IMG/VR virus record: IMGVR_UViG_3300025128_000046
Location: 1-56,026 of that record
DNA length: 56,026 nt
Source of the DNA: a virus
Strand: one strand, 5' to 3'
Shown: in pieces, positions 1-56,026 of the stretch
How positions within the stretch are numbered: position 1 is the first letter of the stretch
How the letters are laid out: every line of letters begins with the position of its first letter
Made by a program: the position numbers and the translations under genes
The notes under the pieces: generated by a model
Seen by the model: the letters and a program-made list of their open reading frames with translations, nothing else
What the model was told of the DNA's origin: nothing
The model's database searches: none

Positions 1-2899
1 CACAAGAATCTCCTACATAAGTGTTAGCAGTTCCTGTTGTTACAGCATCAGCACAATAAGCTCCCACCATAGTATTAGCAGTTCCACCATTATGGTTATT
101 ACCACAGTTATATCCTATGGCAGTTATAGCTGATGATTCATCTTCAGATATTAAAGCATTACCTCCTATCGCCGTATTATTATGTCCAGTTGTTATGGCA
201 GTTCCAGCATTGACACCAGCAAGAACATTATTGTTAGCTGAAGTAATTGCATCACCAGCAGCATATCCTATAGCAATATTACCTCCCCCAGCCACTACAC
301 TATGAAGAGCATTATCACCTACAGCGACATTTCGTATACCTGTAATAGCACCAGCAGCACCAGCGTTATCTCCTATAAGAATATTCTGTCCACCTGTAGT
401 AAGTGCGGCTCCTGCGTTATTTCCTATTATGACGTTTTCAGAAGCAGTGGTCATTGCACTACCAGCATTTTGACCAACAATAACTGATGTAGTACCAGTT
501 GTTATAGCATCACCAGCGAGATATCCAATACAAACATTATTACCCCCTGTCGTGATATACGCTCCAGCAGCATGACCGATAAGTGTATTTGCCGCTGCTC
601 CATTTTGAGTCATACCAGCTTGATGACCCATTGCTACGTTATAATTACCTGTGACCGTTGCACCTAAAGCAGTAGCACCAATAGCTACATTACTAATTGC
701 AGTAGTAATTGCATCGCCAGCAGCATAACCGACACAAACATTGTTATCGCCTGTCGTGATAGCCGTACCAGCCTCATCACCAATAGCTACGTTATAGTTA
801 CCACCTGATTCTATTGAGTTACCTGCATTGACACCTAATGTAAGGTTTGATGTTCCTGCAGAATTTGTTTTAATTGTAGAGTTTACACCAGATGCACCAA
901 TATCAACACCTGCTGCAGTAGTAGCTAATTTTAAAGCATTATCATAATATAAATCTGCTGAACCATCTATATTAAAATCAGCTAATGTTTCAGCACTAGC
1001 TCCTCCTAATAATTTAACTTCTGTACCTGTTGACCAAATTAAAAGAGAACCAGTTCCATCTTCTTTTATATATGAATTACTGCCATCATGATAAATTTCT
1101 AAGTCATCGTCTGTACCTAATAAAATTTTATCACCATCTTGCATACTAAGATTATTATTAAGAGTCATTACTCCTGCAACTGATACAGTGCTTTGTAAAT
1201 GTGTGGCTCCCACAATAGTTGTAGTTCCACCTACTATTAACGCTCCAGAGACTGACACATCATCTTCAAATTCAGCTTTACCTGTTGCTAAGAAAGTTCC
1301 ACCTACTGATGTATTACCAGCTATATTGACAGCCCCACTTACAGATACTGCATCTTCAAAGACTGCTGCACCTGCAACTGTTACCGTAGATGCAAAGTGT
1401 GATGCACCTCCTACACTCAATGTTGATGCTAGACTTACAGCACCAGCTATTGTTACAGTATCAGCAAAGTTTGCTACTCCACCTACACTCAATGTAGATG
1501 CTAGGCTAACTGCACCTGTTACACTTAGAGTCCCACCTATTGATACATTACCACCTACAGCTAAGTCACCTGATACAGATACATCACCATCGTAGGTAAT
1601 ACCACCTCCAGCAAAGAACGTACCACCTATTGATACATTACCAGCTACATCTAAATTACCACTTACTGATACACTATCTTCAAAGATTGCTGAACCAGCT
1701 ATTGTTACTGTAGAGTTAAGTTGTGTAGCTCCACCTACAACTAATGCACCAGAAACTGATACATCATCTTCAAACTCTGCTTTACCTGTAATATTACTTG
1801 TACCACCTATAGATGTATTACCTGTAACATCTAATGTACCACCTACTGTTACATTACTTTTTAAAGCTGCTGCACCTACTACCGTTACTGTAGAAGCAAA
1901 GTTAGCTGCTCCACCTACACTAAGAGTAGATGCTAGACTAACGGCTCCAGCTACTGTAACTGTACCACCTATATTAGTATTACCACTAACAGATACATTA
2001 GATTTAAATGTGCTATTACCTACAAAGTTAGATGTTCCACTAACAGATAATAAACCACCTATATGTATATATCCTGATACAGATACATTATCAACAATAC
2101 CAACAGAAGCCTCTACATTAGTTAAATTTGAACCATCACCATAATAGTAAGCTGCTGTTACATTACCACCAATACACGCATTACCACCTATAATAATATT
2201 ACCACTTACCGATACATCATCTTCAAAGGTAGCTTTACCTACAGCTTTAAGTAGACCACCAACACAAGCAGATGTTGCTACATCAAGTCTTCCACTTACT
2301 GATACATCATTTTTAAACTCTGTCTTGGAAGTAAATGTTCCTGCACCAGCAGCAGCAAAAGTACCACCTACTGATACATTATTTTTAAGTATAGCAGCAG
2401 CTTCTACTGTAACTGTAGATTTAAATGTAGCTGCACCAACAGCCGTTACAGTGCTTTGAAGTTGTGTTGCTCCTGATACTGTTACTGTAGAACCAAACTG
2501 TGCAGCACCACCAACTGATACAGCAGCCTGTAGATGAGTAGCTCCTACAATAGTTGTAGTACCACTTACATATAGATTACCACCTACTGTTGCATTACTA
2601 ACTGATATATTACCTGCAATCGTAGCAGTAACACCTGTAATGTTAGAACCATCTCCATAGAATGCAGATGCACATACTTTATCATCGACATGAAGATTAC
2701 CATCAAGAGATACGTTACCTGTTACAGCAAGAGTCCCTGTAAACTTAGCTGCGCCCGTAGCAAGCTGGAAAGAACTATCAGTTCCATCTCCAGTTTCAAT
2801 AGTTTGAAGACCAGCACTTACGCCAGTATTAGCAGTTACACCAACTTTTAGTAGCTGTTTATAACTATTTGATATTAATTTTCCTGTTAATTCTGTCAT
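1..2899 (-). CDS. Large repeat-rich tail fibre protein (C-terminus cut by window edge)
   Basis: Open frame from the ATG at 2899 that runs off position 1; 966 residues are visible. The N-terminus (MTELTGKLISNSYKQLL) looks like a virion-anchoring segment. Residues of about 80-600 are a long series of short beta-strand repeats of the type VSVGG, STVTVAGA and NVSVSG, suggesting a trimeric beta-helical shaft. A bridge containing LEIYHDGSN follows, then repeats of the NVAIGYAAGDAITTG type, as seen in left-handed beta-roll fibre heads. The start overlaps the upstream gene stop by ATGA. If the contig is circular, the frame continues into the glycine-rich gene at 55290-56026, giving about 1211 residues. 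Function is inferred as host recognition; the repeats are seen directly. Confidence 0.85.
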   Translation of the reverse strand, partial: MTELTGKLISNSYKQLLKVGVTANTGVSAGLQTIETGDGTDSSFQLATGAAKFTGTLAVTGNVSLDGNLHVDDKVCASAFYGDGSNITGVTATIAGNISVSNATVGGNLYVSGTTTIVGATHLQAAVSVGGAAQFGSTVTVSGATQLQSTVTAVGAATFKSTVTVEAAAILKNNVSVGGTFAAAGAGTFTSKTEFKNDVSVSGRLDVATSACVGGLLKAVGKATFEDDVSVSGNIIIGGNACIGGNVTAAYYYGDGSNLTNVEASVGIVDNVSVSGYIHIGGLLSVSGTSNFVGNSTFKSNVSVSGNTNIGGTVTVAGAVSLASTLSVGGAANFASTVTVVGAAALKSNVTVGGTLDVTGNTSIGGTSNITGKAEFEDDVSVSGALVVGGATQLNSTVTIAGSAIFEDSVSVSGNLDVAGNVSIGGTFFAGGGITYDGDVSVSGDLAVGGNVSIGGTLSVTGAVSLASTLSVGGVANFADTVTIAGAVSLASTLSVGGASHFASTVTVAGAAVFEDAVSVSGAVNIAGNTSVGGTFLATGKAEFEDDVSVSGALIVGGTTTIVGATHLQSTVSVAGVMTLNNNLSMQDGDKILLGTDDDLEIYHDGSNSYIKEDGTGSLLIWSTGTEVKLLGGASAETLADFNIDGSADLYYDNALKLATTAAGVDIGASGVNSTIKTNSAGTSNLTLGVNAGNSIESGGNYNVAIGDEAGTAITTGDNNVCVGYAAGDAITTAISNVAIGATALGATVTGNYNVAMGHQAGMTQNGAAANTLIGHAAGAYITTGGNNVCIGYLAGDAITTGTTSVIVGQNAGSAMTTASENVIIGNNAGAALTTGGQNILIGDNAGAAGAITGIRNVAVGDNALHSVVAGGGNIAIGYAAGDAITSANNNVLAGVNAGTAITTGHNNTAIGGNALISEDESSAITAIGYNCGNNHNGGTANTMVGAYCADAVTTGTANTYVGDSC

Positions 2900-3171
2900 A
2901 TTGTGTTCCACCAGTTATCTGTGTCTTCCCATTTGGTTGTTGCTTGTTGCCATGTAAGACCTCTACCACCATCATCAGGTCTTGGGTCACGTATAGCAGG
3001 GTTATCTCGTACATCGGGTACTTTATTTTGTGGGTGATTTTCTAAGTCATACTGTCCTTCAAAACAATCTGGACATGTTATCATGTGATAACTATTTAAA
3101 CGCATTACTCTATGTGGATATACAAACCCACATGTATCACACATTGCTAATGCATTTTTATTACTTGCCAT
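2896..3171 (-). CDS. Small zinc-ribbon-like protein
   Basis: 91 residues. The N-terminal half carries CDTC (about residues 11-14) and CPDC (about 34-37), spaced as a four-cysteine zinc ribbon; the C-terminal half is polar, tryptophan-rich and proline-rich. It sits between a tail adaptor and the fibre gene and overlaps both by one to four bases, so it is translated with the virion genes. No specific function is recognised; a structural or assembly role is inferred from position only. Confidence 0.7.
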   Translation of the reverse strand: MASNKNALAMCDTCGFVYPHRVMRLNSYHMITCPDCFEGQYDLENHPQNKVPDVRDNPAIRDPRPDDGGRGLTWQQATTKWEDTDNWWNTI

Positions 3172-3845
3172 TAAACATACCTTAATCTTGGAACAACCTT
3201 CATAGTTGCTCTTTCTCTATCCTCCTGCATAGCTCTTGCAAGTGTTTCTTCATAGTTTGTTTTTAACATTGTTATTCTACCAGCTTCTACACCAGGTCTT
3301 TTCATTGACATATGATATGCTAGACCGCATGTAAGACAAGGTAAAAACCTTTTTGGTAAATCAGCATTCTGTCCTGCTGACTTATCTACGTCTTGTAGTT
3401 CACTAATAACTTCTATCTTTAAAACATCAGTAGAATTTTCAGGTATAGGCCACAAAGAAAGAACAGGATTAGCTCTTCCTCTACGTATTGAATATTGAGA
3501 AGGTCTTCCTGTTTGTGTTTTATTTGGTATTAATAAATATTCTTCAGGAGATATACGTTCTAGTTGTAAGTCTGTATCATCTCTATTGAGTACAACTTCA
3601 AGAGCATCTACTGTAGAAGAAGATAAATCATAGGCTGTTGTGCTTGCAGCAACAGTTACAGAAGAAACAGAAGTACTCCAGAGAAGAACACCTCTATTTT
3701 GCCAATCCTTTAACATAAGATTTATAGAACGTCTAGCAGAAGCAGGTTCATGACCAAGGGTTTGCTCTCCCCCAATCATTTCCATTGCTTCCTGTATTAC
3801 CTCATCTATGTCAAGATTAAAATTATATGTGCCTGATACTGCCAT
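3171..3845 (-). CDS. P22 gp4-like tail accessory / head-completion protein
   Basis: 224 residues. The opening (DIDEVIQEAMEMIGGE, then SARRSINLMLKDWQNRG) followed by a beta-rich region matches the head-to-tail adaptor proteins of P22-like and related short-tailed phages, which bind under the portal and close the head after packaging. It overlaps the following basic gene by one base (TAATG). A second protein of similar general size and position class lies at 7261-7938. Family assignment is by recalled pattern. Confidence 0.65.
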   Translation of the reverse strand: MAVSGTYNFNLDIDEVIQEAMEMIGGEQTLGHEPASARRSINLMLKDWQNRGVLLWSTSVSSVTVAASTTAYDLSSSTVDALEVVLNRDDTDLQLERISPEEYLLIPNKTQTGRPSQYSIRRGRANPVLSLWPIPENSTDVLKIEVISELQDVDKSAGQNADLPKRFLPCLTCGLAYHMSMKRPGVEAGRITMLKTNYEETLARAMQEDRERATMKVVPRLRYV

Positions 3846-4225
3846 TATTTCCTATACCTTGCTGTTTTCTTAGCTATTCTTTTTGGCTGCTTCACGAACT
3901 GCTTCCCTGCAGCAGTCCCTTTTCTCTTTGCTTTGGTGGTCGCTGCATATTCCTTTGATGACAATGCCTTTATTGCTTTCTCTGGAAGATACCGTTCTCC
4001 TGTCTTGCTGCTTGGTTTCCCTGACTTGGTTCTCCATTTTTGCTTACTCCATTTAGAAAGTTTATTACTTTTTTTCTTTTTACCTGAGTATGTACCACCA
4101 GCATCTTTATAATATTTAACTGCTAGTTGCATAGCTCTTGCTGAGTGTTTACCACCCATCTTACGCTTTGCTCTAGCTTTAGCAGCAGCCCATTTCTTTG
4201 GGTCACGCTTCTTGGCAACTGCCAT
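3845..4225 (-). CDS. Lysine-rich basic protein
   Basis: 126 residues, about one third lysine plus arginine, with GKKKK-type tracts and no hydrophobic segment. It is the first of a run of very basic small genes (3845-7258) linked by one-base TAATG overlaps. Such proteins could bind packaged DNA or be minor virion components; this is inference. No known domain is recognised. Confidence 0.7.
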   Translation of the reverse strand: MAVAKKRDPKKWAAAKARAKRKMGGKHSARAMQLAVKYYKDAGGTYSGKKKKSNKLSKWSKQKWRTKSGKPSSKTGERYLPEKAIKALSSKEYAATTKAKRKGTAAGKQFVKQPKRIAKKTARYRK

Positions 4226-4437
4226 TATTTTCCTACTTTCTTCATTGCCTCTTTATGAGCAGCACCAAAAGTTTTTCCACTTCTCATAGCCTTTCTCATA
4301 CTAGCCATATGTTTAGCAGTATGGTGTTTAGCATGTCTTTGTAGAGTTTGCTTTTGTCTCATTGTAAGAGGTTTAGAAGTTGTCCTCTTTTTTGGTCTTC
4401 CTACTTTAGAACCATATGTACCTTTACCTTTTGGCAT
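4225..4437 (-). CDS. Small basic protein, lysine/histidine-rich
   Basis: 70 residues with an N-terminal GRPKKRT tract resembling an AT-hook-like basic stretch, then a helix rich in His, Met and Lys (HAKHHTAKHMASMRKAMRSG). It is part of the basic-protein run. DNA binding is plausible from composition but unproven. Confidence 0.65.
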   Translation of the reverse strand: MPKGKGTYGSKVGRPKKRTTSKPLTMRQKQTLQRHAKHHTAKHMASMRKAMRSGKTFGAAHKEAMKKVGK

Positions 4438-4438
4438 T

Positions 4439-4732
4439 TTAACACCTCCATCTTTTTCTAGCTTGTCTTAATCTACTGTTAGGATTTTTAGCAGCCTTGG
4501 GAAACTTTTTCATCTGCCCTGCAGACCTAGCACAATATGATTTACGTCTTGCTGCACGTTTACCAGTAGGTTTCTTTTCAGTAACAGCAGTCTTTAATTT
4601 AGAACCAGGATTCTGTCTACGATACTTGGCTACACCTTTCTTGGTCATGCCAGCACCAGCCTTGGTAGGACGTTTCATGCCCCGACCAATGGTAATTCCC
4701 TTCATATTACTTTTTTTTCTTTTGACTGCCAT
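4439..4732 (-). CDS. Basic protein, resembles DUF6321-type phage proteins
   Basis: 97 residues. The segment MTKKGVAKYRRQNPGSKLKT followed by AARRKSYCARSAGQM resembles a family of unknown function seen in marine phages (recalled as DUF6321). It is strongly basic and ends in KRWRC. It starts inside the previous gene (26-base overlap), implying translational coupling. The role is unknown, probably virion-associated. Confidence 0.7.
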   Translation of the reverse strand: MAVKRKKSNMKGITIGRGMKRPTKAGAGMTKKGVAKYRRQNPGSKLKTAVTEKKPTGKRAARRKSYCARSAGQMKKFPKAAKNPNSRLRQARKRWRC

Positions 4733-4904
4733 ATGTATACTTATACTTTTCTTTTAAATATCTTACAAGGTCTTCCCAATAATCATCCCAATATGTATAA
4801 TCTTTTTTAATAGGTTTAACACAACTCTCATCTATTAAACTATAATTATCTTCACCTAAATCTACAGACTCTCTGTATCGTTTTAAAAAATCTTCATCAA
4901 CCAT
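4707..4904 (-). CDS. Hypothetical small protein
   Basis: 65 residues, acidic N-terminal two thirds with many Tyr and Trp, then a lysine-rich tail (GSQKKKK). It starts by a one-base overlap with the gene at 4904-5518. No family recognised. Confidence 0.6.
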   Translation of the reverse strand: MVDEDFLKRYRESVDLGEDNYSLIDESCVKPIKKDYTYWDDYWEDLVRYLKEKYKYTYGSQKKKK

Positions 4905-5518
4905 TAGTACATTTTATCAGAATATTTAGCTTTACCAAAACCTTGTCTAGCTGCACCCACTCCACGAACAGGTCCACCCATATTACGTTTTACTTTACCA
5001 CCACCCATTCTAATTTCAAAACCACCCATTGCATCAAGCTCTGCTTCAGTAGGTAGTTTACCTTTTCCACCAAGACCCATTTCTTCTGCTATAACTTGTC
5101 TTGAAGGTGCATACTCACCTGTAGGAACTAATTTCTTTTTACCATTTTTATCAGTTCTTACTTTAGCTTTACCTTGCATAATAAGTCTACGAGCTTGAGC
5201 CTTAGACATTTTTTCAGGAAGCTGAACTTTGGAAAGCAATGGACCTTGTTCTACAGGTACAGCATCTTCTGGTCCTGTAGCTCTACGTCTTGGCAGAGGA
5301 TTTTTAGTATCAGCTACTTCATCCTTTTTCTGTTGCCTTATTAACTTATTAAGTTCAGATTGTTCAGCTTTTGTACGAACAACCTTCTCTTTCTTTTTAC
5401 GAGCAACAGGTTTCTTAGCTTCAACCTCTGGTTTTGGCTTTGGTCCTCTACGTCTTTTAGGACGCCCTCTTTTTGGTTTAGTTACTTTAGAAACAAGTTT
5501 AGTAGCAAATGATGCCAT
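4904..5518 (-). CDS. Lysine/arginine-rich virion-type protein with GG motifs
   Basis: 204 residues. The N-terminal part is highly basic (KRGRPKRRRGPKPKP), the middle is mixed and charged, and the C-terminal part carries RMGGGKVKRNMGGPVRG. This GG motif, with a basic residue before and an aliphatic or lysine after, recurs in four other late-arm proteins (6065-7258, 14738-17458, 48517-50859, 50862-51587). No enzymatic domain is seen. A virion component is inferred. Confidence 0.7.
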   Translation of the reverse strand: MASFATKLVSKVTKPKRGRPKRRRGPKPKPEVEAKKPVARKKKEKVVRTKAEQSELNKLIRQQKKDEVADTKNPLPRRRATGPEDAVPVEQGPLLSKVQLPEKMSKAQARRLIMQGKAKVRTDKNGKKKLVPTGEYAPSRQVIAEEMGLGGKGKLPTEAELDAMGGFEIRMGGGKVKRNMGGPVRGVGAARQGFGKAKYSDKMY

Positions 5519-5520
5519 AA

Positions 5521-5697
5521 TTAATCCTCTACTTTAAAAGACTTACTTTCATCATAGTTTTCATCAACTACAACATCTTGGGGTGGACCTTTTACATCTG
5601 GTCCTTTTCGTGCTGCCCCATACCCTTGTCCTGTAGGTCTGCCTACAATCTCATCTAGGTTATGAGGACGTTTAATAAGAGTATGGGGTCCAGCCAT
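5521..5697 (-). CDS. Hypothetical 58-residue protein
   Basis: Short frame with ATG at 5697 and TAA at 5521-5523; starts MAGPHTLIKRPHNLDE and ends SKSFKVED. It fills the gap between two late genes in the same direction, and its stop lies two bases from the next start, so it is likely translated. No family recognised. Confidence 0.6.
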   Translation of the reverse strand: MAGPHTLIKRPHNLDEIVGRPTGQGYGAARKGPDVKGPPQDVVVDENYDESKSFKVED

Positions 5698-5698
5698 T

Positions 5699-5854
5699 TT
5701 ATTTCTCCTTTATACATTTTTTATAGATAAACCATGCACCTATACAAATAGCTGCAATAATTACTATACCTATTCCAAGACTACTATCTTCTTGTACAGG
5801 TTTTGTTTCTACTTTAGTAGGTTGTTCTACAACTGCTACAGTTTTCTTATCCAT
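5699..5854 (-). CDS. Small single-pass membrane protein
   Basis: 51 residues from ATG 5854: a polar N-terminal half, one hydrophobic segment (LGIGIVIIAAICIGAWFIY, about residues 26-44) and a basic tail, which predicts N-out, C-in insertion. The start overlaps the previous stop by one base (TAATG). Function unknown; a small envelope protein or virion membrane-interacting peptide. Confidence 0.6.
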   Translation of the reverse strand: MDKKTVAVVEQPTKVETKPVQEDSSLGIGIVIIAAICIGAWFIYKKCIKEK

Positions 5855-6072
5855 TATGATTTCCTCTTTCTACCTTTCTTTGCCATTGCTGCCATTTTCT
5901 TAGGACCATATTTCTTACGACCTATATATGCAGCAAGAGCTTTAGGATTTTTTGCTCCACGTTTCTTTAATTTCGTTGTTAGAGCTTTGAATCTAGCTCC
6001 ACTCCCTAGTTTTGGTTTACGTTTCTTTGGTGACTTCATAATCTGTTGTCTAGCACTAGACCGATTAATCAT
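5854..6072 (-). CDS. Small lysine-rich protein
   Basis: 72 residues, very basic (ends KKGRKRKS), with ALAAYIGRKKYGPKKMAAMA in the C-terminal half. It overlaps the preceding gene by eight bases. It belongs to the run of basic late proteins; a DNA-binding or minor virion role is inferred. Confidence 0.65.
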   Translation of the reverse strand: MINRSSARQQIMKSPKKRKPKLGSGARFKALTTKLKKRGAKNPKALAAYIGRKKYGPKKMAAMAKKGRKRKS

Positions 6073-7258
6073 AACTATTATCGACTACCTGACCACCTGT
6101 CATGCGATAAGTAATGGGTCCACCTTTTTTGTAGCCTTTTATTTTACCACCACCTTTAAGGTCTATCATATCTCCTTCCATAGAAGGTTTTCTTTTTTTC
6201 TTAGATTTAAATGGTTCATAATCTCCAAAAAGCATTGAAGCTGCTGGAGCAAACGTCATTTTAAGTGCGTCTTTAGCTGCCTTTTTTTGACCTGGCCTAT
6301 CAACTTTAGATTCTCTTTTGTCTGCAGATTTACCTGCTGCTCTTAAACCAGAACGCATAGTACCTGTTTTTCCTCCAACACCAATTGCTCTAAGACGTTT
6401 ATTAAGTTCTTTTTCTTTTTCTATTTTACCACCCTTATTTTTCTTTACTACTTTACCACCACCTTTAGCAAATCCCATTTTATTACGAACTGGAGTAGGA
6501 AGCTTTGCTAAACCTGGATTCTTTTTAGTATTTACAGATTTTAAATTACCACCCATATTTTTCTTTACTACTTTGCCACCCATATTCTTTTTTTCTTTTT
6601 TATCACTTAAAAGCTTAATACCTCCTAAACCAGTAGCTCCTGCTCCTGCTCCTATTCCTATTTTTTGACCTGTTGTTAATTTTTTAGGCTTTACATTTTT
6701 TTTAGAAGTTTTTAATTTTTGTGTATTAGCTTTTGGTTTAGTTACTTTTTTAGCAAAAACTCTTTTTGATTTTCCACCAGGACCACCCCTAGATTTCATA
6801 TCAGCAATAGAATCTCTTAATGATTGAATACGAACTCTATTTTTATCTATATATTTAATTCTTTCTTTACCTCTTAAATTATCAGCTTTTTCTTTATATT
6901 CTTTTAAAGCCTTTTCTTTTTTTGCTAAAGCTTTATCAAAATCATTTGCCTTTTTAGCTGTCATTTGATATTCTTTTAAACCACTATCAGCATCTTCAGC
7001 GGTTTGTCCTAGACTTCCTCTTGCTGGTTGCTTTAAATCGCTTGCTGCTTTTCCTTCAGCTTTTCTTGATTTTCTAGCAGCAGGTGTTTTTTGTATCTTT
7101 GCTCCTTTACCTGAAGTAATTTCCCGCATAACACCTGGACCACTATCTTTAGACATGCGAACATTTTTGCCAGTTTCATCTTTACGTGTAGCACTTTTAC
7201 TTTTACCTCTTAAAGCTGAACCTGCTCTACGAACTACGCCTCTTGCTATTCCTAACAT
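6065..7258 (-). CDS. Large lysine-rich protein with repeated GG-K motifs
   Basis: 397 residues, extremely rich in Lys and Gly. About residues 105-160 form a charged helical stretch. The C-terminal half holds repeated short motifs: KKNMGGKVVKKNMGGNLK, AKGGGKVVKKNKGGKIEK, LKGGGKIKGYKKGGPI and YRMTGGQVV. A glycine-rich segment (IGAGAGATGLGGIKLL) is mildly hydrophobic. No known catalytic domain. Lying between adaptor genes, it is inferred to be a virion or ejected protein; its lysines after GG are possible substrates for the acyltransferase at 17442-17894, which is speculation. Confidence 0.7.
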   Translation of the reverse strand: MLGIARGVVRRAGSALRGKSKSATRKDETGKNVRMSKDSGPGVMREITSGKGAKIQKTPAARKSRKAEGKAASDLKQPARGSLGQTAEDADSGLKEYQMTAKKANDFDKALAKKEKALKEYKEKADNLRGKERIKYIDKNRVRIQSLRDSIADMKSRGGPGGKSKRVFAKKVTKPKANTQKLKTSKKNVKPKKLTTGQKIGIGAGAGATGLGGIKLLSDKKEKKNMGGKVVKKNMGGNLKSVNTKKNPGLAKLPTPVRNKMGFAKGGGKVVKKNKGGKIEKEKELNKRLRAIGVGGKTGTMRSGLRAAGKSADKRESKVDRPGQKKAAKDALKMTFAPAASMLFGDYEPFKSKKKRKPSMEGDMIDLKGGGKIKGYKKGGPITYRMTGGQVVDNSYD

Positions 7259-7260
7259 AA

Positions 7261-7938
7261 TTATGGACTCCCTACTTGTAATGTATCAGGACCACCAGCA
7301 GGTGATGCAGCAACTGCCATATCATCTTGGCGTGTCCTTCTAGCTTGGTTTCTAAGTGTAATTATTGCTGCTTCATATTGTTGTTGCCATGAAGCAATTG
7401 TATTCCAATCCTTCATGTACATTGTTGCTTCCATCATTGCAGCATAAAATAAAGCATCATAACAGTAGTTGCTAAAATAGTTTTGCGTTGTAACGCTTGT
7501 TCCTGTAGCTGAAGCAAGAGCTAAAGGTTGTGAAGCTGTTTGTATTTCTCCTGTTACAGTAGATGCAGGAGTTGGTACAATAAATATAGAAGTGTTATTC
7601 TTACGTGCGTAGTAACGAGGTGTACCTGTAGAAGCACTCACAGGCCAGTAGTCATTACAATATTCGATTGTTCTTTGTAACAGATTTGTTTTAATACTGG
7701 AGGCACTGGTTGTAAAGTTTACATTACGAACTATACGTACCCTATCTCCAAGACTTACAACTGCATTACCAGCCGTAAGCGTAATAGCAGTATACTCATC
7801 CAGACCAGCATCATCAATGTCTTTGGTCAGGCGTATTTCTGCCCTGCTAATGAAATTAGGTATCTCATTAGTAAATTCTGTGCCATCATTTTCAGTTGTA
7901 TTAATAATGGCTGATTTTAAATCTGCATAGGTTGCCAT
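7261..7938 (-). CDS. Head-tail adaptor-like protein
   Basis: 225 residues starting at the ATG at 7938, three bases beyond the upstream stop; a longer frame with a ten-residue extension is less likely because AGG and the stop of the previous gene lie directly in front of this ATG. TYADLKSAIINTTEN then FISRAEIRLTKDID is the opening typical of phage adaptor proteins that sit below the portal. A beta-rich core and a long C-terminal helix follow. It follows the capsid gene, consistent with head-completion function. Confidence 0.65.
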   Translation of the reverse strand: MATYADLKSAIINTTENDGTEFTNEIPNFISRAEIRLTKDIDDAGLDEYTAITLTAGNAVVSLGDRVRIVRNVNFTTSASSIKTNLLQRTIEYCNDYWPVSASTGTPRYYARKNNTSIFIVPTPASTVTGEIQTASQPLALASATGTSVTTQNYFSNYCYDALFYAAMMEATMYMKDWNTIASWQQQYEAAIITLRNQARRTRQDDMAVAASPAGGPDTLQVGSP

Positions 7939-7940
7939 GA

Positions 7941-8282
7941 TTAGCCTACGAATGCAGTTAATACACATCCATCAGTAGGACCAGATACACTAACAACACC
8001 ATAGACAGGAACTCCAAGTTCCCCCATATAAATGTCAGTTGCTTCATTGGCAGCTACTTGAAATTTAATTGCAGTACCTTCTGCTGTTTTATTGGTAATC
8101 TGCTTTTGTCCCTTAATTGAATAAGAACCAGCAGCCGTAGCCAATGCGTGTATAGCCAAGATACGAGTTGTTGTAGGCTGTGGGCTATCACCAGCACCAT
8201 TACTTCCTACAGTTGTATCGTCTTCTACATATGTAAGAACTGCATCACCTGTTGCAATTCCAACTTTAATATTTGTTGTCAT
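7941..8282 (-). CDS. Small beta-rich virion protein downstream of capsid
   Basis: 113 residues, nearly all predicted beta strand, with few charged residues. It follows the capsid gene after a stem-loop, with a good ribosome site (AAGGAGA) before the ATG at 8282. Position and composition fit a head decoration or joining protein, but no family is recognised. Confidence 0.6.
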   Translation of the reverse strand: MTTNIKVGIATGDAVLTYVEDDTTVGSNGAGDSPQPTTTRILAIHALATAAGSYSIKGQKQITNKTAEGTAIKFQVAANEATDIYMGELGVPVYGVVSVSGPTDGCVLTAFVG

Positions 8283-8302
8283 GATATCTCCTTATAAGTA
8301 TG

Positions 8303-8331
8303 AGAGAGGTAGCATTATACTACCCCTCTCT
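8303..8331 (-). other. Stem-loop after the capsid gene
   Basis: In the mRNA sense an AGAGA..GGTAG arm pairs with CTACC..TCTCT around a TATAATG loop, with a two-base bulge. It lies between the capsid stop and the next gene's ribosome site. There is no U-run after it, so it is more likely a transcript-end stabiliser or processing site than a factor-independent terminator. Confidence 0.5.
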
Positions 8332-8343
8332 ACTATAGTTGCA

Positions 8344-9261
8344 TTAGCCAGCGGAACCGAACCACCCACGCCAATCAGAGACACCGAAGCTATAACGCTC
8401 ACGGGCTTTGAAACGAAGGTTTCCAGTATCGAAGTCAGGCTCCATCTTGGTCTGAAGCGGAGAACGAACAAACATTTTTGTTCCATTCGGTGCATCAGTT
8501 TTAACAAACCACGCATCAGTATCAGTGAAGCGACGGTTGATGAAGTAGCCTTCAGGCACCATACCCATGTGACGAACAGCATTGATAGCATTCGTGTTAG
8601 GGTTGGCATCGGCTGCACTGGTTCCTGTGTTACCAGGGCTGCTGAGTACTTTGTCAGCAACGGCCCAATAATCAACAGGGATGTGCAAAGAAACAGCACT
8701 GGCACCAATCAGAATACCACGGTCATCCTTGATTTTCTGAATAGACGTTAGTGCAGTTTCAAGAGTTGCTTCTGATAGGTCAGACGCAGCCAAAAGGTTT
8801 GACTGATTACCATCAGAAATAGTTGGGTGAGCCGCAGAGAAGAATGCAGCACCGTCACCAATGGTATCAGAGAAACCATTGTTGTAGATGTTTGCAGCTT
8901 TCACCTGTTTGGTATTTGCCATTGCTCGTGCAAGACCTTTCGCACGAAGTTTAGCAAACGTATCATACAGGTTATCTTCCATTGCTTCTTCTGTAACAGC
9001 AAAGGCAAGAGCTACAGTCTCAGCCGTATAACGGGCTGTGTAGCTTTCCTGTGCGTCATCATAAGAAACAGCAGCACCTTCACCTTTAGTAGGTGCAGTA
9101 CCGAAACCAGTGAAGAGGACTTCTTCTTCAAAAGCTCGGTCTGAGTTTTCAATTTCAAAGAGAGGCTCATGCTCATTGTTCACCTCTCCATACTCCATTC
9201 CAAATACGGCGTTAAGACCAGGAAGGAGTTCTTTGCTAATACTAGCTCTATTAATAGCCAT
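8344..9261 (-). CDS. Major capsid protein
   Basis: 305 residues, HK97-fold type. Evidence is the length, the position downstream of scaffold-like and small head genes, the opening (INRASISKELLPGLNAVFG) and the mid-region (IYNNGFSDTIGDGAAFFSAAHP) typical of Mu gpT-like and related capsid subunits, and the C-terminal GNLRFKARERYSFG. No N-terminal protease-cleaved delta domain is apparent, consistent with a separate scaffold at 10432-11382. Base composition looks less AT-biased than its neighbours, as expected for a highly expressed gene. Confidence 0.85.
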   Translation of the reverse strand: MAINRASISKELLPGLNAVFGMEYGEVNNEHEPLFEIENSDRAFEEEVLFTGFGTAPTKGEGAAVSYDDAQESYTARYTAETVALAFAVTEEAMEDNLYDTFAKLRAKGLARAMANTKQVKAANIYNNGFSDTIGDGAAFFSAAHPTISDGNQSNLLAASDLSEATLETALTSIQKIKDDRGILIGASAVSLHIPVDYWAVADKVLSSPGNTGTSAADANPNTNAINAVRHMGMVPEGYFINRRFTDTDAWFVKTDAPNGTKMFVRSPLQTKMEPDFDTGNLRFKARERYSFGVSDWRGWFGSAG

Positions 9262-9276
9262 GATTATCCCTCCTTA

Positions 9277-9891
9277 TTAAGCCGAAGAAGCCGTAGCTGT
9301 CACGTAGCGGTCACGGTGCATATTTAACCAGACTTCTACGATTGGATAAGCATCGGAATCCTTTTCATCAGGATACTTAGCTTTACCAACAACTCGTACT
9401 TGCTTTTCGGATTCAGCACCACTTGCGCCATCTAGGTAATAACTGGATTGACCAGTTACCGTACTACCAGATGAAGCAGTAGAACTGACGGTTACGTTAT
9501 AGTTCTTGACAATCGCCAACTCTGCAGCCGACAATGACAAGGACGCTTGAATGTAATAGGTCTGATTTGGGTCAGTTATTACAAAGAATTTAATATCCGT
9601 GGCACTCGTTCCACCGTTCCAATAACGTGCGAACTTTTGCTCTCCATTTTCAACATATTGACATCCCATGAAAACACCAGAAGGTTTAAGAGTACCTGCA
9701 ACATATGGTGAAATAGTTGCAAAGTTAGCTCCTGGCATTACCACTGGGTCGCCAGTGAAAATGTTATTGGTGGGTGACTGAGCCTGACCCGTTGAAGTCA
9801 ACGTAATCATGTCGGTCACAGCCTCATTATTATAGGCACCACCCTTTTTACGAGCAGGAATGAAACCACGAAATGCTTTAGTAGTAGACAT
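9277..9891 (-). CDS. Head-associated virion protein
   Basis: 204 residues, beta-rich and Ser/Thr/Gly-rich with few cysteines, placed directly before the capsid gene in the operon (15-base gap, GGAGGG-type ribosome site for capsid). It could be a capsid decoration or stabilising protein. No named family is recognised. Confidence 0.6.
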   Translation of the reverse strand: MSTTKAFRGFIPARKKGGAYNNEAVTDMITLTSTGQAQSPTNNIFTGDPVVMPGANFATISPYVAGTLKPSGVFMGCQYVENGEQKFARYWNGGTSATDIKFFVITDPNQTYYIQASLSLSAAELAIVKNYNVTVSSTASSGSTVTGQSSYYLDGASGAESEKQVRVVGKAKYPDEKDSDAYPIVEVWLNMHRDRYVTATASSA

Positions 9892-9919
9892 TGTTTCATC
9901 TCCTTAATTATGAAGAAGA

Positions 9920-10414
9920 CTAATTCTGAAAAGAAGGTCGCCTTCCTCTTGTTGTTACTGATTTACTTGTGTTGGAGATAGGCATACGAGAGTCAGAGTT
10001 TTTCATGAGTTGTGCATTAACTGCATCCATCATGTCATTCGCTTTATTCTCATAGAACTTTCTCCTAGCCTTTACCTTACCTGCTGGCATTTTAGCCAAA
10101 GCTAAGTCTCCACGACAGACTGTACCAAGGTATCGGCCTTCGTCCCTCACGAAGGACGTAACAGCCATTTCAGGAACTTCATCAGGAGTTACAAAGACCC
10201 AACCTGCTTGTTGTTTCTTACCAACATTAGCAATGTCATCTTGACCTTTTAACGATATACGTATCCAACGAAGGGCCATGCCTTCATTATCAAAACGTGC
10301 TTGTACCACATCTGGTATGGTGAGGGCATCGGGTTCCTCAAAGGTCCATTCTTCTTCTCTTAAATTCTGTTCTCTCAAACTGTCACTACGTGTTTCATTT
10401 CGTGTTGTATTCAT
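9920..10414 (-). CDS. Hypothetical protein in capsid operon
   Basis: 164 residues, acidic first half, a compact middle (VARFDNEGMALRWIRISLKG-like stretch and AGWVFVTPDEVPEM), and a basic, probably disordered C-terminus. Similar proteins are found next to capsid genes in marine phages, but no function is known to me. Confidence 0.6.
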   Translation of the reverse strand: MNTTRNETRSDSLREQNLREEEWTFEEPDALTIPDVVQARFDNEGMALRWIRISLKGQDDIANVGKKQQAGWVFVTPDEVPEMAVTSFVRDEGRYLGTVCRGDLALAKMPAGKVKARRKFYENKANDMMDAVNAQLMKNSDSRMPISNTSKSVTTRGRRPSFQN

Positions 10415-10431
10415 TTTGTTCTCCCACGCTA

Positions 10432-11382
10432 CTATTTATAAACATCTGTATACTCACCATCAGCTTTTGATACTTTAAGCTTTTGGGCCGCATACGTTTC
10501 AATTGGTATATTCCATTTCTCAGCTAATCTCATATCTTCTTGCGTGAGCTTAACTTTGTTTTTAGAACTCGGAGAGGAGCGAGAACTCCCCGATACCACT
10601 TGAGCAGGACTTGACGTAGTTTCCTGCACACGTTCTTGAGCTTCTCCAAACTTTTGTGGAAAAGCATTTTTGATTCTGTTATCAATTTCTTGATAAAATT
10701 CATTATCATTTGGACTAAAACCTTCTTCTTTTAATTCTGCATCTATTGCAAGAGCAGCGGCAGTCATAACATTATCTTTACCAAACCAATCATTATTAGA
10801 AGCCCACTCTTCTGCTTTAGGGTCTGTAACTGATTGCTGTGGAATTGGCTGTTGTTGTACTGGTCTTCGTTGTTGTTGTTGCGCTACTCTTTTTTCATAA
10901 TTTATTTTTGCTGATGTAACAGCTTTTAAATCATTTTGTGCTTCATTTAACATTTCCTGTGCTGTAAGAAGTTTTTCTTTTTCACCTTCTTCAAACGCAT
11001 CAAGATATGCGGCTCTGGCTAATTGAATTTTATCTTCCAATTGTTTTTCTGAAGCATTAAGACTAACTTTATTAATCTCATTTACTTCAGTATTTTTTAC
11101 ATTTACAGCTAATTTTAATTGTTCATTCTGACGTACAAGTTCTTGAATTTGTTCTTCACGTTCTTTACGTTGTCTAACAAGCTGCTTAATTCTTTTTTGC
11201 GCTCCTGAAGTTTCTATTCCTTCAAGTTCTTTGATTTCAGTTTCTTCTTTAACTTCAGTCTTTTCTTTAACTTCAGGTTCTGCTTTTAATTCTTGTTGCT
11301 CTTCTTCAACTTCATATTCTACTTTATCTTCATTAGTATTGTTTGGGATTTCTACAGTTCCCCAACTGTCATCTTTTTCCAT
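10432..11382 (-). CDS. Probable scaffolding protein
   Basis: 316 residues. Residues 1-80 are strongly acidic (repeated Glu/Lys), residues 60-180 are a long coiled coil with Gln/Glu heptads, followed by a Gln-rich stretch and a conserved-looking C-terminal end (KWNIPIETYAAQKLKV). Acidic, helical and upstream of capsid is the usual profile of a phage scaffold. It is the first gene behind the promoter at 11438-11466 and has a GGAGAAAAT ribosome site. Confidence 0.65.
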   Translation of the reverse strand: MEKDDSWGTVEIPNNTNEDKVEYEVEEEQQELKAEPEVKEKTEVKEETEIKELEGIETSGAQKRIKQLVRQRKEREEQIQELVRQNEQLKLAVNVKNTEVNEINKVSLNASEKQLEDKIQLARAAYLDAFEEGEKEKLLTAQEMLNEAQNDLKAVTSAKINYEKRVAQQQQRRPVQQQPIPQQSVTDPKAEEWASNNDWFGKDNVMTAAALAIDAELKEEGFSPNDNEFYQEIDNRIKNAFPQKFGEAQERVQETTSSPAQVVSGSSRSSPSSKNKVKLTQEDMRLAEKWNIPIETYAAQKLKVSKADGEYTDVYK

Positions 11383-11437
11383 TATTTTCTCCGTTGTTTA
11401 CGAAACAAACGATTTACGTAAAATTAATTGCTATACT

Positions 11438-11466
11438 ATTATACCATATTTTTAATGCTTTTGCAA
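11438..11466 (-). promoter_or_regulatory. Late promoter P3 for the scaffold-capsid operon
   Basis: On the minus strand TTGCAA, 17 bases, then TATAAT followed by AGTAT. Transcription would start about 11431, giving a leader of about 50 bases before the scaffold ATG at 11382. The hexamers and the AGTA after the -10 are shared with the promoters at 18174 and 19755. Confidence 0.75.
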
Positions 11467-11467
11467 A

Positions 11468-11890
11468 TTAATCTGACCCTTTTCCTAAATTAAATGTAGG
11501 GTCAAGGTCTTTAGGGTCATCAACCCTCATAATTATCTGGTCATCAAAAAGTAGTATTAATCTAATACCTTGATAAAAAAGTTTTGTACCAGCATGTTTA
11601 CCATAACATACATAGTCTCCTACATTACACCAAGCACCATTAGGAAATTTGTTTTCATCTTTATATGCTAACTCTCCTAATCCAATTACCTCACCTACTG
11701 TTGTAAGATAACTAATATCATCCTTGGTAGAATCTGGTATAAATATACCACCTTTTGTTTTACTCTTTACCGATACTGGTTTTATTAGAACGTGAAAACC
11801 AGGCAATTCTGGTAAACTCTTTAACTCTATATCATCGGCGTCAATCCACTCATCGTTTTTCAACGCATTACCCATCTGCACCTGTCTCAT
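11468..11890 (-). CDS. GroES-like co-chaperonin
   Basis: 140 residues. Residues 29-125 match the Cpn10 fold: PGFHVLIKPV at the start, the mobile loop with GGIFIP (47-52), VGEVIGLG (65-72), then GDYVCYGKHAGTKL (91-104) and a C-terminal strand ending IIMRV. The mobile loop GGI-hydrophobic motif is the GroEL-binding signature. In T4, gp31 replaces GroES so that GroEL can fold the capsid; location between portal and capsid genes suggests the same job here. The N-terminal 28 residues are an added acidic extension. Confidence 0.85.
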   Translation of the reverse strand: MRQVQMGNALKNDEWIDADDIELKSLPELPGFHVLIKPVSVKSKTKGGIFIPDSTKDDISYLTTVGEVIGLGELAYKDENKFPNGAWCNVGDYVCYGKHAGTKLFYQGIRLILLFDDQIIMRVDDPKDLDPTFNLGKGSD

Positions 11891-12079
11891 TTAATCCTCG
11901 CTATACATCCTTTTCTTAATAATATCTGTTAAATTATTTCTTGCCCATTCCAAACCTTGTATTGAACCTACAACTTGTCTGTAATGTGCATAGTCTTCAG
12001 CAGAACCATCTCCTAGTGAAGTCTTTAATCTTTCAATTTCACCATTGAAGTCCTGCACGACTTCATCCCAAATATCCAT
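11891..12079 (-). CDS. Hypothetical small helical protein
   Basis: 62 residues, mostly helical (EIERLKTSLGDGSAEDYAHY and GLEWARNNLTDIIKKRM). It abuts the GroES-like gene without a gap. Similar small proteins accompany portal genes in marine phages; function unknown. Confidence 0.6.
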   Translation of the reverse strand: MDIWDEVVQDFNGEIERLKTSLGDGSAEDYAHYRQVVGSIQGLEWARNNLTDIIKKRMYSED

Positions 12080-12084
12080 TGGAA

Positions 12085-12264
12085 TTAAGAGGTAGCCCTC
12101 TTAGTACTTTTTAGAGGTTTAGGCATTTCATAAGAAAAATCATCCCACTCATTGAGTGCGCTTCTCATGCTACGTGGACCCCAAACATCTTTTTTAAATG
12201 GATTACCAAAAGTTTTTGATGTATCCTTTACATGCTCTGGATAACCCTTACCTTTTTTCATCAT
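12085..12264 (-). CDS. Hypothetical 59-residue protein
   Basis: ATG at 12262-12264 overlaps the portal stop by one base (TAATG) and the stop is at 12085-12087. Begins MMKKGKGYPEHVKD, with a central WGPRSMRSALNEWDD and a basic end. The tight coupling to portal argues that it is real. Function unknown. Confidence 0.65.
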   Translation of the reverse strand: MMKKGKGYPEHVKDTSKTFGNPFKKDVWGPRSMRSALNEWDDFSYEMPKPLKSTKRATS

Positions 12265-14738
12265 TAGTCTTCTCCTTTTTTCATTTCTTCAACAGCTAAA
12301 CGTGACAATGTATTTAGCTTTGTTTCTTCTACATCTTTATCATCTTTCATTTCTTCAATCTTAATCTTAGCAAGATTATTCATTGCAGTAATTTCTTTCT
12401 TGGATTCTCTATCAGCTTCAGCTTTCTCACGTTTAAACTTATCAGTAGCACCAGACTCAAGCATATCCAATATTTGTTCATTCTCTTCAAGTTCAAGTTT
12501 CTTTGTCTTGAGTTCAAGTTCAGCAGCCGTAACAGCCGTATCAGATTGTAGTTTCTGTTGTTGTAACTTAACCTTCTCTTGCTCAAGCATAACAAGCTGT
12601 TGTTCTGGTGTTGGAGGTGGTGGCTGTTGATTGGCTTGCATAACTTTTTGTGCAGCCTCTGCCATAGCCATTTCAATAACAGAAGGTTGACCTTGTTGTT
12701 CTGCTGGAACTTGTTGCATCATTTGTTCTGTAACACCACTCATTTGTTCTTGATACTTCAGTACAGAATGTTCTTGTATATTAGATTCAAGTACAGGTTT
12801 AATCCTAGCCATAATAGGATTAGCACCATTGGCAGGGTCTTGTAAATAAGCCATCTTAACTTGTATATGAGCATCGTGGTTCTGTGCAGGAAAAGCTGCA
12901 ATAGGTAAACCTTTTGTAACAGCCATGATATCAGATACAGGGTCAAGCGGTTGTGGCTCAATCTTGGGTGGCAATATTTGCTCTAGGTTAGGCATGTTGG
13001 CTGCATTGAGAATAGTCCTGTTAAGTTCCTCAATGTTAAACATACCTGGTGGCGACTGCTGTGCCATTTGCAGAGCCATGTTTGCCAACATCATACGATG
13101 GGCATTAGAAGGAATATTAGGGTCAGAAACAGGTACAATATCCACTCGTCCATCAAAGTCAGCTTTAAATATATTTCTATCTTCAAACGGTACTTCATAA
13201 GGATATTCATTAGGTAAATAATCATGGTCTATCTGCGCCAGTATTCTAAACTCATCCCTTTGTGACTTATGTAATCTTTTATGAATTGCAGAGAAAAACT
13301 TACTTGAAGCTTCTAGCAATGCCATTGTTGTTCCAACGGGTCCATAGGAGGCAGCATCAGAGATAACTTGCTCAGTACTGTCTGCAAACTTCTGACCAGC
13401 AGCAGTTACAAACCCAAGCATCTGGAAGAGCGTTGAGGAAGGCTCTTTATAGGGCAGGGGAACTATAGCCCTAGATAAATCAATACCAGTTGCTTCGACC
13501 TCCTTGAACTCGCCAGGAGCGATTGGTTCATTATCACCAACCATCCTTACTCCCTTTGCCTTAAAACCGCCTGGTAAATTGGCGAACTGTCCAGCGTCTA
13601 TGAGGGAGCGCATCGCAGCAGTTGCCGACATGGTGAGATTACCAAGGAAATGGATAAGGCCCAATCCATAGAATCCAAAACCAGGTACAAACCTATAGTG
13701 AACGAAATGGCTTCGCTTCTCTTTATTCGGGTCATCCTGCTCGTAGTTTCTACGAATACTTAAAACTTGTCTTGACTGTTCCTCTACAGTTACAATGTAT
13801 GGACAAGCAACACCTTCTTCTTCTAACTCAAGATAACAGTGTTGCTCCAGTAATACATATTGTGGGTCACTATCATATGATGGAGATATACCCAAAATAT
13901 TATCTATCTTAGTTGCAAAACCACTAGAAGAAAGCTGTGATGGAGAAGGTAGGTCTACATCTTTGTAAACACCTGCTCTAATATCCTGTTGTAATTCTAC
14001 AGGACTTTTATATATCACATGTGTATAGCGGTCTGCATTTCTTAAATCAGTAGCATAGTAAGATACATAGAACTGGTCTATAGGTATAAACTCTGATACT
14101 GGTCTTTTAAAAGTTGAGCTATAATAAATCTTTTTAAATGCCGAACCTATAAGAGGGAGATGAAAAAGCATTCTTTCAAATTCATCAAAGTACTCTGGCA
14201 TCTGTTCTGTAAGCTGATAGTTCATAAAATTCTGAACCCTGTTGGCTTGCATTTCTTTCTCTGGTGTTGCGGCACCAAGAATGTTTGCCTTTACAGGGCC
14301 ACCAGAAGGAAATAATTCCTGTGTAGCTTTTGATTGAAACTTAACAGCCGATTCAATTAATAGCGGATGTACAGCCGTACAAGCTCCCTGAAATGGTTCT
14401 GAACCTTCTTCCAGCTTTAGACCAAGTAGGTCAAAGCCTCTTTCAAACATAGACTCCCACTCACCTCTGCTATCTTTATCTGCATTATAATTTTCAATAA
14501 CATCTGTAGATATACCTTGCAGGTCTTCTTCATCTAGGTCTTCACTGAGGTCACCATACCATTCAGATACTTCTTCTGAAGCTTCCATCTCTACAGACTC
14601 TGAAGAAAAGTCTACAATAACACCACCATCAGAAGGGTCAATCTCAATAGACACATTGGACTGTTCTTCAGGGACCATTGCAATAATATTAGTCTCCGCT
14701 TCAGGAATTATATCAAAAGGATTACGTTCTGTTGCCAT
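12264..14738 (-). CDS. Portal protein
   Basis: 824 residues, in the size class of P22/podovirus portals. The N-terminal 90 residues are acidic. Then comes the portal core: DSRGEWESMFERGFDLLGLK, the segment around FQGACTAVHPLLIESAVKFQ, and FERMLFHLPLIGSAFKKIYY. From about residue 680 to the end it is a long Gln/Glu coiled coil, typical of the portal crown or barrel helices. The portal forms the dodecameric DNA channel and docks the terminase. It lies between the repeat protein and the small GroES-region genes with one-base overlaps on both sides. Confidence 0.88.
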   Translation of the reverse strand: MATERNPFDIIPEAETNIIAMVPEEQSNVSIEIDPSDGGVIVDFSSESVEMEASEEVSEWYGDLSEDLDEEDLQGISTDVIENYNADKDSRGEWESMFERGFDLLGLKLEEGSEPFQGACTAVHPLLIESAVKFQSKATQELFPSGGPVKANILGAATPEKEMQANRVQNFMNYQLTEQMPEYFDEFERMLFHLPLIGSAFKKIYYSSTFKRPVSEFIPIDQFYVSYYATDLRNADRYTHVIYKSPVELQQDIRAGVYKDVDLPSPSQLSSSGFATKIDNILGISPSYDSDPQYVLLEQHCYLELEEEGVACPYIVTVEEQSRQVLSIRRNYEQDDPNKEKRSHFVHYRFVPGFGFYGLGLIHFLGNLTMSATAAMRSLIDAGQFANLPGGFKAKGVRMVGDNEPIAPGEFKEVEATGIDLSRAIVPLPYKEPSSTLFQMLGFVTAAGQKFADSTEQVISDAASYGPVGTTMALLEASSKFFSAIHKRLHKSQRDEFRILAQIDHDYLPNEYPYEVPFEDRNIFKADFDGRVDIVPVSDPNIPSNAHRMMLANMALQMAQQSPPGMFNIEELNRTILNAANMPNLEQILPPKIEPQPLDPVSDIMAVTKGLPIAAFPAQNHDAHIQVKMAYLQDPANGANPIMARIKPVLESNIQEHSVLKYQEQMSGVTEQMMQQVPAEQQGQPSVIEMAMAEAAQKVMQANQQPPPPTPEQQLVMLEQEKVKLQQQKLQSDTAVTAAELELKTKKLELEENEQILDMLESGATDKFKREKAEADRESKKEITAMNNLAKIKIEEMKDDKDVEETKLNTLSRLAVEEMKKGED

Positions 14739-17458
14739 TATTTAATTCCCATAGCAGGATTGTATTGAAGCCCAAAGCCACTACTAAATGGTTGTTGAGT
14801 GCCAAAGGGTGCAGGACTTTGCATACCAAACCCTTGAAGATTTTGACCCATGCTTTGTTGTTGCATTGCTGGTCTTCCATAAAGTTGAGAAGTATATGCT
14901 TGGTCCATATTTTGTTGTAAACCTTGTAGACCTGTAGGTTGTGGTTGTTGTTCTATCATAGGTCCATTAGTAACTTCTAGAACTTGTGGTTGAAGTATAG
15001 TAGGTATTTGAGGCATCATTTCGTCATCTATTGAAGTCTTTGGCTCATCACCTATTGGAAGTGGTTCATAAAGTGGGTCACCTGGTTCTTGAACATTAAT
15101 AGGCAGTACTGGTTTATCAACTGTTGTAATTGGAAATCCTTTAGGAAGTCCAAAATCTTCTACCACATTACCTTGTGCATCTCTGACCATGCCTTCATCA
15201 TCTCTATAAAAACTTTTTTGTTTTTGAAGTGCTTGACGTTCTGCTGCGGTTTGTGGTGTTGTTCCTAATTGTGCTATTCTAAGTTTTTGTAATTCTCTTG
15301 CTGTTTGTTCAGGGTCAAAAGTAGGTCCACCAGTTTGTCTACGTATTAGATTGCGTAGTCCACCACCACCATAAGCTTCTGTGGTTTCATCTTCATCATC
15401 TTCATCGGGTAAACCAATTGTTTGTTTTAATTTAGGCAGTGCAGGTATTCTTAGTCTTGCTTCTTCTGGAGATATACCATAAGCTGCAGCATATAGATTA
15501 GGACTAAATGGTGCAAATCCAGTATAATTAAACTTGGGTGTTTTTAAAGCTTCTTGTCTACGTATCCTAGCCATCTTTGCAAACAAATCTTCAGGCGCAC
15601 CTGCTGGTTGTGCTGCTACTGCAGCTTGGTAGGGTGAAGCAGATTGTGTTGTAGAAGGCGCATATGGAGAAGGTACACCCAATCTTTCAAAGTACTGAGC
15701 CATTGCTGACTTAGGTTCTTCTTTTTCTTCTTCTTTCTTTTTAGGTATGATTATTGGGTCATCACCTTGTATTTCTTCAAAAGCAATGTCAGGGGTAATA
15801 CCTAGATTAGCAAAGTCTCTTGCTTCTTGAGCATATCCTTCTCTAAGTGCTTCGTCAGTCATAAAACCAACATCTAAGGCTGCTCCACCATAACCAGGTG
15901 AGGCAGGACCAGTACTCATAGTGTATTCTTCAGGGCCTAAAGGTCTACCTGTCATCGTGTATTCTTCAGGGCCTCTAGGTCTAGCTGTCATAGTATACTC
16001 TTCTGGACCTCTAGGTCTTCCTGTCATCGTGTATTCTTCTGGACCTCTAGGTCTTCCTGTCATCGTGTATTCTTCAGGGCCTCTAGGTCTAGCTGTCATA
16101 GTATACTCTTCAGGGCCTAAAGGTCTATCAGAATCACTTTTAGCTGCTTTAGCTGCTTTAGCTGCTTTAGCTGTGCTTTTTTGAAGTGCCTCAAAATCTA
16201 TATCTTTTAAACTTCTTGCTGCATCTCTAAGGTCATATCCTAATCCTCCTAGCTGCGCTCTTTGAGAAACCTGTGCTGTAGGTCCATAAGCATCTAAAGC
16301 TGCACCACCATATTGACCCATTGATGGTGATACTTCCATAGTATATTCTTCTGGTCCTAAAGGTCTATCTTCCATAGTGCCTGTCATGGTATACTCTTCT
16401 GGACCTCTAGGTCTACCTTCCATAGTATACTCTTCAGGGCCTAAAGGTCTTCCTGTCATAGTATACTCTTCAGGGCCTAAAGGTCTTCCTGTCATCGTGT
16501 ATTCTTCAGGGCCTAAAGGTCTACCTTCCATAGTATATTCTTCAGGGCCTAAAGGTCTACCTTCCATAGTATATTCTTCAGGGCCTCTAGGTCTTCCTGT
16601 CATAGTATACTCTTCAGGGCCTAAAGGTCTATCTGTTGGGGTAAATTCACCAATACCTACATCACGACCAATATCTGAAGTTACAGCATTAACTTGTTCT
16701 TGCGTTACTTCACTTGGGCTTACACCAAATCTATCTGCAACTTCATTTCTTAAATCTGTGCCAATATCAGCTACAACACCAGGCAAACCCGTTAGCATAT
16801 CATAAAAGCCTCTTCCTGCATCTATTGCTATACTAGCTGGGCTAAACTGACTATAGAAATCACCTGCTGCTCCCAATACTGCACCAACTGCGTCAGCACC
16901 TGAATAGGTATAGTTACCATCTTTATCTACTGTAACATTAAGGTCGAGTCCTAAAGCAGATGCGTCTTCAACCATATTATCAGCTACTTGCTGGTCACGG
17001 GCTTGTATACCTTTATCTACTGTCTCAGCATATCCTAAATCAGACAGTTCATTATAGCCTAATCCAATATCAAAAGAACCATCACCAGCATAACCACCAC
17101 CAAAGCCAGTACCTTCAACATCTTCATAATCATCCATACCTTTTTGAGAACGCTCTGCTGCTTCTTCTTGTTCTTTATCTCCTTCTAAACCAGGCGCACC
17201 ATAATCTGCTTCTAAACCTGCTTCCATTGAAGCATGAGAACCTTTACCACCTATACCTTCATAATTTTCAAAATCAGCGGCTGTTAGTCCTGTTGATTTA
17301 TCTTTACCTGTATCAGTTCCAGTACCACCACCACTATCACTGTCACCACCATCACCACCAAAGCAACAATGCTGAAGTTCATACTCATTAAAGTAGTTTA
17401 ACCACGGCTGTTTAGCAGGGCCATCATTCCACATTTGTTTTTTAAATTCTTTCAACAT
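14738..17458 (-). CDS. Large repeat-containing late protein
   Basis: 906 residues, acidic and Gly/Pro-rich. It holds 14 copies of a 12-residue unit, consensus (T/E)GRP(L/R)GPEEYTM: eight in the first block and six in a second, separated by a linker with an AKAAKAAKAAK stretch. Each block is followed by a YGGAALD segment, so the whole module seems duplicated. Near residue 680 it has LRNLIRRQTGGPTF, one of the recurring GG motifs. The C-terminus is Gln/Pro/Met-rich. No catalytic domain is seen. A virion or head-interior protein is inferred from position next to portal. Confidence 0.7.
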   Translation of the reverse strand: MLKEFKKQMWNDGPAKQPWLNYFNEYELQHCCFGGDGGDSDSGGGTGTDTGKDKSTGLTAADFENYEGIGGKGSHASMEAGLEADYGAPGLEGDKEQEEAAERSQKGMDDYEDVEGTGFGGGYAGDGSFDIGLGYNELSDLGYAETVDKGIQARDQQVADNMVEDASALGLDLNVTVDKDGNYTYSGADAVGAVLGAAGDFYSQFSPASIAIDAGRGFYDMLTGLPGVVADIGTDLRNEVADRFGVSPSEVTQEQVNAVTSDIGRDVGIGEFTPTDRPLGPEEYTMTGRPRGPEEYTMEGRPLGPEEYTMEGRPLGPEEYTMTGRPLGPEEYTMTGRPLGPEEYTMEGRPRGPEEYTMTGTMEDRPLGPEEYTMEVSPSMGQYGGAALDAYGPTAQVSQRAQLGGLGYDLRDAARSLKDIDFEALQKSTAKAAKAAKAAKSDSDRPLGPEEYTMTARPRGPEEYTMTGRPRGPEEYTMTGRPRGPEEYTMTARPRGPEEYTMTGRPLGPEEYTMSTGPASPGYGGAALDVGFMTDEALREGYAQEARDFANLGITPDIAFEEIQGDDPIIIPKKKEEEKEEPKSAMAQYFERLGVPSPYAPSTTQSASPYQAAVAAQPAGAPEDLFAKMARIRRQEALKTPKFNYTGFAPFSPNLYAAAYGISPEEARLRIPALPKLKQTIGLPDEDDEDETTEAYGGGGLRNLIRRQTGGPTFDPEQTARELQKLRIAQLGTTPQTAAERQALQKQKSFYRDDEGMVRDAQGNVVEDFGLPKGFPITTVDKPVLPINVQEPGDPLYEPLPIGDEPKTSIDDEMMPQIPTILQPQVLEVTNGPMIEQQPQPTGLQGLQQNMDQAYTSQLYGRPAMQQQSMGQNLQGFGMQSPAPFGTQQPFSSGFGLQYNPAMGIK
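15917..16129 (-). repeat. 36-bp tandem repeat block B (6 copies)
   Basis: Six in-frame copies of a 36-base unit coding RP(L/R)GPEEYTM plus a two-residue joint. Copies alternate synonymous codons and L/R at one position, pointing to repeated unequal exchange or slippage with selection on the protein. Confidence 0.9.
16338..16633 (-). repeat. 36-bp tandem repeat block A (8 copies)
   Basis: Eight in-frame copies of the same 36-base unit. The last copy is preceded by an irregular TGTMED joint, the scar of an imperfect duplication. Its unit is the same as in the block at 15917-16129. Confidence 0.9.
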
Positions 17459-17894
17459 TGTTCACCCTATTGCTCCCCAACCGTTTAAAATTAACTTTAT
17501 TTGGTAATCCTAATTCTTTTCTTAGGTTATCCAATCTCTTAATTGCAATACGTGTACCACCAAAAGGACATATCACATCTATCAACCAAAGGTTATCTCC
17601 ACTGTTCCAATCGTGTGGTTGAATCTTTCTTGTTCGATTTTTATAACCTTCTTCAGCTTCTTCTGGTAACATTGCCCAACTTGCATAACAGAGTGGAACT
17701 TCTTCATCTACATATATTCTATATTGATTTAACCTTAGTGGTGGTATAACCAATCGTTGTATATCTCTTATAGTCCAATTCTCATGTTTAACAGACAATG
17801 ATAATATAAATAATACCTTTTCTAAATCACTTCGATAATCGTGTTGCAATAATCTCTTCTGCCTTTGGTAGTAATCTAATACCACAGTACCCAA
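17442..17894 (-). CDS. HlyC-family lysine acyltransferase
   Basis: 150 residues. Residues 34-112 align by eye with E. coli HlyC, the enzyme that moves fatty acyl chains from acyl-ACP to lysines of pro-haemolysin: KHENW here against HRNW, RLNQYRIY against RANQYALL, YASWAMLPEEAE against YCSWANLSLENE, DWNSGDNLWLIDVICPFGG against DWTSGDRKWFIDWIAPFG. The two catalytic residues of HlyC, His23 and Asp92, correspond to His37 and Asp106, with the same spacing of 69 residues. No RTX toxin or type I exporter is in the window. It overlaps both neighbours and lies between terminase and the repeat protein, so the substrate is probably a phage or host protein. Family assignment is strong; substrate is unknown. 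Confidence 0.85.
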   Translation of the reverse strand: MGTVVLDYYQRQKRLLQHDYRSDLEKVLFILSLSVKHENWTIRDIQRLVIPPLRLNQYRIYVDEEVPLCYASWAMLPEEAEEGYKNRTRKIQPHDWNSGDNLWLIDVICPFGGTRIAIKRLDNLRKELGLPNKVNFKRLGSNRVNNVERI

Positions 17895-18120
17895 TCATGA
17901 ATGCTATGGCTGGACCCCAAGTCATATCCAAGGCCCAATGTTTCATTATGGGTGGTATAAACCACTCTGCAGCTATCCACCCCACTATAATTGCAAGACC
18001 AACATCTTTTATAGCGGTCCAATTAAAATTCTTTTTTGTTAATACATTGGTTGCACCGCCTACTCCACTGGAAAGAATACAACATGTTTTAGCTCCAAGC
18101 GTTTGAATTAACCACTCCAT
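17827..18120 (-). CDS. Small multi-pass membrane protein (holin candidate)
   Basis: 97 residues with hydrophobic segments at about 10-27 (weak), 38-55 (DVGLAIIVGWIAAEWFIPP) and 66-83 (WGPAIAFMIGYCGIRLL), then a charged C-terminus. Size and topology fit a class I/II holin, but a second holin-like gene exists at 41095-41505. It is the first gene behind the promoter at 18174-18202 with a TAAGGAGAC ribosome site, and overlaps the acyltransferase by 68 bases. A membrane partner for that enzyme is an alternative. Confidence 0.6.
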   Translation of the reverse strand: MEWLIQTLGAKTCCILSSGVGGATNVLTKKNFNWTAIKDVGLAIIVGWIAAEWFIPPIMKHWALDMTWGPAIAFMIGYCGIRLLPKAEEIIATRLSK

Positions 18121-18173
18121 TGTTTGTCTCCTTATTAGATTGTTACCATATAAAACCTATTTTTGTTTATACT

Positions 18174-18202
18174 ATTATATCACATTTTTACTCTGAATGC
18201 AA
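18174..18202 (-). promoter_or_regulatory. Late promoter P2
   Basis: Minus-strand TTGCAT, 17 bases, TATAAT, followed by AGTATA. The -35 box lies at the very end of the terminase gene. Start near 18167 leaves a leader of about 47 bases with a clear ribosome site for the membrane protein at 18120. It probably drives acyltransferase, repeat protein and portal. Confidence 0.8.
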
Positions 18203-18203
18203 A

Positions 18204-19748
18204 TCAGAAGGTCCAATAAGTTTTTTTCTTCTCTGTTACTTCATCATCATAATGTGGGTCATCGGGGTGTACCATATGCCAAGACTCCTTCATATAGTGT
18301 ATAGCCATTGTCATGGCATCCACTTGGTCATCGTGAGCCGCATTGGGAAATCTTAGTAATTCTTCAATCAGTTCATCTGACCACTTCTTGTTATTGGGTA
18401 TCCACATTCTACCAGCTTCTATGATAGGTGAGGCCGCATATACTCTTGACACCTTATCTCTATCTGGATTGTACTCCAGTACAGGTAGTCCACCTCTACG
18501 CATATCCTGTATAAGTGATTGCCCACTGGCCTTCTTCTCCACCATACATACATCTGGCTGGTGTTCATTGTAGAGTTTCTGTGCCAGCTTTCTCAGTTCT
18601 GGATATTCAAACCTACCTCTAATGTTTCCCAACAATATCATGTGCGGTACAAAATCCTCATATCCAATCTCATCCTGATTGTACATGGAGAATATACCCC
18701 ATGTCTGTATGACACTGTAATCAGCCGTGGTCTTGGTAGAGAATGCCGTATCATAGGTTTGAACTATGAAATCACATGTTGGCGGCTCCTCATATTCCCA
18801 ATACTTGAGCCATTTCTTTTTGATGATACCACCCTCTTCTGGAGTGGGGTCTTGCATGTAGAGAGCATTCCAGTATCGGCTACCATTACTTGCTTTAATC
18901 TCGCTCTCGTCCATTCTCAGGATATCATCGCTCTTCCACTCTGGAAAATAGCTGGAGCCTACAGGGAGTCCCAAGAGTTCTGACGCATCATCGTCCACCC
19001 ACGCAGGTATTCTAATAACTTCCCACGGGATTGTTTCAAACTCTCCCATATTCTCCTGTTGTTTTAGCAACCAGCCACATAGGTCATCATAGTGGTAGCG
19101 TGTATTGATAATAACTATAGAGCCGTTGGGCATAATACGGGTTCTTAGTCCAGCAGGGTACCACTCCTTGATATATCTCCTACCTGATGCACTGATTGCG
19201 TCCTCTTCAGACATCACATCATCCAATATAGCAATATGTGCGCCCCTACCAGCTATTTGAGAGCGTACACCAGCAGCATAGTACGTCCCATTCTGGTTTG
19301 TCTTCCACTTACCAGCGGCTCTTACGTCGCTCCTTAAAGAGACTCCTTTAAATATCTTTTGAAATTCTTCTGTATTCACCACATCTCTAACAGACCGTCC
19401 AAAGTCACTGGATAACTGGTCACTATGGGATACAGTCAGTATCTCATGTTCAGGGTTCCTTCCAATATACCAAGCAGGAAAGAGTTTAGAACAGATAACA
19501 GACTTAGAAGACCGTGGTGGAAGAAATACCATCAGCCGTTTTATCTTACCAGACTCTAAATCCTTTAGTTTATCTGATATAACTTCGATATGTCTACCCA
19601 TCCTCCAATCAGATACCAGCATTGGAGCCATCATCCTAACAAATGTAATGAAATCTGTTTTAGATTGTTGATTTACTTTTTGGTCTAACAATCCTTTTAG
19701 ATTAATAAAGGGTTGTAGATACTCATTAGTGCTTTCTAGTATATTCAT
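18204..19748 (-). CDS. Terminase large subunit
   Basis: 514 residues from the ATG at 19748; a GTG-initiated form 15 bases longer would place its start inside the -10 box. The ATPase carries PPRSSKS (about 77-83) as the Walker A-like motif and HIAILDDV as Walker B. The nuclease carries QTYDTAF (Asp), MVEKKASG (Glu) and AAHDDQVDAM (Asp), the RNase H-like acid set of phage terminases. The protein cuts concatemers and pumps DNA through the portal. The start codon sits six bases after a perfect TATAAT, so the mRNA is probably leaderless. The small subunit is far away on the other strand (41855-42307). Confidence 0.93.
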   Translation of the reverse strand: MNILESTNEYLQPFINLKGLLDQKVNQQSKTDFITFVRMMAPMLVSDWRMGRHIEVISDKLKDLESGKIKRLMVFLPPRSSKSVICSKLFPAWYIGRNPEHEILTVSHSDQLSSDFGRSVRDVVNTEEFQKIFKGVSLRSDVRAAGKWKTNQNGTYYAAGVRSQIAGRGAHIAILDDVMSEEDAISASGRRYIKEWYPAGLRTRIMPNGSIVIINTRYHYDDLCGWLLKQQENMGEFETIPWEVIRIPAWVDDDASELLGLPVGSSYFPEWKSDDILRMDESEIKASNGSRYWNALYMQDPTPEEGGIIKKKWLKYWEYEEPPTCDFIVQTYDTAFSTKTTADYSVIQTWGIFSMYNQDEIGYEDFVPHMILLGNIRGRFEYPELRKLAQKLYNEHQPDVCMVEKKASGQSLIQDMRRGGLPVLEYNPDRDKVSRVYAASPIIEAGRMWIPNNKKWSDELIEELLRFPNAAHDDQVDAMTMAIHYMKESWHMVHPDDPHYDDEVTEKKKTYWTF

Positions 19749-19754
19749 AGTACT

Positions 19755-19783
19755 ATTATACACTAAAAAATACTAATATGCAA
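19755..19783 (-). promoter_or_regulatory. Late promoter P1, probably leaderless terminase mRNA
   Basis: Minus-strand TTGCAT, 17 bases, TATAAT, then AGTACT and the terminase ATG. Transcription normally begins about seven bases after the -10, which is the A of the ATG. No ribosome site exists upstream. Confidence 0.8.
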
Positions 19784-19819
19784 ATATAATATTAATAAAA
19801 ATAATAATAATATAAATTA

Positions 19820-19839
19820 AAGTTACTTTAAAGTAACTT
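19820..19839. promoter_or_regulatory. 20-bp perfect palindrome (operator-like)
   Basis: AAGTTACTTTAAAGTAACTT is identical on both strands. It lies about 37 bases upstream of the -35 of the terminase promoter and at the edge of the AT-rich stretch. This fits a dimeric repressor/activator site or an origin-protein site. Confidence 0.6.
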
Positions 19840-19883
19840 AATAGCCGCTTCTAAAAATATTTTGATTATAGACCCTTGATTTT

Positions 19884-19912
19884 TTGAGAATATCTGTCAG
19901 TGGTATTATATA
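19884..19912 (+). promoter_or_regulatory. Possible early promoter
   Basis: TTGAGA, 17 bases, TATATA on the plus strand. Both boxes are imperfect, but the location (start near 19919) would place the hairpin chain in the 5' leader of the first early gene. Weak evidence. Confidence 0.3.
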
Positions 19913-19996
19913 TATATAGCATGCGTGTGTGTTTTTTCCCCCTACCCCCAATGTTCTTGTTCTGTTCTGCCCCAAATGACTCCGTAGGAGTCCCAT

Positions 19997-20048
19997 CTAA
20001 CTCTGTAGAAAACCCTGAAGTTCTTACGAAGGGTTTTCAAAGAGTTAG
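19997..20048 (+). promoter_or_regulatory. Two-tier hairpin, loop related to the early hairpin family
   Basis: Outer arms CTAACTCT/AGAGTTAG and inner arms AAAACCCT/AGGGTTTT close the loop GAAGTTCTTACGA, which shares GTTCTTACGA with the loop at 20532-20565. The stem sequence is entirely different, as expected if loop and fold matter. Confidence 0.6.
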
Positions 20049-20284
20049 TAGGAACTTTTCAGCCAATTCTGTTGCAAATTTGTCACAGTTCCTGTGGAAA
20101 TCATCCGAAGGATGGGCAGAATGGCACAATGTCTACTCTGTAGAAACTTGGCAGAATATGTTAAGCCCTTGAGATTGTTATACAATCTAACACATTGCCT
20201 CACATTGAGCAACTACGTTGCCATGACGAGATGCAAAGCATCTTGACGAGGCTTGACAAAGCCAAGACGATATACTAATTAATA

Positions 20285-20315
20285 TCTTTAGTAGAGTATC
20301 TTACGATACTAAAGA
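20285..20315 (+). promoter_or_regulatory. Early hairpin H1
   Basis: TCTTTAGTA / TACTAAAGA (9 bp, extendable to 15 with one mismatch through the flanking TTAAT sequences) around the loop GAGTATCTTACGA. It precedes the first small early gene by 45 bases. Confidence 0.7.
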
Positions 20316-20360
20316 GATTAATTAGATTATAACTTCAACCAACCAACTGGAGAACTTGTT

Positions 20361-20525
20361 ATGGATATTACCCAATTACAATTTGAAATTGACCAATTTC
20401 TAAACGGTGAGTTTGATGTATTCACAAGCTTGTGTGGCAACGGTATCGACCTTCATAACCGCTTTGGTTATGTTGCAACATACGACGACGCGGAAGATGT
20501 TTGCCACGAGCTTTTCAAAAATTAA
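20361..20525 (+). CDS. Hypothetical early protein, 54 residues
   Basis: ATG 20361 to TAA 20523-20525; begins MDITQLQFEIDQFLNGEFD and ends EDVCHELFKN. Preceded by GGAGAACTTGTT as ribosome site and followed directly by hairpin H2. First gene of the early arm. Acidic; no family recognised. Confidence 0.65.
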   Translation: MDITQLQFEIDQFLNGEFDVFTSLCGNGIDLHNRFGYVATYDDAEDVCHELFKN

Positions 20526-20531
20526 TTAAAA

Positions 20532-20565
20532 GCCCTGTAGTAGAGTTCTTACGATACTACAGGGC
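20532..20565 (+). promoter_or_regulatory. Early hairpin H2
   Basis: GCCCTGTAGTA / TACTACAGGGC (11 bp, perfect) around GAGTTCTTACGA. TTAATTAA flanks both sides, and the right flank runs directly into the ribosome site AAAGGAGA of the next gene. Confidence 0.75.
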
Positions 20566-20586
20566 GTTAATTAAAGGAGAAGACTA

Positions 20587-20751
20587 ATGAGTGATTTATA
20601 TAACGATTATCTCTTTGCAAAAGAGGAAGCTAAAGCTTGTGGACAAGAATTTGTTAGCTATGAAGAATGGATAGGTGAAGAAAGTCCAAAAGAAAAAGCA
20701 CAACATAAACAACAGCTTATCTATGATAATGATGAGTATGATTTATATTAA
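20587..20751 (+). CDS. Hypothetical early protein, 54 residues
   Basis: ATG 20587, TAA 20749-20751; begins MSDLYNDYLFAKEEAKACGQ, ends DNDEYDLY. Strongly acidic C-terminus. Ribosome site AAAGGAGA sits eight bases before the start, right after H2. Small acidic early proteins are often host-takeover factors; that is inference. Confidence 0.65.
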   Translation: MSDLYNDYLFAKEEAKACGQEFVSYEEWIGEESPKEKAQHKQQLIYDNDEYDLY

Positions 20752-20772
20752 TTAAATATAGGAGAATTTGTT

Positions 20773-20997
20773 ATGATAGACATGGCCCCAGAAGTTTACA
20801 ACTTCAGAGCAGCAGCTACACGGTCAGCCCTGAAACTTTGGACAAAGCATGGCATAAAGCCAAATCGCTGGACTAAAATGAGAGACTTGCTAGATATAGC
20901 AACAGTTTACACTGGAGTTACTTATAAGATAAGTAAGAAAGACCAGCTTAGAGCTTTGGAAGATTTAACAAAATGGATTGAGGAATGCAAAGCATGA
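20773..20997 (+). CDS. Hypothetical early protein, 74 residues
   Basis: Basic helical protein (NFRAAATRSALKLWTKHGIK, later ALEDLTKWIEECKA) with a good ribosome site (TAGGAGAA). Its stop overlaps the next start (ATGA). A small nucleic-acid-binding protein is possible; family not recognised. Confidence 0.65.
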   Translation: MIDMAPEVYNFRAAATRSALKLWTKHGIKPNRWTKMRDLLDIATVYTGVTYKISKKDQLRALEDLTKWIEECKA

Positions 20998-21182
20998 TTG
21001 AAAAAATAGCAGTAACATTAGGAATATTAATTGGGATATTCCTTATATTGAGTGGAACATTGCTACCCTTTGACCTCACTTTACAAGTGTTATTGAGCTT
21101 GATGGGAATGGTAATTATAGTAACTTGCACAGTCTACTTAGACTATGTGATATGTAACAACAAATACTTTGGAGATGGCTAA
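20994..21182 (+). CDS. Small two-helix membrane protein
   Basis: 62 residues with two hydrophobic segments (VTLGILIGIFLILSGTLLPF and LLSLMGMVIIVTCTVYLDY). I chose the ATG at 20994, nine bases after AGGA and overlapping the previous stop, over the ATG at 20985, which has no space for a ribosome site. Function unknown; an early inner-membrane protein. Confidence 0.65.
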   Translation: MIEKIAVTLGILIGIFLILSGTLLPFDLTLQVLLSLMGMVIIVTCTVYLDYVICNNKYFGDG

Positions 21183-21184
21183 TT

Positions 21185-21222
21185 GATGCCCATAGTAGAA
21201 CTTTAGTGATACTATGGGTATC
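21185..21222 (+). promoter_or_regulatory. Early hairpin H3
   Basis: CCCATAGTA / TACTATGGG (9 bp, 13 with flanking GATG/TATC including one G-U pair) around the loop GAACTTTAGTGA. It lies 67 bases before the next start codon. Confidence 0.7.
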
Positions 21223-21288
21223 TATTAGGTATTAACAGCCTAACCCAAGCCAGTGGGGTTTGACATTGGCAACTAATCGGAGATTAAA

Positions 21289-21501
21289 ATGGAAAAAGTA
21301 TTTGATGTTTACCAAGGTAAAAAGTGGATAGAGCTAAAGCAAAAGGAAAAGGGTGACAGGTCACTTTTTGATAAAGCTGTTGAAGCTGGCAAAGCCATTC
21401 GTATTCGTGGACTAGCCAATAATGGCAAGGAGTTCTTCAAAGTCATTAAGAATGCTGACGTATTACCAGAAGGTGAGCCACTGTCGCAACGGGCAGTGTA
21501 G
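21289..21501 (+). CDS. Hypothetical early protein, 70 residues
   Basis: Basic, compact (VFDVYQGKKWIELKQKEKGD, then ANNGKEFFKVIKNADVLPEG), with ribosome site CGGAGA. Could be a small beta-sheet domain. No family recognised. Confidence 0.65.
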   Translation: MEKVFDVYQGKKWIELKQKEKGDRSLFDKAVEAGKAIRIRGLANNGKEFFKVIKNADVLPEGEPLSQRAV

Positions 21502-21522
21502 TTGCTATATATTAATTAAATG

Positions 21523-21554
21523 CCCTGTAGTAGAACTATAGTGATACTACAGGG
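21523..21554 (+). promoter_or_regulatory. Early hairpin H4
   Basis: CCCTGTAGTA / TACTACAGGG around GAACTATAGTGA. The stem is like H2, the loop like H3. TTAATTAA on the left and ATTAATTAAAGGAGA on the right lead into the next gene. Confidence 0.75.
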
Positions 21555-21576
21555 TATTAATTAAAGGAGATGAATA

Positions 21577-21735
21577 ATGGACAGCACAGTATTAGAAGTT
21601 TATGTGAGAACCTTTTTTACAACACTTAAAAGTGATGAGCCAGAATTGTACAACAAAACCATGCGTTTATTCAAAGCTGGTAAAGGTGACGTAGTACGAG
21701 ACATCATGTGGGAAGTTTTCAGCAAAGGAAAATAA
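21577..21735 (+). CDS. Hypothetical early protein, 52 residues
   Basis: ATG 21577, TAA 21733-21735; MDSTVLEVYVRTFFTTL then FKAGKGDVVRDIMWEVFSK. Helical, near neutral. Ribosome site AAAGGAGA eight bases upstream, behind H4. Confidence 0.65.
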   Translation: MDSTVLEVYVRTFFTTLKSDEPELYNKTMRLFKAGKGDVVRDIMWEVFSKGK

Positions 21736-21736
21736 A

Positions 21737-22330
21737 ATGTTTGCAGAACATCAACCTCTTATTAGAGAATATGCCATGCAATCAGCAGATAATACCGCTG
21801 ACGTTGGCTATTTTGTATTGGCAACAATACAACAACAGTTTAGCGTAGTGCGCGATAGCTATTGGGATATGAAAGACAAAGGGCTTGATAGTAAGTTTGC
21901 ATGGGGTAGTAAAGCCGCTGGTATGAAACGTATACAGGCAACAAAAGAAAGTATATATAAAGACATGTTTGGATATTCTCAATCCAATGCAGAACTTTTA
22001 CTAGCCATCGCGTCTATACCTGGACTGGGATTAGTAAAAGCTGGTTTTTATATTCAGCTATGCACTGGATACATGGGTTGCCTAGATGTACACAACCTAA
22101 AAAGATTTGGACTAGACAGAAAAACCTTTCTAGTACCAGAAAGTTTGAGTTGGGAGACAGCTTTAGGAAAAGCTAATATGTATTTGGAAACTATAGAAAA
22201 ATGTGGTGGCAGTGAGTACCTATGGGATAGCTGGTGCGACTACATAGCCGCGCTGTATCCAAAGAAGTTTAAAAATGGTGAGCATGTATCGCAATGCCAC
22301 GTTGATTATTTAATTAATAGGAAGGATTAA
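21737..22330 (+). CDS. Helix-hairpin-helix protein
   Basis: 197 residues. Residues 84-127 (LLLAIASIPGLGLVKAGFYI then GYMGCLDVHNLKRFGL) have the IPGLGLVKA pattern of a helix-hairpin-helix DNA-binding motif followed by a conserved GC-DVHN segment seen in related phage proteins. No catalytic Lys/Asp pair of a HhH-GPD glycosylase can be confidently named. Probably binds DNA; role in replication or repair is inferred. Confidence 0.6.
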   Translation: MFAEHQPLIREYAMQSADNTADVGYFVLATIQQQFSVVRDSYWDMKDKGLDSKFAWGSKAAGMKRIQATKESIYKDMFGYSQSNAELLLAIASIPGLGLVKAGFYIQLCTGYMGCLDVHNLKRFGLDRKTFLVPESLSWETALGKANMYLETIEKCGGSEYLWDSWCDYIAALYPKKFKNGEHVSQCHVDYLINRKD

Positions 22331-22333
22331 ACA

Positions 22334-22549
22334 ATGAGCAACAAAATAACTTTTATGGAAAAAGAAATTAAAAATAAAATGGTAAGAATAAAATGGAATA
22401 GTACCACTTTAAAAAGCGTAGGTACATACATAGACGATGAAGAGAGGCCATTTTTATTTACTACATCAAGAGTTGAAATTGGCCCCAATACCGCGTATGA
22501 TATAGCAGAAGCACACTTGAAAGCAGTAGAAGACCTACTGTTAATTTAA
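22334..22549 (+). CDS. Hypothetical early protein, 71 residues
   Basis: Begins MSNKITFMEKEIKNKMVRIK and has a beta-rich middle; the stop at 22547-22549 touches the base of hairpin H5. No family recognised. Confidence 0.6.
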   Translation: MSNKITFMEKEIKNKMVRIKWNSTTLKSVGTYIDDEERPFLFTTSRVEIGPNTAYDIAEAHLKAVEDLLLI

Positions 22550-22584
22550 GTAACTTAGTAGAGTATCTTACGATACTAAGTTAC
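22550..22584 (+). promoter_or_regulatory. Early hairpin H5
   Basis: GTAACTTAGTA / TACTAAGTTAC (11 bp, perfect) around GAGTATCTTACGA, the same loop as H1 with a different outer stem. GTTAATTAAGGAGA follows directly and serves the next gene. Confidence 0.75.
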
Positions 22585-22603
22585 GTTAATTAAGGAGATG
22601 CCG

Positions 22604-22753
22604 ATGAGCAACCAACACAATGACGCTATCAAGGAAATGTTATTTGAAGTAGCCATGACTACATTAGTGAGCAACGGTGAGCCAGATAATGAAAAGACAG
22701 AGTTAAAAGCTATTAAAATTGTAGCCCAAGAATGGGAAAATTATGGAGACTAA
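22604..22753 (+). CDS. Hypothetical early protein, 49 residues
   Basis: ATG 22604, TAA 22751-22753; MSNQHNDAIKEMLFEVAMTT, acidic helical. Ribosome site AAGGAGA behind H5. Family not recognised. Confidence 0.65.
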   Translation: MSNQHNDAIKEMLFEVAMTTLVSNGEPDNEKTELKAIKIVAQEWENYGD

Positions 22754-22757
22754 TAGT

Positions 22758-22910
22758 ATGTTAACACAAATAACATTGAATGACTTTGAAACTGATGAAC
22801 GCCTGATAATAAGTGAGATAGTAGTTAATAAATTAAAAGGTGTAGAAGATTTTTGGGTGGACACAAATTTTTTAACATGGCATATTGTTGTAGAAAGAGA
22901 AGGAGAATAG
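22758..22910 (+). CDS. Hypothetical early protein, 50 residues
   Basis: ATG 22758, TAG 22908-22910; MLTQITLNDFETDERLIISE, acidic with a DFWVD segment. Closely spaced to both neighbours, in the same direction. Function unknown. Confidence 0.6.
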   Translation: MLTQITLNDFETDERLIISEIVVNKLKGVEDFWVDTNFLTWHIVVEREGE

Positions 22911-22911
22911 T

Positions 22912-23187
22912 ATGAGAAAGAAAAATCCATTTGGCAGGAGCCAATCACATGACAAACCATACGCTATTTATAAAAATAACTATGGTTGGGAGTGGCGTGT
23001 ATTAAAAACATACCAGCATCCCGATAATGAAAAGTCTAATGAGTACGCGAGGTGGTTTGTATCAGCTACCTCACCTCTAATGCACGACGGAGGTTATGAA
23101 ATGGGTGACAATTATTCTAATGAGATATTAGAAAATGCTTATCTTGAATCCTCATCACCAGAATGGAAAGAACATTATAAAAGTTAA
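22912..23187 (+). CDS. Hypothetical early protein, 91 residues
   Basis: Hydrophilic, Tyr/Trp-rich (YAIYKNNYGWEWRVLKTYQH; EYARWFVSATSPLMHDGG). It has the strongest ribosome site of this group (AAGGAGAA). Its stop codon forms the left edge of the structured RNA at 23187. Similar unnamed proteins are found in marine phages. Confidence 0.65.
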   Translation: MRKKNPFGRSQSHDKPYAIYKNNYGWEWRVLKTYQHPDNEKSNEYARWFVSATSPLMHDGGYEMGDNYSNEILENAYLESSSPEWKEHYKS

Positions 23188-23316
23188 GGTGTAAGGGGGT
23201 TTCTTTAGAGTAATGGTCCTTACACCTACCTCCTATGCTACCATTACTCTTGGTTGGGTGTTTGTTAAACTACTCACTACGTTATGGCCTTGTGCTGTAG
23301 CGTAGTGAGGCTTTTA
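23187..23316 (+). ncRNA. Structured 5' leader: pseudoknot-like pair of stems plus terminator-like hairpin
   Basis: Stem 1 pairs AGGTGTAAGG (23187-23196) with CCTTACACCT (23218-23227). Stem 2 pairs AGAGTAATGGT (23207-23217) with ACCATTACTCT (23240-23250). The stems interleave (5'1, 5'2, 3'1, 3'2) with no base between 5'2 and 3'1, the geometry of an H-type pseudoknot with coaxial stems; loops are 10 and 12 bases. If they cannot form together they are mutually exclusive hairpins, i.e. a switch. A small GTTT-GTT-AAAC hairpin follows (23260-23270), then CTCACTACG (23273-23281) with CGTAGTGAG (23301-23309) and GCTTTT, which looks like a terminator before the next gene. No known riboswitch consensus was matched. 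Confidence 0.65.
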
Positions 23317-23328
23317 AAAGGGAGAGAC

Positions 23329-23652
23329 ATGTACGGTTACGGACAAAGTTCACATACGAAAAGAACAAAAGAAACTGTTACTAATTTATTTAACAAAGGT
23401 TTAAGTGCAAGAGAAGTAGCTAAACAAGCTAACAAATTATGCAAGGATGATATTTTAAATCCACTTACTAAAAATGCTGTGATAGGTATAAGAAATAGGG
23501 CTGGACAATGTGTCATAAGAAATATAGTATATGGTACATACACCCCGCGAAATAAAACTGGGGGTTACGATAAGTCTCTAGCTTTTAATGAGCATAAACA
23601 AAGACTTACCTTAGTTGAAAGACAAAAGCAAAGATTGATGAGTGTATTATGA
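23329..23652 (+). CDS. GcrA-like HTH regulator
   Basis: 107 residues from the ATG at 23329, five bases after GGGAGAG; an upstream in-frame start at 23284 would lie inside the terminator-like hairpin and is rejected. Residues 12-55 (TVTNLFNKGLSAREVAKQAN then LTKNAVIGIRNRAG) match the N-terminal HTH of GcrA, the alphaproteobacterial cell-cycle regulator (consensus LW-GLSA-QIA..L...TRNAVIGKVHRLG), with a 9-11 residue insertion between the helices. The C-terminal sigma70-binding zinc region of GcrA is absent. It may act on phage or host transcription at methylated sites. A methyltransferase follows at 24383. Confidence 0.65.
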   Translation: MYGYGQSSHTKRTKETVTNLFNKGLSAREVAKQANKLCKDDILNPLTKNAVIGIRNRAGQCVIRNIVYGTYTPRNKTGGYDKSLAFNEHKQRLTLVERQKQRLMSVL

Positions 23653-23822
23653 AAGCAAAAGAAAGAGACAGATGGGTGCGACACTATGACCTACATAAGT
23701 TAGCCAATAATCCTGTCAATATAGCAACAGATTGGCTGAAAGAGTGGACATGGTATCAGCATCCTGCGGAGTTTCAGAAGCTGGCTATTAAATTATTATT
23801 AAGAATTGAAGGAGATAACTAA
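23649..23822 (+). CDS. Hypothetical early protein, 57 residues
   Basis: ATG 23649 overlaps the previous stop (ATGA); TAA 23820-23822. Basic N-terminus (MKAKERDRWVRHYDLHKL), Trp-rich middle and LAIKLLLRIEG helix. Function unknown. Confidence 0.65.
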   Translation: MKAKERDRWVRHYDLHKLANNPVNIATDWLKEWTWYQHPAEFQKLAIKLLLRIEGDN

Positions 23823-23923
23823 TGTTTAACAACCCTTTAACTGGATATATAGTATGTCTTGGTATTGTAGTAGCTGTTTTAGTATTGGTATATTTAAAAG
23901 TAACTGGATTTACTATCGGATAA
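23822..23923 (+). CDS. Single-pass membrane peptide, 33 residues
   Basis: ATG 23822 overlaps the previous stop by one base (TAATG) and follows GGAGATAACTA. One hydrophobic helix (YIVCLGIVVAVLVLVYL). Such peptides can be early toxins or membrane modifiers; function unknown. Confidence 0.55.
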   Translation: MFNNPLTGYIVCLGIVVAVLVLVYLKVTGFTIG

Positions 23924-23936
23924 TATGGAGATAGTG

Positions 23937-24119
23937 ATGAGTATTTTAAACTCTAAAGGTGAACGAGTAGAAGCAGACGGATTAACAATTGAAGAACTAA
24001 AAACTTATCTTACTGAAGATATGATGATTGGTTGGGGTTCAGGATATCCAACTGCTTTTCAACAGACACATATAAATATGATTGAAGCATTATATAAAAA
24101 AGCACTACGTAAAGATTAG
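23937..24119 (+). CDS. Hypothetical early protein, 60 residues
   Basis: Start at ATG 23937 is preferred because GGAG lies seven bases before it; a start at 23925 adds four residues. MSILNSKGERVEADGLTIEE, then a C-terminal helix. Family not recognised. Confidence 0.6.
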   Translation: MSILNSKGERVEADGLTIEELKTYLTEDMMIGWGSGYPTAFQQTHINMIEALYKKALRKD

Positions 24120-24129
24120 GAGAAGACCA

Positions 24130-24378
24130 ATGAGTGATAAAACGTGGGTTATTACATGCGAATGTAGGTGGTGTAATGGCGAAGGCTATACTACTAGCAA
24201 CAACCCTAGCGAAAGAGAGGAGACATGTATAGATTGTCATGGCGAGGGCTTAGAAGTTTTTTGTGAAGAAGATTGGCGGTATGAAGATGAGCAGGGTGTG
24301 AAAGAAGATTATCAAAATATAATAACTGTAACACTTGTAGATAATACATGGGGCAGTCCAACACTAAGCATGGAGTAA
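24130..24378 (+). CDS. Small DnaJ-type zinc-finger protein
   Basis: 82 residues from ATG 24130 behind AGGAGAAG. Two CxxCxGxG modules (CRWCNGEG and CIDCHGEG) form half of the DnaJ central zinc domain; no J-domain (HPD) is present. The C-terminal half is acidic. It may be a redox or protein-binding zinc module. The zinc ligands are seen; function is unknown. Confidence 0.7.
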   Translation: MSDKTWVITCECRWCNGEGYTTSNNPSEREETCIDCHGEGLEVFCEEDWRYEDEQGVKEDYQNIITVTLVDNTWGSPTLSME

Positions 24379-24382
24379 AGAA

Positions 24383-25105
24383 ATGTGGGCTATACATAAC
24401 GAAGATTGTTTACAAACAATGAACAATATGTTTGGTGGTCAAGTCAAAGCTACCATCACATCACCACCATACAACATGAACCTACGTATTCGTAATGGTA
24501 AGTATTGTTCAAGACAAATAGTAGAAGAAGAATTTTCTACAAAGTATTCAGACTTCCCTGATAACTTACCAATAGAGGAATACAATAAACTACATACAGA
24601 AATACTAAGAGAATTACTAAGAGTAAGTGAATTAGTATTCTATAATGTACAAGTAGTTACAGGGTCAAAGAGGTCTATCTTTAAAATGATTGGTGAGTTT
24701 GCCAATAACCTCAAGGAGATTATCGTATGGGATAAGGGATATGCACCACCAGCTATGATGACGCAGGTCATGAATAGTGTCACAGAATTTATATTAGTAT
24801 TCGATAATGATTATCCTATTAGTAGAAAGTATAGAACAGGTAGGTTTGATAGAGGTACACTGGATAATATCTGGAGAGTTAAAAGGTCTAGTAAAAGTTT
24901 CGATGGTAACAAGGCTACGTTTCCAGAGGAGCTAGTAGAAAAAATAATTTTAAACTTTACAGATGAAGGTGATGTAGTGTATGACCCTTTCAGTGGCACA
25001 GGTACTACAGGAGTAGTAGCAAATAGATTAGGAAGAGAGTTTATAGGGAGTGAAATAAATAAAGAGCTTGTAAAAATTTCAAAGAAAAGGATTGAAGATG
25101 ACTGA
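24383..25105 (+). CDS. DNA methyltransferase (N4-cytosine/N6-adenine, beta-type order)
   Basis: 240 residues. Catalytic motif TSPPYN is at about 27-32 and the AdoMet-binding DPFSGTGTTG at about 201-210, with FIGSEIN just after; catalytic motif before AdoMet motif is the beta arrangement (PF01555 type). SPPY is more typical of N4-cytosine enzymes, but N6-adenine cannot be excluded. No restriction endonuclease is adjacent. It could protect phage DNA or tag sites for regulation together with the GcrA-like gene. Confidence 0.85.
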   Translation: MWAIHNEDCLQTMNNMFGGQVKATITSPPYNMNLRIRNGKYCSRQIVEEEFSTKYSDFPDNLPIEEYNKLHTEILRELLRVSELVFYNVQVVTGSKRSIFKMIGEFANNLKEIIVWDKGYAPPAMMTQVMNSVTEFILVFDNDYPISRKYRTGRFDRGTLDNIWRVKRSSKSFDGNKATFPEELVEKIILNFTDEGDVVYDPFSGTGTTGVVANRLGREFIGSEINKELVKISKKRIEDD

Positions 25106-25304
25106 GAATCTCACCTACAGAAAACTAATTCGTAACTTATTGTTTGAACATTACGATGCAGATGGCAAGACATTAGATAAAAATGTTAAAATAGAGTTGC
25201 CAAATGGTAAAGTATATGATATCATATATATGTACTCACTTGGAGAAGCAGATAATAAAGATATTATTTTAAAAGTAGATGAGGGTGTGGAAGATGAATA
25301 CTAA
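25098..25304 (+). CDS. Hypothetical early protein, 68 residues
   Basis: ATG 25098 overlaps the methyltransferase end by eight bases, behind AAAGGATTG. A compact alpha/beta sequence with LFEHYDADGKTLDKNVKIEL and an acidic end. No family recognised. Confidence 0.65.
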   Translation: MTENLTYRKLIRNLLFEHYDADGKTLDKNVKIELPNGKVYDIIYMYSLGEADNKDIILKVDEGVEDEY

Positions 25305-25461
25305 TTACAAGAGGTATGAAGATATACCTGATACAGATAAAGATTATATCTTAACAGTATCTAATGTAAGTTCTATAACTGAAGTTAGTCTTTCAGATAT
25401 AAATGGTTTTTTAGATATGGTAAATAGTTCTAATGGCAAAGAAGCAAATAAAAGTTTATGA
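25294..25461 (+). CDS. Hypothetical early protein, 55 residues
   Basis: ATG 25294 lies inside the end of the previous gene, after GAGGG. Acidic, Ser-rich (YILTVSNVSSITEVSLSDIN). Overlaps the next small basic gene in another frame, so expression level is uncertain. Confidence 0.5.
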   Translation: MNTNYKRYEDIPDTDKDYILTVSNVSSITEVSLSDINGFLDMVNSSNGKEANKSL

Positions 25462-25576
25462 ACATAAAGAAGTTGTCAAGAAAAAAACTTCTATTGGCAA
25501 CTCTGTTAGGTCACGCCCAACCAATAAGCATAAGCGAAGGAGTTGGAAAAAGTATCAAGGACAAGGGAGAAACTAA
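25433..25576 (+). CDS. Small basic protein, 47 residues
   Basis: ATG 25433, TAA 25574-25576. MAKKQIKVYEHKEVVKKKTS then RSRPTNKHKRRSWKKYQGQG. This basic sequence looks like a widespread small phage protein that I recall from marine phages. RNA or DNA binding is plausible. It overlaps the gene before by 29 bases and ends by TAATG on the next start. Confidence 0.7.
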   Translation: MAKKQIKVYEHKEVVKKKTSIGNSVRSRPTNKHKRRSWKKYQGQGRN

Positions 25577-25764
25577 TGTCTATTTTAATGGAAGTGAATA
25601 AGATTAGTGGGAGTCCTACTTTAATTATGAAGGATGGATATAAATTATTAGATTATTCTGAAAAGTTACAGTGTCTTGTCTCTATAAAAACTGTGATTGA
25701 AAAAGAAATAGCTTTTACTGAGAGAGAATTAGGTGACTTTGTTGAGAAACGTAAAATTGTATAA
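25576..25764 (+). CDS. Hypothetical protein, 62 residues, helical
   Basis: Start ATG 25576 with GGGAG in front and a one-base overlap with the previous stop; a longer frame from 25543 is rejected. Helical (CLVSIKTVIEKEIAFTEREL) and charged at the end. Function unknown. Confidence 0.65.
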   Translation: MSILMEVNKISGSPTLIMKDGYKLLDYSEKLQCLVSIKTVIEKEIAFTERELGDFVEKRKIV

Positions 25765-25775
25765 GGATTAGTATA

Positions 25776-26030
25776 ATGGATAAAGATTTTTTTGAGTGGC
25801 TATTTAAAGCATTGAAAATTGATGTCAATGGTAGGGCAATGTACTCAAACATTTATAAAAATGGATTTAAAAATGTCAATCGCTATACAAGGGCTGGTAA
25901 AAATGGTAAAGTTATTATCTGTCCTGTATGTGGTGAGCCAGAGTTAGTACACCACTTTTCATGGTCAGCTATGGCGTGTCCATCATGTGATACAAACTCT
26001 CATAAAAATGATTGGTTGATAGGCCAGTGA
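25776..26030 (+). CDS. Small zinc-ribbon protein
   Basis: 84 residues. CPVC (about 50-53) and CPSC (about 70-73) flank VHHFSWSAMA, a typical zinc-ribbon arrangement. The N-terminal half is helical. Similar proteins recur in marine phages. Nucleic-acid or protein binding is inferred. Confidence 0.7.
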   Translation: MDKDFFEWLFKALKIDVNGRAMYSNIYKNGFKNVNRYTRAGKNGKVIICPVCGEPELVHHFSWSAMACPSCDTNSHKNDWLIGQ

Positions 26031-26269
26031 ATAAATTTAAATTTATACAGGGGAGAAAGTCTCCCGAAGACCGCATTATGTTATATAATAATGTTGCAGT
26101 TTCATTTGAGGATGTAGCAAAGATGTGTATTTTCTTTATGAAGAATGAAGATATTCTTTATCCCCCACCTACATTCAAAGGTGCGGAATTATTTAAAGAA
26201 TATATTAAAGAAGTTTTGAATACCAGAAAAATTCCTTCAAACTTAAAATATAAAATTGCAAAGAATTAA
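26027..26269 (+). CDS. Hypothetical protein, 80 residues
   Basis: The likely start is GTG 26027 in a GTGA overlap with the previous stop; a TTG at 26012 is possible. Contains VAKMCIFFMKNEDILYPPPT. No family recognised. Start choice is uncertain. Confidence 0.55.
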   Translation: MNKFKFIQGRKSPEDRIMLYNNVAVSFEDVAKMCIFFMKNEDILYPPPTFKGAELFKEYIKEVLNTRKIPSNLKYKIAKN

Positions 26270-26277
26270 GGTCTATC

Positions 26278-26484
26278 ATGTTTGTAATTGTTCATGATAT
26301 AATAAGAGAAGCACCAGACCATGCAAATAATTTCGACTGCTTTGATATCATGACAAATCCAGTAGGTTTTCCTATGAAGTTTGAAACAATAAAAGATGCT
26401 TTAAAATTTTTAAATTCAATGGGCATTGACACCGAAGTAATGGCTAACAGTGAAGGGGAGATTAGAATTGACAGACTCCATTAG
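26278..26484 (+). CDS. Hypothetical protein, 68 residues
   Basis: MFVIVHDIIREAPDHANNFD, an alpha/beta sequence with KFETIKDALKFLNSMGIDTE. A small ferredoxin-like fold is possible from the pattern, but not established. Confidence 0.6.
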   Translation: MFVIVHDIIREAPDHANNFDCFDIMTNPVGFPMKFETIKDALKFLNSMGIDTEVMANSEGEIRIDRLH

Positions 26485-26662
26485 TCAATACAATGCTATA
26501 GTTTCTCAGTTACATAAGAATGTAAGTACACTTAAAGTACAAGCAAAAAAACAGGAGGAAACAATTAAGAAACTTAGAGAAGAACTATCAAAAGCAAAGC
26601 AAGAGAGTGGCATTGTGAATGGTAGTGCATGGGTAGAATTAGATGACAGCAAAGATAATTAA
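26468..26662 (+). CDS. Coiled-coil protein, TTG start
   Basis: 64 residues. TTG 26468 is seven bases after AGGGGAG, and no ATG is available; a GTG at 26450 lies on the ribosome site itself. Residues 10-45 are a heptad coiled coil (VSTLKVQAKKQEETIKKLRE). Likely oligomeric; function unknown. Confidence 0.6.
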   Translation: MTDSISQYNAIVSQLHKNVSTLKVQAKKQEETIKKLREELSKAKQESGIVNGSAWVELDDSKDN

Positions 26663-26828
26663 TTTTTATTCATATTGGAAAAAAAGACAAGAGACTTTAC
26701 GAAAGTCTTTAGGGTATCCCGCTGACCTCTGGTATATGATGCTTGATAATGGGTATGACCCTTTAGACAGTGATGATGTACTTCAATTTATAGAAGACTA
26801 TGAAAAGGATGTCATTAGAAATGATTAA
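26643..26828 (+). CDS. Hypothetical protein, 61 residues
   Basis: MTAKIINFYSYWKKRQETLR followed by an acidic C-terminus (DPLDSDDVLQFIEDYEKD). It overlaps both neighbours. Aromatic-rich; family not recognised. Confidence 0.6.
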   Translation: MTAKIINFYSYWKKRQETLRKSLGYPADLWYMMLDNGYDPLDSDDVLQFIEDYEKDVIRND

Positions 26829-27006
26829 AAATTTCTGGCAGAGAGATAGGCAATCTCTTTTTCGTAATCTTCTGAAGCAGTACAAAGAAGAAGGCTATGA
26901 TATTAAAGAAGCAAGGTATCTTGCAAAGATAGAACTCAATGAGATGATGGAGGATAAGGAAGAATTTGTAGACAACTTATGGAAAGAAACTTTTGAAGAT
27001 GTATAA
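26821..27006 (+). CDS. Hypothetical protein, 61 residues
   Basis: Start ATG 26821 in an eight-base overlap, with AGGATG as ribosome site; starts at 26800 or 26809 are less well placed. Helical and highly charged (LLKQYKEEGYDIKEARYLAK). Function unknown. Confidence 0.6.
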   Translation: MIKNFWQRDRQSLFRNLLKQYKEEGYDIKEARYLAKIELNEMMEDKEEFVDNLWKETFEDV

Positions 27007-27187
27007 TATTTATTATAAAGATATACTCATTAAAAGTTTTAAAACTAAACGTGAAGCGAAGATGGAGCTTGACGATAGAGGAAGCCTATGTTATATGTTA
27101 GGAGTTAAACCCTCTACCGCATATTCTATAAAGAAAGGGGAACACAGTGCAACCAGAAGAAAAGGGATACAAAGGCCCATGTCCTGA
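26999..27187 (+). CDS. Hypothetical protein, 62 residues
   Basis: ATG 26999 overlaps the previous stop by eight bases. Contains FKTKREAKMELDDRG and a basic C-terminus that overlaps the primase-helicase start by 41 bases. The middle (MLGVKPSTAYSIKKGE) resembles a small HTH, weakly. Confidence 0.55.
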   Translation: MYNIYYKDILIKSFKTKREAKMELDDRGSLCYMLGVKPSTAYSIKKGEHSATRRKGIQRPMS

Positions 27188-28790
27188 GTGTGGTTCATCA
27201 GACGCAAAACATTTTTATCCTGATGGGCAGACTCATTGTTTTAGTTGTGACCATCATACTTTCTCAGACGGTAGAGAAAGTTTTTCTTATGAAGTTTGGA
27301 AAAAAGGATTAGATAATATGTCTACAGCACCACTTAAAAATAATGTTAATGCAGAATATGGAGATATTCCTGACCGAAAGATTGTCAAGAATACCGCTAT
27401 GATATATAAAACATTAACAAAAAAACAAGGCTCTATGACTACCCATCATATCTACCAATACTTTGATAAGAATGGTAATCACATTTCCAATAAAGTTCGT
27501 GATACATTAAACAAAAAATTCTGGTCTGAAGGACCAATGACCTCTGCTGGTTTGTTTGGTGAACACATCTTCACGCAAAAGGGCAAGTACATTACTGTAT
27601 GTGAGGGTGAAGTTGATGCCATGAGTGCCTATCAAATGATGGGTTCTAAATGGCCTGTCGTATCTCTCAAAAATGGTGCGGCATCAGCGGCATCAAACTG
27701 TAAGCAATCCTTTGAATATCTTAATCAGTTTGATAATATTGTCTTATGTTTTGATAATGATAAAGCTGGTAGGCAAGCCGCTGATGATGTAGCGGCAATC
27801 TTTGAACCCAATAAATGTAAGATAATGTCTTTGGATTTAAAGGATGCCAATGAATATCTCAAGATTGGTAAGTCAGAAGACTTTATGACTCTGTGGTGGG
27901 CGGCTAAACCATTTACTCCTGCTGGTATTATTAATCTACATGACTTAGGAGATAGTTTATATGAGGAAAATTATTGTGATACTTGTCTTTATCCTTGGTC
28001 TGGCCTTAATGAAAAAACTTATGGGATGAGAACGGGTGAGCTTGTCACGTTCACCAGTGGTGCTGGTATGGGTAAGTCCAGCATCATGCGTGAACTCATG
28101 CACCACCTCATGATGAACACTAAAGATAATATTGGTGTCTTGGCAATGGAAGAAAGTGTACGCAACACAGCTTTCAACATCATGAGTGTCGAGGCCAACG
28201 CTAGGCTTTACATTAAAGAAGTGCGTGACCAGTTCTCATCCGAACAACTACGTGAATGGCAAGATAAAACCATAGGAACTAAAAGGTTCTTTGCCTTTGA
28301 CCATTTTGGTTCAATCTCCAATGAAGAAATATTATCCCGTGTTAGGTATATGTCCAAAGCTTTAGGATGTAAGTGGGTAATACTTGACCATCTATCTATT
28401 CTTGTGTCAGGTCAGGAAGATATGGGTGATGAGCGTAAGTCCATTGATATTCTTATGACCAAGCTACGTTCTCTTGTGGAAGAAACAGGTATATCTTTAT
28501 TACTTGTTAGCCACCTACGTAGGCCAGCAGGTGATAGGGGGCATGAAGATGGGCGTGAGGTATCTCTCTCACATCTGCGCGGCTCTGCCAGCATTGCACA
28601 TCTTTCTGATGGAGTCATAGCCTTGGAAAGGAACCAGCAAGCAGACGATGAGACAGAAGCCAATACTACAACCATACGTATTCTAAAGAATAGGTACACT
28701 GGTGAGACAGGTGTTGCTTGCTACTTGCATTACAATAAAGAAACTGGTAGAATGACTGAGATTAATAACCCCTTTGTGGAGAATGAATGA
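27147..28790 (+). CDS. DNA primase-helicase, T7 gp4-like
   Basis: 547 residues from GTG 27147, five bases after GGGGA. Four cysteines (CPEC at 12-15 and CFSC near 31-34) form the zinc-binding template-recognition domain. The TOPRIM core has CEGEVDAM (about 151-158) and LCFDNDKAG. The RecA-like helicase has Walker A SGAGMGKSS (about 302-310), Walker B WVILDHLS and LLLVSHLRR. This architecture primes and unwinds in one chain, as in T7 and mitochondrial Twinkle. It heads the replication operon with nuclease and polymerase downstream. Confidence 0.9.
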   Translation: MQPEEKGYKGPCPECGSSDAKHFYPDGQTHCFSCDHHTFSDGRESFSYEVWKKGLDNMSTAPLKNNVNAEYGDIPDRKIVKNTAMIYKTLTKKQGSMTTHHIYQYFDKNGNHISNKVRDTLNKKFWSEGPMTSAGLFGEHIFTQKGKYITVCEGEVDAMSAYQMMGSKWPVVSLKNGAASAASNCKQSFEYLNQFDNIVLCFDNDKAGRQAADDVAAIFEPNKCKIMSLDLKDANEYLKIGKSEDFMTLWWAAKPFTPAGIINLHDLGDSLYEENYCDTCLYPWSGLNEKTYGMRTGELVTFTSGAGMGKSSIMRELMHHLMMNTKDNIGVLAMEESVRNTAFNIMSVEANARLYIKEVRDQFSSEQLREWQDKTIGTKRFFAFDHFGSISNEEILSRVRYMSKALGCKWVILDHLSILVSGQEDMGDERKSIDILMTKLRSLVEETGISLLLVSHLRRPAGDRGHEDGREVSLSHLRGSASIAHLSDGVIALERNQQADDETEANTTTIRILKNRYTGETGVACYLHYNKETGRMTEINNPFVENE

Positions 28791-29293
28791 TGAATGGCTG
28801 GATTACAGAAAATAACTTTCGTAAAGAAGCTGAGAGTAAAAATTATTTAGTTACTAAGTCTACGCGAAACGACGATATGTTTAAGCATATAGACTTTCAT
28901 CTTGAAAAAAATGGTCAGTCGTTTTCAGTAGATGTTAAGAGTCGTAAGAAAGCATCACGCTCTAATGCAAAGTTTGATGATGAGTATACGTGGGTAGAGT
29001 TTGAAAACGTCAGGGGAAATAGGGGATGGCTCTATGGTGATGCAGATTATATTGTGTTTGAGCAAGAAGATGAATATATTTTTATTGATAGGGACAAGCT
29101 ACTAAAGTTTTGTTTAAATGCTGTATCTGATAAATATGTCAACAATTCAACACAAGCTATCTACAAGAAGTATCAACGATTTGGCAGGAAGGATGTGATT
29201 AGCAGGATTAAATTAAGTCACGCATTAGAAAGTGAGTATTTTAATAAGCCTCCAATGATATGGAAAAAGTCTCATGACCAAAGCAATAGTTGA
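28787..29293 (+). CDS. PD-(D/E)XK nuclease-like protein
   Basis: 168 residues. Residues 26-50 (NDDMFKHIDFHLEKNGQSFS then VDVKSRKK) show the D...(D/E)xK pattern of PD-(D/E)XK nucleases, with Asp34 and the VDVK pair as candidate metal ligands. It starts on the primase stop (ATGA) and overlaps the polymerase by 20 bases. A junction-resolving or recombination role is inferred from fold and context. Confidence 0.6.
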   Translation: MMNGWITENNFRKEAESKNYLVTKSTRNDDMFKHIDFHLEKNGQSFSVDVKSRKKASRSNAKFDDEYTWVEFENVRGNRGWLYGDADYIVFEQEDEYIFIDRDKLLKFCLNAVSDKYVNNSTQAIYKKYQRFGRKDVISRIKLSHALESEYFNKPPMIWKKSHDQSNS

Positions 29294-30908
29294 TATTGAA
29301 ACAGATAGTCTTAATGCAACAAAGATACATTGTATTGTAGCGAGGTGTTATAAAACAAATAAAGTTAAAACATGGGTGGGACAGGAGTGTAAAGACTTTG
29401 GGGTGTGGTCTAATCAAATTAATACCTTTATTATGCACAATGGTATTAGCTTTGATGCTCCTGTCCTAAACCGTTTAACAGGTTCAAATATAAAATTAAA
29501 TCAGGTTCGTGATACACTAATTGAATCTCAATTATATAACCCTATTAGAGATGATGGTCATTCGCTTGAAGCATGGGGTAAAAGACTTGGTTATGAGAAA
29601 GGTGACTTCAATGACTTCTCAGAATATACACCAGAGATGTTGGAGTATTGTAAACGTGATACAGAAGTAACAAGATTATTGGCTCAGAAACTTGAAGAAG
29701 AAGGTGGTGGTTTTAGTTCCAAGTCTTATAAATTAGAGCGTGATGTACGTGCTATTATAGATAAGCAGGAAAAGAATGGGTTTGCTTTTAATCTAAAAGA
29801 TGGTATGATATTACTGGCTCAATTACAGGATGAATTATCTGAGCTACAGCGTAAAGCAGAAGAAGAGTTTGAACCAACTATAGTAGAGTTAAAAACAAAG
29901 ACAAAGAAGATACCATTCAACATTGGCAGTCGGCAACAGATAGCTGACAGATTGCAGAAACGTGGATGGACACCAAAGAAGTTTACTGATAAGGGTAATG
30001 TTATTATTAACGAAGCAGTCTTATCAAAAATTAAAATGCCAGAGGCAGAAATGTTTAACAGGTATTTCCTATTGCAGAAACGCACTGGCTTATTAAAGTC
30101 TTGGATATCAGAATGCCAAGAAGACAACCGTGTACGTGGCAAAGTAATGACACTGCGTACCATAACAGGAAGGATGGCACATGCAGTACCTAATATGGCA
30201 CAAGTTCCCGCTATCTATAGTCCTTACGGCAGAGAATGTCGAGGACTCTGGACGGTTGATGATGTTTCTAAATATCGCTTGGTAGGTGTGGATGCCAGTG
30301 GTCTTGAACTGAGATGCTTGGCTCACTACATGAATGACCCTGAGTATACGAACATCGTATTGACGGGCGATGTACACACAGCTAATCAGCAAGCCGCTGG
30401 ATTAAGAACCAGAGACCAAGCTAAGACTTTTATCTATGCTTTTCTCTATGGTGCAGGGCCAGCTAAGATTGGTAATGTAGTTGGTAAGGGTCCAGCCGCA
30501 GGGCAAATGCTTATTAAAAAGTTTTTAGAACGTACACCAGCATTGAAAAGATTAAGAGAGAATGTAGTGAGATGGTCTAAGGGTGGTACTATCCCTGCAT
30601 TGGATGGTAGGTTATTACATATTAGGTCAGAACATGCGGCATTAAACACTTTACTTCAAGGTGCTGGTGCTATAATATGTAAGCAATGGCTTGTTCATAT
30701 CATGGAACGGGTCATAAAGGCTGGCCTAGATGTAAGGTTGGTTGCTTCAATTCATGATGAATATCAATTTGAAGTGGCTATACCAGATGTAAATAGGTTT
30801 TGTAAATTAACAAAGGAGGCAATGACACAGACACAGAAAACACTTGAAGTTAAATGTGAGCTTGACTGTGATTACAAAGTTGGTAAGACATGGGCAGAGA
30901 CACATTAA
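29274..30908 (+). CDS. Family A DNA polymerase with 3'-5' exonuclease
   Basis: 544 residues, about 160 shorter than T7 gp5. Exonuclease motifs: VDIETD (6-11), HNGISFDAP and EYCKRDTEV. Polymerase motif A DASGLELR (about 340), motif B RDQAKTFIYAFLYGAG (about 379-394) and motif C SIHDEY (about 491-496). All catalytic acids are present, so it should be a proofreading replicase. The exo-to-palm region is compact, with no DnaJ-like insertion (known from HMO-2011-type phages). Confidence 0.93.
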   Translation: MTKAIVDIETDSLNATKIHCIVARCYKTNKVKTWVGQECKDFGVWSNQINTFIMHNGISFDAPVLNRLTGSNIKLNQVRDTLIESQLYNPIRDDGHSLEAWGKRLGYEKGDFNDFSEYTPEMLEYCKRDTEVTRLLAQKLEEEGGGFSSKSYKLERDVRAIIDKQEKNGFAFNLKDGMILLAQLQDELSELQRKAEEEFEPTIVELKTKTKKIPFNIGSRQQIADRLQKRGWTPKKFTDKGNVIINEAVLSKIKMPEAEMFNRYFLLQKRTGLLKSWISECQEDNRVRGKVMTLRTITGRMAHAVPNMAQVPAIYSPYGRECRGLWTVDDVSKYRLVGVDASGLELRCLAHYMNDPEYTNIVLTGDVHTANQQAAGLRTRDQAKTFIYAFLYGAGPAKIGNVVGKGPAAGQMLIKKFLERTPALKRLRENVVRWSKGGTIPALDGRLLHIRSEHAALNTLLQGAGAIICKQWLVHIMERVIKAGLDVRLVASIHDEYQFEVAIPDVNRFCKLTKEAMTQTQKTLEVKCELDCDYKVGKTWAETH

Positions 30909-30911
30909 CAC

Positions 30912-30940
30912 TTGACAACATAAATCAGTTCGTGTATACT
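30912..30940 (+). promoter_or_regulatory. Strong sigma70-type promoter P4 for SSB
   Basis: TTGACA, 17 bases, TATACT: a near-consensus host promoter immediately after the polymerase gene. Start is expected near 30947, about 70 bases before the SSB ATG. The leader has a small GCTAC-GATAGT-GTAGC hairpin (30977-30992) before the AAGGAGA ribosome site. Confidence 0.85.
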
Positions 30941-31016
30941 GATTGCGTTTGAGTAGTTATAAACTTTTTATCAACAGCTACGATAGTGTAGCAATAAACA
31001 CAAGGAGAAAATAGTA

Positions 31017-31490
31017 ATGGCTATTACACCATTATATCTTACTGGTAAATGTTATTGGGCTTCAGTAGTGGAGCCTAACAGCACCTTTGAACCTACTTGG
31101 CAACTTGACCTTTGCCTTGATTCTGATACTAAAGCTTTGGTTGAAGAAGCTGGTTTGAATGTGCGAAACAAGGATGATGAACGAGGTGAGTTCGTTACCT
31201 TGAAGCGTAAGGTGCAGGGCAAGAATGGTCCTCGTAAAGCACCAGTTGTAGTCGATTCCCGAAACAATTCTTGGGACGATAAGCTCATTGGAAATGGCAG
31301 CGTAGTAACTGTTAAAGCCCTTCCCTATGAGTGGAACTATGCAGGTAAGTCAGGTAAGTCGGCTGACCTTGCGGCAGTTCAAGTGGTAGAGTTGATTGAG
31401 TATGGTGATAAAGATTTTGATGTTGTAGAAGGTGGGTACGTTAATAATTCTTCTACTGAAATGTCAGATGATATCCCGTTTGGTAACTAA
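31017..31490 (+). CDS. Single-stranded DNA-binding protein
   Basis: 157 residues. Beta-rich core (LYLTGKCYWASVVEPN; WQLDLCLDSDTKAL) and an acidic C-terminus ending DDIPFGN, resembling the SSB tail (DDIPF) that recruits replication partners. It lies after the polymerase with its own near-consensus promoter and its own terminator, consistent with high demand for a stoichiometric DNA-coating protein. The core looks like phage OB-fold SSBs (T7 gp2.5 functional class), not bacterial SSB. Confidence 0.8.
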   Translation: MAITPLYLTGKCYWASVVEPNSTFEPTWQLDLCLDSDTKALVEEAGLNVRNKDDERGEFVTLKRKVQGKNGPRKAPVVVDSRNNSWDDKLIGNGSVVTVKALPYEWNYAGKSGKSADLAAVQVVELIEYGDKDFDVVEGGYVNNSSTEMSDDIPFGN

Positions 31491-31498
31491 GTGAGGAT

Positions 31499-31540
31499 GG
31501 GGTGTCGCATTAGGGTTAGTGCGGCACCCTATTTTTATTA
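31499..31540 (+). terminator. Factor-independent terminator after SSB
   Basis: GGGTGTCGCA (31500-31509) pairs with TGCGGCACCC (31520-31529) with one G-U pair, followed by TATTTTTATT. The U-run ends exactly at the ATG of the next gene at 31540, so readthrough or another promoter must supply that gene. Confidence 0.8.
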
Positions 31541-32394
31541 TGAAAAATATTGAAACATTAGTAGAAGATATATATGAACTCTTTAATCTTACTCCTATAG
31601 AAAGGAATGAAAAAGAAGTAGATGAACTCATAGATAAGTTTGGCGATATGCTTAAAGTTCATATCAAAGAATTTATGTATAGCAAACCAAGAGAAGGTCA
31701 TCTAAGGTTGTCTGGTATTGGTAAACCAAACAGGCAGTTGTGGTATGATGTTAATACAAAAACAACTGAAGAAAGTTTACCACCAAGCACAAGGATTAAA
31801 TTTCTCTATGGTTATATACTGGAAGAATTACTTTTACTCTGCGCTGAAGTTGCTGGTCACACAGTAGAAGCACAGCAGAAAGAAGTATCAGTGGAAGGAG
31901 TGCTAGGACATCAGGATGCAATTATTGATGGGGTTTTGGTTGATTGTAAGTCTGCTTCTGGTAGAAGCTTTGACAAGTTTGCTTCTCATAACATAGCAGA
32001 GGATGACCCCTTTGGTTACATAGCACAGATATCTGCGTATGCTCAAGCCAATGGCATAGATAAAGCAGCTTTCCTTGCTATAGATAAATCTACAGGTAAG
32101 ATTTGCTTAACACCTGTTCATTCAATGGAGATGATAAATGCTGGTGACAGGGTTAAGAAAATTAAAAAAATTGTGGCAGGAGACAACGTACCTAATAGGT
32201 GTTATGATGCTATACCTGATGGGAAGTCTGGTAATTATAAGCTTCCTGTTGGTTGTGTTTATTGTAGACACAAGGAGTTGTGTTGGTCTGATGCTAATCA
32301 AGGGCAAGGTGTTCGTACATTCAAGTATGCAAATGGCAAAAGGTATCTGGTGCAGATTGCTAAGATGCCTGAAGTTGAAGAACTAACTCATTAG
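31540..32394 (+). CDS. Cas4/RecB-like exonuclease with C-terminal cysteine cluster
   Basis: 284 residues from ATG 31540; a GTG seven codons upstream would lie in the terminator stem. The nuclease core has GHQDAIIDGVLVDCKSAS (about 123-140), with Asp126, Asp135 and Lys137 as the PD-(D/E)xK triad. Near the end CVYCRHKELCW plus an upstream RCYDA cysteine form a four-cysteine cluster like the Fe-S clamp of Cas4/AddB enzymes. It probably processes DNA ends in replication/recombination or degrades host DNA. Confidence 0.8.
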   Translation: MKNIETLVEDIYELFNLTPIERNEKEVDELIDKFGDMLKVHIKEFMYSKPREGHLRLSGIGKPNRQLWYDVNTKTTEESLPPSTRIKFLYGYILEELLLLCAEVAGHTVEAQQKEVSVEGVLGHQDAIIDGVLVDCKSASGRSFDKFASHNIAEDDPFGYIAQISAYAQANGIDKAAFLAIDKSTGKICLTPVHSMEMINAGDRVKKIKKIVAGDNVPNRCYDAIPDGKSGNYKLPVGCVYCRHKELCWSDANQGQGVRTFKYANGKRYLVQIAKMPEVEELTH

Positions 32395-32823
32395 ATGCAC
32401 TGGAAATATCGTAAGAAGCCAGACCCTAATGATAACTTTGGGTTCGTATATCTTATAACCAATAAGAAAACAGGTAAAGCATATGTAGGTTGTAAACAAT
32501 ATTGGCATCAAGTTAAAAGAAAGAAAGGAAGTTTCAAAGCAAGGAAGAGAGAATCAAACTGGAAAATATATATGGGTTCTTCAAAATTGCTATTGGATGA
32601 TATTAAGAAGTTAGGTAAAAGAAATTTTAAGTTTGAAATAATAGCAGAGTTTAAAAATAAAAGGAGCATAAAGTACTACGAACTTTACTATCAGATGAAG
32701 TATAATGTTTTATCCTCTACCTTAGAAGGTACAGATGAACCAGCTTTCTATAACAACTATGTCGGTGGTAAGTTCTATAGACCTGTTCAAGAATTTGATA
32801 ATGAACCAAAAAGATTTAGATAA
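32395..32823 (+). CDS. GIY-YIG-type endonuclease
   Basis: 142 residues starting directly after the previous stop. FVYLITNKKTGKAYVGCKQY (17-36) is a GIY-YIG variant (FVY...YVG); residues KIYMGSSK and FEIIAEFKNKRSIKYYELYY continue the domain, with Glu as the likely metal ligand. The C-terminus lacks an obvious DNA-recognition domain. Likely a free-standing homing-type nuclease like T4 Seg proteins. It overlaps the next gene by 23 bases. Confidence 0.75.
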   Translation: MHWKYRKKPDPNDNFGFVYLITNKKTGKAYVGCKQYWHQVKRKKGSFKARKRESNWKIYMGSSKLLLDDIKKLGKRNFKFEIIAEFKNKRSIKYYELYYQMKYNVLSSTLEGTDEPAFYNNYVGGKFYRPVQEFDNEPKRFR

Positions 32824-33136
32824 TATATTAGATATACATAATGATACTAAAAAATATTCTGACAGAGTTTTATTTTTATCAGTTGTATTCCAAGCCATCC
32901 TAGATGCTACAAAGCCAAAGACTAATGAAGAATCTACCAGTATAACAATGTTGAGAGATGAAGCTACGTCATGGTTCTTTGCATCTATTGGTGTTACGAG
33001 TCAGAACTTTCAATTTATATGTGACTATGCTGGATTAAAACCTAAAAAAGTTAGGGAGTTTGTATCTTATGTTATTAACTCTAAAAATCCACAAGAGATT
33101 AGAAGCAAGTTAAACAGTATTCTCAAGAGAAAATAG
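32801..33136 (+). CDS. Conserved phage protein of unknown function, 111 residues
   Basis: Start ATG 32801 chosen; an earlier in-frame ATG at 32735 lies deep in the nuclease gene. Helical: LFLSVVFQAILDATKP, then MLRDEATSWFFASIGVTSQN. Similar proteins are common in alphaproteobacterial phages, next to nucleotide-metabolism genes, but no function is known to me. Confidence 0.7.
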   Translation: MNQKDLDNILDIHNDTKKYSDRVLFLSVVFQAILDATKPKTNEESTSITMLRDEATSWFFASIGVTSQNFQFICDYAGLKPKKVREFVSYVINSKNPQEIRSKLNSILKRK

Positions 33137-33146
33137 GAGATTTAAT

Positions 33147-33434
33147 ATGCAATCTAGGGATGACTACATACTTGAAAGATTAAAAGAAGATAGGGAACAA
33201 GTTGAGAGAGTTAAGAAAGAAGCTCTTGACAAACAGATTGGCGGCAATCATTATAAAGATTGTGGAATACAACCTGTTGAGTATATCTATGCTAACCAGC
33301 TTGACTTTCTGGAAGGTAATGTAATTAAGTATATCACACGCCATAGAACAAAGGGAGATGGTGAGAAGGATATACGAAAAGTAATTCACTATGCAGAGAT
33401 GATATTAGAAATGGTATATGACAAAGGAAAATAA
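33147..33434 (+). CDS. DUF3310 protein
   Basis: 95 residues. After a charged N-terminal helix comes DKQIGGNHYKDCGIQPVEYI and NVIKYITRHRTKGDGEKDIR, the signature of DUF3310 (SaV-like), common in phages and sometimes called nucleotide kinase-like. Here it directly precedes nrdA, consistent with a nucleotide-metabolism role. Confidence 0.85.
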   Translation: MQSRDDYILERLKEDREQVERVKKEALDKQIGGNHYKDCGIQPVEYIYANQLDFLEGNVIKYITRHRTKGDGEKDIRKVIHYAEMILEMVYDKGK

Positions 33435-33437
33435 TAC

Positions 33438-35237
33438 ATGTCTCAAATAACCCACCTTGGTATTACAATTAATCCTGAGAGAGATAATCTTTTTGATAAG
33501 CTTGGAATAGCAAGACTTAAAGAATCCTATATGATGGATAACGAACTCTCTCCGCAAGAGAGGTTTGCTTTTGTATCTAAAACTTTTTCTTCTAATAACG
33601 AACACGCACAAAGGTTATATGAATATGCCTCACGACATTGGTTATCTTATTCTACTCCAATACTTTCTTATGGAAGGTCAAAACGTGGCCTACCTATTTC
33701 ATGTTATCTAAACTACATTGAAGATACAGCCGAAGGGCTGGTTAATAATCTATCAGAGACTAACTGGCTATCTATGTATGGTGGTGGAGTTGGTATTGGG
33801 TTTGGTATTCGCTCTGCAGATGAGAAGTCTACAGGTATGATGCCACACCTCAAGATGTATGATGCTTCCAGCTTGGCATACAGACAAGGTAAAACCCGTA
33901 GGGGTAGCTATGCTGCTTATCTTGATATTGACCATCCTGATATTCTTTTGTTTTTGGAGATGCGTAAACCTACAGGCGACCAAAACTTTAGGTGCCTTAA
34001 CCTACATCATGGTATTAATATCAGTCATAAGTTTATGAAACTTATTGAAGAGTGTATGACTGACCCCAACATAGATGATACATGGCATCTCAAAGACCCA
34101 CATACAAAAGAAGTTAAAGAGACTATATCAGCAAGAGATATGTGGCAGCGTATCTTGGAGATGCGTATGCAAACAGGAGAGCCTTACCTACACTTCATTG
34201 ATACATCCAATGAGAAGCTACCTGTATGGCTCAAGCAACAAGGCTTGGAGATTAATCAATCTAATCTATGTTCAGAGATTATACTGCCAACAAATAAAGA
34301 GCGTACTGCTGTATGTTGTCTCTCATCTCTTAATCTTGAGTACTTTGATAAGTGGTCAAAAGAAAAAGGTTTCCTCAAAGATGTATTGGAGATGCTAGAC
34401 AATGTATTAACAATGTTTATTAATGAAGCACCTGATAGTATTGAACGTGCAAGATATTCTGCCATGCGTGAGCGTAGCGTTGGTGTTGGTGCATTAGGGT
34501 TTCACGCCTACCTGCAAAAGAAAGGAGTCCCTTTTGAAACTGCAGTAGCCAAGTCCAGTAACATAAGAATGTTTAAACATATTAAAGCAGGTCTTGATTT
34601 AGCTAATCGTGAGCTTGGTTCTGAAAGAGGTGAAGCACCTGATGCTCATGGTACTGGACTTAGGTGTAGTCATGTCATGGCTATTGCACCCAATGCTTCT
34701 TCTTCTATTATCATGGGTAATACCTCTCCATCTATTGAACCTTGGAGAGCCAATGCCTACAGGCAAGATACCCTAAGTGGTGCCTTTCTAAACAAGAATA
34801 AGTTCTTGGATAAACTTATAGAAAAGAAATGCCAAGACAATGAGAACCTTAACTATGACCGTATCTGGTCTTCTATTATAGCTAATGATGGTTCAGTACA
34901 ACATCTACGTTGTCTAACAGATGAAGAAAAAGATTTATACAAAACAGCTATGGAGATTGACCAGAGGTGGGTCATTGAACATGCTGCTGACAGGCAAGAA
35001 TATATTGACCAATCACAATCACTCAATGTATTCTTCAGGCCAGATGCAAACATAACTTATCTACATGCAGTTCATTTCCTAGCATGGAAGAAAGGAGTAA
35101 AGACTATGTATTACTGTCGCTCTGAAAAGATTGGCAAGGCTGATAAGGTATCACGTAAGATTGAACGTGAGATTATCAAAGAGATTGATATTGAATCTCT
35201 TGCCTCTGGTGAAGAGTGTTTAGCTTGTGAAGGTTAA
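33438..35237 (+). CDS. nrdA: Ribonucleotide reductase class I, large subunit
   Basis: 599 residues, shorter than E. coli NrdA (761) because the N-terminal ATP-cone is missing. Key residues are visible: ISCYLNY (first active-site Cys), NLCSEI (Asn-Cys-Glu catalytic triad), AVCCLSSLNL (partner Cys), paired tyrosines in MYYCRSEK for radical transfer, and C-terminal CLAC for re-reduction. It converts NDPs to dNDPs with NrdB. Loss of the ATP-cone suggests loss of dATP feedback, as in several phages. Confidence 0.92.
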   Translation: MSQITHLGITINPERDNLFDKLGIARLKESYMMDNELSPQERFAFVSKTFSSNNEHAQRLYEYASRHWLSYSTPILSYGRSKRGLPISCYLNYIEDTAEGLVNNLSETNWLSMYGGGVGIGFGIRSADEKSTGMMPHLKMYDASSLAYRQGKTRRGSYAAYLDIDHPDILLFLEMRKPTGDQNFRCLNLHHGINISHKFMKLIEECMTDPNIDDTWHLKDPHTKEVKETISARDMWQRILEMRMQTGEPYLHFIDTSNEKLPVWLKQQGLEINQSNLCSEIILPTNKERTAVCCLSSLNLEYFDKWSKEKGFLKDVLEMLDNVLTMFINEAPDSIERARYSAMRERSVGVGALGFHAYLQKKGVPFETAVAKSSNIRMFKHIKAGLDLANRELGSERGEAPDAHGTGLRCSHVMAIAPNASSSIIMGNTSPSIEPWRANAYRQDTLSGAFLNKNKFLDKLIEKKCQDNENLNYDRIWSSIIANDGSVQHLRCLTDEEKDLYKTAMEIDQRWVIEHAADRQEYIDQSQSLNVFFRPDANITYLHAVHFLAWKKGVKTMYYCRSEKIGKADKVSRKIEREIIKEIDIESLASGEECLACEG

Positions 35238-35254
35238 TTGAAAGGATATTAATT

Positions 35255-35821
35255 ATGGAACTTACTGCTGAGATAGCTAGAGAATTATTAACTTACAATC
35301 CTGATACTGGTAAACTTTACTGGAAAGAAAGACCAGCAAAATATTTTAAAAATCCTAAATGGCATATGAAGTCTTGGAATAATAAATTTGCTGGTAAAGA
35401 AGCACTTACAGCCATTACTCGTAGAAAGTCTGGACAGATAGCTAGATTAGATGGTTTTGTGTTAAGAAAAAGGTATTCTACACATCGTATAGTATGGTTA
35501 ATATATTATGGTGAGTGGCCTAAAAATCAAATAGACCATATCAATCAAGACCCTACAGATAATAGAATTAAAAATCTTAGGGATGTGACTTGTAGTGAAA
35601 ATAATAAAAATAGAACATTACAAAATAATAGTACAACTGGTTATGCAGGTGTGAGTTTTTATAAACGACATAAAAAATATCGTGCAGAAATATATATTAA
35701 TAAAATTAAAAAACATTTAGGATATTATGACACTGTTGAAGAAGCAGCATCAGCTAGAGCAGTAGCAAATATTAATTACAACTTTCATCCTAATCATGGC
35801 AATCATAAAGTAACTGAATGA
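35255..35821 (+). CDS. HNH homing-type endonuclease with AP2 domain
   Basis: 188 residues. HRIVWLIYYGEWPKNQIDHI followed by NQDPTDNRIKNL and CSENNKN is the HNH nuclease core (about 74-125). TGYAGVSFYKRHKKYRAEIY to the end is an AP2 DNA-binding domain. It sits between nrdA and nrdB, the same location as the mobile endonuclease MobE in T4-type phages, so it is likely a selfish intergenic element. More A-rich than the flanking genes. Confidence 0.88.
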   Translation: MELTAEIARELLTYNPDTGKLYWKERPAKYFKNPKWHMKSWNNKFAGKEALTAITRRKSGQIARLDGFVLRKRYSTHRIVWLIYYGEWPKNQIDHINQDPTDNRIKNLRDVTCSENNKNRTLQNNSTTGYAGVSFYKRHKKYRAEIYINKIKKHLGYYDTVEEAASARAVANINYNFHPNHGNHKVTE

Positions 35822-35829
35822 GAACCAGT

Positions 35830-35988
35830 ATGATTTATAAATGGTATTGCCATCTAAGGAGTAAAGGCTATGGAATTTTTACTAGCATAACTTGTGCTAT
35901 GTGGAACAGCCACTATACTTTTGACCACCAAGAAGACATCCCTCACAAATGGATTGATAACAGAGGAGAAAGACCCTATGACGGATAA
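35830..35988 (+). CDS. Hypothetical 52-residue protein bridging into nrdB
   Basis: ATG 35830 to TAA 35986-35988, overlapping the nrdB start by 11 bases. MIYKWYCHLRSKGYGIFTSI and DHQEDIPHKWIDNRGERPYD, rich in aromatic, His and Cys residues. The overlap suggests it couples translation to nrdB. Could be a genuine small gene or a remnant associated with the HNH insertion. Confidence 0.6.
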   Translation: MIYKWYCHLRSKGYGIFTSITCAMWNSHYTFDHQEDIPHKWIDNRGERPYDG

Positions 35989-36958
35989 GTTAAAGCTACA
36001 AGATAAACGTAATTACTTTAAACCTTTTCATTATCCTTGGGCCTATGACCTATGGTTAAAGCATGAGCAATCACACTGGTTACATACTGAAGTACCTATG
36101 ATTGAAGATATCAAGGATTGGAAGAACAACCTATCTACAGAGGAGAAATATTTTCTTACCAACATCTTCAGGTTCTTTACGCAGTCTGACATTGATGTAG
36201 CTGGTGGATATATAGATAACTACCTTCCTAACTTTCCACAGCCTGAAGTACGCATGATGCTGTCAGGCTTTGCGGCTAGGGAAGCACTACACATTGCAGC
36301 TTACTCGCACCTCATAGAATCTTTAGGTATGCCTGACACTACATACAATGAGTTCTTGGAATACGATGCCATGCGTGAGAAGCATGAATACTTCATGTCC
36401 AACGTAGATAACAAGAAGATATCTTTGCCAATAAAGATTGCTGCTATCTCTGCATTTACAGAAGGACTCGCTCTTTTCTCTAGCTTCATTATGCTTCTTA
36501 ACTTTCCTCGACATGGTAAGATGAAGGGCATGGGGCAGATTGTTACATGGTCTATAGTAGATGAAACACAACACGCAGAAGGTATGATTAAGTTATTTAG
36601 AACCTATATCGAAGAGAACATGAAAGAATGGAATGATGAAACTAAGTCAGCTATCTATAGCATAGCAGAAACTATGGTTGACCTAGAAGATAAGTTTGTT
36701 GACCTGTCATTCCGAATGGGTAAGGTTGAAGGACTACGTGATACTGAAGTGAAAGAATACATAAGATATATCGCAGACCGTAGGCTTATCTCTATGGGAA
36801 TGAAGGGAATCTTCAAAGTTAAACGTAATCCCTTACCTTGGGTAGAGACTATGATTAATGCACCTACACATACTAACTTCTTTGAAAACCATTCCACTGA
36901 CTATGCCAAGGGTGCATTGACAGGTAGCTGGTCAGAAGTATGGGCAGAAAGTGCTTGA
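35978..36958 (+). CDS. nrdB: Ribonucleotide reductase class I, small subunit
   Basis: 326 residues from ATG 35978, nine bases after AGGAG; a longer frame from 35894 lacks a ribosome site and is rejected. Ferritin-like fold with metal ligands in TNIFRFFTQSDIDVAGGY, FAAREALHIAAYSHLIE (E-x2-H), FTEGLALFSSF and VDETQHAEGM (E-x2-H). A radical Tyr candidate lies after EALHIAAY. It supplies the tyrosyl radical to NrdA. The stop codon overlaps the -35 of the next promoter. Confidence 0.9.
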   Translation: MTDKLKLQDKRNYFKPFHYPWAYDLWLKHEQSHWLHTEVPMIEDIKDWKNNLSTEEKYFLTNIFRFFTQSDIDVAGGYIDNYLPNFPQPEVRMMLSGFAAREALHIAAYSHLIESLGMPDTTYNEFLEYDAMREKHEYFMSNVDNKKISLPIKIAAISAFTEGLALFSSFIMLLNFPRHGKMKGMGQIVTWSIVDETQHAEGMIKLFRTYIEENMKEWNDETKSAIYSIAETMVDLEDKFVDLSFRMGKVEGLRDTEVKEYIRYIADRRLISMGMKGIFKVKRNPLPWVETMINAPTHTNFFENHSTDYAKGALTGSWSEVWAESA

Positions 36959-36983
36959 CAAAAAATTAAATATATAGTAGAAT
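36955..36983 (+). promoter_or_regulatory. Promoter P5, probably leaderless downstream gene
   Basis: TTGACA, 17 bases, TAGAAT, then AGAAAA and ATG at 36990. The -10 to ATG gap of six bases equals that at the terminase promoter. No ribosome site lies before the ATG. Confidence 0.7.
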
Positions 36984-36989
36984 AGAAAA

Positions 36990-37190
36990 ATGACAAACCT
37001 TTATTTAAATAGTAGCCTAGATACGTTTGAAAGTAAGTTAAATCATATGAACTTTCTTTTACGTGAAATAAAAATACTACGTGAAAGAATTGAAGAATAT
37101 GATACAGGATACATTGTAACAACAATTAATACTTTAGAACAAAGAGTGCATGAAATACAAAACGAAATGATATCAGAGAGAGATAAATGA
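36990..37190 (+). CDS. Small coiled-coil protein
   Basis: 66 residues; residues 20-60 are a heptad helix (LLREIKILRERIEEYDTGYI, INTLEQRVHEIQNEM). Overlaps the glycosyltransferase start (ATGA). Function unknown; it opens the glycan cluster transcript and is probably translated from a leaderless mRNA. Confidence 0.65.
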   Translation: MTNLYLNSSLDTFESKLNHMNFLLREIKILRERIEEYDTGYIVTTINTLEQRVHEIQNEMISERDK

Positions 37191-37963
37191 GAAAGTCGCC
37201 AAATACAGTATACATAGGCTACGACCCAAAGGAAGACGTAGCTTACGAAGTTTTAAAGTTTACGATTGAGAGAATAGCCGTAGATAATGTACGTATTGTC
37301 CCTATCAAACGTGATGTTGTAGAGCGTATGGGTATGTATACACGGACATATGATACAGTTGATGGTCAGAACATTGACACTATTGATGGCAAGCCTTTCT
37401 CCAGTGAGTTTAGTTTCACGAGGTTCTTAGTACCAGCTATGAATATGTATGAAGGCTGGGCATTATACATGGACTGTGATATGTATCTACGTACTGATAT
37501 CAATGAACTGTTTGAAGAGTACAATACAGATTACTATCCATTATATTGCGTCAAGCATGACTATGCTCCAGGTGACGGTTATAAAATGGATGGACGTAAG
37601 CAAGAAAACTACCGTCGAAAGAACTGGTCTAGCCTTATGTTGTTCAACTGTAGCCATGAGCTTAATAAGAAGCTTACTCCTGAAGTTATTAATACAATGC
37701 CAGGTGGTTGGCTACATGGCTTTGAATGGTTGCCTGATAAAGACGGTGATATTGGAACTATACATCAAGAATGGAACTGGTTGGACAATCATTCACCAGA
37801 AGATATTAAAGCCAAGAACGTACACTTTACTACAGGTGGTCCTTGGTTTAAAGATTGGAAATGTGGCAGGGATATTGATGGTATGTATGCTTCAGAGTGG
37901 AATGGAGATTATACTTACCTTGCTGGTCATGGTAAGATAGAGCCTTTAGAATGGGAAAAATGA
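37187..37963 (+). CDS. GT-A-fold glycosyltransferase (GT8-like)
   Basis: 258 residues. Start VYIGYDPKEDVAYEVLKFTI and EFSFTRFLVP are typical of GT8-like folds; ALYMDCDMYLRTDI holds the DxD motif (Asp96, Asp98) that binds the metal-nucleotide sugar; HFTTGGPWFKDW near the end provides the late His. It probably transfers a sugar to host surface glycan, to a phage protein or to DNA; acceptor unknown. Followed by ATGA overlap with a multidomain partner. Confidence 0.8.
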   Translation: MRKSPNTVYIGYDPKEDVAYEVLKFTIERIAVDNVRIVPIKRDVVERMGMYTRTYDTVDGQNIDTIDGKPFSSEFSFTRFLVPAMNMYEGWALYMDCDMYLRTDINELFEEYNTDYYPLYCVKHDYAPGDGYKMDGRKQENYRRKNWSSLMLFNCSHELNKKLTPEVINTMPGGWLHGFEWLPDKDGDIGTIHQEWNWLDNHSPEDIKAKNVHFTTGGPWFKDWKCGRDIDGMYASEWNGDYTYLAGHGKIEPLEWEK

Positions 37964-40383
37964 GATATAAATTTGTAACATGTTTTAATGAGGAGTATCT
38001 ACAGAAGATGACTTCTCAGCTACTCAATCTTATGAGTAGTTCTTGGCAATCTTCTATTGATATTCATTGCTATTACTATGATATTGATATAAAAAATTAT
38101 TCTTTACCCAAAGCTAAGAACATTCATTATCATAATCTTGAAGAGATAGAAGACTTCAAAGCTTGCAGAGAGATTTGCAAGAAGCACGATGGTACAGAAG
38201 GTGGAGCAGTACAATACAATACTGCAATAGATGCCTATAACTTTGTACCAAAGGTCATAGCTCTGACAGAGACTGCATTTAATAATGGTAACTCTTGGTT
38301 GTTCTGGATAGATGCAGACACGATGTCCAAGAAGCTTATTAAAATAGCAGACCTTGATAAACTTCTACCAGAAAAACAAGAGAAGTGTGATATAGTAACC
38401 TTGACTAATGAAGAAGGTGGCTATGAATTTTTCTTACAGGGTTTTAATCTGTCACGCCAAACACCAGTAGATATGCTTGGTGATTTAAGAGGTGCTTATT
38501 TATCTAAAGAGTTTTTAAACTATCGTGAATGGCATGATGGTTTTCTCATGAATAGGTTGATGACTATCTACATGGCTCATGGTATGAGAGTGCATGAGGT
38601 CAGCTATGAAAACTCTATAGCAGGTGATATGTTTATTCATCTGCAGGGTAGTACTAATGTAGCTCTGCGTGACATGGATGGCAATCGTATGTTTGAATTA
38701 TCTGATGAAGAGGTATCACCTGATATACTTCCCAACAGATACAAGCAGCTTGCTGATGTCATACGGCTCTATAAACCAAAGACTATTCTTGAGACAGGCA
38801 CATGGAATGGAGGACGAGCTATTGAAATGTCTTTGGCTGCATTGGAGAACAGCGACTCAGTACATTACATAGGCTATGACCTGTTTGAAGATGCGACTAT
38901 GGAGACAGATGAAGAAGAGTTCAATGTTAAACCACACAATACATTAGCAGCCGTTGAGAAAAGGTTTGAAGAATTTGCTAATGTAATAAAAGAAAGAGAT
39001 GGTAAAACATTTACTTGGGAGTTATTTAAGGGTAATGTTCGTGATACATTGGATAGTGATTATGTAGGATTTAAATACAGAAGTGGAATAGATTATCCTT
39101 ATCTTGATATAAATGATAGAGTTGATTTTGCTATGATTGGTAGTGGTAATAGTATTAAAACTGTTGAACATGAATACAGTATGTTGAAAGACATACCAGT
39201 AGTAGTCATGGACCATTACTTCACAGAAGATGATGAAAGAATACCACCAGAACAATATCACGGAGTTAAACATGTATTTGATAAGATACCCACGAAGAAG
39301 GTCAATGCTGAAGAAACTACGAAGGATGGGTGGACTGTATTTGATGAGTCCGTTATCACTCGTAAGCATGTCTTGCCTTCTGGTGATACTGTTATTGGTG
39401 GTGGCCACACTCACCTGTGTTTGATTCTTAATAAAGAAGACCTTGTTGACTGTCCTGATGAACTAAAGAGAGTTCCTATTGTTGTACATCCAAGAGATTG
39501 TGTACCTCAAGACTTTATACAAGATAATATTAAAGCCAACATGGAACTTATTGATAAAGATAAGTGGATACATAAGCATCCTATTCATAAGGAATCAGCA
39601 ATACTTGTTTCTGCTGGTCCTTATCTTAATATCAAACAATTAAAACAGACCATTAAAGATTTAGGTAATCCAAAGGTAGTCTGTGTTAAACATTCTTATC
39701 CTACTCTTATTAAGAATGGTATCAAGCCTTGGTGTTGCGTTATCCTAGACCCTCGACCAATTACAGGTACGAGTACACATGGTATTATACGTAAAGATTT
39801 ATTTAAGAAGATAGATAAGAGTACCAAGTTTATGTTGGCATCCATGACAGACCCTTCTGTTACAGAGTTCTTGATTGAAAAAGACTGTGAGATATGGGGA
39901 TGGCATGCTTTTACTGATGGCCTTAGACAAGAAGATGAACAAGGCAAGTCAATAAAGAACCAACAGGTCAAGATAATGGAAGAGCTAAACATACCCAAGG
40001 GTGCTACTCTCATTACTGGTGGTACATGTGCTGCCATGAGAAGCATTGGTATGCTACATACAATGGGCTTCAGGGATGTACATCTCTTTGGTTTTGATTG
40101 CTGTATGGAAGAACCTACCAAAGAACAGAAGACAGAAACTACAGGAGATTTAGAAGGTGGTGAAACACCTAGACCCAAGTACTTCCAAGTAACAGTAGGT
40201 GACAACACATACTGGACTACAGGAGAGTTACTGGCTATGGCTCAAGACTGTGAGAAGATATTCTCTGATGAAGGTCTTGAAGGTGTCTTGACATATCATG
40301 GAGAAGATACTATGGTAGCTGACCTGTGGGAAATAAAAGAATCTCAAGAGAAACGTCCACAATTTAAGGGTTATTATGATTGA
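37960..40383 (+). CDS. Three-domain glycosyltransferase / Rossmann / MptE-like fusion
   Basis: 807 residues from ATG 37960 in the ATGA overlap. Residues 1-250: GT-A-like domain with SWLFWIDADTMSK, DxD at 118-120. Residues about 270-460: Rossmann fold like class I methyltransferases or cephalosporin-hydroxylase-like proteins (TILETGTWNGGRAIEM, YIGYDLF, VVVMDHYF). Residues about 545-807: MptE-like/DUF115 domain (SAILVSAGPYLNIKQLKQTI, KHSYPTLIKNGIKPW, LITGGTCAAMRSIGML), related to Maf flagellin glycosyltransferases. All three point to glycan or nucleotide-sugar chemistry. The combination in one chain is unusual to me. Confidence 0.7.
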   Translation: MRYKFVTCFNEEYLQKMTSQLLNLMSSSWQSSIDIHCYYYDIDIKNYSLPKAKNIHYHNLEEIEDFKACREICKKHDGTEGGAVQYNTAIDAYNFVPKVIALTETAFNNGNSWLFWIDADTMSKKLIKIADLDKLLPEKQEKCDIVTLTNEEGGYEFFLQGFNLSRQTPVDMLGDLRGAYLSKEFLNYREWHDGFLMNRLMTIYMAHGMRVHEVSYENSIAGDMFIHLQGSTNVALRDMDGNRMFELSDEEVSPDILPNRYKQLADVIRLYKPKTILETGTWNGGRAIEMSLAALENSDSVHYIGYDLFEDATMETDEEEFNVKPHNTLAAVEKRFEEFANVIKERDGKTFTWELFKGNVRDTLDSDYVGFKYRSGIDYPYLDINDRVDFAMIGSGNSIKTVEHEYSMLKDIPVVVMDHYFTEDDERIPPEQYHGVKHVFDKIPTKKVNAEETTKDGWTVFDESVITRKHVLPSGDTVIGGGHTHLCLILNKEDLVDCPDELKRVPIVVHPRDCVPQDFIQDNIKANMELIDKDKWIHKHPIHKESAILVSAGPYLNIKQLKQTIKDLGNPKVVCVKHSYPTLIKNGIKPWCCVILDPRPITGTSTHGIIRKDLFKKIDKSTKFMLASMTDPSVTEFLIEKDCEIWGWHAFTDGLRQEDEQGKSIKNQQVKIMEELNIPKGATLITGGTCAAMRSIGMLHTMGFRDVHLFGFDCCMEEPTKEQKTETTGDLEGGETPRPKYFQVTVGDNTYWTTGELLAMAQDCEKIFSDEGLEGVLTYHGEDTMVADLWEIKESQEKRPQFKGYYD

Positions 40384-41095
40384 ATCAAATAAATTTTTTA
40401 GTAGGTATTCTCCTTCACCTAGATATACTAAGCTTCTTGAAGAGTATAAGGAGATGCACAAGAGTTCAAAGGGTATGTTCAATGGGCGTAGTCTTGTAAA
40501 GTATATTGATATAATTAAGAATTACCTAGAGAAGAATGAATGTAAAACACTTATTGATTATGGGTGTGGTAAAGGACTCCTCTATACAGATGATTATGAA
40601 CTGGTAACTGAGAAGAAACCTTTATATAAAAATCTTGATAAACCTTTACATGAGTATTGGAATTTAACAAAACATCGTTTATATGACCCTGCACATGAAG
40701 AGCATAGCGAACTTCCTATGGGTCTATATGATGCAGCTATATGTACTGATGTATTAGAACACGTACCTACTGATGACCTTCATTGGGTTATCAGAGAGAT
40801 ATGTAGCTTTGCACAGAAGATGGTCTTTCTTAACATAGCTTGTATGCCAGCCTTAAAGAAGCTCAAGGATGGTAGTAATGTACATATATCATTACATAGC
40901 CCTGAAGATTGGCTACAGTTTATTGCTGAGATTATAGATAAGAGTAACAAAGATATAATAGTTTACGTTTTCTTTGATGTCTTTGATGATAAAGAAAAAT
41001 TAGTTACACAAGGATTTAAAATACATAGACGAATTAATATTGTACCCCTGACTCAGGAAGATGAGAAGGGTACAGCTTTAATGGGAGAAGAATAA
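40376..41095 (+). CDS. Class I SAM-dependent methyltransferase
   Basis: 239 residues. Motif I TLIDYGCGKGLLY (about 58-70), AAICTDVLEHVPTDDLHWVI (motif IV region) and MVFLNIACMPA. Contains an N-terminal helical extension. Overlaps the fusion gene by eight bases. Likely methylates a sugar or another small acceptor in the same pathway. Confidence 0.8.
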   Translation: MIESNKFFSRYSPSPRYTKLLEEYKEMHKSSKGMFNGRSLVKYIDIIKNYLEKNECKTLIDYGCGKGLLYTDDYELVTEKKPLYKNLDKPLHEYWNLTKHRLYDPAHEEHSELPMGLYDAAICTDVLEHVPTDDLHWVIREICSFAQKMVFLNIACMPALKKLKDGSNVHISLHSPEDWLQFIAEIIDKSNKDIIVYVFFDVFDDKEKLVTQGFKIHRRINIVPLTQEDEKGTALMGEE

Positions 41096-41505
41096 TGGTA
41101 CTAGGAATAGCAGATTCAATAGTAGGAGTAGCAGGTAAGGTACTTGATAAGTTTGTAGCAGACAAAGACCTGAAAGCTAAGTTAGACTTTGAGCTACGTA
41201 AGGCATATGCTGATGCCAACCTTGCTCAGATAGATGTCAATAAAGAACAAGCAAAACATCCCAGCCTTTTTGTTGCGGGAGCTAGGCCCAGCATCATGTG
41301 GATATGTGCCTTTGGTTTAGGGTGGCAGTTTGTATTTCTACCTATAGCTGCATGGTATATAGCCGTGACAGGACAGGCAATACCACTACCAGATATTGAG
41401 ACTGAAGGCTTGATGTCCCTGACACTTGCATTATTAGGACTTGGTGGTATGCGTACCTTTGAGAAAAGAAACGGTACACATAGAAATAATTTGAAGCATA
41501 GATAA
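41095..41505 (+). CDS. Holin, 3TM-type (GTA-holin-like)
   Basis: 136 residues. The N-terminal amphipathic part (VAGKVLDKFVADKDLKAKLD) and KHPSLFVAGARPSIMWICAF to the end fit the phage holin 3TM family found in alphaproteobacterial phages and gene transfer agents. Two clear hydrophobic segments are visible (WICAFGLGWQFVFLPIAAWY and LMSLTLALLGLGGM). Starts by a one-base overlap with the methyltransferase. Confidence 0.75.
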   Translation: MVLGIADSIVGVAGKVLDKFVADKDLKAKLDFELRKAYADANLAQIDVNKEQAKHPSLFVAGARPSIMWICAFGLGWQFVFLPIAAWYIAVTGQAIPLPDIETEGLMSLTLALLGLGGMRTFEKRNGTHRNNLKHR

Positions 41506-41514
41506 CTGTTAAAA

Positions 41515-41868
41515 ATGAAAGCAGGTAAAATCTGGGGTGAAACAAATTCTATATTTAAAAATGGTGTGTTTGAATTTCATCATATAAAATTTACTAAAGG
41601 TAGTAAATGTAGTAAACATAAACACAAATATAAGTGGAATGGTTTTTATGTTACTAAAGGACAATTAATTATTAGAGTTTGGAAAAATAATTATAATCTT
41701 ATAGATGAAACACTTCTTAAAGAAGGTGAATGGACTACAGTAGGACCAAGAGAGTATCACCAGTTTGAGGCTGTATCAAATGGAGAAGCTCTTGAACTCT
41801 ATTGGGCTGAATTTGACCATGATGATATAGAACGTGAAACAGTAGGAGAGGCTAATGGGACTCAATGA
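41515..41868 (+). CDS. Cupin-fold protein
   Basis: 117 residues. His35, His37 (CSKHKHKYKW), then GFYVTKGQLIIRV and PREYHQFEAVS (His82) follow the two-motif single-domain cupin pattern with three metal-binding His. Cupins near glycan genes often act as sugar isomerases or epimerases; no specific reaction can be read. Overlaps small terminase by 14 bases. Confidence 0.75.
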   Translation: MKAGKIWGETNSIFKNGVFEFHHIKFTKGSKCSKHKHKYKWNGFYVTKGQLIIRVWKNNYNLIDETLLKEGEWTTVGPREYHQFEAVSNGEALELYWAEFDHDDIERETVGEANGTQ

Positions 41869-42307
41869 GAAACAGGAGAAGTTTGCACAGTCCTATATCT
41901 TACATAGGAATGCAACTGAAGCTGCCAAGTCTGCAGGGTATGCAGCAGCATCAGCAGCCAATCAAGGCTATAGACTTATTAACAATGATGAAGTAGCTGA
42001 ACGTGTCAGAGAACTAGAGAATGAACTTGAAACTAATGTAGATGTTATTGAAGAAATAGAAAGTCAATATACATTTGCCAGAGCCAATGGTCATACCAAT
42101 AGTGCATTGAAAGCTCTTGAATTATTATCTAGGGTACGAGGTAACAACTCAGAGCTAGATACAAACCTAGATGAGAAGTCTTTAGAGGATGGAATAGTAC
42201 AGTGTCTTAATATTTTAGGTGAGGATAAAGTCTATTCACTACTGGAAAAGTGTGATTTTGTAGAGGATATAGAAGAAGAGGGAGAAGATAGTACTGAAAT
42301 AGAGTAA
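41855..42307 (+). CDS. Terminase small subunit
   Basis: 150 residues. LNEKQEKFAQSYILHRNATE then AAKSAGYAAASAANQGYRLI is the HTH DNA-recognition region of TerS; a coiled coil and an acidic C-terminus follow (EDIEEEGEDSTEIE). It recognises packaging sites and loads the large subunit. Located at the end of the plus arm, separated from TerL (minus arm) by 22 kb. Confidence 0.85.
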   Translation: MGLNEKQEKFAQSYILHRNATEAAKSAGYAAASAANQGYRLINNDEVAERVRELENELETNVDVIEEIESQYTFARANGHTNSALKALELLSRVRGNNSELDTNLDEKSLEDGIVQCLNILGEDKVYSLLEKCDFVEDIEEEGEDSTEIE

Positions 42308-42328
42308 ATCCACAGTAGCTAGGGTAGG

Positions 42329-42421
42329 AGGCCCGTACAGCAACATTGGTAGTCTTCGGGTGGGGTAGGTGCAGCGACCCCTTAGAAGGCTACTCAGTGA
42401 GGCTCTACGGGCCTGTTTTTT
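42329..42421 (+). terminator. Large three-tier hairpin terminator at the convergence point
   Basis: Outer stem AGGCCCGTA (42329-42337) with TACGGGCCT (42406-42414); middle stem GTAGTCTTC (42349-42357) with GAAGGCTAC (42385-42393), one G-U; inner stem GGGGT (42362-42366) with ACCCC (42377-42381); then GTTTTTT. Terminates the plus arm. Its size and asymmetric internal loops are more elaborate than an ordinary terminator, so a functional ncRNA is possible. Confidence 0.75.
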
Positions 42422-42436
42422 CAGCCTTCCTCAACT

Positions 42437-42763
42437 TTAGTACCCATATTGTCTAGAAGATTGACTCCCTTTCTTGTTTCTTAGCATTTTAAATATTCTG
42501 TTATGTTGTTTTATTATTGTCTTGGATTTGTTTTTATTCTTAGCCAAATCCTTTTTAATATCTTTCATATCTTGCATGACACGTTCCAAATCAAATTGCA
42601 TCTTGGCTTGGGTAACAACGACAGACTTTTGTGATTCCTGTTCATAGAACTTATATACTGTTTCTACTTTGCTATCCAACTTAGAGACATACCATATCAA
42701 TCCTATAGCTTGTAGAACCATAGCAAATATCAGCGCATAATTTAATTTAATATTATCCATCAT
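42437..42763 (-). CDS. Membrane-anchored coiled-coil protein (i-spanin candidate)
   Basis: 108 residues: an N-terminal transmembrane helix (YALIFAMVLQAIGLIWYV), then a long coiled coil and a basic tail. This matches the i-spanin topology that links inner and outer membranes at lysis. Last gene of the late arm, next to endolysin. No outer-membrane lipoprotein partner is evident. Confidence 0.6.
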   Translation of the reverse strand: MMDNIKLNYALIFAMVLQAIGLIWYVSKLDSKVETVYKFYEQESQKSVVVTQAKMQFDLERVMQDMKDIKKDLAKNKNKSKTIIKQHNRIFKMLRNKKGSQSSRQYGY

Positions 42764-42840
42764 TCATCCTTTGCTAAATAATAACCAAACCAACAAACAA
42801 CCGCAAGTCCTACTGCACATAATAAAAATTCTACTAACAT
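42760..42840 (-). CDS. 26-residue membrane peptide
   Basis: ATG 42838-42840 (one-base overlap with the endolysin stop) to TGA 42760-42762 (overlap with the next ATG). MLVEFLLCAVGLAVVCWFGY then YLAKDE: one hydrophobic helix with a short charged tail. Gene-perfect junctions on both sides argue that it is translated. Likely a lysis accessory, e.g. a pinholin or antiholin-like peptide. Confidence 0.6.
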   Translation of the reverse strand: MLVEFLLCAVGLAVVCWFGYYLAKDE

Positions 42841-43226
42841 CACTTATAGCTCCATATTAAAGGTCTAGGATTTTCATCGCTGTCTTCTAGGTCATCAATG
42901 TGTATAAATCTTTTTATAACTGGTCCTCTTTGTGCTATACCTATACCTGTCATACCAGCATCAAAAGCTAAACGCACTAATCTAAATGCTTCCTTACCTG
43001 TAATAGATACATCCACAGCCCTACCTTTAATATGCGCTGAGTATCTAACCCCACCTATTACCATGTTATGTGCAGGGTGTCGATAACCTGAAGTAATAAT
43101 CATTGGTTGATTGAACTTTTTTCTTAACTGTATAAGTTTTGACATGAAAGCTTCATTCATATCACATACTCCAGTACCTTTACATTGCATCTCCTGCTCT
43201 GTAAAGAACTCCCAATTTCTAGACAT
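42840..43226 (-). CDS. Endolysin, peptidase M15-type
   Basis: 128 residues. SAHIKGRAVDVSI (63-75) is the SxHxxGxAxD motif with zinc ligands His65 and Asp72; the third ligand is His109 in RFIHIDD. MIITSGYRHPAHN is the preceding conserved segment. Cleaves peptide cross-links of murein. Situated with holin/spanin-type genes in the lysis cassette. Confidence 0.88.
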   Translation of the reverse strand: MSRNWEFFTEQEMQCKGTGVCDMNEAFMSKLIQLRKKFNQPMIITSGYRHPAHNMVIGGVRYSAHIKGRAVDVSITGKEAFRLVRLAFDAGMTGIGIAQRGPVIKRFIHIDDLEDSDENPRPLIWSYK

Positions 43227-43474
43227 TACTTTATTATTCTCTCCATTAAATTATCCAGCTTACTTTCTACGCGGTCAAAGCGGCTCATGATTTTATCAAG
43301 GTCTTTATCAACCTCATCTTTACGTGCGTACTCTCTCGCAATTTCCTCTCTGGTTCTGCTTACCAGTTTTCTATTCTCTTCTATCTTCACATTAATACCT
43401 CGCATCCACCATATAAACGAGCCACACGCAAGACTCAGTATAGCATTCCATATCATGTGGCTTGAACCATCCAT
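43226..43474 (-). CDS. Membrane-anchored coiled-coil protein
   Basis: 82 residues: hydrophobic segment MIWNAILSLACGSFIWWM (7-24), then a charged coiled coil (DEVDKDLDKIMSRFDRVESK). The same topology class as 42437-42763; may be an i-spanin or holin-associated protein. One-base overlaps with both neighbours. Confidence 0.6.
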   Translation of the reverse strand: MDGSSHMIWNAILSLACGSFIWWMRGINVKIEENRKLVSRTREEIAREYARKDEVDKDLDKIMSRFDRVESKLDNLMERIIK

Positions 43475-46400
43475 TACTTATTTCCTTTTAAAAATTTTGT
43501 TATTGCATTTCTATATGCTTCTTCAGGGAGTTCACCTATATGATGTCCTTCTTTATACAAATCAAACATAGCTTTTTTATTACCTTTAATAATTTTTTTA
43601 AGATATTTATCTCCTATACCCTTTTTTCCCCCTACTTCTTTATCTAAAATATCTCCATAAAAAAGAAGGTCTTGTTGTTTAGGAGTTAATTTAAAAATAT
43701 CTTTATGTTCTCTTGCTCGTGCCATCCAATCTTTTTCACCAATATATTTTTTCAATCTATTTAATGCTGGTACTATTGAACCCTCAACAAATTGATAAGC
43801 ACCTTTTGCTGTTGTTGCTTCTTCATCTCCAACAGGTTGATTAACCGCTGTATAACCACCAAAACCTCCACTCTCTGTATCTCTAGTTCTTTTAGCAAAC
43901 TCAGCTAAATTTTTTCTAGCTTCAGTGCGGTCTTCTTGTGTAGAATCTTTTTCCATTAGTCTATCTAAATGTTCGCCTATTAAATAATCTAAGTCAGAAT
44001 CATCTGAAGAAACTAATTTATTATTATCTTCAAGTTTAGGTTTTACTTTAGGTAATGGAGCAGTAGGTATCTGTCCCTGTTCCAGTGCAATCTTTAATTG
44101 CTCTTCTTCACCTACATTTAATGGACTAACGCCTAGCAAGTTCTTAAAGAAGTCTCCAATATACCCACCTATATTCATGTTAACAAGACCTTCATCTACC
44201 CTACTATAAAACTCTTGATTAATATTAGCAAGGTCATTAAAGATACTAAGTGGTACACCTTTATCAGTAAGCATCTTAATAAAGTCACGACTTGTATTTA
44301 GTTTATCAGGTAAGAAAACACCACGCCTGTAGTTATCTAATTCTGCATTGGCAAGTGCAATAGCCTCTACATCTTTACCTCTCTCATAATACCCATCATC
44401 AGTTGCAGCCATGATAACTTGTTCAAGACCAAACTTTCTTCTCTTGCCCTCACTATCTGTATAAGATATATTTTTATATAGACCTATTTTGTCAGCCAAT
44501 TTTTTACTAGCCAATAATTTTTGCCCTTGGTATCTTCTATATATATCAAGTAATTCTTGTTTATTCTCAGGTCTACTATAGTCTTTGACAGGCATAGTAC
44601 GAATAAAGTTTTTAAATTCTTTTTGGCTTTGAGACATGCTACGTATATCTTTAGATAGGGCAAAGCGCATTGAGCGTTTAACATCTATAGTAGATGGACG
44701 AATACCACTGGAAGCCCATACTGCAATGTCATTAGCTCTAAGAGGAAAACCAGAACTGCTTACACCCAATCCATCTTTAGTAGCTTTAGCAGCTTCAGAA
44801 GACTCCATATATTTAATTAAAGGTTCTATAGTACCTGGTACAATACTTTCAGCTAACTCAAGAATACCTCTCTTAACATTCTCTGTTGACAATCCTTCAT
44901 CACCTGGCATATTAGAATAGATACGCCTACCTGTTTCTAAATCTACACCAGTAACTACATTTAATAAGGCTTCATGCAAGAACTTCATATTAGTGTAAGG
45001 ACCAAGAATAGAGTTTGTCATACCTTTAAAAGCATCACTTATCTCAGTATCTGTTACATTTTCACCTGCTAATATTTTTGCAGTCATTAATCTCAGAGGT
45101 ACTTTAAGATAGTCTTGAGCATCAAAGTTAGCAGACCTAACATTTCTTGTTATAATTCTTCCTTGGTCATCTTCAACCAAACCATCCAAGAAATATGGAT
45201 TACCACCCTTACCCCAATCAGGAGCAAAAGCTTCAATACCTCTTTGAGTATCTTTATCGACACCAAGAACCTCATTATTAGTTCTAACATAAGCATCAAT
45301 ACCAGCACCCATTGCACCAAGACCAGCTAACTTACGCATACCGTGAATAGCTTGTGCTTTATTACCAGTTGATATTCCTTGATAAGTATCTTTAACAGCA
45401 AGAGAGACAATATTCTTTGTTGTTCTTAACATCTCAGAAGGAAATAAAGCATATGTACCAATAGGCATTCTACCTAGATATCTAGCTGCTGGTGACGCAA
45501 CACCATATGTAGGCATTGTGTTTATAACTCTATCAGATGCCATATCAAATATCTCATCTGCAGTTTTTTTAGGGAATATTTTTTTAAGTGCTGCAGTTTC
45601 AGCTTCATGAGCTATGAGTTTAGCATAGGTATCAGGAGAACCATACCAACGTGATGCTGCTTCCATTCCTTTTTTATATCCACGTATTACAAAGGGACCA
45701 GTTTTATCTCCATCATTTAAATTAATATTTCTAATAATCATTTCTGATGTAAGGTCACTATCAATAACACCATCTCTTTTTAACCTAGCAACTTTTTCCA
45801 TTACTTCAGGGTCTTCACTTCTAACACCCTTTCTCATTGCTCTAAGAGACTTTCTCATTGCTCCCCATGCCGCAGGATTTAATAAATATCCTGATGCTAT
45901 TAAGTTTTGTACAGCACCATAAGCGTTAATAGCATAGGCAGGTAAGTCTAAAACAGTTTGCGTAGATTGTCCAAAGGCTGCTGCTTGCTGTATACCTCTC
46001 CATATAGCACTACCACCTCCTTGTGGAAATATATTATCAACACCATCTTCAATAAGTTTTGACATCTCAGGGCTAACCCAAATATCTTTTAAAACATTAT
46101 CAGAATCTTTTGTTAGTGTTTTATATTGAGTATCACTTAATATTTTTTTATAAAATTCTCTTAGATTAACACCTTTTGGAAATGCTGTCCTTTGTATTCT
46201 TGCTGTATGTGTAGGTATAGCATTAACTAATCCACCTAATTCTAAATTAACATCTGAGTTTTTTGCAAGAATAGTTTCAAAAAATTTATTTACATCACTA
46301 AGATATTCTACTTCTCCAAGTATTTTGTTTTGTTTGGTAAGGGTCTTGGTTAACTTTTCAAATGGGTCTGTTACCTCACCTAATAAATTAAGAATAGAAT

Positions 46401-48498
46401 CATCTAGTTCTTTCCTCTTTCCTATTTTTGCACTATTAGTTTTTACAGCATCTCCAAATATTTCTTTTATAAGTAAAGAAGGTTCATCAAAAATAGTCGT
46501 ATCATCTTTTGATAATCTTTGCACAAGAGTATGAATATGAGAATCTAGTTCTTCTGAAGACATATTTTTAAAAGCATCTTGTTTAGTTATAAAACTTCTA
46601 AAGTCATCTACTTTTGTAATAAAGTCTGCTTTAGCAACACCTCTATCACTAAGAGCTTTTTCTATTTCTTTTAAATACTTTGGATTATGTGATGCTTCAA
46701 AAGTTCTAAAATAATATCCACCATCTTCATTAAAAGCTACACCTATTTTATTTTCTTTTCTACGTAAATCTTTAAATACTTTATCAAGTTGACCTATATC
46801 TAATCCTGTTACGCCTCTAAATCTAGGGTCTTCTAAACGATTTCTAGCTTCTTCTAGTAATTCATCATCTGTTTTTTTACCAAGATTAGTATTAATAGCT
46901 TCTTGATTTTCAAAAATAGATTTTTTAATTTCTTGTAGTTTAGTTAAAGTTTCAGTTTTACCTGACTCAGTACGTAATAAAGAGTCATCATTTTCATTTA
47001 TAAATTTAGTAATAGCATTTATAGAAATATTTTCTTTTTGTTGTATATCTTTTAAACTTTTTATAGCAGCTTCTATTTTAACATCAGCAGCCCGTACAAC
47101 ATTACTTCTACGTCTAGCAGACCTAGCAAGAAAAGAAGGTAATGCAGCAGTAGATGTAATAGCTCTACCAAGTTGGGTATTTATTTTACCAAGTCTTTTA
47201 GCACCAGTTTCTCCTAAAACTTCAGTTATCTTTCTTCTTAGTGTTTGTGCAACGCGACCACCTGGCGTAACACGTTCAAGAATTTGTTCACTATCTATAT
47301 TTATATTATTACGAGAAGAAGGTGGAATAATTTCTTTTACATTTTTAAACTGTATTACTTCAATATCTCCAGTTTCATACAAAGCATTTAACTTAGCTCT
47401 TGGCATTGTTTCTCTAATACTTAAATGAGGTGAATCTTTAGGACTATATTGAATATCAACTAAATCTTCAGCACCTTCTTTACTTTTACCTAAAGCTTTA
47501 GCCATACCAAGTTTACCACCTACATAGTTAGGTAAACTACCTAAAGCAAAACCAGTAACACCACCAAGTCCTGCCATTAATGCTAGACGTTTTAAATCAT
47601 AGCCCTCATCTTTTATTTCTTGTAATTTTTGTTCAGCTTCTTCAAGAGATATACCATACTGTTCAGCAATAGTTTCTGGAGTTTGTGCGTTAATCTCCAT
47701 CTCTTGCATTGCTATATCTGTAGCACTCATATATGCAGCACCTGTAGGTACAGCAGGTATAGCTTTATATCCCATTGTTTTAGCTGCAGCCCTATTTCTA
47801 GCAGTCTTTAAAGTCTCTGCCAATATATCTTTAGAGCCTTTAGTTTTTAAGACCTCTTCAATAGTCTCTTTACTTACCTTACCTTTTAATTCTTTTCTAA
47901 GATTTTCTTTGAAAGAAACTTTAGCAGCTACAGCAGCCGCTCTTCCACCTAGTTTAGTAGCAATACTCCCTCCAAGAGAAGGTATTGATGCAATAATAGA
48001 AGCAATAGTTGTTGGGTCTAATGCAAGATTTTTTACTGCTCTAAAAAAATCACCTGCATCACCATCTGCTTGGTCATATAAATCCATAGATTCAAGCCAA
48101 GCTTTTTTTACTTCATCACTTTTGTCTCCAACACTAAAACCTGTCTGAATCAAATTAACCATATTATAGTCATATTTAGAGTGCCTATTCTTAAACCATT
48201 CTGAAATATTATCATAGCCAGCTTCATCAGGGTCAAATGTTTTACCTGTCTCATCTTCATAGATTTTCTTGGCAGAATCAAGCCATACTTCATTCTTATC
48301 TAACGAGTCTGTCGTTAGAGTTTCATCTACTTTAACTTCTGTAGGTTCTTTAGTTGAACTTCCATATATTTCTTCAACAGGATTGCCTACTTCTAAAGTT
48401 GATTTTTTTGAACTATTTAAAGAAGAATTATTTTCAGTATTTTGATATACTTCTTCAAAAGGATTACCTACTTCAGGTATGCCTACATTAGTTACCAT
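43474..48498 (-). CDS. Giant internal virion protein with C-terminal lysozyme-like domain
   Basis: 1674 residues, the largest gene. Glycine/alanine-rich and hydrophobic patches (about 285-305 and 820-870) lie in a mainly helical protein, with coiled coils near 470-620. The last 140 residues (ESGGFGGYTAVNQPVGDEEA, TAKGAYQFVEGSIVPALNRL) resemble a lysozyme/transglycosylase domain with Glu in ESGG as candidate acid. T7 gp16 combines a muralytic domain with an ejected internal core protein; here the domain is C-terminal. It is followed by the lysis cassette. Confidence 0.75.
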   Translation of the reverse strand: MVTNVGIPEVGNPFEEVYQNTENNSSLNSSKKSTLEVGNPVEEIYGSSTKEPTEVKVDETLTTDSLDKNEVWLDSAKKIYEDETGKTFDPDEAGYDNISEWFKNRHSKYDYNMVNLIQTGFSVGDKSDEVKKAWLESMDLYDQADGDAGDFFRAVKNLALDPTTIASIIASIPSLGGSIATKLGGRAAAVAAKVSFKENLRKELKGKVSKETIEEVLKTKGSKDILAETLKTARNRAAAKTMGYKAIPAVPTGAAYMSATDIAMQEMEINAQTPETIAEQYGISLEEAEQKLQEIKDEGYDLKRLALMAGLGGVTGFALGSLPNYVGGKLGMAKALGKSKEGAEDLVDIQYSPKDSPHLSIRETMPRAKLNALYETGDIEVIQFKNVKEIIPPSSRNNINIDSEQILERVTPGGRVAQTLRRKITEVLGETGAKRLGKINTQLGRAITSTAALPSFLARSARRRSNVVRAADVKIEAAIKSLKDIQQKENISINAITKFINENDDSLLRTESGKTETLTKLQEIKKSIFENQEAINTNLGKKTDDELLEEARNRLEDPRFRGVTGLDIGQLDKVFKDLRRKENKIGVAFNEDGGYYFRTFEASHNPKYLKEIEKALSDRGVAKADFITKVDDFRSFITKQDAFKNMSSEELDSHIHTLVQRLSKDDTTIFDEPSLLIKEIFGDAVKTNSAKIGKRKELDDSILNLLGEVTDPFEKLTKTLTKQNKILGEVEYLSDVNKFFETILAKNSDVNLELGGLVNAIPTHTARIQRTAFPKGVNLREFYKKILSDTQYKTLTKDSDNVLKDIWVSPEMSKLIEDGVDNIFPQGGGSAIWRGIQQAAAFGQSTQTVLDLPAYAINAYGAVQNLIASGYLLNPAAWGAMRKSLRAMRKGVRSEDPEVMEKVARLKRDGVIDSDLTSEMIIRNINLNDGDKTGPFVIRGYKKGMEAASRWYGSPDTYAKLIAHEAETAALKKIFPKKTADEIFDMASDRVINTMPTYGVASPAARYLGRMPIGTYALFPSEMLRTTKNIVSLAVKDTYQGISTGNKAQAIHGMRKLAGLGAMGAGIDAYVRTNNEVLGVDKDTQRGIEAFAPDWGKGGNPYFLDGLVEDDQGRIITRNVRSANFDAQDYLKVPLRLMTAKILAGENVTDTEISDAFKGMTNSILGPYTNMKFLHEALLNVVTGVDLETGRRIYSNMPGDEGLSTENVKRGILELAESIVPGTIEPLIKYMESSEAAKATKDGLGVSSSGFPLRANDIAVWASSGIRPSTIDVKRSMRFALSKDIRSMSQSQKEFKNFIRTMPVKDYSRPENKQELLDIYRRYQGQKLLASKKLADKIGLYKNISYTDSEGKRRKFGLEQVIMAATDDGYYERGKDVEAIALANAELDNYRRGVFLPDKLNTSRDFIKMLTDKGVPLSIFNDLANINQEFYSRVDEGLVNMNIGGYIGDFFKNLLGVSPLNVGEEEQLKIALEQGQIPTAPLPKVKPKLEDNNKLVSSDDSDLDYLIGEHLDRLMEKDSTQEDRTEARKNLAEFAKRTRDTESGGFGGYTAVNQPVGDEEATTAKGAYQFVEGSIVPALNRLKKYIGEKDWMARAREHKDIFKLTPKQQDLLFYGDILDKEVGGKKGIGDKYLKKIIKGNKKAMFDLYKEGHHIGELPEEAYRNAITKFLKGNK

Positions 48499-48516
48499 TT
48501 TAATTCCTAATTATTT

Positions 48517-50859
48517 TTATTTTTTTCTAGCCAAGAGACTAGCTTGATATTGCATAAAAGCATTAGCTGCCGCTGCTCCTGTTTGCCCACGATATTCTTT
48601 AGTACCATTTAAAATATCACCAGCATCAGTCATTACTTTTGATTTAAATTGTAAGTCTTTTTTACCCATAGGTGAACCATCTATACCAAATACAGGTTTA
48701 ACACTTGAAAAAGCATTTACAAACATAGTATCTAAATTTTTAAAGTCACTTGTTTCAGGACTATCAGGTATACCTGCTTTTATTTTTGCTGCTTCTGCTC
48801 TTATAACCGCTGCTTCTGCAGTTTTAAAAGTAGCTCCTGCTTTCATAAGGTCTAGCATTGCTTTTTGTTCAGCCGCAGTTTTCCCAGCTAAAAGTTTTTT
48901 CTGTTTTGTAGTAATGCCAAGAACTTTTAAATCACTAGCAAGTTTAGTTTTATCAAGTTCATTTTCAGTATCTACTCTATTTGTATCTAGTTCATTTAGT
49001 AGTTTATCTTTTTCTTTTCTATCTACATCTAACTCATTAACAGCTATTCGTAATCCATCTGCAAGATTAGCAAAGGCATTACCTTTTTTCATAATGTTTG
49101 CACCAACTGTAAACCAAAACTTTTGTAATTTATATGGATTATCGCCAATACGTTTTTCAATTTTATCAAAAAGACTTTGATTTCTTTTTCGTGCTTTATC
49201 TACAACAGCTTTAGAAAGCGCACCTGATTTTACAGCTTGTTCGCCAAGTGCTTTTGCTTTACCCTCAATATTTTCTCTTGCTCCTTTGGCTACATCTTTT
49301 TGAGTTAAACCTCCAATAGTACTTTCTTTTTTAGTAGTAGTCTCAGCAGGTATTGGAGTACGGTCAATTTTTAAATTTTCCAATATTCTCTTAGTATTAG
49401 CTGTATCATCACCACCTTCAGAACCATATAATTCTATAGATTTTCTTTTTTCAGCATCAGTTGGTAACATTCCTTGCAAAGCATCAAGTTCTTTTTTTCT
49501 AATTTTTTTACTTTCTTCTAACATAGGTCTAGCTGGATTTAACTGCGCTGCTCTAATTGCTTTTTTTCTTTGAAGGTCAGATAAACCTTTACTGGATGCA
49601 AATCCTTCATCTCCATATGCTTCAACCATAGGGTCTTTTCTAAGGGGTGCAAGTCTTCCTAGACCTCCTCTTTCTGCTTCTCTTATTCTTTTTCTATAGT
49701 CTATAAATTCTCCTTCTTGTTTTCCTTTTTCTGGTATTGGTCCTAACTCTATATCTTTATAAGTATCTTGTGGAAGATTTGGAATTACACTACCAGTTTG
49801 CCTATATACTACAGGTGGTACAATTTGTCCACCCATATTTCTACGCATGTAGTTTACATAGGGACGAGCTTGCATGGTTGCAGTAAGTCCTTCAGTTACT
49901 CTACCACCACCTGCTTTTCCAAACATATTTCCAAATAAAGTTCCACCAATAGTATTTCCTCCACCAGTTCCAAAACCTAATGCAGTTGTACCAAGTCCTA
50001 ATAAAGTTTTACCAAGGCCAGGTCCACCACCTGCTTGTGTTCCAGTAACTGTACCACTTTTTTGCTTTAATAATGGATTACCATATATAGCTGATTGATA
50101 ACGAGCAAGTTGTGTTTCAGGAAATTGTTGTTGTTCAATGTATCTAGCATATGCTTCATCCAATGCAGATTGTCCTAACTTACGTTTATCCTCTCCAATA
50201 GTTTGTAATAAACCTTGCTCTGCTACACCAGATTTAAATATCTGAGGTGCAGCCGTAGAGATTTGTGAAGCCGCTTGACGCTCTCTAGCTTGTTGATTTT
50301 CAAATTGTTGCTGTGCTGCTTCAAAAGCTTTTTGTTGTCCTTTAGCTTCAATATCAGCCAGTAATCTTTGTTGTCCTGTAGCTCTCTCAGCAGCTTCTAC
50401 AGCAGCCCTTGTTCCAAGACCAGACATACCACCTGCTCTAACAGCTTCTGCTTCAAATTGAGGAACCTTATTTCTTTCATATTGCCTTTGTGCTTCAGCT
50501 TTCTGTGCATCAAGAGAAGCTCTAAGATAAGGTGACATATATTTTTTTGCAGTATCAGCAGTAAATTCTTCAGTAGCACCTCTAGCAAGATTAAGAGCTT
50601 CTTGTTGTAATGGGGCTTGAGTACCAACAAGAGACTTCAATCCTTCTTGAGCAGCTATTTGTTCAGGCGTAAGAGGAGCAATAGTCTCACCTGTATAAGG
50701 ATTATAACCTTCATCCATCCTTTGTTGATAAAGAATTTTCTGGTCTTCTAAAATTTCTTTAACATAAGGCTTTAATTCTTCTGGAATTGTTGGCCTATAT
50801 GTTGTTGTTGAAGTTGTTGGTTTATCTCCAAAACTAAACAGTGATGATAAAATACTCAT
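48517..50859 (-). CDS. Internal virion / ejection-type protein
   Basis: 780 residues. Residues 75-245 are Gln/Ala-rich coiled coil, 265-310 Gly/Thr-rich, then AGGGRVTEGL and YMRRNMGGQIVPPVVY (the shared GG motif), and a highly charged C-terminal half. The profile fits internal core proteins ejected with DNA. Located directly before the giant internal protein in the same operon. Function inferred. Confidence 0.65.
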   Translation of the reverse strand: MSILSSLFSFGDKPTTSTTTYRPTIPEELKPYVKEILEDQKILYQQRMDEGYNPYTGETIAPLTPEQIAAQEGLKSLVGTQAPLQQEALNLARGATEEFTADTAKKYMSPYLRASLDAQKAEAQRQYERNKVPQFEAEAVRAGGMSGLGTRAAVEAAERATGQQRLLADIEAKGQQKAFEAAQQQFENQQARERQAASQISTAAPQIFKSGVAEQGLLQTIGEDKRKLGQSALDEAYARYIEQQQFPETQLARYQSAIYGNPLLKQKSGTVTGTQAGGGPGLGKTLLGLGTTALGFGTGGGNTIGGTLFGNMFGKAGGGRVTEGLTATMQARPYVNYMRRNMGGQIVPPVVYRQTGSVIPNLPQDTYKDIELGPIPEKGKQEGEFIDYRKRIREAERGGLGRLAPLRKDPMVEAYGDEGFASSKGLSDLQRKKAIRAAQLNPARPMLEESKKIRKKELDALQGMLPTDAEKRKSIELYGSEGGDDTANTKRILENLKIDRTPIPAETTTKKESTIGGLTQKDVAKGARENIEGKAKALGEQAVKSGALSKAVVDKARKRNQSLFDKIEKRIGDNPYKLQKFWFTVGANIMKKGNAFANLADGLRIAVNELDVDRKEKDKLLNELDTNRVDTENELDKTKLASDLKVLGITTKQKKLLAGKTAAEQKAMLDLMKAGATFKTAEAAVIRAEAAKIKAGIPDSPETSDFKNLDTMFVNAFSSVKPVFGIDGSPMGKKDLQFKSKVMTDAGDILNGTKEYRGQTGAAAANAFMQYQASLLARKK

Positions 50860-50861
50860 TA

Positions 50862-51587
50862 TTATACCCTTTCCATCATTGGTCTAAGTGCTGCCAATCC
50901 ATTAATTTGATTCGGTTGTTGGTCTGTACCAAATGCTTTTTCTCGTACACTATCTACTACTTTATCCATAACATCTGCTCCTGCATCTGCGCTACCATTA
51001 CCAAGTGCTGACATGGTATGAGCATCAACTACATATTCATCAGGACTGACAGCTAGTGTACCTATCTGACTTCCTGCTTGTCTTTCTACTATTGGCATAT
51101 ATACATTATCTTGCATACCATGACCTTTACCTTGTACCTGTCCAGAAAATCCATCATCTACTGCAAGTCTCATTAAACCACCACCTTGCGCTGCTTTAAC
51201 TTTGTTTTGCATTGCATTCATTAATTCTGGTGCTGCAGCCATTGATAAACCTTGTGATGGCATATCAGAAGCTGTATTAATCTTTGCTCTTTCAAGCAAG
51301 TCTCCTAAAATTTTAGTTTCTAATGTATCACCATCTGGAAGAGGCGTTTTAAAAACTTTATTAAGATTTTGTTCTGGTAGTACTTGCTGTGGCATAGGTG
51401 GTTGTTGTGGCATTACAGGAGGTTGTTCAGGCATCATAGGAGGTTGTTCAGGCATCATAGGAGGTTGTTCAGGCATTGCAGGAGGCATACCACCACCTTG
51501 AGGTGAAGGTACACCCATAGCTTGTCTTTGCATTGCTATATTTCTCATAGCTGATAAATCTCCAAGAGGACTATTTTGTACTGCCAT
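50862..51587 (-). CDS. Proline/glutamine-rich virion protein with GG motif
   Basis: 241 residues. N-terminal low-complexity part has repeated MPEQPPM units. The rest contains KAAQGGGLMRLAVDDGFSGQ and a conserved-looking CYS-free core (YMPIVERQAGSQIGTLAVSP; DEYVVDAHTMSALGNG). Similar proteins are seen in marine phages. Structural role inferred from the operon. Confidence 0.65.
   Translation of the reverse strand: MAVQNSPLGDLSAMRNIAMQRQAMGVPSPQGGGMPPAMPEQPPMMPEQPPMMPEQPPVMPQQPPMPQQVLPEQNLNKVFKTPLPDGDTLETKILGDLLERAKINTASDMPSQGLSMAAAPELMNAMQNKVKAAQGGGLMRLAVDDGFSGQVQGKGHGMQDNVYMPIVERQAGSQIGTLAVSPDEYVVDAHTMSALGNGSADAGADVMDKVVDSVREKAFGTDQQPNQINGLAALRPMMERV
51391..51486 (-). repeat. 24-bp tandem repeat coding MPEQPP units
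   Basis: Three near-perfect and two degenerate copies of a unit coding MPEQPPM, in frame within the protein at 50862-51587. Likely slippage-prone, disordered linker. Confidence 0.8.
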
Positions 51588-51810
51588 TATTCATTCTTCC
51601 ATAGTTCGATTGTATTTGTGTTTGCTCTGCCATAAAGTTAGGGTCTTCAGTAGGTTTTAATTTTTTAAATGTTTCCATCTTCTGTGTTAATAAATATCTA
51701 GTAGGGTCAATAACATTACCTTGATTAAGATTACTAACATAGGTGCTATTATTAATTAAATCATAATATTCTTCTGGTGACATTTTTTTCATTAGTTTAA
51801 ATTCTGCCAA
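51571..51810 (-). CDS. Hypothetical small virion-operon protein
   Basis: 79 residues, MAEFKLMKKMSPEEYYDLIN, helical with a C-terminal polar tail. Overlaps its neighbours by 17 and 19 bases. No family recognised. Confidence 0.6.
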   Translation of the reverse strand: MAEFKLMKKMSPEEYYDLINNSTYVSNLNQGNVIDPTRYLLTQKMETFKKLKPTEDPNFMAEQTQIQSNYGRMNNGSTK

Positions 51811-52076
51811 GATGTTTCTGCTCCAAGACTAACATATCCTTTATATTTACCGCTACTTGCCGAATATGCTATATCTCCCTTACGTGGTCTTCCTATACTT
51901 GTTACTGTAACTACCGTATAAATATTTGTAGACGGGGCTGCATCAACATCTACATCTCTACTATCTAACTCAGATACTAATAATGCTGACCAACTCTCTA
52001 TTGTATTGTACAACTCTCTTAATTCATCAGTACTTATACCATTAAAGTTTGTTGGAAATGTTGGGTATCTTGCCAT
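51792..52076 (-). CDS. Hypothetical small virion protein
   Basis: 94 residues: helical N-terminus (GISTDELRELYNTIESWSAL), then a beta-rich end (VVTVTSIGRPRKGDIAYSAS, YKGYVSL) resembling a small SH3-like or fibre-attachment fold. One-base overlap with the hub gene. Role unknown. Confidence 0.6.
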   Translation of the reverse strand: MARYPTFPTNFNGISTDELRELYNTIESWSALLVSELDSRDVDVDAAPSTNIYTVVTVTSIGRPRKGDIAYSASSGKYKGYVSLGAETSWQNLN

Positions 52077-54247
52077 TATCTTTCCCCATCAGGCTGAAAC
52101 CCAATTCTAACTGCTCCCCATTGCCAACTTGCATTCTGTGAACTACAAGATACCCTAATCTTTGCTTGCCTTCCTCTTGCTCTAAAATTAACTTTATCTG
52201 TTAGCTGTGTTACATCAAAATCTTTTGTAATTTTTTCACTACTTTCAGGATATTTTTGAGTTATAATTTTAACTCGTAATTTACCTGTACTTAAATCAAA
52301 GTCAGGTATTAATTTATTCATATATAATATTTGATTACCATCATCTACATCAAAGTTAGCAGATTCTATATAGGATACAATTGGATTATTATTAGCAGTA
52401 AAATAATCTGGTGGTTCATTATTATATAATCTACTTTCGCTTGAAGAAACACCTGTAGTAATTGTATTACCAAATACTTGTTGGTCTGCATATGTTGTAA
52501 AGATACCTGTACCATAAGTCCAGTAATTATTCTCAGGTGAAAATATTACATAACTATCACAATCTGTAACGCCCGACTCATCTGAAGCATAGAGCCATAT
52601 AATTTCTTTAAACTCTGAATTAATACCTGTAAATACTTTATCTTTATATTTTACATTAAGTCTATCAAATATATATTTTTTAACTGTACAATCCAATGCT
52701 CTTACAGAACCATCATATCTATAAAAATTATCATACCCCATCCAATATGTGATACCATTATAATCTACTGCTGCATGTGGTGCAATCATACCACAGTTTG
52801 TACCAGCCTGTGTAAACTTAAATGTAAATGGCGGTCCTGCAAACTGCATTAACCAAAGAGCATTATCTGTCCATATATTAATAGCAGTTCTTGAACGTAC
52901 ACCCCCTACAATCCTAGTACCATCAGTCAGGACTACCTCACCAGATGTAGAGCTAACTGAAGGAACCCAATTAGTACGGTCATCTTGGTCTGACCAACGT
53001 ACCAGCATTGGATTAAATGTACCACTTACAGTAGCAGTAGGAGAATACTCATTGGCTCCCAAGGCTATTAGGTGTCTATCGTTAGGTGATACAACAATTG
53101 AGTTGACACTAATAGGAGAAGTTGTTATAGATGTAGCTCTAACAGGTACAGTAGAAGCATCACTTTCAAAATAATATATATTACTTCCATTTCTATTTGC
53201 TACAACATCATCGCCCCAATTGTCAAGACTCCATTGTGTTATATCAAAAACAATATCAGTAGCATCTGCACTTGCTGCTTCATTCCATGCTCTTTGTGTG
53301 GCTGCTGCTCCTCCAGCTTCTTGTGGATAAATACGAGCAGTCATATTAATATTAGATGTAACATCTCCTGATGCAGATGCTGCTGTTTCAACATTAAAAA
53401 TAAGTTGCGTACCATTTATAGATACAATAGTAAACTCTGGTCCTCCAACAGCAACACCATTTAAAGAAGATTTTGTTAAAATTAAATTACCACCTACTGT
53501 TGCAGGAACAACAGAATTATTACTTGGTATAAAAAATACAGTATCATTAGCCGCTCCTCCATGTGCTGCTGCACAAGATACTGTTACCAGAGTATTACTT
53601 CCTGTTGCAGTAATTTTACTAATACCAACCGAAGTAGGCTCTGCTGCATTATATTCTGCTGCACCAAAACCTGTACCACCAACGGCTATTGAATTACCTG
53701 TAGGTATTAAATAATTAAATGTAGCTGACCCTGTATCACTTGCTGTAGCATTAGCAGCATCTGTTACAGAAATTGTAAATACAGCGGCACTATCTACTGA
53801 TACAACTTCATAGGTATTACCCTGTAGACTAACATTATTAAATGCTGCTGATGAAGTAAAATAAACATAATCTCCAACAACTCTACCATGTGCAGCATCT
53901 GAGCAACATACTCTAGTGCTACCAGAAGAAGTACCAAAAACATTTGCTAAAGTAACGGCTGTTGTAATTGGTGTTATATCTACAACTCTATCACCATCAT
54001 GTTCATAAAGCCTATCAGGTGTACCAAAGACAGCCCTCTTTTTATTATTTCCGCTTTGGTACGTAATTAAATCTCTAGCACTTCCCTCAAATGCAGTACT
54101 TACTTTAGTTTCATATCCACGCATATTCTCAGGTTTACCTGAACGAAAGCGCACATGGTTTCCATCATACCATTTGCCTTCTTCTTCATATTGAGTAGAC
54201 TCTCTATGAAGACCTTGCTTCAGTTTAATTTTAGATAGCGTAGTCAT
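52076..54247 (-). CDS. Tail hub / DNA stabilization protein, P22 gp10-like
   Basis: 723 residues. The N-terminus (LKQGLHRESTQYEEEGKWYD, then GNHVRFRSGKPENMRGYE) and C-terminal half (WVPSVSSTSGEVVLTDGTRI; TDNALWLMQFAGPPFTFKF; GITYWMGYDNFYRYDG) follow the beta-propeller hub family that plugs the tail below the adaptor and retains packaged DNA. Residues about 120-320 carry an insertion of repeated beta modules (VSVDSAAVFTISVTDAANAT). It precedes internal protein genes. Assignment is by recalled similarity. Confidence 0.65.
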   Translation of the reverse strand: MTTLSKIKLKQGLHRESTQYEEEGKWYDGNHVRFRSGKPENMRGYETKVSTAFEGSARDLITYQSGNNKKRAVFGTPDRLYEHDGDRVVDITPITTAVTLANVFGTSSGSTRVCCSDAAHGRVVGDYVYFTSSAAFNNVSLQGNTYEVVSVDSAAVFTISVTDAANATASDTGSATFNYLIPTGNSIAVGGTGFGAAEYNAAEPTSVGISKITATGSNTLVTVSCAAAHGGAANDTVFFIPSNNSVVPATVGGNLILTKSSLNGVAVGGPEFTIVSINGTQLIFNVETAASASGDVTSNINMTARIYPQEAGGAAATQRAWNEAASADATDIVFDITQWSLDNWGDDVVANRNGSNIYYFESDASTVPVRATSITTSPISVNSIVVSPNDRHLIALGANEYSPTATVSGTFNPMLVRWSDQDDRTNWVPSVSSTSGEVVLTDGTRIVGGVRSRTAINIWTDNALWLMQFAGPPFTFKFTQAGTNCGMIAPHAAVDYNGITYWMGYDNFYRYDGSVRALDCTVKKYIFDRLNVKYKDKVFTGINSEFKEIIWLYASDESGVTDCDSYVIFSPENNYWTYGTGIFTTYADQQVFGNTITTGVSSSESRLYNNEPPDYFTANNNPIVSYIESANFDVDDGNQILYMNKLIPDFDLSTGKLRVKIITQKYPESSEKITKDFDVTQLTDKVNFRARGRQAKIRVSCSSQNASWQWGAVRIGFQPDGER

Positions 54248-54257
54248 TAATACTTAC

Positions 54258-55253
54258 CTATTTAAGATCGTTTACCATTACTGCATCAACTTTATCAGTA
54301 GCTCTTACAGAGAATACTAATAAGTTTACTGCTCCTCCCGCAGGTGTTACAACTGGATCAGAACCTCCTGCAAATTGAAATACAGAATTATAGCCTAGAG
54401 TATGACCTCCTCCAGAATTTTGAATACAATAGATATGTCCTGTCTGTCCTACTGTTAAATTAGTAGGGGCTGCTAATGTTCTATCACCACCTAGAGTTAC
54501 TAAGAATTGATTGTTGGTTGCCATATTCATTACAATACTTGCTGCATCTGCAATCGTTGTTATTGTTTGGTGTACAGGTGCATCATCAAGTGATACGGCT
54601 CCTTCAAGAAGTATTGTACTTTTATTAACTTGTGCGCCTTCTACTGTCACAGTACTTTTAAAATTAGCTGCTCCTGATACAGTAACCGTTGAAGCAAACT
54701 TAGCCGCACCTTCTACAGATACAGCAGCTTTAAAAGTACCTGCTCCTGCCACTGTTACAGTACCTGCTATTTGAGCATTATTACCTACAAATAAATTATC
54801 AGCTATACAAACATTATTAGGTAAAAGATTAGCACTTCTTACTGAAGTTCCATCACAGACTACATGTTGAAATGTAGTAGAAGACCTTCCTAAAGTAACA
54901 CCAGTATTACCTGCTACTCGCATCATGACTACATTGCTATCAGCATTAGCAGATACTTTATTTAATATAGAATATGATTTAGTATTGCTAGGTACAACAA
55001 GAAAGATTGAAGTTGCTACTCCTCCTACTGATCCTTTGATTTCTAAGAAAGCAGATCGTGATTGATCATCAGCACCATCGTTAGCTGTTAAATTTACTGT
55101 TGCAGCACTACCAATAGATACAGTAGTATAACCTGCTATTGCTTCATCAGCAAGACTAATGACACCATCATTTAGAACCTGACCCCAACTATTAGGGTTG
55201 TCTCCATCACCCTGCTTAGTCAGCCTTAAATTAGTTGTGTATGTACTTGCCAT
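54258..55253 (-). CDS. Fibre-type protein sharing repeats with the large fibre
   Basis: 331 residues. N-terminal NLRLTKQGDGDNPNSWGQVL, then beta-rich domain, residues 150-225 with the same GTVTVAGAGTFKAAVSVEGA-type repeats as the fibre at 1-2899, and a C-terminal domain ending GAVNLLVFSVRATDKVDA, typical of fibre-tip trimerisation regions. Probably an attachment adaptor or second fibre. Good ribosome site (AGGAGATG). Confidence 0.7.
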   Translation of the reverse strand: MASTYTTNLRLTKQGDGDNPNSWGQVLNDGVISLADEAIAGYTTVSIGSAATVNLTANDGADDQSRSAFLEIKGSVGGVATSIFLVVPSNTKSYSILNKVSANADSNVVMMRVAGNTGVTLGRSSTTFQHVVCDGTSVRSANLLPNNVCIADNLFVGNNAQIAGTVTVAGAGTFKAAVSVEGAAKFASTVTVSGAANFKSTVTVEGAQVNKSTILLEGAVSLDDAPVHQTITTIADAASIVMNMATNNQFLVTLGGDRTLAAPTNLTVGQTGHIYCIQNSGGGHTLGYNSVFQFAGGSDPVVTPAGGAVNLLVFSVRATDKVDAVMVNDLK

Positions 55254-55289
55254 TTAACATCTCCTGATATAATATCCATAACATTTTAA

Positions 55290-56026
55290 TTATCCTTGTG
55301 TACCTGTAATTGTACCATTGTCTGTAGTTGTTACTGTATTAGAATTTTTTCTAACTGCATATCCTGCAGCACCACCAGTACCACCATTACCTCTTGTCTC
55401 TCCTTGTGACGCATTAGCACCATTACTTCCTGCTGCACCATAATCACCACCATTACCACCAGCACCTGAAGTTGCAACTACAGCACCTCCGTCATCAGTT
55501 ACTGCAGGACCACCATTTGTAGCAGCATTAGTACCAGCACCATTACCACCAAGACCGCCAAAAGCCGCTGCTGTTTCATTATCATCTTCATCATTAGCAC
55601 CACCTCCACCGCCGCCACCACCGCCACCTGCGAGGACAGAGCCACCAGAGTTTACGATAAGAGTAGCATTACAAGCAAATGACATAGCATCACCACCAGC
55701 ACCACCATTACCACCATGATTAGCACTTGCTTGATTACTAGCATCTCCCCTAGCACCACCAGTACCACCATAACCTTTAATAGCACCACTAATATAAATT
55801 AGTACTGTATGTATACTTCCAATAGTACCTGTCTGCCATGCAGGAGTTGCTGTTCCTGTAGAAGCAGCAGATGTTACAGTAACACCAGAGTTTAACCTAT
55901 AGTTAATAATTGTTGGTGTGTCATTATCAAAACCTGCTGCATCCAACAAAGTTCTGAGATTAACATTCTCAGCATCAGATGATGTAGTGATATCAATACC
56001 ACCACCCATAGCCATCATAACACTTC
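55290..56026 (-). CDS. Glycine-rich adhesin domain (probably C-terminal end of the large fibre)
   Basis: 245 codons to TAA at the 55290 end; the frame is open through 56026. Residues after the first Met: GGGIDITTSSDAENVNLRTL, a beta-rich domain of the kind found before phage receptor-binding tips, then about 110 residues of Gly-rich sequence (GGTGGARGD, GGGGGGGG stretches) like the polyglycine-II tips of gp38-type adhesins. MM at 56018 lacks a ribosome site, which supports reading it as the continuation of the gene at 1-2899. Confidence 0.75.
   Translation of the reverse strand, partial: SVMMAMGGGIDITTSSDAENVNLRTLLDAAGFDNDTPTIINYRLNSGVTVTSAASTGTATPAWQTGTIGSIHTVLIYISGAIKGYGGTGGARGDASNQASANHGGNGGAGGDAMSFACNATLIVNSGGSVLAGGGGGGGGGGANDEDDNETAAAFGGLGGNGAGTNAATNGGPAVTDDGGAVVATSGAGGNGGDYGAAGSNGANASQGETRGNGGTGGAAGYAVRKNSNTVTTTDNGTITGTQG

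Follow-up and report, generated by a model that had tools for sequence, protein, structure and literature searches.

Hairpins in the early arm of a marine phage

The window, that is the whole stretch of DNA analysed here, corresponds to one virus record of IMG/VR, 56026 bases long. Its structural genes point left, among them those of the terminase (18204-19763) and the portal protein (12264-14738), and from about 20 kb an early and replication arm points right, with genes for a primase-helicase, a PolA-type polymerase and a ribonucleotide reductase. The nearest isolates are distant: the polymerase is 46% identical to those of pelagiphages HTVC103P/104P/115P and the terminase about 40% identical to those of HTVC023P/027P. 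A megablast search of the early arm against INPHARED gave no match. The presence in the window of a GcrA-like gene and an adenine-type methylase suggests, without being proof of it, an alphaproteobacterial host.

At the beginning of the rightward arm, the pattern TAGTAGA-N6..9-GATACTA has five exact matches within the 56 kb, always on the + strand and between 20.2 and 22.6 kb, whereas 0.01 matches are expected in shuffled sequences. RNAfold z-scores of the five hairpins range from -4.0 to -8.2 and no shuffle folds equally well. A sequence-only reading of this DNA had placed five hairpins here, had listed the base pairs of their outer stems and had noted behind three of them TTAATTAA and then a ribosome site with its start codon; all of these observations hold, the three being hairpins 2, 4 and 5. 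Hairpins 2 and 5 fill the space between a stop codon and a ribosome site. In addition, the noncoding early leader contains a divergent sixth copy, which lies between CTAACTCT and AGAGTTAG. Its layout is AAAACCCU-GAA-GUUCUUAC-GA-AGGGUUUU, with a GAA/GA internal loop and the tip GUUCUUAC, and this 3x2 variant recurs in other phages. The features are collected in Table 1.

Table 1. Hairpins and associated small genes of the early region (R1, covariance model; positions are those of the window)
Feature	Coordinates	Strand	Stem	Core	R1 score	Remarks
Hairpin 6	20008..20038	+			17.9 bits (E 0.1)	divergent sixth copy; fold z -3.35
Hairpin 1	20272..20328	+	20285-20315	GAGTATCTTACGA at 20294-20306	66.9 bits on +, 30.5 on -	9-bp stem, outer arm TAATTAA/TTAATTA; precedes ORF 20361-20525
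Acidic 54-aa protein	20361..20525	+				second family constantly behind hairpins (family median pI 4.05)
Hairpin 2	20521..20576	+	20532-20565	GAGTTCTTACGA at 20543-20554	68.9 bits, 33.3 on palindromic complement	11-bp stem; overlaps stop of ORF 20361-20525, abuts ribosome site of ORF 20587
Small early ORF	20587..20751	+				behind hairpin 2
Hairpin 3	21176..21231	+	21185-21222	GAACTTTAGTGA at 21198-21209	48.1 bits	inner stem AC/GU; leader of candidate regulator gene 21289-21501
Candidate trans-acting regulator	21289..21501	+				70-aa basic protein of a new family; within hairpin array
Hairpin 4	21511..21566	+	21519-21558	GAACTATAGTGA at 21533-21544	56.4 bits	inner stem AC/GU; before ORF 21577-21735
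Small early ORF	21577..21735	+				behind hairpin 4
Hairpin 5	22539..22595	+	22550-22584	GAGTATCTTACGA at 22561-22573	67.8 bits	occupies 48-nt gap from ORF 22334-22549 to ORF 22598-22753
Small early ORF	22598..22753	+				behind hairpin 5

Structure, covariation and spread of the element

The apex of all five window hairpins consists of a GA/GA internal loop, two or three inner pairs and a loop of 3-4 nt. The loops of 12-13 nt noted earlier are not open, being folded as GA, 2-3 bp, 3-4 nt and GA. Likewise, the two loop types distinguished by the sequence-only reading are right as sequences; since the inner pairs, GU(A)/(U)AC or AC/GU in the window, are swapped between them, both nevertheless represent one structure with a compensated inner stem. 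Across the family this stem occurs as GUA/UAC, AC/GU and CUA/UAG. Tandem sheared G.A pairs may form within the GA/GA loop. Below the apex follow about 11 perfect or nearly perfect pairs, most of them unconstrained in sequence. Pairing between the two TTAATTAA flanks adds about 8 bp beneath this 11-bp stem, in most cases beyond a conserved A.G mismatch, so that the whole element is a stem-loop of roughly 20 bp. A kink-turn was considered and dropped, because most copies have a symmetric GA/GA loop (2x2) that lacks the 3-nt bulge before tandem sheared G.A pairs; 3x2 variants exist.

Covariation was examined in an alignment (A2) of 43 distinct copies from IMG/VR contigs, which are related to one another and were chosen by tip and upper stem, leaving the lower stem free of selection. 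Both-sided changes were present in 18 of 21 pairs, with 88% of cells paired, and the covariation of 0.587 compares with 0.205 in shuffled alignments (0/500 as high) and at most 0.192 in slid-partner controls. A further analysis covered 53 stem families, two of which (from L108 and L142) are probably chance. In this set nearly all pairs at positions 1-9, counted downwards from the internal loop, are Watson-Crick; pairing at positions 1-8 was partly a selection criterion, and position 9, untouched by any filter, is Watson-Crick in 52 of the 53. All four Watson-Crick pairs occur at position 6, and three or four pair types at each of positions 6-9. Position 12 is typically A.G and is followed by about 8 A/T-rich pairs. 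The result was similar for a less strict set defined by the tip only, and when the fetched loci were scanned for loops common to different stems, the family strings led the list, with GAGTATCTTACGA first (30 stems).

The distribution of wobble pairs bears on which molecule is folded. At positions 10-15, read on the sense strand, 16 G.U stand against 3 A.C (p 0.002), whereas the two are balanced beyond the stem (29:29). This excess in the lower stem favours the sense strand, and hence mRNA, as the molecule that is folded; neither a DNA palindrome nor a template-strand hairpin has a reason for such a bias. Consistently, the R1 model scores the sense strand above its palindromic complement. The upper nine pairs contain neither G.U nor A.C, and the absence of G.U, which is unusual, implies that this part is held tightly; it would be equally compatible with a DNA hairpin or with a nuclease acting on double-stranded RNA. 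With about 50 distinct stem families, near-perfect compensation and a sense-strand polarity, the earlier proposal of a selected RNA structure is well founded.

Searching IMG/VR for the exact pattern gave 54 stretches, and a structural scan of the fetched loci found dozens of copies with unrelated stems and intact pairing; a second pattern scan yielded mostly chance matches, which were removed by the stem filter. The sequence-only reading had named a lack of further copies, or stems broken without compensation, as evidence against itself; many copies were found in IMG/VR contigs, and their pairing is kept. Since R1 also counts each palindrome on its other strand, the true number of copies per record is roughly half the R1 count, at most about 8. 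The carriers form a group of uncultured marine phages that are podovirus-like. Blastn of one hairpin against INPHARED gave chance matches only, the R1 model had no match on parts of HTVC104P and of two of the terminase's nearest isolates, and the exact pattern is absent from GTDB genomes. Against Rfam 15, the window had no match at gathering scores; relaxing the limit to E 5 added just two microRNA matches, both due to chance and well under threshold, in line with the earlier statement that no described family resembles the element.

The copies sit between co-directional early genes. A ribosome site and a start codon follow in the same direction after 82 of 97 copies, compared with 4 of 100 in the reverse-direction control, which supports the suggestion that the hairpin is a cis-element of early genes. 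The distance from the hairpin base to the ribosome site ranges from overlap to more than 100 nt (at most 5 nt in 45 of 115 cases and more than 25 nt in 33). Among the functions first proposed, namely control of translation, processing or termination, the last was abandoned: in a terminator scan no family hairpin scored, the T-run needed by an intrinsic terminator is missing after every copy in the window, and the sole terminator-like site of the region lies elsewhere and is a chance one. Sigma-70 promoters were dropped as well, since promoter-like sites are rarer than in shuffles (9 against 13.0); a promoter of another type may still exist.

A small basic protein and other genes behind the hairpins

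The sequence-only reading had understated the system, having missed both the internal GA/GA structure and a protein family that co-occurs with it. The ORF at 21289-21501 was picked out by comparing genomes with and without the hairpin. Members of its family are basic (median pI 9.26), comprise 60-110 aa and share the motif W..(L/I)...G...F..A...G.PIR(V/I).HP.G.FKVI.N...LPEG. The family is present in 43 loci and the hairpin in 43/43 of them, with no locus carrying the protein only; the hairpin occurs without the protein in 20 further loci, mostly short fragments. A search that started from the protein gave 20 new loci, of which 18 matched R1; visual inspection of the remaining two shows an upstream hairpin in each, that of L247 having a different tip. 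The hairpin lies directly upstream in about 25 of 30 protein clusters, usually 35-95 nt before the protein gene's own start; the L057/L058 and L061/L091 lineages have no family-type hairpin directly before the gene. Among 32 terminase-anchored contigs whose early side spans 2.5 kb or more, hairpin and protein are both present in 8 and both absent in 24, and none is mixed (Fisher 1e-7, uncorrected for relatedness). Two phages (G001 and G003) lack both, though by terminase and polymerase they are nearer to the window than several hairpin-bearing phages.

The protein is absent from GTDB genomes, and its family has no meaningful match in Pfam, PHROG, NCBIfam or PDB sequences. AlphaFold predicts a beta-beta-alpha-beta-beta order (pLDDT 85.9, pTM 0.68), which is the same in a second member. 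In Foldseek and VIA-align comparisons nothing rose above background (best Z 4.2), and the C-terminal domain of lambda Ea22 (Z 3.8, rmsd 2.8, 52 residues) was rejected as no better than unrelated rows.

The 137 distinct hairpin-gene pairs fall into 61 gene families behind hairpins, mostly singletons. The acidic family of ORF 20361-20525 accounts for 29 of these pairs and the basic candidate regulator family for 24; given that the acidic family is equally constant, the regulator gene could be a mere favourite resident of the array. The family hairpin is missing from L025, L045 and L054, whose early genes are preceded by stem-loops of other kinds, such as AGTAATCCCTC-..CCTC-TTT-GAGG..-GAGGGATTACT. 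These phages also have, behind its own hairpin, what may be a very divergent relative of the protein, at E 0.014-0.059, insignificant alone. Yet another tip precedes a member of the acidic family in L040 and L042. These cases weakly suggest that hairpin class and protein diversify together.

Candidate operators of a proposed early regulon and competing readings

Taken together, our results make it reasonably probable that the hairpins are cis-acting RNA operators in polycistronic early mRNA, read by the phage's candidate basic RNA-binding protein in a post-transcriptional multi-gene regulon with autogenous control. The early genes would be co-transcribed as a polycistronic mRNA, the small basic protein would bind the apical module of each hairpin, as its co-occurrence and adjacency suggest, and once bound it would set the translation or stability of the downstream gene, its own included. 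We lean towards repression that sets in as the protein accumulates. Given the variable distance between hairpin and ribosome site, control is probably not a simple masking of that site, and it may act through mRNA processing or decay.

The main rival is that the hairpins are processing sites for host RNase III, at which a polycistronic early mRNA is cut into stable mono- or dicistronic messages, with the small protein unrelated or modulating. Phage T7 has five RNase III stem-loop sites in its polycistronic early mRNA (PMC4858673), and the present elements resemble them as repeated stem-loops between successive early genes. Also in favour are a stem of about two helical turns, a length compatible with the enzyme, and upper nine pairs free of G.U. 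They differ from the T7 sites in their conserved apex and in co-occurring with a phage protein: RNase III needs neither an apex kept nearly letter for letter over some 30 different stems nor strict co-occurrence with one protein family, and many early genes have no hairpin. We consider this reading unlikely; such processing could be combined with control by the protein.

Another reading is that the hairpins serve mainly as recombination or cassette-boundary elements that shuffle small early genes, regulation being secondary. Exchange does occur. Identical hairpins precede more than one gene family in 12 of 93 cases, and 12 of the 17 multi-member gene families stand behind more than one tip type; one hairpin may thus stand before several genes and one gene family behind several hairpins, which means that genes are exchanged at the hairpin. 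A gene start very like that of ORF 20587-20751 is found in L006 behind a hairpin of the hairpin-4 type, likewise pointing to cassette exchange. The PeSL cassettes of T4-type phages, reportedly described by Arbiol et al. in 2010, are said to combine a sigma-70-like early promoter with a stem-loop terminator and to take part in gene shuffling. The likeness lies in repeated stem-loops between small hypervariable early genes and in gene exchange at the element; unlike in PeSL, promoter and terminator were both not found here, and it is pairing rather than stem sequence that is conserved. The 61 gene families behind 137 hairpins would fit this reading, but shuffling is expected at any repeated element, and recombination needs sequence identity, whereas most stems differ yet stay paired. 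We regard it as very unlikely.

More doubtful still are DNA elements of the N4 type. N4 early promoters are short DNA hairpins of the template strand, extruded and read by a giant virion RNA polymerase, and they too combine conserved bases with stem positions that are free in sequence but paired (PMC4496689); the copies described here share this pattern as well as their place in the early region before genes. The stems here are, however, long, and their excess of G.U over A.C favours the sense strand. Among the large proteins scanned there was no match to an RNA polymerase, of which a very divergent one could be missed, and the element is often wedged between a stop codon and the ribosome site next to it, where a transcription start site would have little space. 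That the hairpin has another reader, either a host RNA-binding protein or the acidic family, which is as constant behind hairpins and is found also in relatives with other tips (L040, L042, L025), with the basic protein as passenger, is the least probable reading of all, as the acidic family has a pI unlike that of a nucleic-acid binder and occurs without the family hairpin in those same three relatives, which the basic family never does, and GTDB genomes hold no copy of the hairpin pattern.

For operators read by a phage protein, the nearest systems in way of working may be the gene 43 operator of T4/RB69 and the RegA regulon, although on present evidence the element is a member of neither. 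Gene 43, which encodes the DNA polymerase, has an autogenous hairpin operator whose apical bases are conserved and which lies about 40 nt ahead of the start codon (PMC3014915). The present element is similarly an RNA hairpin with a conserved apex before a phage start codon, and its candidate regulator is phage-encoded; it differs in that the gene 43 protein regulates its own mRNA, whereas one hairpin family here precedes about 60 gene families, and in that the candidate belongs to an unrelated family whose binding we infer. T4 RegA is a small protein that controls about 30 mRNAs, through targets without clear structure that overlap or adjoin the start codon (PMC3014915). A small phage protein, here a candidate, and many mRNAs would be common to both, but the present hairpins are strongly structured and usually lie upstream of the ribosome site; with about 20 bp, and a ribosome site more than 25 nt away in 33 of 115 cases, they do not correspond to an unstructured operator at the start codon. 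The family profile had no PDB sequence match, and RegA was not among the fold matches listed. New here is a basic protein family of 60-110 aa located in the array and found only in hairpin-bearing loci.

More tentatively, the system may be an undescribed phage regulon, in which one diversifying hairpin operator stands before about 60 unrelated early gene families and is read by a new, tiny beta-beta-alpha-beta-beta RNA-binding family that also controls itself, with lineage-specific tips such as the CCUC-NNN-GAGG of L025, L045 and L054 and its possible divergent protein relative. The early genes of phages are mostly unnamed host-takeover proteins, and there are few phages in which the post-transcriptional control of whole sets of them has been worked out. 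With a hairpin as their marker, early genes can be sought in bulk, and a co-diversifying hairpin-protein pair offers a test case for RNA-protein co-evolution as well as possible orthogonal small RNA-binding tools. If true, this regulon would amount to a natural set of RNA-protein pairs and to plug-in early gene cassettes that bear their own operator.

The early leader and the acidic proteins behind the hairpins

The stretch that precedes the first family hairpin (hairpin 1) is possibly a structured noncoding RNA. Folding of the sequence from this early leader on to 20340 gave a z-score of -8.7. On the 3' side of hairpin 1 lies a further hairpin, CATCC-NNN-GGATG, which was found again in other phages of this marine podovirus-like group. 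Members of the acidic IDLHD protein family have a hairpin in front of them nearly always, and the family is also present in relatives whose hairpin tips differ.

Features of the window outside the hairpin family
Feature	Position	Size	Remarks
Noncoding early leader	19960-20285	~320 nt	Many small hairpins, GACGA spacers
Acidic protein family member	20361-20525	54 aa	IDLHD motif, pI ~4
GcrA-like protein	23284-23652		Early arm
N6/N4-type DNA methylase	24383-25105		Early arm
HNH endonuclease gene	35255-35821		Flanked by the two ribonucleotide reductase subunit genes
MptE-like (6-hydroxymethylpterin diphosphokinase) domain protein	37951-40383	810 aa

Leaders and stem-loops in related phages

In the leaders of the candidate regulator gene, the stretch CCGCCAAC recurs between the hairpin and the ribosome site, for example in the phage loci L073, L232 and L244. 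Three close relatives without the hairpin type of the window (L025, L045 and L054) carry a distinct set of stem-loops before small early genes, with apices CCUC-NNN-GAGG or GCCUCUYUGA. Yet another stem, of 11 bp (GCTCCCTAGTA/TACTAGGGAGC) and with a start codon downstream, occurs at 13334 in locus L020 and, on the reverse strand, in L022 and L023; it has the same TAGTA/TACTA stem end as the hairpin family, but its 15-nt apex, TGTTGTGGTATGATG, is unrelated.

Other genes of the window

The MptE-like domain protein is conserved in the group. The match of the GcrA-like protein to Pfam (E 2e-4) lies under the cut-off; together with the methylase, this protein forms a pair that recalls alphaproteobacterial cell-cycle regulators.
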